A stretch of 64,000 bases of DNA, from the NCBI RefSeq assembly GCF_001307315.1, contig NZ_LGUC01000001.1, positions 1,984,001-2,048,000 on the forward strand. The letters are read 5' to 3'. A program made the position numbers and the translations under genes. The notes under the pieces were generated by a model. That model saw only the letters and a list, made by a program, of their open reading frames with translations, had not been told where the DNA came from and searched no databases. Below are positions 1 through 64,000 of this stretch, piece by piece. This DNA is from Halolamina pelagica. Its GTDB lineage: Archaea > Halobacteriota > Halobacteria > Halobacteriales > Haloferacaceae. Positions within the stretch are counted from its first letter, which is position 1, and every line of letters begins with the position of its first letter.

Positions 1-204
1 GAGCAGCGAGACGCCGAGGAAGAACAGCACCAGCTCGACCCCGAACCAGCCGACGCCGAACGCGAACGAGACGACACCGCTGCCGACGAACACGACCAGC
101 GTGAACGCCAGCCCGTACACGAGCGCGTCGACGGCCTGGCGCAGTCGGAAGCGCGCGCCGCTGTCCGCGGGCGGGCGGCCTGGAGGGCGCCAGTCGTCGC
201 TCAT
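1..204 (-). CDS. Small membrane protein, partial at window edge
   Basis: The N-terminal 68 residues of a gene that runs off the left edge. A short polar N-terminus ([12 protein letters not shown]) is followed by two strongly hydrophobic stretches rich in Val, Phe, Gly and Leu, so this is an integral membrane protein. Its ATG overlaps the stop of the upstream ABC ATPase by one base (TGATG), which implies translational coupling and makes it the last visible member of the peptide-transporter operon. I do not recognise the family; a role in the transporter is inferred only from position. Confidence 0.6.
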   Translation of the reverse strand, partial: MSDDWRPPGRPPADSGARFRLRQAVDALVYGLAFTLVVFVGSGVVSFAFGVGWFGVELVLFFLGVSLL

Positions 205-1552
205 CACTCCGCGTCGCCGACGGACGGGCCGACCGCCGCGGGCTCGTCGTACTCGTCGTCGTGGCGGTGACAGCGGCTCTCACGCCCCGTAGCGTCGACG
301 CCGTGTGCCGTCGGCTGCTCGTGGTCACAGACGCTGCCCAGCTCCGCACGGAGGTGCTCGAGCGCGGCGTCCTCGTCGCCGTCGCGGGCGAGATCGCTCG
401 CGCGCTCGACCGGCTCCCGGATCGATCCGGGTAGCTCCCGGTCGGCGAACAGCTCGTCGACCACCTCGTCGACGGTGGCAAAGCGCGTCTCGAAGCCGAG
501 GAGCCCCCTGGCCCGCTCCGAGAGCGAGCGCTCCGCACGGCCGCGGGCCCGCAGCGTCTCCCGGAACACCTCGATCGCCTCCCACGTCTCGTCGTCGACC
601 GCCTCGAACCCCTCGGGGCGGATCTTGACCGGACAGCGCGTCGAGAACGGACAGCCAGTCGGCGGGTCGCGCGGGCTCGGCGGGGTTCCGCGGAGGGTCA
701 TCCGGTCGATCTCGGCGGTCGGATCCGGCTCGGGCACGGCAGACAGCAGCGCCCGTGTGTAGGGGTTCGCCGGGTCGTCGAACAGCTCCTCGGTCGGGCC
801 GAGCTCCATCACGTTGCCGAGGTACATCACGGCGACGCGGTCACAGATGTGCTCGACGACGCTCAGGTCGTGGGCGATGAACAGGTAGGTGAGCCCCAGC
901 TCCGCCTGTAAGTCCATCAGGAGGTTCAGAATCTGGGCCTGGACGCTCACGTCCAGCGCGGAGACGGGCTCGTCGAGCACGACGAACTCCGGCTCCAAGG
1001 CCAGTGCGCGGGCGATGCCGACGCGCTGGCGTTGGCCACCGGAGAACTGGTGGGGTAACGGTAGTAGTGCTCCTCCTGCAGGCCGACTTTCTCCAGCAGG
1101 CTGCGCACGCGAGCGCGGCGCTCGGCGGGCGTCCCCCAGTCGTGGACGTCGAGCGGTTCGCGGACGATCTCGCCGACGGTCATCCGGTCGTTCAGGCTGG
1201 ACTCGGGGTCCTGGAACACCACCTGGGCGTTCCGGCGCCACGCCTGCAGGTCCTCGCCGGAGAGTTGGGTCACGTCGTCGTCGCCCACGCGGACCTCGCC
1301 GCCCGTGGCGGCTTCGAGCCGGACCAGCGTCCGACCGAGCGTGGTTTTCCCACAGCCCGACTCGCCGACGATGCCCAGCGTCTCGCCTTTCTTCACGTCG
1401 AAGCTGACGCCGTCGACGGCTTTCACGGGCTGGCCCCCGATGAGCTCGCCGGACTCGTAGTACGTCCGGAGGTCACGCACCGAGAGCAGCGTCTCGCCGG
1501 GGTCACAGTCCAGCCCGGCGAGCCCGGTCGCCCCGCGCTCCTGCTGGCTCAT
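204..1552 (-). CDS. Peptide ABC transporter ATP-binding protein, DppF/OppF type (one frameshift)
   Basis: Cytoplasmic ATPase that energises uptake of oligopeptides or related solutes, the second of two in this operon. Walker A (GESGCGKTT) lies near residues 63-71, followed by a Q-loop (VVFQDPESS), signature (FSGGQRQRV), Walker B (FVVLDEP) and H-loop (FIAHD). The C-terminal oligopeptide-transporter extension (CPFSTRCPV) is present, then an unusually long tail with several His and Cys near the end. The reading frame breaks at the G run 1052-1055; one added base joins both halves into 449 residues. The start overlaps the preceding ATPase stop by four bases (ATGA). The peptide substrate is inferred from family only. 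Confidence 0.9.
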
Positions 1553-2676
1553 CGCGAATCACCTCCGGCGTCGTCGGCACCGACGTGGGGTTGTGCGGCC
1601 TCGCCGGCATGGCGATCGACCGCCTGCTCCCGGGGCTCGTCCTCGGGGTAGAGCAGACAGGCGGCGGTGTGGTCGTCGACGCCCTCGGTCGCGACGGGGA
1701 CCGCCTCCGGGTGGACCTCCCGGCAGGCGTCGAACGCCTCGGGACAGCGCGGCGCGAACCGGCAGTCCGTCGCGGGCGCGTTCGGCGTCGGCACCTCGCC
1801 CTCGATCGTCTCGAGCCGCTCCGCGCCGCGCTGGGTGCTCGGGATCGAGCGCAGCAGCCCCCGGGTGTAGGGGTGGCGCGGGTTCTCGAACAGCTCCACG
1901 ACCGGCGCCTGTTCGACGACCTCGCCGGCGTACATGACGGCGACGCGGTCACAGACCTCCGCGATGACGCCCATGTCGTGGGTGATGAACAGGATCGCCA
2001 GCCCGTGTTCCTCCTGGAGCTCCGCGAGCAGTTCGAGGATCTGGGCCTGGATCGTCACGTCCAGCGCCGTCGTCGGCTCGTCACAGATCAGCAGATCCGG
2101 ATCGCACGCGAGCGCCATCGCGATCACGGCACGCTGGCGCATCCCGCCGGAGAACTCGTGGGGGTACTCAGACACCCGGCGGGCGGCGTCCGGGATCCCC
2201 ACGTCCTCCAGCAGTTCGATCGCCTTCTCGGTGGCGTCCATGCCCGAGAGCCCGCGGTGTAGCGAGAGCGCCTCCTCGATCTGGTTGCCGACGGTGTAGA
2301 CGGGGTTGAGCGTCGACAGCGGGTCCTGGAACACCATCGCGACGCCGCCGCCGCGGACGCGCTCGTACTGCTTCTCGCTCAGCCCGGTCAGTTCCCGGCC
2401 GTCGAACCGGATGGAACTGTCGGGCAGGAGTTCGCCCGGCGAGTCCACCAGCCCCATGATGGAGCGAGCGGTGACGGACTTCCCCGAGCCGGACTCGCCG
2501 ACGAGCCCGAGCGTCTCGCCCTCGGCGATCCCGAAGGAGACGCCGTCGACGGCGCGGATCGTCTCGCGCTCGGTGTGGAACACGGTCTGGAGGTTCTCGA
2601 CCTCCAGCAGGCGGTCGTCGCCGGCCTCCGCGGCAGCCCCGGCGTCGGCGGCCGATCGCGACGGATCGGCAGCCAT
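1549..2676 (-). CDS. Peptide ABC transporter ATP-binding protein, DppD/OppD type
   Basis: First ATPase of the peptide importer, 375 residues and intact. It shows Walker A (GESGSGKSVT), Q-loop (FQDPLSTLNPV), signature (EFSGGMRQRAV), Walker B (LLICDEPTTALD), H-loop (FITHDMG) and the C-terminal oligopeptide domain with CRFAPRCP. The start at 2676 (MAADPSRS) is preferred over upstream in-frame codons because its ATG overlaps the repaired stop of the permease gene by one base (TGATG). DppD and DppF proteins of this family pair as a heterodimer under the two permeases. Confidence 0.92.
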   Translation of the reverse strand: MAADPSRSAADAGAAAEAGDDRLLEVENLQTVFHTERETIRAVDGVSFGIAEGETLGLVGESGSGKSVTARSIMGLVDSPGELLPDSSIRFDGRELTGLSEKQYERVRGGGVAMVFQDPLSTLNPVYTVGNQIEEALSLHRGLSGMDATEKAIELLEDVGIPDAARRVSEYPHEFSGGMRQRAVIAMALACDPDLLICDEPTTALDVTIQAQILELLAELQEEHGLAILFITHDMGVIAEVCDRVAVMYAGEVVEQAPVVELFENPRHPYTRGLLRSIPSTQRGAERLETIEGEVPTPNAPATDCRFAPRCPEAFDACREVHPEAVPVATEGVDDHTAACLLYPEDEPREQAVDRHAGEAAQPHVGADDAGGDSR

Positions 2677-4135
2677 CAGGCACCACCCCTGCGGCCGCGG
2701 ACTGATCCTGTTGCCCGGTGTCGACGTCGCTCTGTGGGTCGATCGCGTCGCGGATCCCGTCACCCAGGGCGTTGAAGCCCGTGACGACGATCACGATCAG
2801 GATTCCGGGGAGGAGCGAGATGTGCCACGAGGGCGTGGCGACGTACGGCTGGCCCGCGCTGACCGCCCGTCCCCACTCGGGCGTGGGGGCGTTGATCCCC
2901 AGCCCGAGGAAGGAGAGCCCGGCGACGCCGATGATGACGCCCCCAGCGTGAGCGAGGCGTAGATCAGCAGGTAGCCCACCACGTACGGGAGCATGTGTTT
3001 CCGCATCGTAACCGAGGGGCGCTGCCCGAAGCTCTTGGCGGCGTCGATCCACTCCCGCTCGGAGACCTGGAGTGCGGGGCCACGCACCGCCCGCCAGAGC
3101 CCGGGCCAGCCCGTCAGCCCGAACAGGAGCGCGAGCACGACACCCCGTTGTAGAGGTTCGCCAGCCAGGTGCCCGAAAGGACGAACGAGGCGAGCATGAT
3201 CACCAGCAGTTGGGGCATCGCCTGGATCGAGTCGCTCGTGATCACGATCCCCAGATCGACCAGCCCCTTGTAGTACGCCGTCGCGAGCGCGAACACGACC
3301 GCGGCCCCGCCCGCGAGCGCGAGGCTCGCGACGCCGATGAACAGCGACACCCGCGCCCCGGCCGCCATGAACGTGAACAAGTCCTTCCCGCTCGGCAAGG
3401 TTCCGAAGGGGTGGAAGCGGTCGTACTGGTCGTAGCTCAGCGGGCCGACGTTCTCGCCGCCCTGGCCGCGGGACTGGGCGTCGCCGTTGGCGTCGCCGAC
3501 GTACATCTCCTCGACGCCGCCGGTCTCCTCGCTGTAGTACTCGATGGTGTGGAGGTACGGGTCGGCGATGTTGGCGTCGACGGTCGTCGGGCCGAGCGCC
3601 GGCGCGAACACCGCAAGCACGACGAAGGCGAAGATGATCGCCAGCCCGAACAGCCCCAGGAGTGGTTGCGGAAGCGCCCGACCATGTCGTCGACGGGCGC
3701 CCAGTTGGCGTGGCGGTAGTTGTCGCGGTAGACGAGGTAGCTCCACCAGCCGACGAGCAGCCAGACGAACCCGTAGGCGTAGATCAGCACGACACGGATC
3801 GCCCACGCGACCGCCGGCGAGAGCCCCATGAACGTCCCCTCCCACTCGCCGGAGGGGAGCTGGTAGCCGGCGTTGTCGATCACCGAGCGCGAGAGCAGCG
3901 TCGGGAGGCCGGCGAGCGCGTCGCCGACGCCCGCGAGCGTCGCCGCGACCCCCTGCACGAAGCCGGGCAGCGCCGCACCGACGGCGTCCCACGGGAGGCT
4001 CATCACGAGGTTCGCGAGCGCGCCGAACTCGACGGCGACCAGGGCGGCGACGACCGCGAACACGCGAAGCGCGGGGCCGGGCTCGTCGGTCAGCCGTTCG
4101 CGAAGCGTCGCGTCCTCGTCGTCGACGACGCTCAT
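2676..4135 (-). CDS. Peptide ABC transporter permease, DppC type with long N-terminal extension (four frameshifts)
   Basis: Membrane permease subunit. After repair it is 487 residues. The C-terminal ~300 residues are the usual DppC core: a first helix after GRFRNHSWGLFGL, a periplasmic-side loop, and the binding-protein-dependent permease domain with the EAA-type segment near EWIDAAKSFGQ. The first ~170 residues are extra for this family and contain several hydrophobic segments (for example VFAVVAALVAVEF and VLIYAYGFVWLLVGWW). Breaks sit at C runs 3654-3657, 3143-3146, 2940-2944 and 2686-2689, each one base short. Start overlaps the DppB stop by four bases (ATGA). Confidence 0.88.
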
Positions 4136-5146
4136 GCGCCATCACCCCCGTAGCCGACGCGGGGATCGATCAACGTGTACAGCAGGTCCTGGACGATGTT
4201 GATCCCGACCGAGAGCAGGATGAAGAAGAACATCAGCGAGCCCACCAGCGGCAGGTCGGCGTTGATCGTCGCCGCGTAGAACAGGTAGCCGAGCCCGTTG
4301 ATGCTGAACACGGTCTCGACGAGCACGCTGCCGCCGAGGAGCAGGAACGCCTCGCCGGTGATGATCGGCACCAGCGGGATGAGCGCGTTCCGGAACACGT
4401 GTTTGTAGACGATCTTCCGGCCGGGGACGCCCTTCGCGCGGGCCGTTTCGACGTAGTTCTCGTTTTTCGTCTCCAGTACCGCAGTCCGGCCGATCCGCAT
4501 CTCGTTGCCCATCGACGCCGACCCGAGGACGAGCGCGGCGGGCAAGATAGCCTTGAACGCCCCGAGGAAGTTCCGGGGGCCCAGAGTTCGGAGAGATCCG
4601 GCGGCGTGACGATGTTCGTCTCGACGAGCCAGGACTCCCACTGGAAGCCGAACAGCTGTTCGGACTGGGTCAGGACCGCCACGAAGATCACCGCGAGCCA
4701 GAAGTTGGGCATCGCCCGCCAGACGATGCCGCCGAAGGACGCGACGTAGTCGCTCAGCGTGTTGGGGTTGAGGCCGGCGTAGAACCCCAGCGGCAGCCCC
4801 ACGAACAGCGGGAGCATCACCGACCAGAACCCGAGCCAGATAGTTCGGGGGCGTAGACGCCGATCAGCTCCCAGACCGGCCGGCCGCGGTTGACGACCCA
4901 CGAGTAGCCGAACTGCAGCGTGAACAGATCACCGAGGTAGTCGACGTACTGGAGCCAGAGTGGTTGGTCGAGTCCGAGGCTCCGCCGCACGGACTGGTAC
5001 GCCTCGGTGTCACCCGACGCCCCGATCACCGCCGCCGCCGGATCGATCGGCCCCATCCGGAGAATGACGAAGGTGATGGTAGTCCCGAAGAAGACGATCG
5101 GGATCATCAGGAGGACCCTGCGCGCGAAGTAACTCCAGCGACTCAT
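4132..5146 (-). CDS. Peptide ABC transporter permease, DppB type (two frameshifts)
   Basis: First gene of the permease and ATPase operon, 338 residues after repair. The N-terminus (MSRWSYFARRVLLMIPIVFFG) and the EAA loop region (ETARAKGVPGRKIVYKHVFRNA) are typical of DppB. It forms the translocation channel together with the DppC-type subunit. Breaks occur at G runs 4575-4579 and 4847-4851, each one base short. I chose ATG at 5146 over the upstream in-frame codon because a TATA-like element (TTAATA on the top strand) lies about 28 bases upstream, as expected for a leaderless haloarchaeal message. Confidence 0.9.
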
Positions 5147-5170
5147 TCGTGGGCGGATCAATTAGCCGCC

Positions 5171-5219
5171 CGTTAATACGTCTTCCCCAGCCGTCCGAAT
5201 CGCCTGGGGGAACGTATTT
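5171..5219. promoter_or_regulatory. Symmetric divergent promoter/operator between dppB- and dppA-type genes
   Basis: An interrupted inverted repeat fills this interval: arm one is AATACGTCTTCCCCAG (5175-5190), arm two CTGGGGGAACGTATT (5204-5218). Each outer arm carries the AACGTATT sequence that would be the TATA-like box for one of the two divergent genes. The left box sits about 28 bases from the permease ATG; the right box would give the binding-protein gene a leader of about 40 bases. A dimeric regulator binding here could control both directions; that is inference. Confidence 0.5.
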
Positions 5220-5284
5220 CTCCTCAGAAACGAGCCTTGTGAAACCACCGCAACACCTAACCGTTGGCTCAAACAGAAACGGGT

Positions 5285-7138
5285 ATGGCTGATTCAGACG
5301 AACTGCAACGACGGCAGTTCCTCAAAGCGACAGGCGGGCTGGCGGCCGCGGGGGCGCTCGCGGGCTGTACCGATGGCGGCGAGGAGACGCCGCCGGGCGA
5401 ACTGGGAACCGACACGGACACCGACACCGAGACCAGCGGCGACGACACGCCGGCCGGGAGCGACGATCAGACGACGCTCCGGCTCATCAACGAGTCGGCG
5501 AACACGCTCGATCCGATCGCGACCGTGCTCACGACGGAGTCCGAGAAGGTCGCCCAGATGTTCGACGGGCTCGTGGGCAAGCCCCACGGAACCGCGGACG
5601 TGACCAACGCGATCGCCGAGAGCGTCGACGTCTCCGACGACGGCACCGTCTACACGTTCTCGCTTCGGGAGAACGTGGTCGCGCACAACGGCGACGAGGT
5701 CACCGCCGACGCGGTCGTCTACTCCTGGGAGCGACTGGCCGGGTCGAGCAACTCCACCTCGGACTACGTGCTGCTCGGCGACCTCGGCGTGGAACACGAG
5801 ACCGACGACGAGGGGAACTACGTCCCCGGCAGCCTCGGCGTCGAGGCCGTCGACGAGTACACCGTCGAAGTGACGCTCTCCTCGCCGTACTACGCCGGCA
5901 TCGACATCATGGCCGACTCCTCGTTCGTCATCGTGCCGGAGGGGATCGTCGGCGACATCGACGGGTACGACGGCCAGATAGCCTACGACGAGTTCACCAG
6001 CGAGCCCGTCGGCACCGGGCCCTTCGAGTTCGAGAACTGGAGCCCCGACAACGAGGCGTCGGTGGTCGCGTTCGACGACTACTACGGCGACGAACCGAGC
6101 ATCGACCGGGTCCACTGGCAGGTGATCGCCGACCCCAACGCCCAGTTCAACTACGCGATGAACCGGAACGTCGACGCGTTCCCCATCCCCAACGCACAGT
6201 ACGACCCGGGGAAGGTCACCGTCGACGAGACCGACGACATCGGCCGCCAGATCGGGACGTACGGCCCGCTCCAGAACGACGAGACCGTCGACTACCTCCG
6301 GATCGCCGGGCTCTCGACCAGCTTCATGCTGTTCAACACGAACAACGTGATCGAGCCGGCCCGGAAGGCGGTCGCGTACGTGATGAACCACGAGGAGTTG
6401 GCCGACGACGCGTACAAGGGACGCCAGACGCCGGGCTACCACATGACGCCGAAGTCGCTCTGGCCGGGCGGCCCGGAGGCCGCCGAGGAGCACGCCCGCG
6501 AGAACTACCCCTACGGCTACAACGAGTCCGACATCGAGTCCGCCCGCCAGCTGATGGAGGAGGCCGGTTACAGTCAGGACGACCCGTACGAGTTCGAGAT
6601 CATCAACACCCCCGGCTCGACCAACAGCCAGATCGCCGGGGACCTGCGTGACCAGCTCTCGGCCGCCCACATCGAACTCACGATCAACACCGCGGAGTTC
6701 TCGACGCTGCTCGACCGCGAGTTCGCGGGCAACCGCGACTCCGGGCTCGGCTCCTGGGGGATGGCGTGGGCCGACCCGATGAACGTGCTCGCGCTGCTGT
6801 ACCCGCCGAACACGCAAACCACCAACCAGGAGGGCGTCGACGCGCCGCCGCTCGTCGGCCTGAACTGGACCGAGACCGACGCCTCCCAGCGCGCCCGCGA
6901 GGCCTGGCAGACGATGCAGAACAACAAGCGTGACACCGAGGCGGACCGGCAGGCGCGCGCCGAGGCGATCCGCAAGCTCGAGGAGGCCAACTGGGAGGAC
7001 TGTGCGCTGATCAACTACGGCTACCCCGCAAACGAGCGGTTCAGCTACGACTGGGTGGACATGCCGCAGTTCGGCCAGCTCGGCGCGCTCGGCAAGTACA
7101 GCGACGTCGAGATCGACACCGACGCCCAGCCCAACTGA
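5285..7138 (+). CDS. Peptide ABC transporter substrate-binding lipoprotein (SBP family 5)
   Basis: Extracellular solute-binding protein of the importer, about 617 residues. The N-terminus carries a twin-arginine motif (QRRQFLKATGG), a hydrophobic stretch and a lipobox (LAGC), so it should be folded in the cytoplasm, exported by Tat and lipid-anchored. A Thr/Asp-rich linker follows, then the family 5 fold (SVDVSDDGTVYTFSLRENV; later GTGPFEFENW). ATG 5285 is chosen over an in-frame TTG at 5264 because it places the Tat motif at the usual distance. It is divergent from the permease operon. Confidence 0.93.
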   Translation: MADSDELQRRQFLKATGGLAAAGALAGCTDGGEETPPGELGTDTDTDTETSGDDTPAGSDDQTTLRLINESANTLDPIATVLTTESEKVAQMFDGLVGKPHGTADVTNAIAESVDVSDDGTVYTFSLRENVVAHNGDEVTADAVVYSWERLAGSSNSTSDYVLLGDLGVEHETDDEGNYVPGSLGVEAVDEYTVEVTLSSPYYAGIDIMADSSFVIVPEGIVGDIDGYDGQIAYDEFTSEPVGTGPFEFENWSPDNEASVVAFDDYYGDEPSIDRVHWQVIADPNAQFNYAMNRNVDAFPIPNAQYDPGKVTVDETDDIGRQIGTYGPLQNDETVDYLRIAGLSTSFMLFNTNNVIEPARKAVAYVMNHEELADDAYKGRQTPGYHMTPKSLWPGGPEAAEEHARENYPYGYNESDIESARQLMEEAGYSQDDPYEFEIINTPGSTNSQIAGDLRDQLSAAHIELTINTAEFSTLLDREFAGNRDSGLGSWGMAWADPMNVLALLYPPNTQTTNQEGVDAPPLVGLNWTETDASQRAREAWQTMQNNKRDTEADRQARAEAIRKLEEANWEDCALINYGYPANERFSYDWVDMPQFGQLGALGKYSDVEIDTDAQPN

Positions 7139-7146
7139 TCGGGGCC

Positions 7147-7154
7147 CTTTTTTA
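7147..7154 (+). terminator. T-rich terminator after substrate-binding gene
   Basis: A run of six T follows CCC nine bases after the stop of the solute-binding protein gene. Archaeal transcription commonly ends at such T tracts. The next gene is convergent, so the site is well placed. Confidence 0.5.
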
Positions 7155-7167
7155 AGAACGACCGCCG

Positions 7168-7491
7168 CTACTCCGCGTCGCGTTCCGCGAGGATCTGCTC
7201 GACGACCTCCTCGGGGTGGTCCGCGAGCACACGCACCGCGGCGTCGTGGAACTCCCGCCCGGTCACGTCGCGGATCCCGTGCTCCCGGCGCAGCAGCATC
7301 TCCACCTCGAACTCGGCGTCCTCGAGCGTCTCGAGGGTCTCGGGGCGGACGTAGATGCTCTTGGCCGTCGTCGCGTCGAACTCGAAGGCGGGGCCGCCGC
7401 CCTCCTCCGCTTCCTCATCGGCCGGTTCCTCGGCGTCGTCGGCGCCCTCGTCGGCATCTGAGAGGCCGGCGAATCGGTTGTCGTCAGGCAT
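7168..7491 (-). CDS. Small acidic partner of ParA, possible ribbon-helix-helix protein
   Basis: A 107-residue protein. The first ~40 residues are almost entirely Asp, Glu, Ala and Gly. The remainder (KSIYVRPETLETLEDAEFEV, then predicted helices ending VEQILAERDAE) has the strand-helix-helix look of small DNA-binding partners in archaeal partition cassettes. It overlaps the ParA gene end by eight bases and follows it on the same strand, the usual ATPase-then-adaptor order. DNA binding is inferred from context and residue pattern, not from a clear motif. Confidence 0.6.
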   Translation of the reverse strand: MPDDNRFAGLSDADEGADDAEEPADEEAEEGGGPAFEFDATTAKSIYVRPETLETLEDAEFEVEMLLRREHGIRDVTGREFHDAAVRVLADHPEEVVEQILAERDAE

Positions 7492-8296
7492 CGTTCTCCA
7501 CGATCTCGGCGAGTTGGTCGAGTCTGTCGAGCATGTCGTTGTCTGGGTCGTACTCCCGGAGCGTCTCTCCGTCCCGCCACGCCCGGCTGAACGCGATGCG
7601 GTGGCGGATCCCCGGCCCCGGGGAGTCGGGGTCGTCGAACTCGTCGGACTGGCAGAACGCCGGGAGATGTTCCTCGAACGGCGAGTCTTCCAGATCCTCG
7701 ATGATGCGTCGCTCCTCGTTGTTGCCCGAGAGGTCGTTCGGCACGACCGCGAGCAGCTCCAGCTCCACCTCGTTCCGGATGGGGACGACCTGCTGGTCCC
7801 ACATGCGCTCGAAGCCGCTGACGCTGGGCTCGCTCATCAACAGCGGCACGATGACGCTGCCCGTCCCGATCAGCGCCGCGTCCGAGAGCGGCCCGAGACT
7901 CGGCGGCGAGTCGACGACGATGTAGTCGTAGGCGTCGTCGAGCAGCGGTTCGACGATCCGGCGCCGGACCCACAGCATCCCGAACGTGGAGTTCCGGATG
8001 CGGTCCTCGATCTCGTCGAGATCCACGTGGGCCGGCAGCACGTCGAACGCGTCGCGTTCGACGACGACCTCCGACGCGTCGACGGGGTCGTCGTCGGTGA
8101 GCACGTCGCCGACGTGGGGGCTATCGCGCTCGTAGGCCGCCTTCAGGCCGACACCCTCCGTGGCGTTGCCCTGTTGGTCGAGGTCGACCAGCAACACGTC
8201 GTGGCCCCGGTCCGCGAGGGCGTCCGCGAGGTTGATCGCGATGGTGGTCTTGCCGACGCCGCCTTTCTGGAGCGAGACGCTGACCGCCCGCCCCAT
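7484..8296 (-). CDS. ParA/Soj family partition ATPase
   Basis: 270-residue P-loop ATPase of the ParA family, which forms ATP-dependent dimers on DNA and moves or positions cargo such as replicons. The deviant Walker A is complete (LQKGGVGKTTIAINLA, residues ~9-24), with Walker A' (LLVDLDQQGNAT) and Walker B (YIVVDSPPSLG). A possible Shine-Dalgarno (GAGGTGG) precedes the ATG. The downstream overlapping small protein is the likely adaptor. No ParB homologue is seen nearby. On a chromosome this could serve segregation or placement of another complex. Confidence 0.88.
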   Translation of the reverse strand: MGRAVSVSLQKGGVGKTTIAINLADALADRGHDVLLVDLDQQGNATEGVGLKAAYERDSPHVGDVLTDDDPVDASEVVVERDAFDVLPAHVDLDEIEDRIRNSTFGMLWVRRRIVEPLLDDAYDYIVVDSPPSLGPLSDAALIGTGSVIVPLLMSEPSVSGFERMWDQQVVPIRNEVELELLAVVPNDLSGNNEERRIIEDLEDSPFEEHLPAFCQSDEFDDPDSPGPGIRHRIAFSRAWRDGETLREYDPDNDMLDRLDQLAEIVENDA

Positions 8297-8373
8297 CAGG
8301 CAGCCACCTCACGGCGCGGGCGTCGTGTGTCCCGACGCGTCCCCCTTCGCACGACCGCTGCGTCCGGAAGCAT
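8296..8373 (-). CDS. Possible 25-residue leader ORF before parA
   Basis: A short ORF (MLPDAAVVRRGTRRD and on to EVAA) whose stop overlaps the ParA start by one base (TGATG). A TATA-like CTTAAG at 8399-8404 lies about 28 bases before its ATG, so a leaderless transcript would begin at this start codon. The ORF contains a five-G run; if that run is under-called as elsewhere in the window, the ORF would end earlier. It may simply be 5' leader of parA. Low certainty. Confidence 0.25.
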   Translation of the reverse strand: MLPDAAVVRRGTRRDTRRPRREVAA

Positions 8374-8675
8374 ACGTTCGATGCTCCGGCGGCGACTACT
8401 TAAGAGTTCTCACGATGCGTAGACCGTCGATACACGCTGGACATCTTCAAATTTCCAAAAATTTTGCTAGCCAACCCACGCCGCCTCACGGCCCACCGTT
8501 CGTTTTGCCCGACAAGCGGCGGATCCGTGCAGTAGACGGCTTCTCACGCGCGTTTCACCGCCAGAGCGGGATCGGGGCTGAATCGGCGGTAGCGCCGCTC
8601 ATCCCGACCAATTCGGCCGTGTCTTCGCTATCCTGTGGTTTTTACCGAACCCGGTGTTCGCTCAGTCCAACTGGG
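8374..8675. other. Intergenic region between parA and exchanger
   Basis: About 300 bases without a convincing gene. It holds the TATA-like element of the parA transcript (8399-8404) and one of the most AT-rich spots of the area, CAAATTTCCAAAAATTTTG (8448-8466), an imperfect palindrome that could be a partition site or operator. On the right is the TTTTTA box of the exchanger (8639-8644). The rest shows nothing recognisable. Confidence 0.5.
8639..8644 (+). promoter_or_regulatory. TATA-like box of exchanger gene
   Basis: TTTTTA in GC-rich surroundings, about 35 bases before the ATG at 8676, predicting a transcript that starts only a few bases before the coding sequence. Confidence 0.45.
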
Positions 8676-10006
8676 ATGAACACGAGAAAGCTCGCAGTGT
8701 TGGTCGCTGCAACGATACTGACCCTCCCGTGGTTGGGCGGGTGGCTAACCGGGAGCGCCCACGGACTGACGGCGGGACCGACCGTGGCCGTCGCCGGTAT
8801 CGGCATCCTCGGGGCGTCGTTTCTCCTGACGTGGGGCGCCGAAACCGCAGAGAAGGACGTGCCCCGGGCCTTCGCCATCGCCGTACTGGCGGTGCTGGCC
8901 GTCGCCCCGGAGTACGCCGTCGACGCACTGTACGCCTGGCAGGCGGGCGTCCAGGCCGGCACGCCCGCCGGCGCCGAAGCCGGCAACCTCGCCGTCGCGA
9001 ACATGACCGGCGCGAACCGCATCCTGATCGGAATCGGCTGGGCCGGCATCGCGCTGTTCACCGTCTACCGCGCCGGGGCGAGCAAGGATCCTGCGGTGAA
9101 GAGCAACAGCGGGTTCCTGAAAAACGCCGTCTCGCTCGATCGAGACATCAGCCTCGAAGTCGCGTTCCTGCTGGCGGCGACGCTGTGGGCGTTCCTCGTC
9201 CCGCTCGGCGCCGGGATCGACATCTTCGACATGGCGTTTCTCGTGGGGCTGTACGTGCTCTACATCGGCGTCGTCCTCCGGGGTGAGCCCGAGGAGGACG
9301 TCGAACACGTCGGCGTCCCGGCGATGCTGGGGCGAATCCCGAACCCGTTCCGGGCGCTGACGGTGATCGCGCTGTTTCTGTTCTCCGGGCTGATCATCTT
9401 CACCGCCGTCGAGCCGTTCGCTCACAGCCTCGAGCTACTGGGCGAGGACATCGGCGTCCCTTCCTTCTTCATGATCCAGTGGATCGCGCCGTTGGCCTCC
9501 GAGTCGCCGGAACTCATCGTCGTCGTCGTGTTGGTGCGGAAGGCCCGCTCGACGGCCGGGTTCAACGCGCTCATCTCCTCGAAGCTGAACCAGTGGACGC
9601 TGCTGATCGGGACGCTGGTGATCGTCCACTCGATCGCGCTCGGGAGTACGGCGCGCTGGCGTTCGACGCCAAACAGGCCGCCGAGATCTGGATCACGGCC
9701 GCGCAGTCGCTGTTCGCCATCGCGTTGATCCTCAACTTCGAGATCGACGTCCGTGAGGCGATCCTGCTGCTGGTACTGTTCATCTCGCAGGTGATTCTCG
9801 AGTTCCTCGCGCTCCGGGAGATCATCCACCTCCCAATCACGGAGATCGATCTGCTCCACCTGTTCACGCTGGTGTACGTCGCCCTCGCGCTCGGTCTGTT
9901 CGCCACCCGAAGCGGTGAGCTGGTCCGACTCGTCCGCGACACGCGCCAGATCCTCCGGAGTGCCGTCCACGGCGATCCCGAGGAACACCCCTTCAGCGAC
10001 GACTGA
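8676..10006 (+). CDS. Sodium/calcium exchanger family membrane protein (one frameshift)
   Basis: Polytopic membrane protein, 443 residues after repair, related to cation/calcium antiporters. The two alpha-repeat-like segments are visible as VAPEYAVDALYAWQAG and SPELIVVVVLVRKARST, each with an acidic residue that in this superfamily helps bind the cation. About eleven hydrophobic helices can be counted. The frame breaks at the G run 9642-9644; one added base joins to EYGALAFDAKQAAEIW. It would exchange sodium or protons for calcium or another divalent cation. A second, shorter antiporter of the same superfamily lies at 39005. Confidence 0.82.
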
Positions 10007-10112
10007 TCGTCGCGGCGCCGGTCGGCCGCGGCGGACGACTGATCTCGTCGGCACGCTGTCAGCCGACGAGGGCGACTGATCGCCCAGGCACTGGTCGGCC
10101 GCGGCGGACGAC
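9997..10112. repeat. Cluster of hairpins and a 20-base direct repeat
   Basis: Two perfect hairpins share the same CTGA loop: CGACGA/TCGTCG at 9997-10012, whose loop contains the exchanger stop codon, and GGGCGA/TCGCCC at 10070-10085. Between them a nine-base inverted repeat CTCGTCGGC/GCCGACGAG spans 10044-10070. A 20-base sequence starting GGTCGGCCGC occurs twice, at 10020-10039 and 10093-10112. The cluster lies after the exchanger and before the peptidase promoter. It could act as an RNA-processing or termination region; no T tract is present. Confidence 0.65.
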
Positions 10113-10186
10113 ATCCCGCGACGCGTACTGACCCACAGAACGGCCGCGGGGCGTACGTTTTTGATCACTCGGTTCACACTCTGCCC

Positions 10187-12249
10187 GTGGACGAACTCAC
10201 CCCGAGCGGTTCTACGACTTCTCGATCGCGTCCGGTGCCGCCGTCTCCCCCGACGGGGAGCGCGTGGCGTTTCTGGTCAGCGAGTTCGACGCCGAGGAAG
10301 ACGACCGCCACACGTCGCTGTTCGTCGCGCCGACCGACGGCTCAGCGGAGCCGTACCGACTAACCCGCGCCTCCAGCGCTTCGAGCCCACAGTGGTCGCC
10401 CGACGGCGACCGACTCGCGTTCGTCGCGGCTCGCAACACCGACGCCGGCCTCGCCGTGGAGAACGGCTCCGAAGTCGAGGAGGAAGAGGAGGACGAGGAG
10501 GAGAACGGCGAGCCCGTCGGCGACGGCCCGAAGCCACAGGTGTGGTCGTTCGACATGACCCGCGGCGGCGACGCCCGCCAGGTGACTGACCGCGACTACG
10601 GCGTCGCGGAGTTCGACTGGGCGCCCGACGGCGAGCGCCTCGTCGTCGCCGCTCGCGACCCGACCGAAGAAGACGAGGAGTACCTCAGGCAGCGTAACGA
10701 CGACGGCCCCATCGAGATCGATCGCCTCCAGCACAAAGGCGACGGGGCGGGCTGGATGGACGAGGTGACGACGTACCTGTTCGTCGTCGATGTCGAAAGT
10801 CGGGAGACCGTCCGGTTGGACCACGCGTACGACGACGAGGAGAAGGGCGACCGGAACGGCCTCCAGCCGGCGTGGTCGCCCGACGGCGACCGCATCGCCT
10901 TCGTCGCCCAGCACGAGACGGACCCCGACGACACCCACGTCCGGAACGTGTACACCATCCGCCCCGACGGCACGGGCTACGAGCAGGTCACCGACGCCGG
11001 GCTTCGGCTCGCCGGCCTCGAGTGGTCGCCGGACGGCGAGCGGATCGCGCTCGGCGGCGGCGAACCGTACAACTGGTACAAGCCGACCGAGGCGTACGTC
11101 CTGGACGTGGAGACGGGCGAGCTCGACTCCGTCTCCGAGTCGCTCGACCGGACGATCGCGTTCGGCGGCAACCCCCAGTGGCTCGACGACGACACGCTCG
11201 TGGGGCTGTTCGGCGACGAGGGGAACACCCGGATGGTGCGCCTCGACGCCGACGCGGACGACCCCGAGCGCGTGTTCGTCGCCCAGGGTCGCAGTCGGTC
11301 CGTGTCGGGGCTCGCCGCCAGCGACGACGGCAGCACCCTCGCGTTCCGGATGGACGATCCCGAGGACGGCGCCGACATCTACGCGATGGGCCGCGAGGGG
11401 CTGGATGCGGAGAAAGGCGCCGAAGCCGACGAGGCGGGGCTCGCACAGGTCAGCCAGGTCAACGCCGAGCTCGTCGACGAACCACACGACTGTGTCCGGG
11501 TCTCGTGGGAGAACTCCGACGGCGTCACGATCCACGGCCTCGCGTACCTCCCGCCGGGGTTCGACCCCGAGGATCCCGACCCCCATCCCGTGGTCTCCTC
11601 GGTCCACGGCGGGCCGATGTCCTACGACTCGCCGGCCTTTGGCTTCGACCAACTGTTCTGGACGAGCAAGGGGTACATCGTTCTCCGGACCAACTACCGT
11701 GGCTCGACGTCCTACGGTCAGGAGTTCGCCGAACGCCTCCGGGGCACCCGGGGCGACAAGGAGGTCGACGACGTGAAAACCGGCGTCGAGCATCTCGTCG
11801 AGGAGGGCTGGGCCGACGAGGACCGCCTCTACCTCACGGGGTTCTCCTACGGCGGGATCACCACGGCTGCGGCAGTCACCAAGACCGACATCTTCGCCGG
11901 CGCCGCCGCCGAGCACGGGATCTACGACTTCTACGCCACGTTCGGCACCGACGACAACCACCTGTGGCACGAAGACGAGTTCGGACTGCCCTGGGAGAAC
12001 GTCGACACCTACCGCGAGATCTCCTCGATCACCGACGTGGACCAGGTCGACACGCCCCTGCTCATCACGGCCGGCGAGGAGGACTGGCGCTGCCCGCCGA
12101 CGCAGGCCGAACAGCTGTTCGTCTCCGTCCGGAAGCAGGGCGTCGACTCGCGGCTGGTGATCTACCCCGGCGAGCACCACAACATCGGCGACCCCGACCG
12201 CGCGATCCACCGACTCGAAGAGCTGGAGAGCTGGTTCGAGGACCACTGA
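10187..12249 (+). CDS. S9 family prolyl oligopeptidase / acylaminoacyl peptidase (one frameshift)
   Basis: 687-residue serine peptidase after repair. The N-terminal half is a beta-propeller with repeated WSPDG/WAPDG motifs (residues ~60-350). The C-terminal half is the alpha/beta-hydrolase domain with the nucleophile in GFSYGG, the Asp near GEEDW and the His in GEHHN. It would cleave short peptides or N-acylated residues in the cytoplasm; no signal peptide is visible. An acidic stretch (EEEEEDEEEN) is inserted in a propeller blade. The frame breaks very early, at the C run 10200-10203. The GTG start has a TTTTTGA box about 29 bases upstream. Confidence 0.9.
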
Positions 12250-12260
12250 GCGTCAGGGGA

Positions 12261-13008
12261 CTACTTTTCGGCGGCGACCACGAGCGTCGGCGGCACCTTC
12301 GCCATCAGTTCCGGCTCGAAGCTCCCGAAGTCGCTCTCGTAGGCGTCGGGGTCGGCGTACCCGGGCTCTTCGATACGTTCGACCTCGAACCCGGCGTCGA
12401 CGAGCGCGTTCACGATTTCGCTCACGCGCCGTCGATACACCACCATCTCCGCTTCGAGCGACTCGCTGTACCCGCGGCGTGGCTCGTCGTCGAAGTAGCT
12501 CGTCGCGATCTCCCCCGTCTCGGGGTCGAGAAGCTTGTAGTAGGGGTGGTCGACGCTGAACACGAGCCGTCCCCCGGGCGAAGCACTCGGTAGGCCTCGT
12601 CGAAACAGGCCTGTAGGTTTTCTACCCACTGGAACGCGAACGCCGAGAACGCCAAATCGAACGCCCCCGACTCCACGTCCGCTAGGTCGGTCACGCTGCT
12701 TTGGACGAACGCCATATCGACGCCGCGCTCGGCCGCGAGGTCACGGGCGTGTGAAAGCTGTTCAGCCGAGATGTCGACGCCGGTCACGTTCGCGCCCTGC
12801 TCGGCGAGCGCGATGCCGAACTGCGCACCGCCACAGCCGAGTTCGATGGCGTCCGAACCGTCGACGTCCCCGAGGAGCCCCAGATCGTCACCCTCCGGGG
12901 CCCGGGCCCGAAGGCGATCGCGATGGAGTGTCCGCCCTCCTCCTGAAACGTCTCGGCCCACGCGTCCCACCAAACTCGTGCTTGCTCCTCGTCTGTCTCG
13001 TTCGACAT
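12261..13008 (-). CDS. Class I SAM-dependent methyltransferase (two frameshifts)
   Basis: 249 residues after repair. The SAM-binding motif I is IELGCGGAQFGIALA (near residue 60), followed by an acidic end of strand two (VTGVDISAEQL), motif III (DLAFSAFAFQWV) and a C-terminal segment VLRPGGRLVFSVDHP, typical of UbiE/BioC-like small-molecule methyltransferases. The substrate cannot be told. Breaks are at the C run 12571-12575 and the G run 12897-12900. The gene is convergent with the peptidase and divergent from a regulator, sharing 120 bases of intergenic DNA with it. Confidence 0.85.
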
Positions 13009-13094
13009 GGAACCGAGGAGGGCGCGGTGGCCAATAGTGATTTTCAGCAACGCAGTACTGTTGTTCATCTGACCTTTCCTCCGCCTGAGCCAGC

Positions 13095-13101
13095 TATAAA
13101 T
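13095..13101 (+). promoter_or_regulatory. TATA box of zinc-ribbon regulator
   Basis: TATAAAT, a strong archaeal TATA match, 28 to 34 bases before the ATG at 13129, predicting a leaderless or nearly leaderless message. Confidence 0.65.
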
Positions 13102-13128
13102 CTCGGAGGCCGTAACCACTCGGCACGG

Positions 13129-14000
13129 ATGGAGGAGCAGACGCCGTCGATACGCCGACAGTCAGCGGCGGAGGTGTTCGGCCGCCTCGCCGACGAGACA
13201 CGAGTCGAGGCCCTCCGGGCACTTGCAGATCCCCCGACGAGCGCAAGTCGTTCTCCGAACTGTTCGACGCCGTGTCGATGACGGATACGGGGAACTTCAA
13301 CTACCACCTGTCGCGGTTGGTGGGTTCGTTCGTCGCCAAAACCGACGAGGGGTACGAACTCACCTACGCCGGCCGGATGGTCGTCGGCGCCATTCTCGCC
13401 GGCACGTACGACGCCGAAGCGACGGTGGCCCCGATCCCGCTCGACTGGGACTGCCTGCAGTGTGGCGGAGCGTTCACGCTGGGCTACGAGGACGGATACG
13501 CCCGCCTCCAGTGCCAGACGTGTGACTCCGGGGCAGTCATCCCGATCCCGCCCGGCGCGCTGGATTCGGTCCCGGTAGACGAACTCCCGACGGCAGTGAT
13601 GCAGTGGTACCGCGCCAGAGTCCAGCGAATCCGGTCTGGCTTCTGCAGTGTCTGTACCGGCCGAACCGAGCGTCGACTCACCGACGGCGTCGACCCCGAA
13701 GCCGACGATCCGACCCCTTCGACGGTTCGCTTCGAGTGCCGTCGGTGTGACACCGTCACGACGCTCTCGGGGGCGACATTGGTTACCTACCACCCGATCG
13801 TCGAGGGGTTCTTCCGCGAACACGGGATGGCGACAGACCGACGACACCCGACTCAACTGTGGAACAGTATCGAGTCACGCGTTCAGACAGTGTGCGACGA
13901 GCCACTGACGGTCGAAGTCACGTTCGGCACCGATTCGGAGAGTGTCAGCGCCCGGATCGAGGCCGACGGGCGCGTGACGAACGTGGAACGCCGGCACTGA
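13129..14000 (+). CDS. Winged-helix transcription regulator with two zinc ribbons (one frameshift)
   Basis: 290 residues after repair. The first ~90 residues are an ArsR-type winged helix (VFGRLADETRVEALRALAD, then KSFSELFDAV and NFNYHLSRLVG as recognition helix region). Two cysteine pairs sets follow: CLQC with CQTC (residues ~105-135) and CSVC with CRRC (~165-210), forming two probable zinc ribbons. Such haloarchaeal proteins are treated as HTH regulators; the target is unknown. The frame breaks at the C run 13231-13235. The divergent methyltransferase is the obvious candidate target. Confidence 0.82.
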
Positions 14001-14061
14001 GCCGACAATCGCTATCGCGAGAGAAAGTGTACGAGTCGAGTTCGCGACGCCCGAACGACAG

Positions 14062-14990
14062 TCACCTGACACCGAGCGCCGTCCCGAGATCCCGCCCGAC
14101 GCCCGCGGCCACGTCTTCGGCAGCGTCGATCGCCATCGTCGCGAACCCGTGTACCTGCGACGGGTAGTTCTCGTAGCGCACGTCGACGCCGTCGGCGAGC
14201 AGTTGCTCGGCGTACCCGTTGCCCGCATCCCGGAGCGGGTCGAACCCGGCCGTGATCACCGTCGCCGGCGCGACCGACGAGAGATCGGCCGCGTTGCTCG
14301 GGTCGGCGTAGGGGTTGCGACGGTGGATCTCGCTGTCGAGGTAACACTTCTCGAAGAACGCCAGGTCCGACTCGTCGAGGACGATGCCCGCGTTCTGCTG
14401 CACCGACTCCTGGCTCGGTTCGACGCCCGTGGCCGGGTAGAGCAGCGCCTGATGGGCGAGCTCGGGTCCGCCGCGCTCGGCGGCCATCAGTGCGACGACG
14501 GCCGCGAGCGTGCCGCCCGCACTGTCGCCGGCGACCGCGAGCCCGTCGGCGCCGCCGAGCCGCGCCGGGTTCGCGGCGGCCCACTCCGTCGCGGCGTAGC
14601 AGTCCTCGACGGCCGCCGGGAACGGGTGTTCGGGCGCCAGGCGGTAGGCGACAGAGAGCACCGCACAGCCGCTCTCGCGGGTGAGCCGCCGACAGAGCAC
14701 GTCGTGGGTCTCCAGCCCGCCGATCACGTAGCCGCCGCCGTGGAAGAACACCACCGTGGGTACGTCGCCGTCCGTGTCCGGCCGGTAGCGTCGCATCCGA
14801 ATATCGCCGCCTGGCCCCGGGAGCACCAGGTCCGTCACCGAGCCGACAGCGGGCGGTTTCGAACCCGGTAGCGGCTCGCGAGCCGGGCGACGGGCCGGAG
14901 GAGTTTGAGCCCGATCCGACTGTGCGGGAGTGAGACCCGTCGACGCTGCAGCGCCGCCTTCGCCTGGGGGTCGATCGCGTCCGCTTGCAC
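14062..14990 (-). CDS. Alpha/beta hydrolase, hormone-sensitive lipase type esterase (one frameshift)
   Basis: 309 residues after repair. The oxyanion-hole motif FFHGGGYVIGG, nucleophile elbow VAGDSAGG, catalytic Asp in TAGFDPLRD and catalytic His in SQVHGF are all present in order, the pattern of family IV (HSL) carboxylesterases. It likely hydrolyses short acyl esters in the cytoplasm. The N-terminal 50 residues lie in another frame; adding one base at the G run 14851-14853 gives RVRNRPAVGSVTDLVLPGPGG. I choose GTG 14990 because TTATAT lies 28 bases upstream; an in-frame ATG nine codons earlier is possible. Confidence 0.85.
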
Positions 14991-15013
14991 GGAGCGGGGT
15001 TCGGCGCGCCGGC

Positions 15014-15021
15014 GCATATAA
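15014..15021 (-). promoter_or_regulatory. TATA-like box of HSL-type esterase
   Basis: TTATATGC read on the minus strand, centred 28 bases upstream of the GTG start at 14990. It supports a leaderless message and the GTG start choice. Confidence 0.5.
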
Positions 15022-15066
15022 GCATCGAGCGGAAAGTTCACACCGCTCCAGCGTAGAGGGGATGAT

Positions 15067-15312
15067 ATGGCGCAGATCGAGGTCGACCTCCCCGACCGCA
15101 TCACCGGCGAACTCAACCGTCTCGTGGAGTCCGGCGAGTTCCTCAACCGCGAGCGCGCCGTCGAGGATCTCCTCCAGCGCGGCGTCTCGGCGTACGACAT
15201 CGAAGAAGAGCCCACCGAAGAGATGGACAGCGACCTGTTCACCCAGACTGTCGAGGACCAACAGGACCCCGCGATGCAGGAAGGCGGAAGCGACGACGAA
15301 CCGACGTTCTAA
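15067..15312 (+). CDS. Small ribbon-helix-helix-like haloarchaeal protein (DUF7120-like)
   Basis: 81 residues. The N-terminus (MAQIEVDLPDRITGELNRLV) reads as a beta strand followed by two helices, as in CopG/Arc-type DNA-binding proteins, with GEFLNRERAVEDLL as the second helix. The second half is acidic and probably disordered (EEEPTEEMDSDLF). Similar short proteins are widespread in haloarchaea. Its start lies 77 bases from the divergent esterase start. Role unknown; DNA binding is suggested only by the fold pattern. Confidence 0.7.
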   Translation: MAQIEVDLPDRITGELNRLVESGEFLNRERAVEDLLQRGVSAYDIEEEPTEEMDSDLFTQTVEDQQDPAMQEGGSDDEPTF

Positions 15313-18110
<2,798 letters not shown>

Positions 18111-18135
18111 CTCCACAAACGGCCGCCGCCGCTCG

Positions 18136-18141
18136 TTTTTT
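18136..18141 (+). terminator. T-rich terminator after katG
   Basis: Six T in a GC-rich context, 26 bases after the katG stop, before the next promoter. Confidence 0.5.
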
Positions 18142-18206
18142 CCCGGCCCCTGATTCGCTTTCGAACTCCCCGATTCCGGCTGGCCAGCGCCTCAGCGGGG
18201 AATACT

Positions 18207-18237
18207 CATTAATTGGGGGAACCAATAAGCATTAATG
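18207..18237. promoter_or_regulatory. Nested inverted repeat over promoter of small membrane gene pair
   Basis: CATTAATTGG (18207-18216) faces CCAATAAGCATTAATG (18222-18237). The inner arms ATTGG/CCAAT and outer arms CATTAAT/ATTAATG are each perfect. The left arm doubles as the TATA-like box 28 bases before the ATG at 18235, and the right arm contains that ATG. This is the layout of an operator overlapping a promoter. Confidence 0.5.
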
Positions 18238-18477
18238 TACGAACAACTGAAGCGGCTCCGGGAGTTCGGTACCCGTTCGCTCGTCGTTCACTCGCTGATG
18301 GCCGTGACGTTCGTCGCCGCGATCGCCTCGGCGTTCCTCCTCTCGGGCCAGCTCCAACTCGTCTCGTTTGTGGCGTTCGTGAACTTCACGGCCGGGCTCT
18401 GGGTCTCCCACTCGGTCCACTCGCTCGGGAACACGTTCACCGAGGACGAGTACGAGGGCGTCACGGGTGAACTATGA
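18235..18477 (+). CDS. Small two-helix membrane protein
   Basis: 80 residues. A short basic N-terminus (MYEQLKRLREFGTR) precedes two hydrophobic helices (VHSLMAVTFVAAIASAFLL and LVSFVAFVNFTAGLWVSHSV); the C-terminus is acidic. I do not recognise the family. It overlaps the following small membrane gene by four bases (ATGA), so the two are a translationally coupled pair. The inverted repeat over the promoter suggests regulated expression. Confidence 0.7.
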   Translation: MYEQLKRLREFGTRSLVVHSLMAVTFVAAIASAFLLSGQLQLVSFVAFVNFTAGLWVSHSVHSLGNTFTEDEYEGVTGEL

Positions 18478-18728
18478 GCGCGGACAGTTCGGCCCAGCCC
18501 ACCATGTTCGAGGAGATCGCGTGGGAGCGGTTCCTCCGCATCGTCACGGTCATCGCCGCCGTGACGGCGACGTTCGTGTTCACCGCGACGACAGTACTCC
18601 CCCCGGCGCTGTCGACGATCGCCGTTGGCGCGATCGGCTCGATCGCGGTGGTGACGGCGATCATCGCGTTCCTCATCGGCGCCGCATCGACGTTCGAACA
18701 CGCCGAAGAACGGTCACGGGAGAAGTGA
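18474..18728 (+). CDS. Small two-helix membrane protein, coupled to preceding gene
   Basis: 84 residues. A polar N-terminus with FEEIAWERFLRIV leads into two hydrophobic helices (VIAAVTATFVFTATTVL and AIGSIAVVTAIIAFLIGA) and a charged tail (EHAEERSREK). Family not recognised. The ATGA overlap with the gene before it indicates stoichiometric production, and the two proteins could form one membrane complex. The following MFS gene is convergent and unrelated by direction. Confidence 0.7.
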   Translation: MSADSSAQPTMFEEIAWERFLRIVTVIAAVTATFVFTATTVLPPALSTIAVGAIGSIAVVTAIIAFLIGAASTFEHAEERSREK

Positions 18729-18738
18729 CGGAGCGGCC

Positions 18739-19959
18739 TCAGCGAGCCCACCTGCCCGCCACCCGGATCGCCCCGGCGCCGACGACCGCGGCCACGCCGG
18801 CGACGAAAAACGCCGGGTCGTACGTCCCCAGCGCGTCGTAGGCCGCGCCGGCCGCCGGGGGTGCGAGCAGCCCCGAGACGGCGAACGCCATCGAGAGCAG
18901 GCCGAACACCGCGTTGATCTGCTCGCGGCCGAACAGCGACGCCGTCAACGGGGAGAGCAGCGCCCCGTTGCCGCCGTAGGCCAGCCCGTACGCGACCGCG
19001 AACGCGAACACGCCCGCGGTCGAGTCGGCGACGACCAGCCACAGCGTCGCACCCCCCATCGCCGCCGAGCAGACCACGAACGTCCGCAGTCGGCCGGCCG
19101 TGTCGGCGATGTGGCCGATTCCGACACGACCGACCGCGCTCGTGAGACCGATCGTCGCCAGTGCCCACGGGCCGACCCAGCCCGGGACGCCGAGCCCCGC
19201 CGCGTACAGCACCAAGTGGGCGAGCACGGCGTACAGCGTGGCGTACACCAGCAGCCAGCCGACGGCCAACAGCCCGAACGCCGGCGTGAGCGCGACCTGC
19301 TTCACGCCGCCGAGCTGCTCGCGCAGGGGCTGACGGTTCGGCGTCGGTGGCGTGCCCGGGAACTCTCCTGCCGGCGGATCGACGTCCACAGCCGTGGGAT
19401 CGTCACGGATGAGCAGCGACGAGAGCAGCAGAACCGCCCCGGAGATCGCGGCCAGCCAGAGCAGCACCGTGCGCCAGCCCGACTGCGTGAGCAGCCACGC
19501 CGCCGAGGGGACGACGACGAACATCCCTACGCCAAGGCCCGCCGAGGAGAGTCCGCCGGCGAGGCCGAGTCGACGGTCGAACCAGCGCGTGACCGTCCCG
19601 TAGGCGACGACGTAGACGACGCTCAGGCCCACGCCCGTGAGGGCCCCGTAGCTCAGGATCAACGTCGACAGCGTCGGGGCCCGACTCGCCGCCGCCAGCC
19701 CGCCGACCGTCAGGAGCGTGCCGGCGGCGAGCAGCCTGCGGGTGCCGTACCGATCGACGAGGACGCCTAGCCCGCTCGCACCGACGTAGATGGCGACGGT
19801 CTGGACGCCGAAGGCGAGCGAACTCAGCCCCCGCGAGCCGCCGAAGGCGTCGGCGATGCGTTCGAGGAAGACGCCGAAGGAGTAGCTCAGGCCGAACACG
19901 ACGAACGTGCCGAGAAACGAGGCCGCGACGACGGCCCAGCCGTAGTACGGGCGACGCAT
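18739..19959 (-). CDS. Major facilitator superfamily transporter, monocarboxylate/OFA type
   Basis: 406-residue secondary transporter with twelve predicted helices. The N-terminus RRPYYGWAVVAASFLGTF and loop DRYGTRRLL between helices two and three (MFS motif A variant) point to the oxalate/formate and monocarboxylate branch. The second-half counterpart is seen in GRVGIGHIADTAGRLR. It ends on the strand opposite the small membrane pair with ten bases between stops. A substrate such as a small organic acid is suggested by the family and by the adjacent fatty-acid transporter on the same strand. Confidence 0.85.
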   Translation of the reverse strand: MRRPYYGWAVVAASFLGTFVVFGLSYSFGVFLERIADAFGGSRGLSSLAFGVQTVAIYVGASGLGVLVDRYGTRRLLAAGTLLTVGGLAAASRAPTLSTLILSYGALTGVGLSVVYVVAYGTVTRWFDRRLGLAGGLSSAGLGVGMFVVVPSAAWLLTQSGWRTVLLWLAAISGAVLLLSSLLIRDDPTAVDVDPPAGEFPGTPPTPNRQPLREQLGGVKQVALTPAFGLLAVGWLLVYATLYAVLAHLVLYAAGLGVPGWVGPWALATIGLTSAVGRVGIGHIADTAGRLRTFVVCSAAMGGATLWLVVADSTAGVFAFAVAYGLAYGGNGALLSPLTASLFGREQINAVFGLLSMAFAVSGLLAPPAAGAAYDALGTYDPAFFVAGVAAVVGAGAIRVAGRWAR

Positions 19960-19984
19960 GGTGGAGGGCGAGTCGGGGTGCGGT

Positions 19985-21428
19985 TCAGTACGGTACGGCC
20001 CACAGCACGATCGCGAGGAACGGGATCAGCGCCAGCAGCATCGCGATCGCGTAGCCGAACATCTCCCGGGCCTTCACGCCCGTGATCGCCAGCAGCGGGA
20101 GCGCCCAGAACGGGTTCAGCAGGTTCGTGTGCGCGTCACCGACCGCGTAGGCGATGGTCGCCTGGCCGTAGGGGACGCCCAGATCCTGTGCGGCCTGCAG
20201 CACCGACGGCCCGACGACGAGCCACTCGCCGCCGCCGGAGGGGACGAACAGGTTCGCGATGGCGCCCGTCAGCCACGCGATAACGGGGTACGTTCCGGCC
20301 GTGGACACGCTGAGCAGCGCCTCCGCGAGCAGCGTCGCCAGCCCAGCGCCGGTCATGATCCCCTGGATCCCCGCGAAGAACGGGAACAGGAGCACGATGC
20401 CCGCCGCGGCGCCGGCGGCGTCGTTGAACCGCTCGCGGTAGTACGACGGTCGCTGATACACCAACAGTCCGGCGAACAGGAAGCCGAAGTTGACTGCGTT
20501 CAGCGTGAACGCGCCCATCCCGCTCTGGGCGAACTGTGCAGCGAGGATCAGTACCCCAAGCAGTGCGACAAGCCCCCGAGCACGCGGCTGTTGTTCAGTC
20601 GCTCGGACGGAAGCCGGCCGTCGCCTGCCGGTCCGTCGTCGACGGCTTCCGCGGCAGCCTCGGCGGCCGCCTCGTCGCCGGCGCCGCCGCCGGTCGCGTC
20701 GAACAGTTCCCCCTCGTCGACGTACTCGGTGATCCCCTTCGCACGGTCGCCCGACGGCGCCAGGACGTACAGCACCAGCGTCGCGAAGATGATCGACAGG
20801 ATGGTGAGTGCGATGGCGTAGGGGTGGAAGATGGTCTCGGCCGCGGGGATCGTCGACGTGAGGAAGTCGAACCCCGTCCCCTCACCGATGTTGTTGGCGT
20901 CGGTCAGCTGCAGCGGCGCCGACGCGGAGAGCCCCCAGTGCCACGTCAGCCCGAGGCCCATGTAGCCACCCACCGCGAGCAGTGGGTAGTGGGCGTCGAT
21001 CCCCTCCTCGTGGGCCGCCTTGCCCATCTCCCGGGCGAAGATGGCGCCCATGATGAGGCTGAACCCCCAGTGGATCCAGGCCAGCGACATCGAGATGAAC
21101 CCCACGAACGCCGCGGCCTGTGCCCCGGTCGCCGGGACGCGGGCGAGGCGCTGGAGCAGGTCGTTCACCCGCGGGTGATAGGCGATGACGAACCCGGTCA
21201 TCAGGATCAACACCATCTGCATCGAGAAGCCGAGGAACGCCCAGAAGCCGTCGTACCAGTACTGGAGCAGGTCGACCGGCCCCGATCCGGTTGCAAGCCC
21301 CCGACGAACACGATGTACGTCAGGAGGATTGCGAACACGAACGGGCTCGGCATCCACCGTTCGACGAACTCGGACATCCGGAATCCGATGCGTTCGATAA
21401 CGCCACCACCACTGTCGCTTGTTGACAT
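19985..21428 (-). CDS. Short-chain fatty acid transporter, AtoE type (two frameshifts)
   Basis: 481 residues after repair, with about eleven hydrophobic helices. Recognisable AtoE features are the N-terminal RWMPSPFVFAILLTYIVF, FISMSLAWIHWGFSLIMGAIFARE, GLTWHWGLSASAPLQL and the C-terminal FVPSGGGEWLVVGP with GDAHTNLLNPFWALP. The family carries short-chain fatty acids such as acetoacetate. An acidic cytoplasmic loop (DEAAAEAAAEAVDDG) is inserted mid-protein. Breaks are at C runs 20573-20577 and 21298-21302. The MFS gene lies 26 bases downstream on the same strand and may be co-transcribed. Confidence 0.88.
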
Positions 21429-21453
21429 ACACTCACCGTGCTTGATTGGCGGG

Positions 21454-21461
21454 TATAAATA
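21454..21461 (-). promoter_or_regulatory. TATA box of AtoE-type gene
   Basis: TATTTATA read on the minus strand, 26 to 33 bases before the ATG at 21428; strong archaeal TATA match in a GC-rich background. Confidence 0.65.
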
Positions 21462-21596
21462 GTTCAGGATAGTGAGAGTAGCTCCCCATATCGTCTCACG
21501 GCTCCGACAGCCATTGCCGACTCCACCGTTCCCGCCACGAACTGGCAGGTCCTTTACAGGGAAGAAGATGGACGACCCCCCGACGGATATCGCGGC

Positions 21597-24012
21597 TCAG
21601 CGGTGCTGGTCCCAGAACCGCTCGACACCCAACTCGAGCATGTCCGGCGAGACAGGCTGAAACTCCTCGCGCTCCCGTTCGGGGAGATACTCCCGAACCG
21701 AGTTCCACGACGTCCGGGCGTACCGGGCGTCGACGAGCGCGCGGATCCCCACTTCCTCGGGGCCACGGATGACGCGGCCGATGGCCTGGCGAGCCTTGCG
21801 AACTGCGGGGACGGTGAGCGCCGTCTCGAACCCACTGCGGGCCGTGCCCCCCGCCCGCTCCCGTCGCCGGCAGATCCACCGCCGAACTCGCGGTCGTACG
21901 CCGTCCGCACCGCTCGGGTCCGCGGGGACGCGGTGTTGATGATCGGGACGCCACAGACCACCGCGGCGGCGAGCCGGTCGCCCTGGTAGTCGACGCCCTC
22001 GGTGAGCGTGCCGCGGATGCTCGTCACCAGCACCTTCGGCTCGCCCCGGAAGAACTCGGCTTTGAGCTCCTGGGTCACCTCGTCCGTCGAGGAGCTGTCG
22101 AGCAGTACGGGCTTATCGAGTCGGTCCTCGAGTTCCGCGGCCATCCACTCGGCTTCGCCGTAGCTGGGCATCCCGACGAGGACGTTCCCCGGGGATCGTG
22201 CGATCGTGGCGGCGGCGTCGACGTGGAGTCGCCGACACTCCGTTTCCTCCCCCGGGTCACCACGGTTCCCGTAGGTGAACTTCGGGGCGTCGACGGCGAA
22301 GGACTCGCGGTGTTCCTCAGGGAACCCCAGGCCGTAGCTCCGGGTCGTGACGGGGCGACCCTCGCGTTCGAGGTGGTTCAGGCCGGTCACCTCCCGGAAC
22401 ACGTCGAGCGGTTCGAGCGTCGCCGACATCAGCACGCCGCCGCCGAACTCCGCGAGCCGGTCGCCGATCGCCCGGCTGGGGACGCAGTTGTGCAAGGCGA
22501 GCCGAGCGTTGTACGCACGGCGCCACGAGTCCGGGCGTTCGGCCTCGTCCCACGTGCGCTCGAGTTCGATCTCCCGGAAGAACGACTCGTGGTCCTCGCG
22601 GTACCAAGCGTTCAGCACCCGACCGACCGCCGTGACGGCTCGGGAGGTGTCCTCGTCCTCGAGTTCGTTCAGGATCCGGGCGACGACCGCGCCGACGACC
22701 TCGGCGCGCGACCAGACCGCCTCGTCGAACCCCTCCCGTTGGGCCCACTCGGTTATCTCGTCTGTTTCGGGCGTCTCGGGGTCCCGAAGCGGGAGTTCGG
22801 CGTCGTCGAGGTCTGTCAGCTCCGCCCGCCAACCCGGCCGCTCGCTGTCGAGGTGGGCCGTCACCCGCCGGCCCAACTCCTCGCGGAGCGACTCACAGAG
22901 ATCCCGAAGCGTCCGGAGTTCGTCGAGTTTCACGTCGCTCTCCTGCAGTTCGCCGCGGACGAGATCGGCGTCGTCGCCGCCCGTGGACGGGGTGGCGGCG
23001 TCGTCGAACTCGACGGCTTGGACGATCCGAGTCAGCTCCGAAACCGCGTCACGGAGCGTCCGGTCGCCCACGCCGTCGCTCACGAGCGCCCGCACACGTG
23101 GTTCGAGCATGTGGGCCTCGTCACAGACGACGAACGTCGACTCATCGACGAGCGCCCCGGTGAACTGCCCCGACGTGGTGGGGTCGAACGCGTGGTAGTA
23201 GTTCCCGATCACGACCTCCATGTGGCCCAGGATCGTGCCCATGATCGAGTGCGGGCAGCTGCCGTGGCCCGCGGCGAGACTGACCAGTTCCTCGGTGTCG
23301 ATCAATCCCCGATCGGTGAAGTCGAACGGGACGGCCTCCGCCGGGTCGCCGTCCTCGGGAGGTCGGCGAGGTACTGCGCGTAGAACGGGCAGTACTCCGT
23401 GCTCCCGGTTCCGGTGCCGTACTCCTCCGTCTCCGGCCGGTACGGGGTGGGCTCCCCGGCGGTCTCGAGGTAGTCGGCGCCGCCCCTCCCCGAGTCGGCG
23501 ATCCCGACCTGCTGGCTGCGGGCCTGACTCGCTAGCGCGTCCGCCGTGGTCGGCCCGCCGTCGCCGACGAGGTTCCGGGTCCGCTCGCGAAGGCCCTCAC
23601 ACCGGTCGTAGACGTTCTCGTCGTCGACGCCGCCGCGGTTCTCGCGGGCGTAGGGACACACGTCGGCCTTGCCGACGAGGGTGAGTCCCGAGACCGGATC
23701 GTACTCGTCCGGGAGGTGCTCGTTGATCGTCCGGAGGTCGTCCTCGAACTGGCGCAGTTGCTGCTTGACGCTCGTCAACACCAGCACGCGCTCGAACGTC
23801 GAGTCCGGATCGCGCACGCGATCCAGCCCCGCCGAGAGCGCGAGCATCGTCTTCCCCGTACCGCAGGCTCCCTCCAGCGCGAGAAAGCCGTCGTTCTCCG
23901 CCGCTTCGACGGCCGCCTCGATGCCGTCGCGCTGCTCGGGGTAGGGTTCGGGGTGGCCGAACAGGTCGCGCCAACTCACTACCGACGACTGGGCGGCGGC
24001 CAGTTTAGGCAT
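21597..24012 (-). CDS. XPD/DinG-type superfamily 2 DNA helicase with Fe-S cluster (two frameshifts)
   Basis: 805 residues after repair. Motif I is EGACGTGKTMLA, motif II VVCDEAHML, and later motifs include SATLEPLD, LVTSIRGTLTEGVDY and KARQAIGRVIRG (motif VI). Four cysteines between motifs I and II (VCPYA, DRCEG, EYCPFY, GSCPHS) match the iron-sulphur domain of XPD-like 5'-3' helicases involved in repair of DNA. Breaks are at the C run 21847-21852 and the G run 23357-23359; the first repair restores the expected C-terminus ending FWDQHR. Archaeal genomes often carry several paralogues, so an exact orthologue name is not given. Confidence 0.9.
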
Positions 24013-24200
24013 GTCGGACGTGGTCGCGCCTTCCTACTTGAGTAGCCGGACGAACCCTCAAGCGTGATGGCGGGACCAGCGCCCACGTGACCTGAAACCC
24101 GCCGCGTGGGAGACGGGGCCGGAGTGCGAGACATCCCACGTGAGACGAGCCCTCGCCTGTCAGCCAAACGCTTACCCGTGGTGCCGCCGCGCTCTGGGGC

Positions 24201-24272
24201 ATGACGAGCAACGCCGTTGGGGCGAGTCGGGGCGTCCCCAACACCATCACGATCACGACGGGAGGTGGCTGA
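24201..24272 (+). CDS. Possible 23-residue leader ORF before DUF2391 gene
   Basis: ATG at 24201 opens a short ORF (MTSNAVGASRGVPNT, then ITITTGGG) whose TGA directly abuts the next ATG. A TATA-like GCTTAC lies about 28 bases before 24201, so a leaderless transcript would begin with this ORF. Its last codons contain GGAGGTG, an excellent Shine-Dalgarno for the following gene. Translation of the leader could therefore affect access to the downstream ribosome site. It may not encode a functional peptide. Confidence 0.4.
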   Translation: MTSNAVGASRGVPNTITITTGGG

Positions 24273-24842
24273 ATGGCCGCCGAAACCGAGGAGGAGCCGG
24301 ACGTCGACGACTTGCTCGATGAGCTCGAAGCGCTCGAGCTCGCGGTCGCCGACGAGGACGAGGACACCCAGTCCCGTGTGCGCGACACCATCCGGATGGC
24401 CAGACGCATCGACGAGACGCCGCCCGTGTTCGGCCGAGTGATACGTGGGTTCGATCGCCACGACGCCGCGGAGGCGCTGGTCGGGAGCGTCGTGTTCGGG
24501 ATCCCGATGGCGATCGAGGGCGGGACCCTGGAGGCGGGCGAGTACCTCGCACTCCATCCGCTCTACTTCGTCGGGACCGTCCTGTCGGGGATCGCCATCG
24601 TCGCCGGCCTACTCTACGTTGCGGAGATCCAGGACGTCCGCGTCGTGGATCCGTACTTCGGCGTGATCCCGCGCCGCCCGGCTGGCCTGCTCACGATCGC
24701 CGCGCTCGCCGCGTTCGCGATGATGACCGGCTGGGGTCGGGTCGACTGGACGGAGCCGTGGGTGGCGCTCTGCCAGACGGCTATCTGTTTCGTCGGGATG
24801 GCGATCGGTGGGGCACTCGGGGACATCCTCCCCGGGAGCTGA
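24273..24842 (+). CDS. DUF2391 family membrane protein
   Basis: 189 residues. An acidic, probably helical N-terminus (residues 1-65) precedes four hydrophobic segments starting at AEALVGSVVFGIPMAIEGG and ending ALCQTAICFVGMAIGGALG. The arrangement and conserved EGGTLE region fit the DUF2391 family found in haloarchaea; no biochemical role is established. ATG 24273 is supported by GGAGGTG eight bases upstream. Its cysteine and TM pattern is ordinary. Confidence 0.75.
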   Translation: MAAETEEEPDVDDLLDELEALELAVADEDEDTQSRVRDTIRMARRIDETPPVFGRVIRGFDRHDAAEALVGSVVFGIPMAIEGGTLEAGEYLALHPLYFVGTVLSGIAIVAGLLYVAEIQDVRVVDPYFGVIPRRPAGLLTIAALAAFAMMTGWGRVDWTEPWVALCQTAICFVGMAIGGALGDILPGS

Positions 24843-24896
24843 GCCCTGCCAACTCCCCGACGACGTGTCGTTCTCGCGCCACGACGGCCACGAAGT

Positions 24897-24902
24897 TTAT
24901 AC
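24897..24902 (+). promoter_or_regulatory. TATA box of DUF6517-like lipoprotein
   Basis: TTTATA, 24 to 29 bases before the ATG at 24926, predicting a leaderless message. Confidence 0.6.
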
Positions 24903-24925
24903 TTGTCTCCCGGGAACTGCCCTTC

Positions 24926-25537
24926 ATGGAGCTAACCCGCCGAGCAGTTGGTACGCTGACGGTCGCCGGTATCGCCGGCCTGGCTGGCTGTAGCGGATCG
25001 ACGAGTTTCAGCGCCGAGTACGCGGTGACCGACACCGGCGAGACGGGGTACGAACAGACCGACCAGCGCGAGCCAACGATGACGCGGACGTTCGCGGGCC
25101 AGGACGTGGAGATTACCAACACGGTGACCGAGTACCGGAAAGAGATCGACCTCGGGATGTTTGGAAGCTCAGATATCGGGGTGTTCGCGGCGTTCACGTC
25201 TCCCCAGGTCAACGTCGCGGGGCAAACGTTCAACCCCATCTCGAACATGAGCAACAAGGAGCTCGCCCAGCGCTTCCAACAGCGGTTCGACGGCATGAGC
25301 GACGTGAGCCGCGAGTCCGAGGAGGAGGTCGACGTGCTCGGATCGAGCCGAACCGTGACGAAGCTGTCTGCGACGGTCACCGTCGACGGCAACGAGGTGC
25401 CGGTGTTCCTGCTCATCGCGAACTTCAACCACGAGTCGGACGTGGTGGTACCCATGGGGATCTTTCCGCAGGAGCGGGAGGACGAGGAGGGACCCAACAT
25501 CCGCCAGCTGATGGCGAACCTGACGCACCCCGCCTGA
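24926..25537 (+). CDS. Haloarchaeal lipoprotein, DUF6517-like
   Basis: 203 residues. The N-terminus (MELTRRAVGTLTVAGIAGLAGC) has a twin arginine, a short hydrophobic core and a lipobox ending in LAGC, so it should be Tat-exported and lipid-anchored outside the cell. The mature part is a compact beta-rich domain (EITNTVTEYRKEIDLG; FAAFTSPQVNVAGQ) with no catalytic signature. The length and pattern fit the DUF6517 group of haloarchaeal surface lipoproteins. Function unknown. Confidence 0.8.
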   Translation: MELTRRAVGTLTVAGIAGLAGCSGSTSFSAEYAVTDTGETGYEQTDQREPTMTRTFAGQDVEITNTVTEYRKEIDLGMFGSSDIGVFAAFTSPQVNVAGQTFNPISNMSNKELAQRFQQRFDGMSDVSRESEEEVDVLGSSRTVTKLSATVTVDGNEVPVFLLIANFNHESDVVVPMGIFPQEREDEEGPNIRQLMANLTHPA

Positions 25538-25549
25538 GTCCGCGACAAG

Positions 25550-25556
25550 CTTTATC
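25550..25556 (+). promoter_or_regulatory. TATA-like box of zinc-finger gene
   Basis: CTTTATC centred 28 bases before the ATG at 25581; also only 12 bases after the preceding stop, so the small gene has its own promoter. Confidence 0.5.
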
Positions 25557-25580
25557 GGCTATCGGGTCCCACGGAGGTAC

Positions 25581-25760
25581 ATGGTCGAAGCGTTCGTCCG
25601 TCTACTGTGCCCGGAGTGTAACAAGGAGTGGGAGTCGAGCCCCAGCGACCTTCCAGATTCCGACCAGAACCTCAGTTGCCCGGACTGTCACGCGACTCGC
25701 CGGCTCGCACAGTTCATGCGGACCGATCGCGACCTCGAAGTCGTCCAGCAGTTCGAGTAG
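25581..25760 (+). CDS. Small zinc-finger protein with two CPxC knuckles
   Basis: 59 residues, too short for many gene finders. Two cysteine pairs, LLCPECNKEW and LSCPDCHATR, about 25 residues apart, form a four-Cys zinc-binding site. The tail (RTDRDLEVVQQFE) is helical. Small CPxCG-type proteins of this kind are abundant and poorly understood in haloarchaea and some affect growth or motility regulation. Its own TATA-like element and the intact cysteines support it being real. Confidence 0.75.
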   Translation: MVEAFVRLLCPECNKEWESSPSDLPDSDQNLSCPDCHATRRLAQFMRTDRDLEVVQQFE

Positions 25761-25781
25761 CGCGCGCTTCGTTCCCGCCGC

Positions 25782-27088
25782 TCAGTCTCGCAGCGACGCC
25801 ATGTGGTCGACTCGCGAGTTGACCAGCTCCTCAGTCCCGATATCCTCCCGAACCCGGAGCCCGTCGCCCGCAGCAGCGAGTGCCTCCGAGGCGATCGCTT
25901 CCGCCGTCCGGATGTCGTCGGCGACGCCCACGACCGCGAACGACCGCGAGGTGGTGGTAAACAGCCCCCCGTCACGGGCGTCGACTGACGCGTAGAACAG
26001 CAGCGCGTCGCCGTCGTGAGCCGCCGCAGCGGCGTCGACGGTCGACTCGTCCACCGCGATCTCGGCGCCCGAATCGGGATCGGTCGGATAGCCCGCCGGA
26101 ACGGCGTACTTACAGACCGTCGCGCGGTTGTCGAAGCGCGGTTCGGGGAGCGGTTCGCCCGCCCTCGCGGCGACGACGAAGTCGAGCAGGGGTGTCTCCA
26201 TCACCGGAAGCACGTTCATCGCCTCGGGGTCGCCGAAGCGGGCGTTGAACTCCACCACCTTCGGCCCCTCGGCGGTCAGCATGAACTGGCCGTACAGCAC
26301 ACCCGTGTACTCGGGGAGCGCGTCGACGACCGCCTCGAGCACGTCGACTGCGTCGTGGTACTCTGCCTGCGTCATGAACGGGAGCGTCGGCCCCGCGTCG
26401 CTGTAGCTCCCCATCCCGCCCGTGTTCGGCCCCTCGTCGCCCTCGTAAGCGCGTTTGTGGTCCTGGACGGCGGGCGTCGGCCGAACCTCGCCATCGGCGA
26501 CGAACGCCTGGACGGTGAACTCCTCGCCGACCAGGCGCTCCTCTATCACCCACTCGTCGTGGTCACTCTCGCGAACGTACGCGGCAGCCGCCTCGTGGCT
26601 CACCTGGTCGCCGGTCACGCGCACCCCTTTCCCCCAGTGAGTCCCGCGGGCTTGACCGCCACGTCCTGCTCAACTGACGCGACGTACTCTGCTGCCGTCG
26701 TGGCGTCGTCGAACGTTTCGAACTCGGGCGTTCCGGGGATGTCGTTGTCGGCCATGAACTCCCGCTGGAACGCTTTGTCCGTCTCGATCCGGGCCGCCTC
26801 GGCAGTCGGCCCGAACGTGAACACGCCCGCGGCGTTCAGCGCGTCGGCGACGCCCGCCGCGAGCGCCGCCTCCGGTCCCACGACCGCCGCGTCGGCGCCG
26901 ACGGATGCGGCGTAACCGACGATCGCGTCGGTGTCGGTCTCGTCGGCCGTCTCGGTTCCGGCCGCGAGCGCGGCGATCCCGGGGTTACGGTTGCTCGAAA
27001 GCGCATAGACATCCGCGTCGGGGGCCAGCGCACGCGTGATCGCGTGCTCCCGGCCGCCACCGCCGACAACCAGCACGGTCTCGGACAT
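25782..27088 (-). CDS. purD: Phosphoribosylamine--glycine ligase PurD (one frameshift)
   Basis: 435 residues after repair; normal length. PurD joins glycine to 5-phosphoribosylamine with ATP in purine synthesis. The N-domain starts ETVLVVGGGGREHAI, followed by the ATP-grasp domain (AVKPAGLTGGKGVRVTGD, then EERLVGEEFTVQAF and HKRAYEGDEGPNTGGMG) and the metal-binding FNARFGDPE. The frame breaks at the C run 26624-26627 exactly within the GGKGV glycine-rich loop. A TTTACA box about 28 bases upstream of the ATG supports a leaderless transcript. Confidence 0.96.
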
Positions 27089-27112
27089 GCCCGGAACGTA
27101 TGAGCACGGGAG

Positions 27113-27118
27113 TGTAAA
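27113..27118 (-). promoter_or_regulatory. TATA-like box of purD
   Basis: TTTACA read on the minus strand, 25 to 30 bases before the purD ATG at 27088. Confidence 0.5.
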
Positions 27119-27162
27119 CGTTGCTGTCCCAATCGACACAGAAATACACGAACGTGGATAGT

Positions 27163-28098
27163 TCAGAGGATCCGCTTCCCGAACGCACTCGCCGCGAGTT
27201 CGACCGCGAGCTCGGCGGTCTCGTTGTGCTCGTCGAGCGTCGGGTTGACTTCGACGAGTTCCATCGATCGCATGCCGCCGTCGTCGGCGACCTGCTCCAT
27301 CGCGTGGTGGGCCTCCCGGTAGTCGACGCCACCGCGCACCGGGGTCCCGACGCCGGGCGCGATCGTCGGATCGAGCCAGTCGAGGTCGAGGCTGACGTGG
27401 TACCCCTCCGTGCCGTCGCTCGCGACCGCGAGGGCGTCCTCGACGACGGCGGCCAGTCCTCGATCATCGATCTCGGACATGGTGTAGGCGCTGATCTGGC
27501 TGTCCTGCAGGATCTCGCGCTCGGCGTCGTCCAGGGATCGCAGCCCCACGATCGCGACGTTTCCCGGGGCGAGACTCGGGGCGTTCGCCCAGTCGACGCC
27601 CTCCCACTCTTCGATACCCAACAGCGCCGCAAGCGGCATCCCGTGGACGTTGCCGGATGGCGTCGTCGTCGGCGTGTTCAGGTCGCCGTGGGCGTCGAAC
27701 CAGACGGCGCCGATATCCGCCTCCGCGGCGGCGCCCGAGACGGTGCCGATGGCGATCGAGTGGTCGCCACCCAGGACCAGCGGCGTGTGCCCCGTCGCTA
27801 GCGACTCCTGCACCTCGTCGGCGAGCCGACTACAGACGTCTTCGGTCTCCCTGAGGAACCGTGCTTTCCCCGCACTCGGTGTCCGGTAGTCCGGGTCTCG
27901 CTCTTCGGCCCGCGGGACGAGGAGATCCCCGCTGTCAGCAGTCGTCACGCCGGCCTCTGCCAGTCCGTCACTCAGGCCGCCGTAGCGAATCGCCGACGGC
28001 CCCATGTCGACGCCACGGCGGTCCTGCCCGTAGTCCGTCGGCGCCCCGATGACTCTCACTGTGTGCTCGTTACCGCCGGAGTCCGTGTCTTCGGCCAT
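27163..28098 (-). CDS. rocF: Arginase/agmatinase (ureohydrolase) family enzyme
   Basis: 311 residues. The binuclear manganese ligands are in [18 protein letters not shown] and SLDLDWLDP. The loop [17 protein letters not shown]-like segment (read here as [14 protein letters not shown]) and [10 protein letters not shown] match arginases better than agmatinases, suggesting hydrolysis of arginine to ornithine and urea. ATG 28098 (MAEDTDSGG) gives the usual length; a longer in-frame extension upstream has no family support. No urea-cycle neighbour is present. Agmatinase activity cannot be excluded from sequence alone. Confidence 0.85.
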
Positions 28099-28242
28099 AC
28101 CGCGGCGTTCGGTAGCGGGCGGGTTAGCTTCGGGGGATATCGGTCGCGTGAGACCACCGAGAGTGCAGCCGGTCGGACCAGTTGCTCGCCAGCGCCGGCG
28201 GTCCGCGTGGTGAAACTGGGCCGGGCCGACCGAGGATTTTCG

Positions 28243-28256
28243 ATATAGCGCTATAT
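28243..28256. promoter_or_regulatory. Perfect 14-base palindrome ATATAGCGCTATAT
   Basis: A perfect palindrome in the 256-base divergent gap between the arginase-type gene and the M20 hydrolase gene, about 145 bases from the first and 100 from the second. It is AT-rich at its edges and stands out from the GC-rich surroundings. A dimeric regulator site shared by both genes is a reasonable guess. Confidence 0.45.
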
Positions 28257-28354
28257 GATGTACAAGGTGTGGCAACGACACCGCGAGACCGTCGAAACAG
28301 GCCCCACTCACCGGCGGGCGAGGAGTTAAGCCAACGCCAGCCTGCCCTGGGGCC

Positions 28355-29764
28355 GTGAAACAACGACTGTTCGCGGACGTCGACGATCTGGCCGAACGGA
28401 TGGACGAACTCGCCGTCGAGCAGTGGGAGCACCCGGAGCTGGGCCTCCACGAGGAACGAGCGAGTCGGCTGCTCCGCGATACCCTCAGCGAAGCGGGGTT
28501 CGAGATCGAGGCCGGCGTCGGCGACATGCCCACCGCGTTCGTCGCGAGCTACGAAGCCGGCGACGGGCCGACGATCGGGATCCTGGGGGAGTACGACGCG
28601 CTGCCGGGACTCTCACAGGCCGTCAGCGCGGAGCGTGAGCCGATCGAGGCCGGCGGCCCGGGGCACGGCTGTGGCCACAACCTCTTCGGCACGGCGGGCG
28701 TCGGCGCCGCGATCGCCGTTGCCCGCGCGCTCGAGCGGGGAGACGCCGCCGGCGAGGTGCGGTTCTACGGCTGCCCGGCCGAGGAGACGCTGGTCGGCAA
28801 GACGTTCATGGCTCGGGACGGCGTCTTCGACGACCTCGACGCGGCCCTGACGTGGCACCCCAGCGACCACACCGCACCTCAGCGTGGGAGTTCACTCGCC
28901 CTGGACTCGCTTTCGTTCACGTTCGAGGGCGAGAGCGCCCACGCCGCCGCCGCGCCGGAGTCCGGTCGGAGCGCCCTCGACGCCGTCCAACTGCTGAACA
29001 CTGGCGTCGAGTACATGCGTGAGCACGTCCCCGAGGAGGTCCGCGTCCACTACAACGTCCAGGAAGGCGGCAACGCGCCCAACGTCGTGCCGGCCGAAGC
29101 ATCGGTCTGGTACTTCGTACGCGCGCCCACCCGCGAGGGCGTCGACCGCGTGACAGCGTGGCTGCGCGAGATCGCCGACGGCGCGGCGACGATGACCCGG
29201 ACGGACGTGACCGAACGCTACTACACGGGCTGTCACCGCCTCGTCTCCAACGGCGTCATCGCCGACACGTTACGGGAGAACATGGCCGAACTGGGACCGG
29301 TCGAGTTCGACAGCGACGAGCGCGAACTCGCGGGCCAACTGCAAGAGACGTTCCCCGAGGGGGCACTCGAAGACAGCCTCTCGGAGTTCGAACCCCCACA
29401 CGACGACGCTGCCGCCGACGCCGCGCTGTACGGTGACCCGATGGACGCCTTCGACGACGGCGAGACCGGCAGCGGCTCGACCGACGTCGGCGAGGTCAGT
29501 CAGATCGCGCCGACCGCACAGTTCCGAGCGACGACGTGGGCGCTCGGCACCCCCGGACACTCCTGGCAGGCCGTCGTCGCCAACGGTGACTTCGGCCGGA
29601 CCGCCGTCCCCTACGCCGCGAAGTTGCTCGCCGGCGCGACGCTGGATCTACTTACTGACGAACAGCGACTGGCCGCGGCTCGCGCCGAGTTCGAAGCGGA
29701 CGTCGACGGCTACGAGAACCCGCTTCCGGCAGACGCCGAACCGCCGTTCGAGCTCACACAGTAA
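28355..29764 (+). CDS. M20 family amidohydrolase (AbgB-like)
   Basis: 469 residues. The metal and catalytic sites are in GEYDALPG, GHGCGHNLFGTA, the Glu pair of CPAEE and WHPSDH, with a dimerisation-domain segment GESAHAAAAPESGRSALD and a C-terminal GTPGHSWQ. This is the pattern of the p-aminobenzoyl-glutamate hydrolase B / amidohydrolase branch that removes acyl or aryl groups from amino acids. An acidic insertion lies near residues 345-375. GTG at 28355 is chosen because a TTAAG element lies 28 bases upstream. Its stop codon lies inside a 22-base direct repeat (29761-29782). Confidence 0.88.
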   Translation: MKQRLFADVDDLAERMDELAVEQWEHPELGLHEERASRLLRDTLSEAGFEIEAGVGDMPTAFVASYEAGDGPTIGILGEYDALPGLSQAVSAEREPIEAGGPGHGCGHNLFGTAGVGAAIAVARALERGDAAGEVRFYGCPAEETLVGKTFMARDGVFDDLDAALTWHPSDHTAPQRGSSLALDSLSFTFEGESAHAAAAPESGRSALDAVQLLNTGVEYMREHVPEEVRVHYNVQEGGNAPNVVPAEASVWYFVRAPTREGVDRVTAWLREIADGAATMTRTDVTERYYTGCHRLVSNGVIADTLRENMAELGPVEFDSDERELAGQLQETFPEGALEDSLSEFEPPHDDAAADAALYGDPMDAFDDGETGSGSTDVGEVSQIAPTAQFRATTWALGTPGHSWQAVVANGDFGRTAVPYAAKLLAGATLDLLTDEQRLAAARAEFEADVDGYENPLPADAEPPFELTQ

Positions 29765-29819
29765 TCGACGCTAACGGGACCAGCAGCTAAGAAACCAGTA
29801 ATCGACATTTACGGGACCA
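29761..29819. repeat. Imperfect 22-base direct repeat spanning end of M20 gene
   Basis: GTAATCGACGCTAACGGGACCA (29761-29782, split here as GTAATCGACGC plus TAACGGGACCA) and its copy at 29798-29819 differ at three positions; the repeat period is 37 bases. The first copy contains the stop codon of the M20 gene. It sits just before the recombinase gene, so it may relate to a recombination site or to an old insertion at the gene's 3' end. Confidence 0.55.
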
Positions 29820-29833
29820 ATATTTGGAGATGT

Positions 29834-29910
29834 ACGAGACCGGTACTGGTCTTTCCGCAGTGCTCGGTACCGAACTAGGAGATTAGTGCCCTAATCCTCT
29901 GGTCCGGTAC
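29834..29910. repeat. Palindrome cluster before tyrosine recombinase gene
   Basis: Within 75 bases are a near-perfect palindrome GACCGGTACTGGTC (about 29838-29851), a perfect one TCGGTACCGA (29864-29873), an inverted repeat GATTAG/CTAATC with four-base spacer (29881-29896), and a third CGGTAC near 29905. All contain or flank CGGTAC except the GATTAG repeat. The density suggests protein-binding sites, either for the recombinase or a regulator. Confidence 0.5.
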
Positions 29911-29941
29911 GTTCTTGTAGCCCGCGACTGAGCCACGACCC

Positions 29942-31360
29942 ATGGGCGCAGACGCCGATAGCGAGACGGTCCAAGTCAAGACGCGAGTCCCAGCCCACCA
30001 GCGAGCGGCGTGGCGCGAGGCCGCCGACGAACTCGGGATGAGCCAGAGCGAGTTCGTCAGGACGATGGTCCAGGCGGGCCGTAGCGGCTTCGAAACGGCC
30101 AACGAGTCCGCCGGATCGAGTAACCCCGGGGAAGCCCATTCTCCGGACGCCGACCCCAGGGGTGACGCCCTCGAAGCCCGTGTCCACGAGACGCTCTCGG
30201 CGAACGACGCAGTCGACTGGGACGAGCTGGTCGACGCCGTGCTCGGCGACTTCGAAGACCGGCTCGACCGGATCACACAGGAGTCCGACGACATCCGCTA
30301 CAGCGGCCGGAAAGGGGGTACGTCCTCGATGGCGAGTAGCCAGGTCGGCCCCGGACTGAGCGACCCCGTCGACTACTACCTCGAGGACATGGAGATGCAC
30401 GGCCGGGCCGAGCGAACCCGTGACGCGTACGAACGGGTGCTCAGGGGGTTTGCAGCCTTCCTCGACGATCGCGGCGTCGACGTCGGCGCAGCCGGCCACC
30501 GCGACTGCCTCGCGTGGGTCCACTCGCTCCGGGACGAGCTCTCACCGAGCACGGTGGCGACGTACGCGACCACCGTCAACCGGTTCTACGACTACATGAA
30601 CCAGGTCGGGGCGTTCGACGAGAACCCCATGGCGTTGGTGATGGAGGAGATGGACGAGTCGATCGAAAAAGACCCCGAACGGCGCGACGTGGACGTCGCG
30701 ACGATGGGGGCGTTTCTCGGCCGGATCCGTCACCCGCTCCACCACGCCGTGGTGCTGACACTGTTGAAAACCGGGATGCGCGTTGGCGAACTCTGTAACC
30801 TCGATTGTCGGGACCTGCGGCTGGCAGCTCCCGGCCTTGAGGGGTACGATCTCGACGGCCGGCCACAGTTGGACGGTCGCGGCGACGCCGTCTACGTCGA
30901 CAGCGCGCCCGCACGCGGCGACTCCTACAACGGCGAGGTACGTGCGGAGTCGAACAAGCGCAAGCGGTCGACGGTGATACCCGTCGACGATGAACTTCGA
31001 CGATCGCTCCGGCGCTGGCTGGCGATCCGCCCGGACACGCCGAGCGACGCCGACCCGTTGTTCGTCTCGACGGCCAACGACTGGGGCGAGCGGCTCTCTG
31101 CACGCGCCGTGCGACACTACGTCCGCGGCTACGCCGAGGAGATGGGCTGGTACGAGACCGGCGCCGGCGCCGGAGAGAACGTCACGCCCCACTACTTCCG
31201 GCACTTCTTCACCACCCACCTCCGCGACAGAACCGGGGATAGAGGCGTCGTGAAGTACCTCCGCGGGGACGTGGCCAGCGACGTGATCGACACGTACACC
31301 CACAACTGGGGCGACCAGGTTCGGGAAACGTACCTCTCACACGTCTACCGCTTCGACTGA
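29942..31360 (+). CDS. Tyrosine recombinase (XerC/D-like integrase) with DUF5805-like N-terminal domain
   Basis: 472 residues. The first ~50 residues (VKTRVPAHQRAAWREAADEL, then GMSQSEFVRTMVQAGR) form a ribbon-helix-helix-like DUF5805 domain, followed by an acidic linker. A SAM-like core-binding domain runs from ~140 to 230. The catalytic domain has Arg in KTGMRVGELCNL, the HxxR box in TPHYFRHFF and the nucleophile Tyr in DTYTHNW. Enzymes like this cut and rejoin DNA at specific sites. No other mobile-element gene lies nearby, so a chromosomal housekeeping role (such as dimer resolution) is as likely as integration. Confidence 0.9.
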   Translation: MGADADSETVQVKTRVPAHQRAAWREAADELGMSQSEFVRTMVQAGRSGFETANESAGSSNPGEAHSPDADPRGDALEARVHETLSANDAVDWDELVDAVLGDFEDRLDRITQESDDIRYSGRKGGTSSMASSQVGPGLSDPVDYYLEDMEMHGRAERTRDAYERVLRGFAAFLDDRGVDVGAAGHRDCLAWVHSLRDELSPSTVATYATTVNRFYDYMNQVGAFDENPMALVMEEMDESIEKDPERRDVDVATMGAFLGRIRHPLHHAVVLTLLKTGMRVGELCNLDCRDLRLAAPGLEGYDLDGRPQLDGRGDAVYVDSAPARGDSYNGEVRAESNKRKRSTVIPVDDELRRSLRRWLAIRPDTPSDADPLFVSTANDWGERLSARAVRHYVRGYAEEMGWYETGAGAGENVTPHYFRHFFTTHLRDRTGDRGVVKYLRGDVASDVIDTYTHNWGDQVRETYLSHVYRFD

Positions 31361-31467
31361 ACGACGACGTGTAAACAGTATTTCGCGATATCGAACGCAG
31401 GGGTGGCCAGTCAGCTCACTGCCCTCTGAATCGTCGTCAAAAATCGCCGAGGCGCCCCGTGTGGGGA

Positions 31468-32151
31468 TTACTTGTCGCGGTTGCGGTAGGCACGCAGCAG
31501 CGCGCCGGCGCCGATGGCCGACAGGGCCCCGGTCGCAGTGAACCCGGGGCCGCTGGCCTCGGTGGTCTCGTCCGCCTCGTCGGTGGCGGTCGCGGTGGCG
31601 GTGGCCGTCGGCGTGCTTTCCGGCGTCGCCGTCCCGTCGCTACCCGTGAAGGCGTCGTACGAGATCGATCCCTGCTCGACGATCGCACTCGATTCGGGCA
31701 GGTCGCCGTGTTCGGGGCTACTCCCCACGGCCGGCCCGCCCGGTTCGCCGACGACGAATCGGCCGACCATGCCCAGCGCCTGGTGGGGCATGCAGTAGTA
31801 GTCGTACGTGCCTTCCGTCGAGAAGGTCATCTCGTGGGAGCCTTCGCTGATGACTTCGGTGTCGAACGTGTCGGCGCCCTCGGGGATGCGGTCGTCGTAG
31901 GAGACGACGTTGTGGGAGCCGCTCTCGATCGTCCACCGGATCGTGTCCCCCGGCTGGACGTGGAGGCCGATGGGGTCGAAGTAGTACTCACCGTCGTCGC
32001 TCGAGACCATGCTGACCTCGTGGGTCTCGCCGTCGGTGGTCGTCTCGGACTGCTGTGCGCTCGCTGTGCCAGCGACCACTGAGGTCGCGACGGCGCCGGC
32101 ACCGATCGTTCGGAGGATGGACCGTCGGCTCGCGCTGTCAGGTACGTTCAC
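31468..32151 (-). CDS. Halocyanin-type blue copper protein with PGF-type C-terminal anchor
   Basis: 227 residues. A Tat signal (SRRSILRTIGAGAVATSVVAG) precedes a single plastocyanin-like domain (residues ~40-130) with all type 1 copper ligands: His in GSHNVVSY, and Cys, His, Met in YCMPHQALGM. A Thr/Ala-rich linker and a C-terminal GPGFTATGALSAIGAG helix with basic tail follow, resembling PGF-CTERM sorting signals handled by archaeosortase. It likely carries electrons at the outer membrane face. GTG start is supported by a TATA-like GTTTATC about 28 bases upstream on the top strand. Confidence 0.9.
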   Translation of the reverse strand: MNVPDSASRRSILRTIGAGAVATSVVAGTASAQQSETTTDGETHEVSMVSSDDGEYYFDPIGLHVQPGDTIRWTIESGSHNVVSYDDRIPEGADTFDTEVISEGSHEMTFSTEGTYDYYCMPHQALGMVGRFVVGEPGGPAVGSSPEHGDLPESSAIVEQGSISYDAFTGSDGTATPESTPTATATATATDEADETTEASGPGFTATGALSAIGAGALLRAYRNRDK

Positions 32152-32174
32152 AATCTCGTAGTAGGGCTGTGACC

Positions 32175-32181
32175 CGTTTAT
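32175..32181 (-). promoter_or_regulatory. TATA-like box of halocyanin gene
   Basis: GATAAAC read on the minus strand, 24 to 30 bases before the GTG at 32151, supporting a leaderless message. Confidence 0.5.
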
Positions 32182-32270
32182 CGGTTCCGTTCCCGGAGCC
32201 CCGAATCGGCCGAAATCGGGCGCGAGAGTTCCTGTTAGGCGTTACCACGAGCCTATGACCCATCCGCTAC

Positions 32271-32277
32271 GTTTATT
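32271..32277 (+). promoter_or_regulatory. TATA-like box of THI5-type binding-protein gene
   Basis: GTTTATT, 25 to 31 bases before the GTG start at 32302. Confidence 0.5.
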
Positions 32278-32301
32278 TCCGACGGGGCCGCGATAGCGCC
32301 C

Positions 32302-33330
32302 GTGTCACGGAGCCGACGCTCGGTCCTCGCCTCGCTCGGTGCTGGCGCCCTCACCGCCGGCTGTGTCGGCCTCCCGAGCAGCGCCGACAGCGTGAGCCTC
32401 CTGTTGAACTGGACGCCCAACGGCCTCCACGTCCCCTACTACGCTGCCAGAGCACAGGGGTTCTACGAGGACGAAGGGATCACGGTCTCGGAGATCCGCG
32501 GCGGCGACGGGTCGGATTTCGCCGCCCGACAGGCGGGATTGGGTAACGCGACGTTTGCAGTGACGAGCAGCGATCAGGTGCTGCTGACCAACGGTGGCGG
32601 CGTCGCCGTCTCCTCTGTCGGAGTCATGATGCAGCGAACCCCGACGGTCGTGTTCGCGACGCGGGAGTCGCTGGGCGAGCCGCTGGACGACCCCCAACAG
32701 CTCGCCGGCACCCGGATCGGTACCGGCCCGGGGATGGTGCGGAAGCTGACCGAACTGTACCTCGAAGCGGTCGGCGTCCGGGAGGAGGTCGAGCTCGTCG
32801 ACGCCGGCTACAACACCGTCCAGCGCCTGCTCGAGGGCGATGTCGACGCCGCAGGCGGGGTGTTCGGTGACGCTATCGACGCCCGGTATCAAGGGGCGAC
32901 GGTCGACAGCTTGCAGGTGGCGTCGGCAGTCCCGGCGTACGGCCACCTGCTCGCGACCGCGCCCGACTACGCCGCGGCGAACCCCGAAACGGTCCGTGCC
33001 TTCCTCCGCGGAACCGCCCGCGGCGCCGCCTGGGCGACGAACAACCCGGAAGCCGGCGTCGACGCCGTCGTCGAGGCGAACGAGAGCCTCGCCGAGGTCC
33101 GCGAACAGACCCGAGCCACGTGGGAGCGGATGGCCGAGAGTCACGTCGTCGGACCGGCAGTCGAATCGCACGGCTGGGGCTGGCACGAGTCCGATCCCTG
33201 GACCACCGTCGCCGACGCGCTCCGGGCGGCTGACTCGGGGGAGGTCGCCGATCCCGCCGCCGTCTGGACGAACGAGTACCTCGACACCGACGACGAGTAC
33301 GTCGGTGGGTACGCCGAAGAAGTGTCGTGA
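32302..33330 (+). CDS. THI5/NMT1-type ABC substrate-binding lipoprotein
   Basis: 342 residues. N-terminal Tat-like motif (SRSRRSVLASLGAGALTAGC) with a lipobox cysteine. The mature protein begins SVSLLLNWTPNGLHVPYY, a hallmark of the THI5/NMT1 family that binds thiamine precursors or similar small molecules, followed by GFYEDEGITVSEIRGGDGSD and DAAGGVFGDAI. It is the extracellular receptor of the ABC importer encoded around it. The ligand (pyrimidine, riboflavin-like, sulphonate) cannot be fixed. Eight bases separate its stop from the permease start. Confidence 0.85.
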   Translation: MSRSRRSVLASLGAGALTAGCVGLPSSADSVSLLLNWTPNGLHVPYYAARAQGFYEDEGITVSEIRGGDGSDFAARQAGLGNATFAVTSSDQVLLTNGGGVAVSSVGVMMQRTPTVVFATRESLGEPLDDPQQLAGTRIGTGPGMVRKLTELYLEAVGVREEVELVDAGYNTVQRLLEGDVDAAGGVFGDAIDARYQGATVDSLQVASAVPAYGHLLATAPDYAAANPETVRAFLRGTARGAAWATNNPEAGVDAVVEANESLAEVREQTRATWERMAESHVVGPAVESHGWGWHESDPWTTVADALRAADSGEVADPAAVWTNEYLDTDDEYVGGYAEEVS

Positions 33331-33337
33331 TCGGCGG

Positions 33338-34099
33338 ATGACCGCTCGCCCCGGGCTGGCCGAACGACTGGGGCCGCCGGTGGGCCTGTCGGTGGTCCTC
33401 CTGGGGCTGTGGGCCGTCGCCGCGGCGGCGACGCCGCCGATCCTGCTCCCCACCCCGTCGGCCGTCGTCGACACCGTGCTAGCCGAGCCAGCGACGTTCG
33501 GCCGCGCGGTCGCGGTTTCGGGGGTCACGGCGATCGGCGGGCTCGCGCTCGGGACGGCGGTCGGCCTGGGGCTGGCGTTCGTTGCCGTCGGCTCAACCCC
33601 GGGGCGGGCGATCGTCGAGCCCGCGGTCGTCGGGGTCCGGATCGCGCCGCTGACCGCCGTGGCACCGCTGGTGTTGCTCTGGTTCGGGACGGGGGTTCCG
33701 GTCCGGATCCTGCTCGTCTCGCTGATGACGACGTTCCCCGTCACCGTCGCCTCCATCGACGGGCTCGCGTCGCCGCCGCCGGCGTACCTCGAGTTGCTAG
33801 CGTCAATCGGCGCGTCGGAGTGGCAGGCGTTCCGTGCCGTTCGCGTGCCGGCAGCGCTCCCTAGTGTGTTCGCGGGCGTGAAGCTCGGTGCCGCGCTCGC
33901 AGTCACCGGCACCGTCGTCGCCGAACTCCTCACGCTTCAGAGCGGGCTCGGCGCCGGTGTTTGGGAGGCAGGGAGGTTCGTCCGGACGGCCGAACTGTTC
34001 GCGTACCTCCTCGGCATCGCCGCCTTCGGGGTGACGTGCTACGGCGTCGCGGCGGTCCTAGAGCGAGCGGTTACCCGTCGGTGGGGAGTCAGGGACTGA
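33338..34099 (+). CDS. ABC transporter permease, SsuC/ThiX type (first of two)
   Basis: 253 residues with six predicted helices and the permease signature region ASIGASEWQAFRAVRVPAAL (EAA loop). It follows the binding protein directly in the same operon. Its stop TGA is immediately followed by the stop of the second permease on the other strand, so the six bases TGATCA hold both stops. The two permeases are only distantly alike and could form a heterodimer. Confidence 0.87.
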   Translation: MTARPGLAERLGPPVGLSVVLLGLWAVAAAATPPILLPTPSAVVDTVLAEPATFGRAVAVSGVTAIGGLALGTAVGLGLAFVAVGSTPGRAIVEPAVVGVRIAPLTAVAPLVLLWFGTGVPVRILLVSLMTTFPVTVASIDGLASPPPAYLELLASIGASEWQAFRAVRVPAALPSVFAGVKLGAALAVTGTVVAELLTLQSGLGAGVWEAGRFVRTAELFAYLLGIAAFGVTCYGVAAVLERAVTRRWGVRD

Positions 34100-34852
34100 T
34101 CAGCCACCTGCACGGCGGAACCGCGCCCCGAGCAGGCCGACGGCGCCGTAGAGCGAGAACCCGACGAGGAACACGACAGACAGCGCGGCGAGCAGAACGT
34201 CCGGGCGGACGTTCTCGGCGGCGACGAGGATCAGGTAGCCGAGGCCGCTGTCGGCGACGAACCACTCCGCGAGCACCGCGCCGACCACGGCCAGCGTCGC
34301 CGACTGTCGGAGGCCGCCGATCACGTCGGGGGCCGCGTAGGGAAGCCGGATCGCCAGCAGCACACGGTGCCGCGGGGCGTCGACGGACGCCGCGAGGTCC
34401 AGCGCCGCCTGGGGAGTCTGCCGGAAGCCTGCGGCGGTGCTGACAGCCATCGGAAACAGCACCATCAACGCCACGAAGCCGACTCCGGTGGCGAAACCGG
34501 TGCCGAAGTAGATCAGCAGCAACGGGGCGATCGCGACCACCGGGAGCACGCGCGCCGCGATCAGGTACGGCGAGACCGCTCGCCAGAGCGGCGGCACCTC
34601 GCCGACGGCGACGCCGAGGAGGAACCCCGCCAGCGTACCCGTGGCGCCGCCGACGATGACTTTCACCGTCGTCGCGAGCGCGGCGTCGGCGTACAGTCCC
34701 GGATTGCCGAGGAGGCGACGCCCCACCTCGAGGGGGTGGGGAAGCAGGTACGCCGGCACGTCGAACAGGCTCACGAACCCGGCCCAGAGCACGACGGCGC
34801 CGACGAGCGCCGCGACCGAGTACCCCCACTCGGGAGGCCGAACGGGGTTCAT
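34100..34852 (-). CDS. ABC transporter permease, SsuC/ThiX type (second of two)
   Basis: 250 residues with six helices; EAA-type loop in SVDAPRHRVLLAIRLPYAAPDV. It is co-transcribed with the ATPase upstream, overlapping it by four bases (ATGA). It converges on the first permease with no base between stops. Together with the binding protein and ATPase it completes one importer spread over two facing operons; a heteromeric channel is inferred. Confidence 0.87.
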   Translation of the reverse strand: MNPVRPPEWGYSVAALVGAVVLWAGFVSLFDVPAYLLPHPLEVGRRLLGNPGLYADAALATTVKVIVGGATGTLAGFLLGVAVGEVPPLWRAVSPYLIAARVLPVVAIAPLLLIYFGTGFATGVGFVALMVLFPMAVSTAAGFRQTPQAALDLAASVDAPRHRVLLAIRLPYAAPDVIGGLRQSATLAVVGAVLAEWFVADSGLGYLILVAAENVRPDVLLAALSVVFLVGFSLYGAVGLLGARFRRAGG

Positions 34853-35634
34853 CGATCCGCCAGAGTGGTGCGATGCCGTCTGAGTATCTGCCTGATGCCG
34901 GCGACCTGTTCAGTGAACGCGGTACTGTCCATCGTCGCCTCCGCTCGCGGTCGAGCGAGTGAGACCGACACGCTATCGACGATCCGGCCGGGGCTGTCGG
35001 CCATCACGATCACTCTGTCCCCCAGCAACACGGCCTCGGGGACGCTGTGGGTCACGAACAGCACCGTCCGGTCGGAGTCGCGCCAGCTATCGAGCACCGA
35101 GGCCGCCATGTCGTACCGCGTCAGCTCGTCGAGCTCCCCGAACGGCTCGTCCATCAGGAGCGTCGACGCCCCGAGATGCATGGCTCGAACGATGGCCACG
35201 CGCTGGCACATCCCGCCGGAGAGCTCCCGCGGGGAGGCATCGACGACGTCGCCGAGTCCTGCGGCCACGAGGCGCTCGCGAGCCCGGTCGCGTTCCGGCT
35301 CCCGGCCGGCGAGTGTTCGCAGGAACGTGACGTTCTCCAGTGCGGTTTTCCACGGAAACAGGGTGTGAGACTGGAAGACGAAGCCGAGATCACCCGCGTC
35401 CTGGGCAGACTCGGGGTCGTCGCCGCCGACGCGGACCTCGCCAGCCGTCGGCGACTGGAGCCCGCCGACGCTGCGCAGCAGCGTGGTCTTTCCACAGCCC
35501 GAGGGGCCGACGACCGTGACGAACTCGCCGGGGTCGACCGACAGTGACACCGAATCGAGCGCGCAGACGTCGTCGAACCGGACCGTCAGGTCGCGCACGT
35601 CGATCGCGGGCGCTTCGGCCTGTCGGCGAGGCAT
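34849..35634 (-). CDS. ABC transporter ATP-binding protein, SsuB/ThiZ type
   Basis: 261 residues. Walker [12 protein letters not shown] (near 42), Q-loop FVFQSHTLFPW, signature LSGGMCQRVAI (Cys in place of the usual x-Gln spacer residue), Walker B LLMDEPFGELD, and H-loop FVTHSVPEAV are all present. These ATPases serve SBP-dependent importers of taurine, sulphonates, nitrate or thiamine precursors. Only one ATPase is encoded for two permeases, so a homodimer beneath a heterodimeric channel is likely. The ATG at 35634 gives standard length. Confidence 0.9.
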   Translation of the reverse strand: MPRRQAEAPAIDVRDLTVRFDDVCALDSVSLSVDPGEFVTVVGPSGCGKTTLLRSVGGLQSPTAGEVRVGGDDPESAQDAGDLGFVFQSHTLFPWKTALENVTFLRTLAGREPERDRARERLVAAGLGDVVDASPRELSGGMCQRVAIVRAMHLGASTLLMDEPFGELDELTRYDMAASVLDSWRDSDRTVLFVTHSVPEAVLLGDRVIVMADSPGRIVDSVSVSLARPRAEATMDSTAFTEQVAGIRQILRRHRTTLADR

Positions 35635-35812
35635 GTGTCGGGGTGTTGGGCCGACTGCGGAAGGACGTAACGGTCGGTTTGAGCTCGACTTGTGCCCCTG
35701 ACCGTCTGCGGTTGGCTCGTGGGAGTGGTGCAACGGCGACTTGTAAATCGTTATTCGCAATACAGAATACGCCGCCACAGGATTCAACTTGCCACCGACG
35801 GGAGTGGGGTGT

Positions 35813-36981
35813 ATGCCCTCCACCACGCGGCGGCGTCTGCTTGGGGCTCTCGGAGCCAGTGTAGCCCTTTCTGGCTGTCTCACGCTCGAGTCGAACTCGT
35901 ACGAACTCGGGCCGGTCGACGGCGAGTGGCGCATGGACGGCCGGGACGCCGGCCATACGCGCCGGGTCGACGACGGCCCCACAGAGCCAGCCACCGCCTG
36001 GCGGACCGAGTTCGACGACGTACGCGGGGTCGGAACGCCGTCGCTGGCCGACGGGGAGCTGTACGTTCCCGCCGACGCAGTCACCGAGACGGCACGCTCA
36101 CGCTATCGGCTGTACGCACTGTCGGCCCGCGACGGCGGCGTTCGCTGGCAGGTTCCACTCCGCGTGGAGCCAAACGGCGCCCCCGCCGTGAGCGCGGACC
36201 GAATCGTCGTCGGCGCGAAGCGGTCGGTGAAAGGCGGGCGTCTCGTCTGTTTCCACCCGCGATACGGCGAGGAACAGTGGCTCTACGACGTTGGATCCCG
36301 GCTCACGGCACCGCCGACCGTCGCCGAGGGCGTCGTCTACGTGGGCGACTGGAGCGGCCGCGTCCACGCCATCGGCACACTGGCGGGGACGGTCCGCTGG
36401 ACTCGCCGGATCGACGCCGGCGAGGGGGGCGATCGTTCGCGACCGCCGGGGCCGTCCACGACGGAACGCTGTATCTCGGTTCGCAGTCGGGGAACACGGG
36501 GCTTGTCGCCCTCGACGCTGACAGCGGCGCGGAGCGCTGGCGCGTCACGACAGGCGCCGTGACCGGGGGGCCAGTGGTGGCAGACGACCTCGTCGTGGTT
36601 CGGAGCTACAGCACGGTGAGGGCGTTCGACACTGCAGGGGAGCAGCGCTGGACAGTCACCGTGCCGGAGCCCGACCCACAGGCCATCGCGATCAGTGACG
36701 AACACGTGTTCATCCCTGCGGGCGACCGCCTGTACGCGATCGACCAAGGTGGGGCGGAGGCGTGGCGACACCAGGTCGACGACGGGCGGGTGGGGACGCC
36801 CACGGTCGCCGGCGACGCAGTCGTGTTCCAGGACGGCGAGGGAGGCCTGACTGCGCGAGCGGTCACGGACGGGAGCGAACGCTGGACGGTCACGACGGAG
36901 GCGGACGGCCAACCGATCGTCACGGCCGAGGCGCTGTTTCAGGCGAGTCGTCGCGGCGTCGTCGGCTGCGGTGAGAACTAA
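35813..36981 (+). CDS. PQQ-type beta-propeller lipoprotein (one frameshift)
   Basis: 389 residues after repair. The N-terminus TTRRRLLGALGASVALSGC is a Tat/lipobox signal. The rest consists of repeated propeller blades with the pattern VVYVGDWSGRVHAI, LYLGSQSGNTGLVALDADSG and RLYAIDQGGAEAWRHQV, typical of PQQ-like (BamB-like) repeats. No dehydrogenase residues are evident, so it is probably a scaffold or binding protein at the cell surface. The frame breaks at the G run 36424-36429. It is divergent from the ABC ATPase with 178 bases between starts. Confidence 0.85.
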
Positions 36982-37017
36982 GAGCGGGGAACTAGAGCCG
37001 GAATCGGTGCGTGGGCG

Positions 37018-37642
37018 TCAGGCGATGTCCCGCGAGGTGTCGATGTTGACGCTCTCGGCCAGGCGGAGCTTGATCGGTTCGGCCAGCGCCTTGCCGCCGC
37101 GGAACTTGGGGACGACGAGGCGGTTCTCGATCTCCGCGTTGGTGATGGTCGTCTGCAGGTCGAACACGACATCCGCGACGTGGGCGGTCACGTCGCGGTT
37201 GTCCGGCACGTCGACGCCGTTCAGCCCGTGGAGGATCGCGAGGCCCCCGTGTTCACCATCACCGTCTGGAGCTCGTTGAGGAAGCGCCGGAAGCGGGCCC
37301 GGTCGTAGCGCTCCAGGCTGTCGACCACGTCGATGATCAACGTCGCGCCCTCCGGGAGCGTGCCGATCAGGCGGTTCGCCTTGTCCAGCGGCGCGTCGCC
37401 GCCCACGTCGCGGACGTTCGGATCGCCGGTACGGGTGTTCGTCCGCTCGATCCCGTCGATAACGGCCTGATCGGACCGGACAGTCGTCAGATACAGCGTC
37501 GGCCGCGCGGCCGTGAGTTCGTAGAGGAACAGCTCCGACTGGCTAGCGGGCTCTGCGGAGAGCAGCACGATAGAGCCCGCTGGCAGACCCCCTCGAGCTC
37601 CCTGTCGAGGACGTCGATACCGGTCGAGAGCCGCCGAGCCAT
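37018..37642 (-). CDS. RAD55/KaiC-like RecA-superfamily protein, DUF7504-like (two frameshifts)
   Basis: 208 residues after repair. The opening LSTGIDVLDRELEGGLPAGS is that of KaiC/RadA-like domains, but the following loop (IVLLSAEPASQSELFLYEL) lacks a standard GKT Walker A, so ATP binding is doubtful. A Walker-B-like strand LIIDVVDSLERY is kept. Haloarchaea have many such degenerate RAD55-like proteins, some linked to signal transduction. Breaks are at C runs 37588-37592 and 37244-37248. It is the last gene of a three-gene minus-strand group with the MinD-like ATPase and YlbF-like protein. Confidence 0.75.
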
Positions 37643-37687
37643 GATGGCTGTTACTGGTGTTGGGGCCAAAAGCGTTCCGCGCAGTTA

Positions 37688-38319
37688 TCAGTCGGCCACA
37701 ACGTCGCGGTCGAGGAGCGCGGCCGCGGCTCGCTCGTAGCTCGTTCGAACCGACCGCGTGTAAAGCGGACGGTCGTCGACGGCCGGGACAGTGGCGAGCA
37801 CTGGACAGCCCAGCAGATCGGCCGCGTTCGGTGGGCGGACGGTCGTTTGGGTCAGGACGGCGCCGACGACGGGCGTGTCGACTGCCCGAGCCATCGCCGC
37901 CGTCTTCGCGGCGTCCCGGAGCGCCGGCGCACAGGCCGTGCTGACTACCACGACGCCGTCGGCGACCCGTAGCGGCGTCGCGGCGTCGACGCCGGCGCCC
38001 GCTGGCGTGTCGATCAGTACTGCCGGCCGGTCGGTGCCGGCTTCCTCCCAGTCCGCCCGGACTGCTGCCAAGCGCTGCTCTGCAGGCGGGAGCGCGCCAC
38101 TGGGAACGGGGAGAACGCGACAGTCGTGCTCGTCGGCCAGTGGGGGGCGTCGATTGTGGCCTCGGCTCGCCCCGCGCGGGGAACGCGAGCGAGCGCGTGT
38201 AAGTCGGGCATGTCCCGGTCGGCGTCGACGACGAGGGGGCGGTCGGGGAGCGCGGCGGCCAGGCCGAGCGACGTGGTCGTCTTTCCAACACCGCCTTTGC
38301 CACCGGCGATCGCGAGCAT
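37688..38319 (-). CDS. MinD/ParA-like ATPase (one frameshift)
   Basis: 210 residues after repair. The deviant Walker A is IAGGKGGVGKTTTSLGLA at the very N-terminus, Walker A' is LVVDADRDMPDL and the Walker B strand is AVLIDTPAGAG. The C-terminus lacks an obvious amphipathic membrane-targeting helix. MinD-like proteins position cellular structures; haloarchaea have several paralogues. The frame breaks at the G run 38142-38147, where repair gives APPLADEHDCRVLP. It lies 46 bases upstream of the RAD55-like gene. Confidence 0.82.
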
Positions 38320-38397
38320 GGGGCTACTGGTCGCGTGATCAGTGAAGAACTCTCGGCCGGAGGCCGGCCGCCCCCGACCGCGCCGCGGCGTCCAGTG

Positions 38398-38769
38398 TTA
38401 GTCTCGACAGCAGCCGCCGGCCTCGCCGCCGAAGTCGATGACGAGCTCCGAAGAGATCGCGTTGTTCACCGCCTGCAGCCGGGCCTGAAGCTCCTCTTCG
38501 GCCTCGAGGTACTCGGCCATCTCCGGGAGCGAGTGGAGTTCGTGCTGGGCCTGCCGGACCTCGTCGACGAGCGCCTGGTCGGCCTCGCCGGTCTGGCGGG
38601 CCGTAGTGAGCTCGGCGCGGAGCGAGTCGAACTCCGAGATCCGCTGCTGGGCCTCCTCGCTCTCCTCGACAGCTCGCTTGGCTTCCTCGAAGCGCTCGTA
38701 CTCGTCGGTGGCGGCGATCCGCTCGCCGAGTTCGGCACCGAGGTCCTCGACGGTCTTGGCAACGCTCAT
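38398..38769 (-). CDS. YlbF/YmcA family protein (DUF964)
   Basis: 123 residues, nearly all helical: DLGAELGERIAATDEYERF, then EESEEAQQRISEFDSLRAEL and AQHELHSLPEMAEYL. This matches the YlbF/YmcA family, which in Bacillus forms an Fe-S complex controlling RNase Y. The C-terminus ends GGCCRD with two adjacent cysteines, a possible metal site. What the archaeal members do is not established. It is first in the minus-strand group and divergent from the antiporter. Confidence 0.8.
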   Translation of the reverse strand: MSVAKTVEDLGAELGERIAATDEYERFEEAKRAVEESEEAQQRISEFDSLRAELTTARQTGEADQALVDEVRQAQHELHSLPEMAEYLEAEEELQARLQAVNNAISSELVIDFGGEAGGCCRD

Positions 38770-38826
38770 GATCTCGATTTGGGAGTGCGCGCGTTTAGGG
38801 CTACCGACCGCGGCTGAACGGGGGCC

Positions 38827-38931
38827 CGGGCCGTTTCACTGATCGCGGCAGACAATTGCCGCGGGCCGCTTCACCGATCGCGGCAGACAATTGCCGCGGG
38901 CCGTTTCACCGATCGCGGCAGGCAATCGCTG
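38827..38931. repeat. Three tandem 35-base repeats with internal hairpins
   Basis: Units at 38827-38861, 38862-38896 and 38897-38931. Units one and two differ at two positions; unit three diverges at its end. Each of the first two contains GCGGCAGACAATTGCCGC, a hairpin with six-base arms (GCGGCA/TGCCGC). The array lies in the divergent gap between the YlbF-like gene and the calcium antiporter gene. Confidence 0.8.
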
Positions 38932-39004
38932 GGGGACACCTGATCGCCATCGCGCCACGGCCTCGGACGGTGCCGTTTTGAGGGGGCCGTTTGAACGCCC
39001 CTCT

Positions 39005-40017
39005 ATGTCGGTGTTGCTCGCGACCGTCGTGACCCTCGTGGCGACGGCCGTCGTCTGGCAGGGGTCGGATATGCTGGAGGAGGCCAGCAACCAGCTCTCC
39101 GGCCACTACGGCCTGCCTCCCGTGATACAGGGATCGGTGGTCGCCGCGATCGGCTCGAGTTTCCCCGAGCTCTCAATCGCCGTGCTGTCGGTGGTGATCC
39201 ACGACACGTTCGACCTCGGTATCGGCGCCGTCGTCGGTTCGGCGGTGTTCAACGTGCTCGTGATACCCGGCCTCTCCGCGCTACTGTCCGAGGACGAACT
39301 GAACGCCAACCGCGACGTGGTGTACAAGGAGGCGCTGTTCTACATGCTCTCCGTCGCGGCGTTACTGCTCGTGTTCTCGCTCGGCGTCATCTACTACCCC
39401 ACGAGAGCGGCCGGCTGGTCGCGCACATCCCGCCGTGGCTCGGGATGCTCCCGATCGCCCTCTACGGCCTGTACGTGTTCATCCAGTACGCCGACACCGT
39501 CGAGTACGTCGCCGAACCGCTGTCGAAGTCGGTGAACGTGCGGCGCCAGTGGGGCTCACTCCTGCTCAGCCTCGCGCTCGTGCTCGCGGCCGTCGAGGGG
39601 TTCGTCTACGGCGCCGACGTGTTCGCGGCGGCGTTCGGCATCCCCGAGGCGGTCTGGGGGCTCACCGTCGTCGCCGCCGCCACCTCGCTCCCGGACACGT
39701 TGGTGTCGATCCGCGCCGCGCGGAAAGGCCGTGGCGTCACCAGCCTCGGGAACGTGCTCGGGAGCAACGTGTTCGACCTCCTGGTGGCTGTGCCGGCGGG
39801 GATCGTGCTCGCCGGCGGCGCCGTGGTGAACTACGGCCTCGCGGTGCCGATGATGGCGTTCCTCGTCGTCGCGACGGTGCTGCTGTTCACGACGCTCCGG
39901 ACGGACCTCCATCTCTCCGACCGCGAGGCGCCGGTGTTGCTCGGCGCCTACGTGGTGTTTCTCTGCTGGATGGTGCTCGAGACGGTCGGCGCGGTCGCGT
40001 TCGTGCCCGGGCTCTGA
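39005..40017 (+). CDS. Sodium/calcium antiporter, YrbG-like (one frameshift)
   Basis: 337 residues after repair with ten predicted helices. The two alpha repeats are clear: GSVVAAIGSSFPELSIAVLS with GIGAVVGSAVFNVLVIPG, and VVAAATSLPDTLVSIRAARK with SLGNVLGSNVFDLLVAVP. The GSSFPE and TSLPDT motifs carry the acidic ion-binding residues (note Asp in the second repeat instead of the common Glu). It exports calcium in exchange for sodium. The frame breaks at the C run 39397-39400. The tandem 35-base array lies in front of it. Confidence 0.9.
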
Positions 40018-40074
40018 GGCGGCGGGCGCGCCGTCGCCGGTGCCCTTTTGCGGTCGTCAGCCGAGTACCCACCA

Positions 40075-41428
40075 ATGCCGCCGGTTTCCGTCGGTACGTT
40101 CGCCAGCGAGTTCCGGGGCCGATCCGCGAGCGACCGGACCGCGTTCGTCGCCGCGCTCTGGGACGCTCGCGGCTGGGAGACAACCGTGGAGGCCGACACC
40201 GTCGTCGCCGAGCAGGAGGACGAACGACGCCGCATCCGCGTCGTCGACCCGGGTCGGTTCGGCACGCCGGATCTGGACGGCGTCGACGTGCTCGTCACCG
40301 CACGCGATCGTGCGGCCGTCCGCGACGCCGCCGCGGACGCCGGTGTCGCGTACGTGCCGCCCGCAGAACTGCGCGACCTGCTGCTGTACGGGATCGATCG
40401 CGACACTGCCGCACGGCTCTACACGGAGTGGATCGATCACCCCTCCAGCGGTCGGTCGACAGCGACGGAACCGGGTCGACCGTAGTCGACAGAGTGCGGG
40501 CCGGCTCCCCGCGATCGGGGAACATCGCCGGGCGATCGTCGCGGTGCTCGCGGTCGCACTCCTCGGCGTCGTCGTCGCCGGCCCGCCGCTCACAGGTTGG
40601 GGGGATCCGGGCCCGTCGCCGATCACGGCAGCCAACGTGACACCGGACGAGGCTGCCGGGGGCGCGATCGACGCCGAGAGCCCGACAGCAACTGCGATGC
40701 CTGGGCTCAGCCCCGGCGTCACGCGAGCGGGCGTCGTCGATCCGGTTGCGCTGGCCGAGGCCCACGTCGCGGGCGTCAGGAACCGCTCGCGGACCGTGTC
40801 GTGGGAGCTCACGTCGACCGCGGACGCCACCACGGTCCGGAACGCGACGGCACGGATCGCGAATGCGACCCAGTACCAGCGACGGACACTGATCGTTCAC
40901 CCGACCGATAACGGCACGAGCCGGGTCGTGGACGAGAACTACGCCGGCGGCGACGGCGTGTTCCGCCGGATCAGCTTCCCGAACGAGACGCGCTACGCAC
41001 GCTACGACCTCGGGGCGTACCCGGCGACGGAGATCGACGCCGGCGTCGAAACGTACCTTTACCGCTACTTCCTCGGCGCCGACGCCGTCGTCACGTGCGC
41101 GATCGAGTACGACACCGACTGTCCGACGTACCGAGTGGAGATCGACGGCGAGACGCCGGCCGCCTTGCCGGAAGAAGTCGAGGAGTACGAGGCACTGCTG
41201 ATCGTCTCCGACCGAGGCGTGATTACGACGATCCGGGCGAGCTACACGCTGCCCGACCGCGACGACGACGGCGAGCGCGAGCAGGTCCGGTTCGCACTCG
41301 ACTACCAGTTCGAGGACGTCGACGTGACGGCGCCGGCGTGGCTACCCGAGGCACGGAACGCGACCGCGACCGGCACCACCACGGGGACAGCGACACCGAC
41401 GGAGAACGCGACAGCGACCGAGAGTTAG
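40075..41428 (+). CDS. Unrecognised single-pass membrane protein with cytosolic N-domain (two frameshifts)
   Basis: 451 residues after repair. Residues 1-125 form a soluble alpha/beta domain (FVAALWDARGWETTVEADTV, later VDVLVTARDRAAVRDAAADA and YVPPAELRDLLLYGIDRD) whose pattern recalls Mrr/RecB-type nuclease-fold domains, although catalytic residues are not evident. One helix (IVAVLAVALLGVVVAG) follows, then an exported domain with many NxT/NxS sites and a Thr-rich C-terminus resembling haloarchaeal surface lipoproteins. Breaks are at the G run 40473-40475 and C run 40507-40510; without the repairs it would be read as two unrelated genes. Function unknown. Confidence 0.65.
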
Positions 41429-42069
41429 TCGTACTGCTCGACGAACGCGGAGACGGCCTCGAGTTCGTCCGGGGTGATCCCGTGCCCGCCCGCGAACGTT
41501 TCGAAGGTCACGTCGGCGCCCGCCTCCCGCATCCCGTCGGCGGCCGCCTCACAACGGCTCGCGGGGATGATCTGGTCGGCCGCGCCGGCGCCGACGAAGA
41601 CGGGCTTGCCGGCGATCCCCTCGGGCGAACGGCCGGCGTGGGACTCGGCGAGGTAGCCGTGGTGGGCCGCGACCCACGCGAACGTGTCCGGCTGCTCGAG
41701 CACGAGCGAGAGGCTGGTGATCGCGCCCTGACTGAACCCCAGCAGACCGAGGGCGTCGGGGTCGAGGCCGTAGGCGTCGACGGCGGCGGCGACGGATTCG
41801 GCGACGAGATCGAGGCTACGACGGAACCCTTCGGGGTCGGGCTGGCTCGACTCGAGGCCGCCGGCCGAGAGGTCGAGGTCGTACCAGGTGTAGCCGCCCT
41901 GCAGGCGGTCCGGCGCGCGGAAGCTGATCACGTGGCGGTCGCCCGGGAGTCGCTGGGCGACCGGGAGGAGGTCTTTCTCGTCGGCGCCGCGACCGTGCAA
42001 GACGAACAGGGCGGCGTCGGCGTCGCTGTCGGGTTCACGGTGGACGTGTTCGAGCGGAACGTCGGTCAT
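41425..42069 (-). CDS. Phospholipase/carboxylesterase family alpha/beta hydrolase
   Basis: 214 residues. HGRGADEKDLLPVAQRL near the N-terminus, the nucleophile elbow LGLLGFSQGAITS, the Asp in GAADQIIP and the His in GGHGITPDEL match the YpfH/carboxylesterase family. It likely hydrolyses small esters in the cytoplasm. The stop overlaps the convergent upstream gene by four bases. An alternative as a dienelactone-hydrolase-like enzyme is less likely given the motif spacing. Confidence 0.88.
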   Translation of the reverse strand: MTDVPLEHVHREPDSDADAALFVLHGRGADEKDLLPVAQRLPGDRHVISFRAPDRLQGGYTWYDLDLSAGGLESSQPDPEGFRRSLDLVAESVAAAVDAYGLDPDALGLLGFSQGAITSLSLVLEQPDTFAWVAAHHGYLAESHAGRSPEGIAGKPVFVGAGAADQIIPASRCEAAADGMREAGADVTFETFAGGHGITPDELEAVSAFVEQYD

Positions 42070-42149
42070 GGACCGAGGTTGGCGGGGCGGCGGTTTGAAC
42101 GTCTCCCTTGTGGCACGTTGGCCGGCGACCCGGTTCTCGCTGGGAGCGC

Positions 42150-43714
42150 TCAGCCGTGATCCCGGACGAGATAGACGGCGAGGAAGACGACCGCGAGGCC
42201 GGCTGCCGGAGTCGCGTACGGTCGGGCGCCGAGGGTGAGAACGGCCGCGGTGACGCTCAGCGCCCCAGCGAGCACCGCGTAGCCGAGCGCCGGGTCGCCC
42301 CCCGCCCTGCCGTCGGCTGGCTCGGTCCGGACGACCACCTCCCCGCGTTCGAGCTGATCGAGCGCCCGGTCGAACCGGGTCGGGAGACGGGCCAGCGCGG
42401 GGACCGACTGCTGGGCGTCGTCCAGCGTCTCCCCGACGAGCGCCGCGAGCTCGCTCTCGATGAGCCCCTGCTCGAGCAGGAACGTTCGGACGGCCGCGAG
42501 GAAGTCGAACTCGGGGTCGAGCTGCCGACAGACGCCTTCGCCGACGGTACCGACGCGGAGCAGCAACATCACGTCGGGCGGGATCCGGAACGGGAACTCC
42601 CGGAGCGACGCCATCAGTTCGGTGATGATGGCCCGCCAGGTGACGTTCGACCGGCCCGAGAGGTTCTCGACGACGAGTTCGAGGACGCGTCGAACTTCGG
42701 TGCGGTCGACGCTCGCCTCCAACACGTCGAGCGCGATCAGCGCGTCGACGAGCCCGTCGAGGTCGCGCCGGACCAGCGCTCGGTAGAGATCGACGATTTC
42801 GTCCTGCACCGGCGGGGGGAGCCGCTCGCTCATCCCGAAGTCGAACAGCAGCAGGCGCCCCTCGTCGGTGACCGCGAGGTTCCCGGGTGCGGGTCCGCGT
42901 GGAACACGCCGTCGACCAGCCCCATCTTCAGGTAGATCTCGGTGATCCACCTCGCCATCTCGTGGTGGTCGACGTCGACGCTGTCGAAGGCATCCTCGTC
43001 GGTTACCTTCCGGCCGGTGAGGAACTCCATCGCCAGCACGCGTTCCGAGCAGAGTTCCGGGTAGCTGGCGGGCACGACGACCCGGTCGTCCTCGGCGAAG
43101 TTCTCGCAGATCTCGTCCATGATCTCCCGCTCGCGCGCGAAGTCGAGTTCGTCGAGGATGATCTCCTCGAAGTCGTCGGCGACGTTCCGCACCGAGTAGC
43201 GCTGTCGCTCGTCGAGGAACGGGGTGACCACCGGGAGCAGCCCGCGGATCACCCGGAGGTCGCGCTCGATCATGGGCTCGAGCCCGGGGCGGCGAACCTT
43301 GATCGCGATCCGCTCGCCGTCGTACACGGCCGTATAGACGAACGCGAGCGACCCGCCGGCGACGCGTTCGAGCGTCGAGAGGTCGAGCTCGTCGCCGAGC
43401 TCCGTCTCGAGGACCGTCCGCGGGTCGCCGCCCGCGCCCTCGGGTATCTCGTCCTGCAGCGTGCCGAACACGTCGGTGTACGTCGGCGGAACGATGTCCG
43501 GCCGCGTGGAGAGCACCTGCCCGACCTTGATGAACGCGGGGCCGAGCTCCAGCATCGTATCCCGGATGCGTTCGGCGCGTTCGCGGTGGACCGCATCGCT
43601 CACGCGCCGACCTGGGCCGAACAGCAGGAACCGACGACGGTCACGGAGGAAGCTGATCGCGAACGGGAGGAACCGGAAGACGACCAGGAGATACCGGCGG
43701 ACGAGCCCGGCCAT
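42150..43714 (-). CDS. ABC1/AarF/UbiB family atypical kinase (one frameshift)
   Basis: 521 residues after repair. The family-defining KxGQ motif is in AFIKVGQVLSTRPD, the ATP-binding region in GGSLAFVYTAVYDGERIAIKV, the catalytic loop HADPHPGNL and the metal-binding DFG in LLFDFGMSERL. Two hydrophobic helices close the C-terminus. UbiB proteins support quinone or isoprenoid lipid metabolism; in haloarchaea menaquinone is the likely beneficiary. The frame breaks at 42882-42887, right in the PHPGN catalytic loop, one base short. Confidence 0.9.
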
Positions 43715-43871
43715 CTCAGCGCACTCGCGGGCTCCGGTTATGCTCCCTCTGACTGACCATACGCCGGGGTTCGGCTAGGGGCCGTATATAGGCTGGTGAG
43801 CGACGACGGCGTTCCGACAGCCCGACTGCCGGACCACCGGGTTGATAAGCGACCCAACACTGCCAAGACGT

Positions 43872-46800
43872 ATGGACGAGGAGGTCCCGGACCAGTACGA
43901 CCCGCAGGCGGTGGAGGACACCGTCTCGGCGTACTGGGACGACCACGACGCTTACGAACGGACCAAGGAGGCACACGCCGACGACCCACCATTCTTCTTC
44001 GTCGACGGCCCGCCGTACACCTCCGGCCAGATGCACCTCGGTACCGCGTGGAACAAGACCCTCAAGGACTCGGTCATCCGGCGCAAGCGGATGGAGGGCC
44101 ACCACGTCACCGACCGGCCGGGGTACGACATGCACGGGCTGCCCATCGAGACCAAAGTCGAGCAGGAGCTCGGCTTCGAGTCCAAACAGGACATCGAGGA
44201 CTACGGGATGGAGTCGTTCATCCAGGAGTGCAAGCGGTTCGCCGTCGAGAACCGCGAGAACATGGACGAGGACTTCCAGTCCATCGGCGTCTGGATGGAC
44301 TGGGAGAACCCGTACCAGACCATCTCGCCGGAGTACATGGAGTCGGCGTGGTGGGCGTTCTCGCAGGCCCACGACAACGAACTCGTCGAGCAAGGGAAGC
44401 GCTCGATCACGCAGTGTCCCCGCTGTGAGACCGCGATCGCGAAAAACGAGGTCGAGTACCACCAGGTCGAGGACCCCTCGATCTACGTGCAGTTCCCGCT
44501 GGCCGACCGCGAGGGGAGCCTCGTCGCGTGGACCACCACGCCGTGGACCGTCCCCGCGAACACGTTCATCGCCGTCGACGAGGGCGCAACGTACGCGAAG
44601 GTACGCGCCGAGAACGACGGCGAGGAGGACGTGCTCTACGTCGCGACCGAGTGCGTCGAGGACGTGCTGAAGAAGGGCCGGTACGACGAGTACGAGATCG
44701 AGGCGGAGCTGCCGGGCGCTGACCTGATCGGGTGGCAGTACGACCACCCGCTGGCCGAGGAGGTGCCGGAGCACCCCGCTTTCGACGGCGCCGGCGAGGT
44801 GTACCACGCCGACTACGTCGAGACCGACCGCACCGGGCTGGTCCACTCCGCGCCCGGCCACGGGCAGGAGGACTTCGAGCGCGGCGAGGAGCTCGGGCTG
44901 GAGATCTTCTGTCCGGTCGGGGGCGACGGCGTGTACGACGAGCGCGCCGGCAAGTACGCCGGCCAGTTCGTCCGCGACGCGAACGACGACATCATCGACG
45001 ACCTCCGCGCGAACGGCTATCTGCTCGCCCACGAGTCCTACACCCACGACTACGGGCAGTGCTGGCGGTGTGACACGGACATCATCTTCCTCGCGACCGA
45101 GCAGTGGTTCATCACGGTCACCGACGTGAAGGAGGACCTCCTCGACAACATGGAGGACAGCGAGTGGCACCCGCCGGAGGCGCGGGACAACCGCTTCCGG
45201 AACTTCATCGAGGACTCGCCGGACTGGAACGTCTCCCGGCAGCGCTACTGGGGCATCCCGATCCCGATCTGGACGCCCGAGGACAGCACGGCCGAGGAGA
45301 CGACCGAGGACGACTGGATCGTCGTCGGCACCCGCGAGGAGTTGGCCGAGCGCGCCGATCAGGACGTCGACGCCGACGAGCTCGACCTCCACCGGCCGAC
45401 CGTCGACGACCTCACGATCACCGAGGGCGAGACGACCTACACCCGCGTCCCGGACGTGTTCGACGTGTGGCTGGACTCCTCGGTGGCGTCGTGGGGGACG
45501 CTCGACTACCCCGGCGAGACCGAGGCCCACGACGAGTTCTGGCCCGCCGACGTGATCGTCGAGGCCCACGACCAGACCCGCGGCTGGTTCTGGTCCCAGC
45601 TCGGTATGGGTACCGCCGCCGTCGATCAGATCCCCTACGACGAGGTCGTGATGCACGGGTTCGCGCTGGACAGTGACGGCCGGAAGATGTCCAAGAGCCT
45701 CGGCAACATCGTCACGCCCCACGAAGCAATCGAGGAGGTCGGCCGCGACCCGCTTCGGGCGTACCTGCTCAGCCACGACCAGCACGGCGCCGACCTGCGC
45801 TTCGAGTGGGAGGGGCTGCGCGAGATGCAGTCGACGCTGAACATCCTCTGGAACGTGTTCCGGTTCCCACTGCCGTACATGGAGCTGGACGACTACGACC
45901 CCGGCGAGGCCGACCTGCGCGACGGGGAGCTCAGCGTCGTCGACGAGTGGGTGCTCTCCCGGCTCCAGACCGTGAAACAGGAGACCGAGGCGGCGTGGGA
46001 TGAGTACGCCGTCCACGACGCGCTCAACGTCCTGCTCGACTTCGTCACCGAGGACGTGAGTCGGTTCTACGTGAAGGCGATCCGCGAGCGGATGTGGGAG
46101 GAGTCCGACTCGGCGAGCAAGCGCGGCGCCTACGCGACGCTGGCGACCGTGCTGAACGAGGTCGTCCGCCTGCTCGCGCCGTACACGCCGTACCTCGCCG
46201 ACCGGATGTACCAGACCCTCGACGGCGAGGCCGACACGGTGCATATGCTCGGGGCGCCGACGCCGGACGACGAGTGGCACGACCCCGAACTGGAGCGAAA
46301 CATGGCCGTGCTCCGCGAGGTGGAGGAGGCCGCCGCGAACGCGCGCCAGCAGGGCGGGCGGAAGCTCCGCTGGCCCGTTCAGGAGGTCGTGATCGAGACC
46401 GACGACGAGGCTGTCGCCGGCGCCATGCGCGACCTCGAGGAGCTGTTCCTCGAGCGCGTGAACGCCCAGTCGCTCACGGTGACAGACCACTACGAGGATC
46501 TCGTCGAGATCGCGGACCCGCAGATGAGCGTGATCGGGCCCGAGTTCGGCGGCGACGCACAGGACGTGATGGCCGCGGTGCGCGGCGAGCCCCGCGAGGC
46601 CGTCGAGTCCGGCGTCGACGTGAACGGCGAGACGGTCGAACTCGGCGACGAGATGGTCGCGTACGACACCGAACCGCCGGAGCACGTCTCCGGCGCCGAG
46701 TTCGAGGGCGGCAGCGTCTACGTCGACACCGAACTCACCGAGGAGATCGAGCGCGAGGGGTACGCCCGGGACCTGATCCGCCGGGTGCAGGAGACCCGGA

Positions 46801-47024
46801 AGCGCCTCGAACTCGACGTGGAGGAGGAGATCCGCGTCGCGGTCGAGATCGACGACGACCGGGTCGCCGGCTTCTTCGACGACCGGCGTGACCTCGTGGC
46901 CGACGAAGTGCGAGCGGCCGCGTTCGTCGACGTGAGCGAGATCGACGGGGAGCGCGGTCTCGTCGAGGAGTGGGAGATCGAGGGCGTCGACGTGACCATC
47001 GGCGTCGAACCCGTCGACGACTGA
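43872..47024 (+). CDS. ileS: Isoleucyl-tRNA synthetase IleS
   Basis: 1050 residues, uninterrupted. This class I enzyme charges tRNA-Ile. The HIGH-type motif is TSGQMHLGTAWN (residues ~47-58), the KMSKS motif is GRKMSKSLGNI (~610), and two CxxC pairs (CPRCETA and CWRCDTD) mark the zinc sites of archaeal/eukaryal-type IleRS. The editing domain lies between. A TTGATAAG element about 30 bases before ATG 43872 is the likely promoter, giving a leaderless message. A T tract follows the stop at 47046-47051. Confidence 0.97.
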   Translation: MDEEVPDQYDPQAVEDTVSAYWDDHDAYERTKEAHADDPPFFFVDGPPYTSGQMHLGTAWNKTLKDSVIRRKRMEGHHVTDRPGYDMHGLPIETKVEQELGFESKQDIEDYGMESFIQECKRFAVENRENMDEDFQSIGVWMDWENPYQTISPEYMESAWWAFSQAHDNELVEQGKRSITQCPRCETAIAKNEVEYHQVEDPSIYVQFPLADREGSLVAWTTTPWTVPANTFIAVDEGATYAKVRAENDGEEDVLYVATECVEDVLKKGRYDEYEIEAELPGADLIGWQYDHPLAEEVPEHPAFDGAGEVYHADYVETDRTGLVHSAPGHGQEDFERGEELGLEIFCPVGGDGVYDERAGKYAGQFVRDANDDIIDDLRANGYLLAHESYTHDYGQCWRCDTDIIFLATEQWFITVTDVKEDLLDNMEDSEWHPPEARDNRFRNFIEDSPDWNVSRQRYWGIPIPIWTPEDSTAEETTEDDWIVVGTREELAERADQDVDADELDLHRPTVDDLTITEGETTYTRVPDVFDVWLDSSVASWGTLDYPGETEAHDEFWPADVIVEAHDQTRGWFWSQLGMGTAAVDQIPYDEVVMHGFALDSDGRKMSKSLGNIVTPHEAIEEVGRDPLRAYLLSHDQHGADLRFEWEGLREMQSTLNILWNVFRFPLPYMELDDYDPGEADLRDGELSVVDEWVLSRLQTVKQETEAAWDEYAVHDALNVLLDFVTEDVSRFYVKAIRERMWEESDSASKRGAYATLATVLNEVVRLLAPYTPYLADRMYQTLDGEADTVHMLGAPTPDDEWHDPELERNMAVLREVEEAAANARQQGGRKLRWPVQEVVIETDDEAVAGAMRDLEELFLERVNAQSLTVTDHYEDLVEIADPQMSVIGPEFGGDAQDVMAAVRGEPREAVESGVDVNGETVELGDEMVAYDTEPPEHVSGAEFEGGSVYVDTELTEEIEREGYARDLIRRVQETRKRLELDVEEEIRVAVEIDDDRVAGFFDDRRDLVADEVRAAAFVDVSEIDGERGLVEEWEIEGVDVTIGVEPVDD

Positions 47025-47045
47025 CTCGCGCTCCCGGCGACGAAC

Positions 47046-47051
47046 TTTTTT
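47046..47051 (+). terminator. T-rich terminator after ileS
   Basis: Six T, 21 bases after the ileS stop, between convergent genes. Confidence 0.5.
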
Positions 47052-47156
47052 GACCGATGACGGGGCCAACCCGTCGTGTGATCTGAGAACCGGGGCGCGA
47101 CGAACGAGGCGGGAGTCCGGAGCCCGTCGCGCCGACCACCGCTCTCCGGCTGTTCG

Positions 47157-48374
47157 CTACTTTCTGATCACGTCGCTGTCAGCGGGGCCGATGGCGCTGA
47201 ACTCCCGCGCCAACTGGTCGAGCCGTCCCGGATCGTCGGCGCCCGGCAGCGGCTCCTCGGCGGTTCGGCAGGGTTCGTCGACGCCCAACGCTCCACAGAC
47301 GCGATCAGTAACGGCCTCGGCCATGCGGCGGTAGGTCGTGAGTTTCCCGCCGACCACGCTCACGAGCCCCGGCGCAGCGTCGTGGTCGACGATCGCGAAG
47401 TCACGGGAGATCCCCCGCCCTTCGCGGTCGAGTTCGTCCGGTTCGTAGAGTGGCCGGAGCCCCCAGTAGGTTCGGTCGACGGCGGCGTCGGCGAGCGCCG
47501 GGAGCATCGCCGCGCACTCGGAGACCGTGCGCTCGACCTCCCAGTCCTCGCGGTCGAACGCGTCGGGGTCGTCGACGGCGACGCTTGTCGTCCCCAGCAC
47601 CGCTTGCATGCCGTGTGGGACGACGATATCGCCGTCAGCTGGCTCGCGGCAGCGGTTCAGCACGGGTTCCAAGCCGGCGTAGTCGACGGCGACCATCACG
47701 CCCCGAGTGGGCCGCATCCCCAACTCCGCCCCGGCCATCGCGGCGACTTCGCCGGCCCACGGCCCGGCGGCGTTGACTACCGCGTCGGCGGCGATCGACG
47801 CCCCGTCCGCGACGGAGACAGCGAGGCGCTTGGACGAGTCCGGGCCAGAGCCGATGTCGACCACCGGCGCGTCAGTGTGGATGTCCGCCCCGTGCTCCCG
47901 GGCGCTGGCTGCCGTCGCGGCGACGAGCCGTGCGGGAGAGACCACCCCGTCCGGCACCGCGAACCCCTCCTCGACGCGATCGGCGATCGCGGGCACGCGC
48001 TCCCGGATTTCACCGGCGTCGAGTCGTCTGGGCTCCATCCCGAGCGTCTGGCAGGCATCGAGCTTCCGGTCGAAGTACGCCGGATCGTCGGCGGCGAGGC
48101 GGACGAACAGGCCACCGGCGTCGTCGATCGCTGCGGGCGCGATCTCCCGGAGCGTACGGTTCTCCCGCAGGCAGTCCGCGGCGCCCTCGGGGTCGGACTC
48201 GGCGTAGCGCGCGCCGCTGTGGAGGACGCCGTGGGAACGGCCCGACGTGCCGGCGTTGAGCCCCGCGTCGCGTTCGAGCAGCGTCACGTCGACGCCGCGC
48301 ATCGCGAGGTCTCTGGCGACACCGACCCCGGTCGCGCCGCCACCGATCACGACTACCTCCGTCTCGACGGTCAT
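47157..48374 (-). CDS. FAD-dependent glycerol-3-phosphate dehydrogenase-like protein, GlpA-related
   Basis: 405 residues. The FAD-binding start EVVVIGGGATGVGVARDLAM and GTSGRSHGVLHSGARY, then GPWAGEVAAMAG and GVMVAVD and the C-terminal VSVVGGKLTTYRRMAEAV, place it with GlpA/GlpD. Full GlpA proteins are longer and carry a C-terminal [2Fe-2S] BFD-like domain; that part is absent. No glpB, glpC or glpK is adjacent, unlike the usual haloarchaeal operon. It may act on glycerol-3-phosphate or another 2-hydroxyacid. It is divergent from arfC. Confidence 0.8.
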   Translation of the reverse strand: MTVETEVVVIGGGATGVGVARDLAMRGVDVTLLERDAGLNAGTSGRSHGVLHSGARYAESDPEGAADCLRENRTLREIAPAAIDDAGGLFVRLAADDPAYFDRKLDACQTLGMEPRRLDAGEIRERVPAIADRVEEGFAVPDGVVSPARLVAATAASAREHGADIHTDAPVVDIGSGPDSSKRLAVSVADGASIAADAVVNAAGPWAGEVAAMAGAELGMRPTRGVMVAVDYAGLEPVLNRCREPADGDIVVPHGMQAVLGTTSVAVDDPDAFDREDWEVERTVSECAAMLPALADAAVDRTYWGLRPLYEPDELDREGRGISRDFAIVDHDAAPGLVSVVGGKLTTYRRMAEAVTDRVCGALGVDEPCRTAEEPLPGADDPGRLDQLAREFSAIGPADSDVIRK

Positions 48375-48455
48375 CGGCGGCTCTCGGGTGCGGCCGGACT
48401 TGAGCGTTCCCGCTCGGACCGAAAAAGTCGACCCCGCGGCGCGTCGAGAGGGCGT

Positions 48456-49130
48456 ATGCACGTCCACGTCAACGCCGCCGAGAGCGTCGACGGAAAGCTC
48501 TCCACGCACGAACGCGAGCAGGTGGCGATCTCCGGCCCCGAGGATTTCGACCGCATGGACGCGCTCCGAGCGGAGTCCGCGGGCGTGCTCGTCGGCGTCG
48601 GCACCGTCCTGGCCGACGATCCCTCACTGACGGTGAAAGACGCCGAGCGGCGCGAGCGGCGGACAAACGACGGGAAGGCTCCGAACCCCGCTCGTGTGGT
48701 CGCCGACTCCCGTGCTCGCACGCCGCCGGACGCCGAGATCCTCGACGATTCGGCGGCGACGTACGTGCTCGCCAGTGAAGCCGCCGACGAAGCGGAGGTC
48801 GCCGCGCTTTCGGCCGCCGGCGCGACGGTGATCACCGCCGGATCGAGCCGCGTCGACCTTTCGGCGGCGTTCGAGCAGCTCGAAGCTCGTGGCGTCGACC
48901 GCCTGCTGGTCGAAGGTGGCGGCGAACTCATCTTCTCGCTGTTCGATGCCGGCCTGGTGGATCGGCTCACGGTGTACGTCGGCTCCGTCGTGATCGGCGG
49001 TCGTGACGCACCGACACTCGCCGACGGCGAGGGGTTCACGGACCCGGAAACGTTCGCGGCGCTGTCGCTGACGGACGTGGCGCGGTTCGACGACGGCGTC
49101 GTACTGACGTACGACGTACAGAAGGAGTAG
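48456..49130 (+). CDS. arfC: 2,5-diamino-6-ribosylamino-pyrimidinone 5'-phosphate reductase
   Basis: 224 residues. The RibD-C fold opens with HVHVNAAESVDGKLS and shows VLVGVGTVLADDPSLTV, the NADPH-binding region and LLVEGGGELIFSLFDAGLVD, the hallmarks of archaeal/fungal RIB7-type reductases. The enzyme reduces the ribosyl side chain early in riboflavin (and F420) synthesis. It is a stand-alone reductase without a deaminase domain, as usual in archaea. Its stop directly abuts the stop of the convergent phosphatase gene. Confidence 0.92.
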   Translation: MHVHVNAAESVDGKLSTHEREQVAISGPEDFDRMDALRAESAGVLVGVGTVLADDPSLTVKDAERRERRTNDGKAPNPARVVADSRARTPPDAEILDDSAATYVLASEAADEAEVAALSAAGATVITAGSSRVDLSAAFEQLEARGVDRLLVEGGGELIFSLFDAGLVDRLTVYVGSVVIGGRDAPTLADGEGFTDPETFAALSLTDVARFDDGVVLTYDVQKE

Positions 49131-49921
49131 TTACTCGAACGCCGCGACGAGGTCGTCGTGTGCGTGCCCGTTGGAGGCGATGATCCCGTCGGCACCGGGA
49201 GTCCAGCGGTCCCCCGCGAGATCGGTGACGGTGCCGCCGGCTTCGCGGACCAGATGAACCCCGCCCACCGTGTCCCACGGGGAGAGCGACATACTCGACA
49301 CGGCCGCGTCGAGTTCCCCCGCGGCGACCGAGGAGAGCGCGAACTGGGAGCTCCCGAACCGCCGACAGTCACCGAACTCGTCGACGATGATCGAGGTGTA
49401 CTCCGAGAGCTTCCGGCGGTTGGCCGGCGAGAGGCCGAATATCGGGTTGATCGTGAACGTCTCCGGACGCGTGCGCTGACTGACGCTGATCGGCTCACCG
49501 TTGCGCGTCGCCCCCTCGTCGCCGGCGGCGAAGCAGTCGCCGAGCGCGGGGAACTCGTTGACCGCGGCGACCCCTCGGCGCCCTCGGCGGCAGCGACCGA
49601 ACAGCACCAGATACGGTTGCCGGCGACGAAGTTGTTGGTGCCGTCGATGGGGTCGACGATCCACGCCCTCCCCGATTCCGGGAGTGTCTTCTGGGTCTCG
49701 ATCTCCGGCAGCTCCTCCTCACCGACGATGACTGCGTCCGGCTCGTCGGTTCGGAGGATGTTGGCAACGCGTCGCTGGACCTCCCGATCGAACTCCGTCA
49801 CCGAATCGAGCTCGTTTGCCTTCGTCTCCACCGTGAGCGGGCCGCGGAACCCGCCGTGTGCGACCTCGCCGCCGGTCGTGGCGGCCTCACGGGCGAGAGA
49901 GAGCGATGTCGTCGCGTCCAT
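49131..49921 (-). CDS. Inositol monophosphatase / fructose-bisphosphatase family enzyme (one frameshift)
   Basis: 263 residues after repair. The metal-binding sites VIVGEEELPE, WIVDPIDGTNNF and SPWDTVGGVHLVREAGG define the IMPase superfamily. Archaeal members often hydrolyse both inositol-1-phosphate and fructose-1,6-bisphosphate. The frame breaks at the C run 49571-49574, where repair gives AEGVAAVNEFPALGD. The gene is divergent from the RPA operon, with 127 bases between starts. Confidence 0.9.
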
Positions 49922-50016
49922 ACCGCTCTCGTACGGCCCGAGATGCAAGGGTGGTTCGGTCCGACAATGGCTTCGAGGGACTCCTCGCCGACGCGACCGG
50001 GACCGCGCGGACGAAC

Positions 50017-50024
50017 GCTTATTA
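50017..50024 (+). promoter_or_regulatory. TATA-like box of RPA operon
   Basis: CTTATTAG, 25 to 32 bases before the ATG at 50049, predicting a leaderless operon transcript. Confidence 0.55.
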
Positions 50025-50048
50025 GCTATCGCGGCCCAACTCCCCACG

Positions 50049-51329
50049 ATGGACGTAGATAAGCACGCCGACGAGCTTGCCTCCGCTCTCGGTGTTGACA
50101 AAGAGGAGGTCAAAGAGGATCTGGAGAACCTGCTCCAGTACAGCGTCCCGATCGACGAAGCCAAACAGAGCGTCCGCCGGAAACACGGCGGCGGTGGCGG
50201 CGGCGGCGACGCCACGCCCGAATCGCTCGACGTGGCGGACCTGACGACCGAGCACGACAACGTCACCGTGACGGTTCGGGTGCTCACCAAGGGGACTCGC
50301 TCGATCCGGTACCAGGGCGAGGACATCACCATCCGCGAGGGCGAGTTCGCCGACGAGACCGGCACGGTCTCCTACACCGCCTGGCAGGAGTTCGGCTTCG
50401 AGCCGGGCGACAGCATCACCGTCGGCAACGCCGGCGTCCGCGAGTGGGAGGGCCATCCAGAACTCAACCTGGGCGACAGCACCAGCGTCGCCCTGGAGAG
50501 CGACGAGGTCGAGGTACCGTACGGGATCGGCGGCGAGCGCGACCTGATCGACCTCGAACCCGGCGATCGCGGGCGAACCGTCGAGGTGAACGTCGTGGAA
50601 GTGGAGGAGCGAACCATCGACGGCCGGGACGGCGAGACCGAGATCCTCTCGGGCGTCATCGGCGACGAGACCGGCCGGCTCCCCTTCACCGACTGGGACC
50701 CGCATCCGGAGATCGAGACGGGCGAGAGCGTCCGGCTCGCGGACGTGTACGTCCGGGAGTACCGCGGCGCCCCCTCGGTGAACGTCTCGGAGTTCTCCAC
50801 GGTCGAAGCGCTCGACGCCCCCGTCACCGTCACCGACTCGGCGCCGTCGATGTCGATCGGCGACGCCGTCACGGCGGGCGGCCTGTTCGACGTGGCGCTG
50901 TCCGGTAACGTGATCGAAGTCCGTGACGGCTCCGGGCTGATCGAACGCTGTCCGGAGTGCAACCGCGCGATCCAGAACGGCGAGTGTCGCTCCCACGGCG
51001 ACGTGGAGGGCGTCGACGACCTCCGGACGAAGGCGATCCTCGACGACGGCACGGGGACGTGTACGGTGATCCTCGGCCGCGAGCTCACCGAGTCGATCTA
51101 CGGCGGCGACCTCGACGACGCGCGCGATGCCGCCCGCGAGGCGATGGACCGCGAGGTCGTCGCCGAAGACATCGCCGCGGAACTGGTCGGCGACGCCTAC
51201 CGCGCCCGCGGCTCGCTGTCCGTCGACGAGTACGGCGCGAACCTCAACGCCGACGCGTTCGAGCCGGTCGACGAGGATCCCGAGACGGCCGCGCGCGACC
51301 TGCTCGCGGAACTGGGGGTGGGCGCATGA
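50049..51329 (+). CDS. rpa1: Replication protein A (RPA), single-stranded DNA-binding protein with zinc finger
   Basis: 426 residues, uninterrupted. After an N-terminal helical part and a poly-Gly spacer, three OB-fold-like segments follow (VTVRVLTKGTRSIRYQGED; VNVVEVEERTIDGRDGETE; VALSGNVIEVRDGSG), then a zinc finger CPECNRAIQNGECRSH. This is the architecture of euryarchaeal RPA that coats single-stranded DNA in replication and repair. It heads a three-gene operon with RPAP and a phosphoesterase, matching the Haloferax rpa1-rpap1-rpe arrangement known from the literature; the gene symbol follows that synteny. Confidence 0.93.
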   Translation: MDVDKHADELASALGVDKEEVKEDLENLLQYSVPIDEAKQSVRRKHGGGGGGGDATPESLDVADLTTEHDNVTVTVRVLTKGTRSIRYQGEDITIREGEFADETGTVSYTAWQEFGFEPGDSITVGNAGVREWEGHPELNLGDSTSVALESDEVEVPYGIGGERDLIDLEPGDRGRTVEVNVVEVEERTIDGRDGETEILSGVIGDETGRLPFTDWDPHPEIETGESVRLADVYVREYRGAPSVNVSEFSTVEALDAPVTVTDSAPSMSIGDAVTAGGLFDVALSGNVIEVRDGSGLIERCPECNRAIQNGECRSHGDVEGVDDLRTKAILDDGTGTCTVILGRELTESIYGGDLDDARDAAREAMDREVVAEDIAAELVGDAYRARGSLSVDEYGANLNADAFEPVDEDPETAARDLLAELGVGA

Positions 51330-52917
51330 GCGCCGACGGCGGTCCGGGGAACCGCGAGGTCGCTCGCCGACTGTTCGCCGCGGAGTTCGACGACGCCAGC
51401 CTCTCGTACTCCGAGAGCGACGAGGAGCGTGCCCCCAACTACGTCGTGACGCCGACCGGCGCACGCGTGAACCGCCTGTTCGCCGTCGGCGTCCTCACCG
51501 AGGTCGAGCAGGTGAACGAGGACAGCCTCCGCGGGCGCGTCGTCGACCCGACGGGCGCGTTCGTCACCTACGCCGGCCAGTACCAGCCCGACGAACACGC
51601 GTTCCTGAACCGGACCGAGCCGCCGACGTTCGTCGCCCTCTCCGGGAAGGCGCGCACGTTCGAGCCGGAGGACTCCGACCGCGTGTTCACCTCCGTCCGG
51701 CCGGAGAGCATCAACGAGGTCGACGCCGACACTCGGGATCGCTGGGTGGTTTCGGCCGCCGAGCGAACCCTGTACCGGATCGCGATCTTCGCCGAGGCGC
51801 TCGACTCGGGGCTGCGCGGCGACGACCTCCGCGCGGCGTTCGAAACCACGAGCGTCGATCCCTCCCTGGCCGCCGGTATCCCGAAAGCCATCGAGCACTA
51901 CGGCACCGGAACGGCCTACCTGGAAGCCGTCCGCGAACTCGCAGTCGAAGCGGTCGAACAGGTCGCCGGCGAACGCGACGCTGTCGGCGCGCTCGAGGCC
52001 GAACCGGGCGAGGGGGGCCCGTCGAACTAGGACCGCTTCCCGAGGTCGCCATCGATCTCGGCGGCGCCGCGAGCCAGGTCGAGGCCACGACCGAGGCACC
52101 GACGGAACCCGAGACCACCGAGACCGCCGAAGTGGAAACGGCGACAGAAACAGCCGAGGAGGCGCAACCGGCGTCCGAACCCGCCGAGGAAGCGGAGCCC
52201 CCAGCTGACGAGACTGCGCCAGACGAAGACGAGCCGGCAGCCGGCGAAGACGTGTCCACAGACGCGGAAGCGACGACTGCCGAGGCGGCGGAACCGACAG
52301 CCACGGCCGACGACGAGCCGGCCACGGAGACGACACCGACAGGCGAGCCAGCCGACGAACCGGCCGCTGCCGACGCGGACGACGAGTCAGCCGAAATCGC
52401 CGCCGACGGCGAGGAACTCGGGGACTTCGACGCCGGCGGGTCGGTCCAGGAGACCGTCGAGAGCGAGGCCGAGGAGCTCGAGGATTTCGACCCCGAGGAA
52501 ACCGTCGACGACGAGGAGGCGCTGACCGAAAGCGAGCGCCAGGAGGTCAAAGAGGAGTTCGGCACCGAGTTCTCGACCGGCACCGAGGTCGACGAGCCCG
52601 GCGAGGCCGGCATCGACGTGCCCACCTCCGAGGAGGAACTGGAGGAGATCGAGTCCGAGATGGCCGACGAGGAGGAGCCGGCCGAGGAGTCCGCCGACGA
52701 GGCGGCGTCGGAGGAGCACGAGTACGACCTCGAGGACGCCGTCGTCGACGCGATGGCCGAACTCGACGACGGTGACGGCGCCGACCGTGACGCCGTGGTC
52801 GACCGCGTCGTCGACGAGTACGGCGCCGACCCCGACGCCGTCGACGACGCGATCCAGGGGGCGATGATGAGCGGGAAGTGCTACGAGCCCAACGACGGCA
52901 CCCTCAAGGCGATCTGA
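51326..52917 (+). CDS. rpap1: RPA-associated protein with long acidic linker (one frameshift)
   Basis: 530 residues after repair. Residues 1-235 are the COG3390-type OB-fold domain (NREVARRLFAAEFDDASLSY; RGRVVDPTGAFVTYAGQYQ; PTFVALSGKAR). Next come about 200 residues dominated by Glu, Asp, Ala, Pro and Thr, then a C-terminal winged-helix-like domain (LEDAVVDAMAELDDGDGADR and DAIQGAMMSGKCYEP) resembling the end of RPA32. RPAPs bind their cognate RPA. Start overlaps the rpa1 stop by four bases. The frame breaks at the G run 52012-52017; unrepaired, the tail would be lost. Confidence 0.9.
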
Positions 52918-53690
52918 TGGGGCGGCCAGCGGTCGATCCCATCCCCGACGCCCCGGCGGCGACACTCGATCTCGGCGCCGAGCGTGCGCTGGCGGTCGCC
53001 GACTACCACGCGGGCATCGAGGTCGGCCTGCGCTACGAACGCGGCGTCGAACTCGACTCCAACGCCGACCAGCGCCGGGAGCGACTGCTCTCCCTGCTGG
53101 ATCGAACAGCTGCCGACCGCGTGGTCGTCCTCGGCGATCTGGTCCACCGGATCGCCGAACCCGGCGGCGACGAAGCCGAGGAGGTACGCGACCTGCTCGA
53201 CGCCCTCGACGCTCGCGGCGTACCGCTGACGCTCGCCCGGGGCAACCACGACGGCGGCGTCGCCGACGTGTTCCCCGACCGGATCGACCTGCTTCCTGCC
53301 GAGGGCGTCAGGAGCGGCGACGTGGGGCTGGTTCACGGCCACACCTGGCCCGGCGCCGAGGCGCTCTCGGCGTCGACGCTCTGTATGGGCCACGAGCATC
53401 CCTCGGTTCGCCTGACCGACGAGGTCGGCGGGAGCCGGGTCGAGCGGGCGTGGCTCCGCGGCCCGCTCCGACGGGAGCCGTTTCTCGAGGCAGTTGACGA
53501 AGCCGCCGACGGCCTCGACTGGAACGATCCGGAGCTGGTGGTGTTCCCCGCGTTCAACGATCGTTCGGGCGGGACGTGGATCAACGTCGAGGGGGAGTCG
53601 TTCCTCGCGCCCTTCCTCCCCGAGGCACTAGCCGGCGGGGAGGCGTACCTGACCGACGGCACGCGGTTGGGCCCGTATCGGGAGATCTAG
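52917..53690 (+). CDS. rpe: Calcineurin-like metallophosphoesterase of the RPA operon
   Basis: 257 residues. Metal-binding motifs are in order: ALAVADYHAGIEVG, VVVLGDLVH, LARGNHDGG, VHGHTWPG and GHEHPS. It belongs to the MPE family found next to rpa and rpap in haloarchaea (COG1407). Its enzymatic target is not known; nuclease or nucleotide phosphatase activity is possible. ATG overlaps the RPAP stop by one base (TGATG), so all three proteins are coupled. Confidence 0.92.
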   Translation: MGRPAVDPIPDAPAATLDLGAERALAVADYHAGIEVGLRYERGVELDSNADQRRERLLSLLDRTAADRVVVLGDLVHRIAEPGGDEAEEVRDLLDALDARGVPLTLARGNHDGGVADVFPDRIDLLPAEGVRSGDVGLVHGHTWPGAEALSASTLCMGHEHPSVRLTDEVGGSRVERAWLRGPLRREPFLEAVDEAADGLDWNDPELVVFPAFNDRSGGTWINVEGESFLAPFLPEALAGGEAYLTDGTRLGPYREI

Positions 53691-53950
53691 ACGAACAGGG
53701 CGATCGTCCCGACGACCGCGGCGGCGACGGCAGCCCACCACACCGCCGTGGGCTCGTCGGGGCCGCCCGCCCACTGGGGACGGGCGACGCCGAGGAGGGC
53801 GACGACCGTCAGCAGCAGGAACCCGACGAGTGCGGCGGCGTTCCCCGGCCACACGCCGACACGAACCACCGCGACCCCCCACGAGAGGCTCTGCGTGGCG
53901 CCGAGCCAGCAGAGAGCGAGCCAGAACGTACGGCGGGTGGAGAGTGCCAC
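53687..53950 (-). CDS. Small three-helix membrane protein
   Basis: 87 residues with three hydrophobic segments (FWLALCWLGATQSLSWGVAV, ALVGFLLLTVVALLGVA, VWWAAVAAAVVGTIALF) and very few charges. Family not recognised. It converges on the phosphoesterase gene with a four-base overlap (CTAG contains both stops). Nothing indicates a link to the RPA operon. Confidence 0.6.
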   Translation of the reverse strand: MALSTRRTFWLALCWLGATQSLSWGVAVVRVGVWPGNAAALVGFLLLTVVALLGVARPQWAGGPDEPTAVWWAAVAAAVVGTIALFV

Positions 53951-54023
53951 GCTCGGAAGGGGGCGCGACCGCGGAAAAACTGTCGGGCGAAATCCTGAAG
54001 CCGGCGGCGGGGGAGGCTCGGCT

Positions 54024-54571
54024 ATGAACGTTCGTGACGCGAAGCCGGAAGACGCCGCGGAGATCGCTGCGGTCGCCAGCGCGTCGTGGCACGCCGCCTA
54101 CGACGACCTGTTGGGTGCCGACACCGTCGAGGCGACCGTCGACTCGTGGTACGACGCCGACTCGCTTCGCGAGGAGATCCGGGAGACGGGGGAGGGGGCG
54201 GTTGCTTTCTGGTCGCCGATGCCGACGGAGTGATCGGCTTCGCCAACGCGGGGCCGGCGCGAGACCGGGAGGGCGATCCGGCGGGGCCGGAGGCGTTCTT
54301 TTCGCGGCTCTACGTCGCGCCCGACTCCTGGGGCGAGGGCATCGGGACGAAACTCACGGCGACGGTCGCCAGACAGCTGGCGGACGCAGGGCTCGAACGG
54401 GTCTGGCTGGAGGTGTTCGAAGCCAACGAGCGCGGCCGGTCGTTCTACGAGTCGGTCGGGTTCGAGCGGATCGGAAGCGTGACCGAGACGTTCGGCGGAC
54501 GGGACGTGACGACGGTGCATCTGTCGGCACCGGTCCCAGCGCTGGTCGAAGCGACGCCGGCAGTCGAATAG
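54024..54571 (+). CDS. GNAT family N-acetyltransferase (one frameshift)
   Basis: 182 residues after repair. The N-terminus MNVRDAKPEDAAEIAAVASA and the acetyl-CoA loop RLYVAPDSWGEGIGTKLTA, followed by VWLEVFEANERGRSFYESVG, are typical GNAT features. It transfers acetyl groups to an amine of unknown identity. The frame breaks in the G runs near 54188-54198, with 54194-54198 the best candidate (repair gives GEGGCFLVADADG). Stand-alone gene. Confidence 0.88.
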
Positions 54572-54619
54572 AGTACCGACGGCGCAAGCTTCATCCCGGT
54601 GAGCGGCGTCCACGTCTGC

Positions 54620-54805
54620 ATGAGCGACCTCCTTCGCACGCCCGAGCGCCGCACTTGCGAGCGCTGTGGGCGGGTCGAACAGTACGACGACGGCGTCTGG
54701 CGAGCCGAGGGGCTCGGGAATCTGTACTGCATCCACGAGTGGGATATCGACGGCACGTTCGTGCCGATCAAACGCGACCGGTCAGTGGCTGCCGAGGAGT
54801 GCTGA
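54620..54805 (+). CDS. HEWD family small zinc-binding protein
   Basis: 61 residues. A single CERCGR knuckle near residue 12 and the diagnostic CIHEWDIDGTFV give the family its name; Cys and His residues likely hold one zinc. These proteins are confined to haloarchaea and have no assigned function. ATG 54620 (MSDLLRTPERR) is preferred over the in-frame codon seven residues upstream because the family begins here. Confidence 0.8.
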   Translation: MSDLLRTPERRTCERCGRVEQYDDGVWRAEGLGNLYCIHEWDIDGTFVPIKRDRSVAAEEC

Positions 54806-54815
54806 CCCGACTGTT

Positions 54816-55495
54816 CTACTCGCCCTCTGCGTTCCGTACCGCCCGAAGCGCGTCGAGAGTGCCGTCGATGTAGCCACGGTCGAGCACGAAATCGGCCGCC
54901 CGGGCCGCGGTCTCGTCGGCGTTGGCGACGGCGTAGGCCTCCCCGACCACGTCGAACATCGAAGCGTCGTTCTCGCTGTCGCCGACGGCGACGAACGCGG
55001 CCGGGTCGTAGCCGAGCACCTCGGCGACGCCCGTCAGGGCTGCCCCTTTGCTCACGCCGGGCGTCGTGAGGTGGAACGCGTAGCCCGTGTCGACGAACTC
55101 GAGTTCGAACTCCCCGGCCACCGTCCGGAGGAGCTCCTCGTCGGCGGTTCGGCTGACGGCCACCTCGGTCTCCCGCCACCGGTTGATCGTGTCGACGCCG
55201 TCCCAGCCGAGCTCGCCGCCGCGGTCCTCGAACGCGGTGATCGCGGCGTCGACGCGTTCGGGGTCGCCCGCGTAACGCAGGTCGCCGTCCGCGAGCGCGA
55301 CACCACCGTTCTCGGCGACGACGCGTTCGGGATGCCGGCAAACTGACAGAGCGCGACCGGGTACGGGAACGACTTCCCGGTCGCGAGCACCACCGGCGCG
55401 TCCCAGTCGGCCAGCACTGAGAACGCTCGCGGCGCGATCGTGTGTTCGGGCGTCGTCAGCGTGCCGTCGATATCCAGCGCCAGCGGCGGCGTCAT
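54816..55495 (-). CDS. Phosphoglycolate phosphatase, archaeal HAD-IIB type (one frameshift)
   Basis: 226 residues after repair. The catalytic DxD motif is ALDIDGTLTTPE at the N-terminus; later motifs are ATGKSFPYP, the Lys in VSKGAAL and VGDSENDASMF. This is the archaeal (TA0175-like) phosphoglycolate phosphatase that removes 2-phosphoglycolate. The frame breaks at the G run 55329-55331; repair gives GIPERVVAENGGVAL. It converges on the HEWD gene. Confidence 0.9.
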
Positions 55496-55584
55496 GGGTC
55501 GAGGGCCGTGGGCGAGGGGCAAAACCCTCCCGAATAGGGGGCGAGAGAACAACCCTTTTCGCCGTGGCCCCGGAACCCCGAGGT

Positions 55585-56025
55585 ATGGCAGACGAACCCG
55601 ACGACACCGAGGACGCCGTCGAGGAGAACGGTGACGAGGAGGAGAAGTCCTTCCGCGAGCGCGTCGAGGAGATCCGCCAGCGACGCGAGGAGGAGCGCGA
55701 GGAAGGCGAGGCGCCCGGTCCGGGCGGGATGGGCGGCGGCCCGCCCGAGATGGGCGGCGACGGCCCCGGCGGCAACCCCTTCGCACAGATGATGTCCGGC
55801 ATGATGGGCGGCGGTGGCGGCCCCGGCGGGATGGGCGGCGGCGCGCCCGGCATGGGCGGCGGTCCCGGCGGCATGGGCGCGGAAGGCGCCGAGGAGGGCG
55901 GCGACGCCGGCGGCCGGCAGGCCCAGGCGACCGAAGACATGGTGCGGGAAGTGCGACAGCTCCGCGACGAGGTCCGCGACGCGACCCGCGAACTGCGACG
56001 GATCGCCGACGCGCTGGAAGACTGA
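55585..56025 (+). CDS. Gly/Met-rich low-complexity protein with flanking coiled coils
   Basis: 146 residues. Residues 1-42 are acidic then strongly charged helix (EKSFRERVEEIRQRREEERE). Residues ~43-105 are a low-complexity stretch of GG, GM, GGM and PGGM motifs holding about a dozen Met. Residues ~110-146 form a second heptad-like helix (DMVREVRQLRDEVRDATREL). No catalytic signature. The Met-rich centre could bind soft metals or drive condensation; the helices suggest oligomerisation. It is divergent from the phosphoglycolate phosphatase gene. Confidence 0.7.
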   Translation: MADEPDDTEDAVEENGDEEEKSFRERVEEIRQRREEEREEGEAPGPGGMGGGPPEMGGDGPGGNPFAQMMSGMMGGGGGPGGMGGGAPGMGGGPGGMGAEGAEEGGDAGGRQAQATEDMVREVRQLRDEVRDATRELRRIADALED

Positions 56026-56122
56026 GGCGACGGTTTTCTGCGGACGTTTTCGACCGACTACGGAGCCGCGCCGCTCGCGACCGTGTCGTCGCCCGCAGCA
56101 ACAGGGACCCGAACCCGGCCGG

Positions 56123-57196
56123 TCAGTCCGCGCTGGTCGGCTGCTGGTGGAACGGCGCGCTGGCGATACGCTCACGGAAGGAGGGGAGCGCGTCCCGACC
56201 CTTCGAACTCATCGCGCTCACGACCGCGAACACCTCCTTCCGGGACACTTTCACGCCCGACTCCGTCAGCACGTCCTCGGGGTGTTCGCGCACCTCACGG
56301 AGCGTCCCGACCGCGAGGAGGAACGGGACCGCCCACGCTTCGAGGGTGTTGCCGTCCCGGAGCGGCACGTGCTGGAGGTACGTGCCGGCGTCGTCGAGGT
56401 ACGAGCGCGCGAGATCCGTCGTGCGGCGGACGACCGAGGTGGCGCCCTCGCGTTTCTCGGGGTCGAGCACCTCGTCCTGTTCGACGCCCTCCTCGGCGAG
56501 CCACTCGGCGGGGAGGTAGACGTTGTTCTCCTCGCTGTAGTCGTCGTACACGTCCTTCGAGACGTTGACCAGCTGGAGCAGCAGGCCGAACTCCTCGGCG
56601 GTCTCGTAGAGCGTCTGCTCGCGCTCGGCGTCGATCTCGCCCCGGGTGACGAGATTGGTGATGAGGTTGCCCACGGTGCCGGCGGCGTAGTAGCAGTACT
56701 CCTCCAGTTCGCGCTTGTCGTCGATGCGGAGGCCGCCGTCGTCGGCGTAGCGCTCGACGAAGTCGGCCATGCCGTCGACCATCTCCCGGACCGGCGGGGT
56801 GATCGCCTCACGCACGTCGGCCGGCAGCGCGTCGAACGTCGCGACGATGCGGGGAGCGCTGGCGACGACAGCCCAGTCGGCGTTGCGTTCCGATTCGGGA
56901 GGCACCCACTCCGCGACCGAGTCGGCGAACGCCTCGGCGTCGGTCTCGTCGGTCGGGTCGATGGCTGCGTCGTAGGTCCGCAGGAGGGCTGCCTGCTCCG
57001 CGGGCGGGATGTGTGAGGCGTCCTCGACGGTGTCCGCCACCCGACAGAGGAGGTACCCGAGACAGATGTACGAGTCCATCGGCTCCTCGAGCACGTCGAC
57101 GGTGAGCGCGAACGTACGGGAGACGTCTTGGACGGCCTCGTGACACCACGCGAGGTCTTCGGACGGAACGTCTGCGAGGGGGTCGGGTCCGGGCAT
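56123..57196 (-). CDS. Squalene/phytoene synthase family enzyme, probable squalene synthase
   Basis: 357 residues, uninterrupted. The first Asp-rich motif is LLCRVADTVEDASH, the second NVSKDVYDDYSEENNVYLP, with the intervening YCYYAAGTVGNL helix; these bind the two prenyl diphosphates through magnesium. Length and the DTVED motif fit eukaryote-like squalene synthases (farnesyl diphosphate to squalene) rather than shorter haloarchaeal phytoene synthases. No membrane anchor is obvious. A TTTTAA element about 30 bases upstream of the ATG suggests a leaderless message. Confidence 0.87.
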   Translation of the reverse strand: MPGPDPLADVPSEDLAWCHEAVQDVSRTFALTVDVLEEPMDSYICLGYLLCRVADTVEDASHIPPAEQAALLRTYDAAIDPTDETDAEAFADSVAEWVPPESERNADWAVVASAPRIVATFDALPADVREAITPPVREMVDGMADFVERYADDGGLRIDDKRELEEYCYYAAGTVGNLITNLVTRGEIDAEREQTLYETAEEFGLLLQLVNVSKDVYDDYSEENNVYLPAEWLAEEGVEQDEVLDPEKREGATSVVRRTTDLARSYLDDAGTYLQHVPLRDGNTLEAWAVPFLLAVGTLREVREHPEDVLTESGVKVSRKEVFAVVSAMSSKGRDALPSFRERIASAPFHQQPTSAD

Positions 57197-57328
57197 TCGG
57201 TTTGTGGGCCCTATGACGAGCGGCGTTAAAAGTCTCTCCCAAGCGGGCCGCAAGCACGTTTCCGACCGCTCGCGGGGGGTCAGGACGGGGTAGAAAACCC
57301 TAAGCCCGCGCCGAAAGGACTCAAGGGT

Positions 57329-58470
57329 ATGGACTTTGGGCTGAACGCCGAGCAGCGACAGATCCGCGACACCGTCGCCGAGTTCGTCGACGAGGAGGTC
57401 GTCCCCGCGCCCCCGAGATCGACGACACTGACGACCACCCCGACGATCTGGTCGACCAGATGGCCGATCTGGGGCTGATGGGGATGCCGTTCCCGACGGA
57501 GTACGGCGGCGCCGGGCTCGACTACCACAGCTACGCGATCGGGATCGAGGAGATCTCCCGGGGCTCAGGCGGCCTCGGCACCATCGTCGCCGCCCACACT
57601 TCCCTGGCGGGGAACATGCTGTACGAGTTCGGCGACGAGCACCAGAAGGAGGAGTACCTCACGCCCCTCGCGGCCGGCGACGACCTCGGCGCGTTCGCGC
57701 TCTCGGAGGCGGGCGCGGGCAGCGACGTGCCCGCGATGACGACGACCGGGGAGAAAGACGGCGACGAGTACGTCATCAACGGCGGCAAGCTCTGGACCTC
57801 GAACGGCTCCGTGGCGGACACGGTCACCGTGTTCGCGAAGACCGACCCCGATGCGGGCAACAAGGGGATCTCCGCGTTCGTGGTCCGGCCCGAGGAGGAC
57901 GACGGCTTCATCGTCGAGAACACCGAGCACAAACTCGGCGACAAGGGCTGTCAGACGGCGGAGCTCCGGTTCGACGACCTCCGGCTCCACGAGGACCGAC
58001 TCATCGGCGACGAGGGTGACGGGTTCGTGCAGGCGCTCAAAACGCTCAACGGCGGCCGCATCTCCATCGCCGCCCGCGGCGTCGGCATCGCCCGCGCCGC
58101 CAAGGAGGCCGCCGCGGACTACGCCACCGACCGCGAGCAGTTCGACCAGCCCATCTCGGAGTTCCAGGCGATCCAGCACAAACTCGCCGACATGGACACG
58201 AAACTACAGGCCGCGAAGCTGCTGATGCACAAGGCCGCGGACCTGAAGATGCGCGACGAGGACTACATCAAGGAGGCCGCCCAGGCGAAGCTCTACGCCA
58301 GCGAGGTGAGCCGTGAGGTGGCCAACGAGGCGATCCAGGTCCACGGCGGCTACGGCTACACGAAGGACTTCCCTGTCGAGCGCTACTACCGCGACGCGAA
58401 GCTGAACGAGATTTACGAGGGCACCAGCGAGGTGCTGCGGAACACGATCGCCCAGCAGCTACTGGACTGA
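57329..58470 (+). CDS. Acyl-CoA dehydrogenase (one frameshift)
   Basis: 380 residues after repair. FAD enzyme that introduces a 2,3 double bond into acyl-CoA in fatty acid or amino acid breakdown. Signatures are FALSEAGAGSDVPAM, GGKLWTSNGSVADT and the catalytic Glu region IYEGTSEVLRNTIAQQL. The frame breaks near the N-terminus at the C run 57410-57414; repair gives VVPAPPEIDDTDDHP. ATG 57329 gives the standard N-terminus MDFGLNAEQRQIRD. Substrate length cannot be told; no beta-oxidation genes adjoin. Confidence 0.93.
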
Positions 58471-58501
58471 GCCGATTCCCCCGGCTGGCCGAGCCGGAAG
58501 C

Positions 58502-60174
58502 TCACTTCCCCGAATCGCTCCGCGACGCCCGCCGGAGGCGAACCCCGATGCACGAGCCGTCGGGGCCCGTCCGCGAGACGAGGTCGCCGTCCGACCGCTT
58601 GACGATCCAGTGGACCAGCCAGAGGCCGATACCGGAGCCGTGGCTCAGGTCCGTCTCCTCCTCGGCGTCGAGCACTTGGAGTTCGAACCGGGGGATGCCG
58701 GGGCCGTCGTCCTCGACGAACAGCGTCACCCGCTCGTCCTCAACTGACGCGTAGATGTCGACGTTCGCCGGGCCGGTGCCGTCGTTGTGGACGACCGCGT
58801 TCTCGACGAGCTCCCGGATCGCGACATGGAGTTTCGGGTGGGCGGTGACCCACACGGCCGGCACGTCGACGGATATCGACGAGGGCGTCTCCCCGAGTTC
58901 GAGGCTGGCGACGGCGCGGTCGACGACCCGATCGAGCGAAAGCGATTCGGCCTGTTCGTCGGTGAAGATCTTTGCGACGTCTTTCGTCTTTCGGGTGGTC
59001 GCAATGAGCTCCTCGGCCGACGAACGGATGCGGCTGGCGTACTCATCGACGTCCTCGTCGGAGTCGAGCATCCCCGCGTAGCCGGCGATGACGTTCAACC
59101 GGTTGCGGAAGTTGTGCCGGAAGACGCGGGTGATGACCTGTTTGAACAGCTCCAGATCCTGCTGGCGGTTCGTTATCGGGGTCACGTCGGTCAGTACGAC
59201 GACGCGTCCCTGCATCCCCCGGTAGTGTGTCACCGGCGACTCCTTGACGGAGTAGTACCGGATCTCGTCATCGCGTGTGATCGAGAGGATGCCCGGGTCG
59301 GTATCGATCTCGGTCTCACGGTGTGCTCGAAGCACCGAGGAGAGTTCCTTGGCGACCACGTCCGGTCCGAGGAGATCGGCGGCCTTCCGGTTCGCGTCCA
59401 ACACTTCGCCGTCCGGACTGGTGATGAGAATGGCGTCCTCTACCTGTTCGAACGCCTGCTCACGGGCGATCGTGACCGTCTTGAGGAAGCCGTTTTGCTG
59501 TGTCGAGACCGCGAACGCGAGCCCCGAGAGGGAGAACACGATCGGAGTGGGGTAGAAGTAGATCGGGACGAACCCGGCCACCTTCAGTAAGGTCGAGAGG
59601 GCGAGCATCGTGAACACCAACAGGAGATACGCGATCTGTCTCCGACGCGCCCCCGTGGTTCGGATCGCCTCACCGAGCAGCATCCCGGTCGCCAGGCTGA
59701 CCAGGAGGTAGCCGTACACCTTGACGACGAGCACTTTGACCGGTCCCCCGAACTGTGGGTAGTGGAGGATTCCCGCGGCGTCGACGTAGTACTCTCCCGT
59801 GTAAATCAGGTTCTGCGGGTTCCACCACGAGAGCACGAACAGCACACCGACCGGAAGAAGGAGGCCGGCGACGAGCGAGCGGCTTGGGGGCTTCGTGCCG
59901 ACGTACTCGTAGACGAAGAGGAACATCGCCACCGATGCCCCCGGGATGACCGCCCAGAAGACGTTCGCCAGCGCGAGCGTCGATTCGGGCGATTGGAGGA
60001 GCGTGAACGTGCCGACTAACAGCGCCCAGACGCCCCAAGCACCATCGTCACGATGAACCAGAGCACGCCGGGTTTGTGCCGATCGTCGAAGAGAAAGTAG
60101 ACGATGAGTAGCGCCGGACCCACACCCAGATACGTGAGGGCCGCCGCCATGGTCGGTGATAACCCCGGCGCCAT
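58502..60174 (-). CDS. Membrane histidine kinase with 7TM sensor and PAS domain (one frameshift)
   Basis: 557 residues after repair. The first ~220 residues hold seven hydrophobic helices like the HisKA_7TM module. A PAS domain follows (AFEQVEDAILITSPDGEVLD), then an H-box FRHNFRNRLNVIAGYAG and a complete HATPase with LVENAVVHND, VEDDGPGIP and HGSGIGLWLVHWIV. It should autophosphorylate in response to a membrane or ligand signal. No response regulator lies next to it. The frame breaks at the C run 60033-60036 inside the second helix. Confidence 0.9.
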
Positions 60175-60200
60175 TGCCCCATTATTGAACTACCGGTGTG

Positions 60201-61076
60201 TTAACGGTACGTATCTCCCGCCCACCGGTCCGGTACTCCGGGCGGCGGGCCGGCTGCGCTCGCGGCCGCTGTGAGCCACCGAAAGCCGGCGAGGTACGCG
60301 AAGTAACAGCCCAGCAGGACGACGATCCCCGGCCCGCCGACTACCCAGAACAGACCGGCGCCGGCGGCTTTCGCCCCGACGACGAACAGCCGGGTGCGGG
60401 CGGCGCCGAGCCGGCTCGCGAGCGTTCCGTGGTCGACCTGCTCGTCGCCTTCGACGTCGGCGGCGTTCCGTGACTCTACGCCGCCAAAGACGACGAGCGT
60501 CCACGCGAGGAACGTCGCCCCCACCGAGGCTGAGAGCCCAACGTCGCCGACGGCGACGACGGTGGCGACGATCAGCGACGACCAGGTACCGGCGACGGCG
60601 AGGGAGTCGACCACCGGAACCGCTTTCAGCCGGAGATAGACGGCCAACACCACGAACGGGAGATGTGCGACTGCCAAGGCTCCCAGCCCATCGGGCCGGT
60701 GCAGGGGGAGTGAGGCGACGAGCAGGCTCTCGTAGGCGATCACCGCGACCAGCTCTGTCGCCTGGAGCGGGCGGTCGTATCGTGTCACCAACCGGCTCCG
60801 GACCGGGTGGTTCAGCCTGTCGTCGTCGGAGACGCCTCGTCGGTCCCTCACGTAGACGGCGTAGACCACGAAGGCCGGCAAATAGAGCCCCCAGCCGAGC
60901 GCCTCGAGGGAGACCCCAAGCGCCATCGCTGTCACCGCCACCATCAACACCGAGGCGACCGCGAGCCAGACGCTCAACGTCAAGAAGAGCCGAAGCGCGT
61001 CCCAACAGATCGGAACCACGCCCCCACGGTCGCCGCCGGTCGCGTGCGCCGACGAGGGAAGCTGTCCTGGTGGCAT
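60201..61076 (-). CDS. UbiA-like prenyltransferase family membrane protein
   Basis: 291 residues, eight to nine predicted helices. Two polar loops occupy the places of the UbiA Asp-rich motifs: VRDRRGVSDDDRLNHPVRS and ESRNAADVEGDEQVDHGT. The first departs from the classic NDxxDxxxD pattern, so the call is by overall layout. UbiA enzymes join prenyl chains to aromatic or glycerol-phosphate acceptors, for example in menaquinone or archaeal lipid synthesis. The stop lies 26 bases upstream of the kinase start on the same strand. Confidence 0.7.
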   Translation of the reverse strand: MPPGQLPSSAHATGGDRGGVVPICWDALRLFLTLSVWLAVASVLMVAVTAMALGVSLEALGWGLYLPAFVVYAVYVRDRRGVSDDDRLNHPVRSRLVTRYDRPLQATELVAVIAYESLLVASLPLHRPDGLGALAVAHLPFVVLAVYLRLKAVPVVDSLAVAGTWSSLIVATVVAVGDVGLSASVGATFLAWTLVVFGGVESRNAADVEGDEQVDHGTLASRLGAARTRLFVVGAKAAGAGLFWVVGGPGIVVLLGCYFAYLAGFRWLTAAASAAGPPPGVPDRWAGDTYR

Positions 61077-61300
61077 TCGACTACTGGGCGAGAACGAGGC
61101 CGGCTAGCACCGTTGCCAGCCCTGCTGGGTCCAAACCGTTCGCGGCGATGTCGGCGATAACGTAACTTCGGTTGTCAATCAATTTAGGCACGAACGTTGG
61201 TTAGGAATACTGACTCTTGAAAGGATGGGTCACACGCGGCACCGGACGACCGACACCGCACGTGGTCGCCCGAGAGCGACGAGCCGGCCGCAACCGCAGC

Positions 61301-62217
61301 TCAGTGCTGGACCATCTCCGGCGGCAGTTCGATCCCGCCCGAGATGTCCCGCTGGGGAACGGGATCTCGATGCCCGCCTCGTCGAACCGCCCCTTGACGT
61401 TCCTGACGTACTCCGAGCGGATCTTCACGAAGTCCGCCCGCGAGGGGTTGTCGATCCAGATGCGCGAGCGCAGGCCGACGTAGGAGTCCGCGAGTTCGGT
61501 CAGGCGCACGCTGGGTTCGGGATCCGAGAGGATCTCCGGGTGGCGCTCGGCCTCGTCGACGATGATCTCGGTCGCGCGGTCCACGTCGTCGTCGTAGCCG
61601 ATACCGAACGTGAACTGCAGCCGGAGGGTCTCCTTCGCGACGGGGTTTTTGATCACGCCGTCGGTGAGCTGGGAGTTCGGCACCGTGAGCAGCTCGTTGT
61701 CGAACGTTCGCACGCGGGTGACGCGGAAGGAGATATCCTCGACGATGCCGGAGTTGCCGTCCCACTCGATCCAGTCACCGATGCGAAACGGGCGGTCGGT
61801 GTAGATGAACAGGCCGGCGACGAAGTTGGCGATCACGTCCTGCAGCGCGAAGCCGATCGCGAGCGTCGCCGCGGCGGCGATGGTCGCGAGCGACTGGAGG
61901 AAGTCGCCGAAGCCGGCGAAGCCGAAGGCGACGGTGATCCCGACGAAGACGATCAGCACCGACGTGATCTTCCGGATGGGCCGGCGCGCGTGCGCGTCGA
62001 GGCCGCGAGCCTCCAGCACGCGCTCAAGCACGGGGTTGATCGTCGCTTTTCCCCCGAGATACACCGCCGCGAACACGGCGACGAACACGACCGCGGCGCC
62101 GACGGCGTTGGCCAGCACGGTCGGGAGGAACTGGTCGAGAAAGGCCGCGACGACTTTGTTCGCGCCGGCGGCGGACCCGCCGGCCGCGGGCGTCGCTGTC
62201 GTCTGCAGGATCGGCAT
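61301..62217 (-). CDS. MscS family mechanosensitive channel (one frameshift)
   Basis: 305 residues after repair. Three or four N-terminal helices lead to the pore helix and beta domain: ATLAIGFALQDVIANFVAGLF, then PFRIGDWIEWDGNSGIVEDI and VPNSQLTDGVIKN, all typical of MscS. The channel opens under membrane tension to release solutes in osmotic downshock. The frame breaks near the end at the G run 61354-61357; repair replaces a false tail with QRDISGGIELPPEMVQH. ATG overlaps the YhbY stop by one base. Confidence 0.92.
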
Positions 62218-62459
62218 CAGTGCAACACCGCCGTGTGGCCGCGCGTCTCGATCACCTCGGCGTCGACACGCTCGGCCAGTTCTGCCGCCAGTTCTTCGGT
62301 GTCGTCGGTTCCCCGGGCCGACCGGAGGAACTTGATCTTCACCAGTTCGCGATCGTCGAGCTGGTCGGCGAGTTCGTCGACGACGGCGTCGATACCGCTT
62401 TTCCCCACCCAGACGGTGACGTCGAGGTCGTGTGCCTGCTTGCGTAACTCTTCGGACAT
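62217..62459 (-). CDS. YhbY family RNA-binding protein
   Basis: 80 residues. The CRM-type fold is recognised by LRKQAHDLDVTVWVGKSGID with its GKSG loop and the following VDELADQLDDRELVKIKFL. Bacterial YhbY associates with pre-50S ribosomes; the archaeal protein probably helps ribosomal or RNA assembly. ATG 62459 fits the family length. It lies between rnp4 and mscS in a minus-strand operon and is coupled to mscS by TGATG. Confidence 0.88.
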   Translation of the reverse strand: MSEELRKQAHDLDVTVWVGKSGIDAVVDELADQLDDRELVKIKFLRSARGTDDTEELAAELAERVDAEVIETRGHTAVLH

Positions 62460-62505
62460 TCTTACCGGAACCACTGCCCGGGGAAGCTTTGAACCTTCGG
62501 TATAG

Positions 62506-62787
62506 CTACCGGTAGGGGTAGCGATCGGTCGCGCCGCAGTCACAGCGCCGGATCACCCGACCGCGCTGGACGCGGACGCGAACGTTCACCCCCGGGCGCT
62601 GGTACACGTCGCAAGCGTCACAGGTCGAGCGCGCGAACTCGCGGGGCAGCGAGAGCCGGTGGCGCTCGGCGAGTCGACGGGCCAACCGGACGTACGCTCG
62701 CGAGCGATCGAACTCGCCCTCGTCGGTGGCCGCCGCCGCCAGCTCGGCGAGTCGCTCGATTCGCTCGGCGGCGATGTCGGCGCCCAT
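62506..62787 (-). CDS. rnp4: Ribonuclease P protein component 4 (Rpp21/Rpr2)
   Basis: 93 residues. N-terminal helices (RIERLAELAAAATDEGEF and YVRLARRLAERHRLSLP) precede a zinc ribbon with STCDACDVY and RRCDCGATD. This subunit pairs with Rpp29 in archaeal RNase P, which trims tRNA 5' ends. It is followed by yhbY on the same strand, a common haloarchaeal order. Confidence 0.93.
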   Translation of the reverse strand: MGADIAAERIERLAELAAAATDEGEFDRSRAYVRLARRLAERHRLSLPREFARSTCDACDVYQRPGVNVRVRVQRGRVIRRCDCGATDRYPYR

Positions 62788-62884
62788 CAGTCGTCTGTAC
62801 CCAACGGGGCACCGGTGTTATCGCTTTCGAGGACCGCCTACGGGCGTCGGCGCCGCCCCTGGGACAGCAGGCTGCAGAACTAGT

Positions 62885-62989
62885 CCGGCACCCGTCAGCC
62901 GGAACGTTGATCCATCGGGCCGGCACCCGTCAGCCGGAACGTTGATCCATCGGGCCGGCACCCGTCAGCCGGAACGTTGATTCATCCGA
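62885..62989. repeat. Three tandem 35-base repeats before glycosyltransferase gene
   Basis: Units at 62885-62919, 62920-62954 and 62955-62989. Units one and two are identical; unit three differs at a C-to-T change (GTTGATTCATC instead of GTTGATCCATC) and at its last bases. Each contains CCGG arms around ACCCGTCAG that could pair. The changed site of unit three falls about 30 bases before the GTG start of the glycosyltransferase, at the TATA position. Confidence 0.85.
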
Positions 62990-63011
62990 CCTGCCAACGA
63001 CGACGAAACCC

Positions 63012-64000
63012 GTGCGCGTCCTCGACTACCTCGAACAGGAAGACCGGATCCGTGGCGGGATCGTTACCGCCACCCGCCAGCAGCGCACGGCGCTCGCAGG
63101 GGCGGGCGTCGACGTGGTGGAGTCGCCGTGGGTCGGCGACGGCCCCGTCGACGCCGCCCGGTCGCGACTGACCGGCGGGCGCGCGTTCCGGGAGTACGAC
63201 GTTGCCCACTGCAACGTCGTCGGCCCCGGGAGCGTCGCGGTCGCCCGGCACGCCAAACGCAACGACATCCCGCTCGTTCTCCACGCCCACGTGACCGCCG
63301 AGGACTTCGGGGAGTCGTTCCGGTTTTCCGAGCGCCTCGCGCCCGCGCTGCGGCCGTACCTGCGGTGGTTCTACTCGCAGGCGGATCTGGTGCTCTGTCC
63401 CAGCGAGTACACCAAGGGGGTTCTCGAGTCCTACCCCGTCTCCGCACCCATCGAGCCGGTGACCAACGGCGTCGACATCGACTCCCTCGGCGGGTTCGAG
63501 GAGCTGCGGGAGCCGACTCGCGAGCGGTTCGACCTCGACGGGATGGTGGTGTTCTGTGTCGGCGAGGTGTTCGAGCGCAAGGGGCTGACGACGTTCTGTG
63601 AGGTCGCCCAACGGACCGACTACGACTTCGCGTGGTTCGGCCACTACGAGGCGGGCGCCGCCGCCGGCGAGGCGACGCGCTACTGGACGAACAACCCCCG
63701 GAGAACGTCACGTTCACCGGCTGGATGGACGACAAGCGCGCCGCCTTCGGCGCCGGCGACGTGTACCTGTTCCCGACAAAAGACGAGAACCAGGGGATCG
63801 CCGCACTGGAGGCCATGGCCACCGGGAAGGCGGTCGTGCTCCGGGACATTCCGGTGTTCGAGGAGTTCTTCACCCACGGCGAGGACTGCCTGAAGTGCGA
63901 GACGCGCGAGGAGTTCGTCGACGCCCTCCGGCGACTCGAGGCGAACCCCGACCTCCGGGAGCGACTGGGCGAGAACGCGAAGCAGACGGCGGCCGACCAC
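63012..64000 (+). CDS. Family 4 glycosyltransferase, partial at window edge (one frameshift)
   Basis: About 330 residues are visible; the end lies beyond the window. The GT-B N-domain opens VRVLDYLEQEDRIRGGI and contains VLCPSEYTKGVLESYP with NGVDID at the hinge. The C-domain has NVTFTGWMDDKRAAFGAGD and the EX7E donor-binding motif in DENQGIAALEAMATG. GT4 enzymes transfer sugars to lipids or glycans with retention; in archaea glycolipid synthesis is a likely use. The frame breaks at the C run 63695-63699. The GTG start follows the three-copy 35-base array. Confidence 0.85.

Follow-up and report, generated by a model that had tools for sequence, protein, structure and literature searches.

The two open reading frames at positions 40075 to 41428 of the 64-kb stretch of Halolamina pelagica DNA analyzed here (the window) are one gene, the frame of which is broken in the deposited assembly. 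The N-terminal domain of the encoded protein is homologous to Mrr restriction nucleases and has inherited the restriction-endonuclease fold, whereas its active site, as judged from the aligned residues, has been lost. A membrane helix follows, and the part beyond the membrane is assigned, by profile comparison, to the haloarchaeal DUF7537 surface-lipoprotein family. This architecture is well supported, and from it we infer a function: tentatively, the protein is a haloarchaeal transmembrane sensor or tether in which a dead nuclease fold would act as the docking module on the cytosolic side.

Gene structure and origin of the frame breaks

In the window copy, the first piece begins with the ATG at 40075 and its frame remains open up to 40485, while the second open frame ends with the stop codon at 41426 to 41428. 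When the ORFs of H. pelagica CGMCC 1.10329 were compared with the window by tblastn, homology followed the first frame until 40443 and the second frame from 40505. The intervening stretch, 40440 to 40511, was translated in each frame and scored against the linkers of the congeneric proteins. The third-frame translation matches them (mean local score of 34.0 versus 18.1 for shuffled sequences, with 0 of 300 shuffles reaching that score), whereas the frame of the N-terminal piece gives no match (16.2, P = 0.67) and that of the C-terminal piece gives a bare match (21.0, P = 0.05). Because the third-frame linker fits the congeners and the other two frames do not, the window copy must contain two frame changes, which lie approximately 65 bases apart. 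An earlier note on this DNA, made from the letters alone, had joined the frames by two one-base repairs within 40 bases; the two frame changes are upheld, but the spacing is larger than it proposed. Its reconstructed length of 451 residues is right, the intact H. pelagica CGMCC 1.10329 protein having 452. The features of the gene are collected in Table 1.

Table 1. Features of the reconstructed gene, in window coordinates
Feature	Position	Strand	Evidence
Cytosolic domain at the N-terminus (residues 1 to 123) with a degenerate Mrr/restriction-endonuclease fold	40075..40443	+	Congener identity; hhalign to Mrr; model pLDDT 77; REase-fold PDB matches
Linker in the third frame, with a frame change close to either end	40440..40511	+	Shuffle test; tblastn breaks at 40443 and 40505
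Single predicted transmembrane helix, N-terminus inside	40532..40585	+	C-piece frame, limits by eye; corresponding H. pelagica helix
Putative exported C-terminal domain related to DUF7537, with a possible LolA/LppX-type fold, N-glycosylation sequons, and a Thr/Ala-rich tail	40586..41425	+	hhalign; VIA; stop 41426-41428

The gene is a single uninterrupted ORF of 442 to 466 amino acids, counted from a conserved ATG, in five of the six congeneric genomes, and the named records with orthologs are H. pelagica, H. rubra, and H. salifodinae; the sixth genome (G003) gave no match to the gene. The N-terminal piece shares 74% and 73% identity over 123 codons with H. pelagica CGMCC 1.10329 and H. rubra, respectively, and both pieces diverge in the manner of codons (0.25 to 0.40 at third positions, 0.11 to 0.15 at first and second positions), as is expected of a functional gene. 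Orthologs in the form of two separate genes were looked for, and the opposite was found. The search for fused orthologs thus bears out the earlier joining of the two ORFs, and the reading as two separate genes is rejected.

Assembly indels are the most likely origin of the breaks, because the CDK2 assembly was made from PacBio data only and many neighboring genes also look split. The assembly containing the window has 2,972,542 bases in 3 contigs, and the report on the H. pelagica CDK2 draft describes a non-hybrid, PacBio-only assembly of 2,972,542 bp in three scaffolds (PMC5331504). In the window, 23 of 33 orthologs of CGMCC 1.10329 ORFs look frame-split, although this count is crude, as some of the secondary HSPs (o25, o32, o35, and o56) are probably spurious. 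Over 54,936 aligned columns of the window, 84 single-base gaps were counted, intergenic differences included. It is very improbable that strain CDK2 instead carries a real pseudogene, or two real genes, at this locus. In favor of such a reading, the deposited window copy is indeed interrupted, but so are, on the same crude count, about two-thirds of the neighboring orthologs in this PacBio-only assembly; moreover, the congeners carry the fused gene, and the divergence is of the coding type on either side of the break.

Many other ORF oddities in the window may be assembly errors as well, given the proportion of compared orthologs that look split. Separately, the window protein is just 74 to 79% identical to its counterpart in H. 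pelagica CGMCC 1.10329, and CDK2 may be another species.

Cytosolic domain

Neither piece of the window gene matched Pfam or NCBIfam at E ≤ 1, in agreement with the earlier statement that no standard family has this layout. When the window piece and 18 relatives were scanned directly with Pfam, Mrr_cat (PF04471) was not matched, NA-iREase1 (PF22722) had no match among the scanned family members, and NCBIfam returned three scattered matches on the 18 relatives, each to one member (best, invert_tail, E = 0.0037). A profile built from 23 aligned N-terminal domains and run on 293 genomes of the order matched 148 at E ≤ 0.001, and in about 46 of the 293, counted by hand, the best E value was ≤ 1e-14. 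Twenty loci with weaker matches were taken for comparison. Thirteen of them carry the catalytic residues of Mrr, which we take to be the Asp of GxD and the Lys of (Q/E)xK, and the ten of these proteins that were scanned all lie above the PF04471 cut-off (E = 3e-8 to 5e-31). These 13 loci form the Mrr reference alignment; six loci with DUF4352-type tails and one further locus (L123), which have no catalytic residues, were excluded from it. Comparison of the family N-terminal domain with the 13 catalytic-residue Mrr domains by hhalign gave 97.6% with an E value of 4.4e-12.

The structural models agree with this relationship. The AlphaFold model of the window N-terminal domain, calculated from an alignment of four sequences, has a pLDDT of 77 and contains two helices followed by three strands, then a fourth strand and three more helices. 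In the VIA comparison, its top match is AF1548 (Z = 7.4), which we group with the PD-(D/E)XK proteins; the next rows are mostly restriction enzymes, including FokI, BspD6I, EcoT38I, MspJI, and HindIII, and the lower rows (Z = 3 to 4) include receiver domains and other unrelated folds. Residues 1 to 120 of the H. pelagica model are better (block mean pLDDT of 71 to 95) and match AF1548 with a Z of 9.4 and 2.5 Å over 92 residues, Z values of 7 to 9 being moderate. Foldseek alone gave no match at E ≤ 0.001 for the window N-terminal domain model or the H. pelagica model; the fold assignment thus follows from VIA and the profile comparison, not from Foldseek. The earlier note had described a cytosolic alpha/beta domain resembling a nuclease fold and had proposed a structural comparison with Mrr/RecB folds, and both hhalign and the models place the domain there. 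PDB sequence searches found matches at chance level alone with the N-terminal domain alignment (best E = 0.15) and none with the full alignment. With the Mrr alignment, they returned Wzz chain-length proteins (E = 3e-4), a resemblance that was taken as chance, and AF1548 (E = 0.25).

All 13 haloarchaeal Mrr relatives have the catalytic residues in the Asp49 and Lys67 columns, and none of the aligned family members does (0/23 and 0/64). Gln81 and Tyr83, which are invariant in Mrr, are likewise missing from all 64. At column 45, where Mrr has the first Asp of its loop, 56 of 64 members have Asp or Glu, which complicates the picture of a lost active site, although this column is a gap in 22 of 23 rows of the smaller alignment. 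At the Gln65 column, Gln or Glu occurs in 4 of 64 members, none of them with the Lys, and a loose [EQD]xK is found nearby in 6 of 64, off the aligned Lys column. The domain has conserved positions of its own, namely Tyr105 (61/64), Gly33 (54/64), and Arg109 (41/64), and no conserved charged motif that would mark an output surface was seen among the 64 N-terminal domains. Because the catalytic Asp and Lys have been lost, the domain should not cut DNA; an active nuclease is rejected on these residues, and the earlier suggestion that the protein acts on nucleic acid in that capacity is not sustained.

Membrane topology and exported domain

The protein is a predicted bitopic membrane protein with a cytosolic N-terminus and an external C-terminus, a topology that is well supported by the sequences of its relatives. 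The helix was called by a hydropathy rule and not by a topology predictor. In the H. pelagica protein, it spans residues 155 to 173 with a mean Kyte-Doolittle value of 2.67 and has two basic residues before it and none after. In each of the 23 relatives tested, a hydrophobic helix separates the N- and C-terminal domains and is followed by at most a single basic residue within 15 positions; N-glycosylation sequons are more numerous on its C-terminal side than on its N-terminal side. In 22 of the 23, the number of sequons after the helix exceeds that of shuffled sequences at P ≤ 0.05, so that the exported domain with many N-glycosylation sites described earlier is recovered in the relatives, as is the single membrane helix.

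The exported domain matched DUF7537 (PF24381) in 4 of 18 relatives at E ≤ 1 in Pfam (best E = 1.5e-5), and three family ORFs (G011:C9, G031:C1, and G035:C14) passed the curated cut-off of this entry; the window copy gave no DUF7537 match at E ≤ 1. In hhalign, the family C-terminal domain profile matched DUF7537 proteins at 98.7% (E = 1.6e-16), with a reference set of seven proteins, of which L158 is doubtful. An 18-row alignment of the family omits 5 of the 23 proteins (L024, L026, L028, L031, and L032), whose exported domain is different or unclear. The model of this domain in the H. pelagica protein is poor (block pLDDT of about 22 to 70, mostly below 50). The top Foldseek row for that model was LprF (E = 0.003), and VIA on the low-pLDDT domain returned LolA-carrier, LprG, LolA, RseB, and LppX structures at Z values of about 5 to 9 with rmsd values mostly of 5 to 8 Å. 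A LolA/LppX/RseB-like fold is accordingly a lead that these models make suggestive only. Our literature searches found no paper on DUF7537 and none on haloarchaea together with LolA and lipoproteins.

Family members and exchange of the exported domain

From 79 loci, 64 distinct members were extracted. A helix follows the N-terminal domain in 63 of them, the exception being the window fragment, and the exported part has 144 to 460 residues in 62 of the 64 (L027 is cut short). The exported domain is DUF7537-like in 38 members, 18 of which match by construction, as the C-terminal domain profile was built from them. Single-linkage BLAST delimits a second group, of 13 members, in which DUF4864 is matched by one representative (5e-8) but no entry by another. 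Eight further members (L026, L031, L111, L112, L193, L194, L196, and L201) have an exported domain starting with C-P-x-P-P, and the one representative of this group that was scanned, like those of a pair, is without a Pfam match. In one member (L104), the membrane helix leads into a PQQ/BamB-like beta-propeller (E = 2.7e-43). Thus, five classes of exported domain have been exchanged on the same stem of dead Mrr domain and helix.

In a phylum-wide draw of 294 genomes searched at E ≤ 1e-6, 21 matched, all of them within the order, the share of the draw from outside the order not being stated. No relative was found in plasmids, for which two proteins were searched, or in viral contigs.

Gene neighborhood

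The Halolamina gene is preceded by one for a Na/Ca exchanger, beyond which lie YlbF, MinD-like, and DUF7125/KaiC-like genes, and it is followed by an esterase gene on the opposite strand. In the window, the block of DUF7125/KaiC-like, MinD/ParA-like, YlbF-like, and Na/Ca exchanger genes occupies 37200 to 40017, and it is partly conserved beside the homolog in other genera. Three of the 24 loci (G010, G013, and G059) were excluded from the neighborhood set, as the codon-bias filter missed their target ORF. Parts of the block, together with a presumably Dph2-like gene, recur in 5 of the 17 non-Halolamina loci (G007, the first copy in G012, G019, G022, and G030). Because adjacency and strand vary among the loci, the recurring block suggests vertical inheritance for that group and not a pathway. 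Three other loci (G033, G218, and G258) share a context of their own, no common context was seen among the other nine when three loci were required, and no operon partner recurs across genera in the 17 loci and Halolamina.

PADLOC matched 0 of 18 members at E ≤ 0.1, and the role in defense that had been raised as an option for this protein finds no support. It is extremely improbable that the protein is an active defense nuclease triggered from outside: its homology to Mrr would fit such a role, but the catalytic Asp and Lys occur in none of the 64 members, PADLOC is silent, the context in Halolamina and in the five other loci is of the housekeeping kind, and neither of the two proteins searched was matched in plasmids.

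Possible function

A constant inside part combined with a variable outside part is the usual layout of a transmembrane sensor, and we favor, tentatively, the sensor or coupler reading; the sensing of outside signals, which the earlier note had raised, remains reasonable. The N-terminal domain would most likely serve to dock a protein or a nucleic acid, the exported domain may offer a pocket for a lipid or an acylated ligand, and the protein would then report the state of the cell surface, or couple it, to a cytosolic partner. A bolder version is possible but doubtful. It holds that the family consists of receptors in which an active-site-less restriction nuclease is the shared output domain and the surface-sensing domains are exchangeable, some with a lipid- or lipoprotein-binding LolA/RseB-like pocket; these receptors would form an archaeal surface-stress pathway without a histidine kinase or an anti-sigma factor.

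The identical layout would be given by a plain anchor, in which the dead Mrr domain and the helix replace a lipid anchor and hold the surface domain in place, perhaps setting its position or stability, without any signaling. The exchange of ectodomains on a constant stem suits this explanation too, and 6 of the 7 DUF7537 reference proteins have a lipobox-like signal start (AGC after a hydrophobic stretch), so that the domain is lipid-anchored elsewhere. On the other hand, an anchor would need less than a folded domain of about 125 cytosolic residues that diverges as coding sequence does and keeps positions as conserved as Tyr105 and Gly33, and we regard a passive anchor as unlikely. A membrane tether for DNA or RNA, whose dead Mrr fold would have retained nucleic-acid binding and act, for example, at DNA-entry or chromosome sites, is less probable still. 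Its Mrr ancestry, the MinD/ParA-like and KaiC-like genes nearby in several genomes, and the membrane helices in 9 of 13 catalytic-residue relatives, which make a membrane-bound, DNA-acting Mrr a plausible ancestor, would all accommodate a tether; however, the Mrr-invariant Gln81 and Tyr83 are gone from every member, and most of the conserved positions listed are hydrophobic, no strongly basic patch being seen in the sequence. It is because the cytosolic domain is folded and conserved that we rank the sensor or coupler above the anchor, and the anchor above the nucleic-acid tether.

To our knowledge, cell-surface sensing in archaea is poorly known, and a family present in about 46 of 293 genomes of the order supplies named genes with which it can be tested. 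The family also shows that membrane proteins can reuse a nuclease fold whose active site has been lost.

Comparison with known systems

Dead restriction-endonuclease domains are already known as modules, as in the Pfam entry NA-iREase1, and one report describes inactive enzyme domains as effectors (eLife 2020, PMC7159879). NA-iREase1, a NACHT-associated inactive restriction endonuclease, is by its name a precedent for the dead module. It matches several haloarchaeal Mrr proteins but not members of the present family, and its partner is a NACHT ATPase, whereas here the partners are membrane and surface domains. In titles and the openings of abstracts, with the subscription literature thinly covered, no description was found of haloarchaeal proteins in which a membrane helix connects a dead Mrr domain with exchangeable surface domains.

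The DUF7537 surface lipoproteins appear to have the same exported domain, but the lipobox-like start of most of those used here is replaced in our family by a membrane helix and a cytosolic domain. LolA, LppX-LprG, and RseB are the best solved-structure matches for the exported domain, the fold being taken from a low-confidence model, and the RseB structure entry is titled as a sensor for periplasmic stress response. In contrast to these proteins, with which there was no sequence match (0 hits), the present ones are archaeal and fused to a dead nuclease domain.

The Mrr_cat/COG1787-type endonucleases (PF04471) share common ancestry and the fold of the N-terminal domain with the family, which differs from them in lacking the catalytic Asp and Lys and the Gln81/Tyr83 pair and in being joined to an exported domain. 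Nine of the 13 haloarchaeal Mrr proteins with catalytic residues (L114, L118, L119, L120, L122, L128, L130, L132, and L133) have predicted membrane helices and are possibly membrane-bound restriction nucleases. A second haloarchaeal group (L115, L124 to L127, and L129) has the same layout as the present family, with an Mrr domain that is less eroded but also without catalytic residues, a membrane helix, and a different, DUF4352-like exported domain. The four of these proteins that were scanned pass the Mrr_cat cut-off; two of them pass the DUF4352 cut-off as well, and the other two just miss it. Some haloarchaeal "restriction endonuclease" matches are thus, as these DUF4352-tailed proteins warn, domains without catalytic residues.
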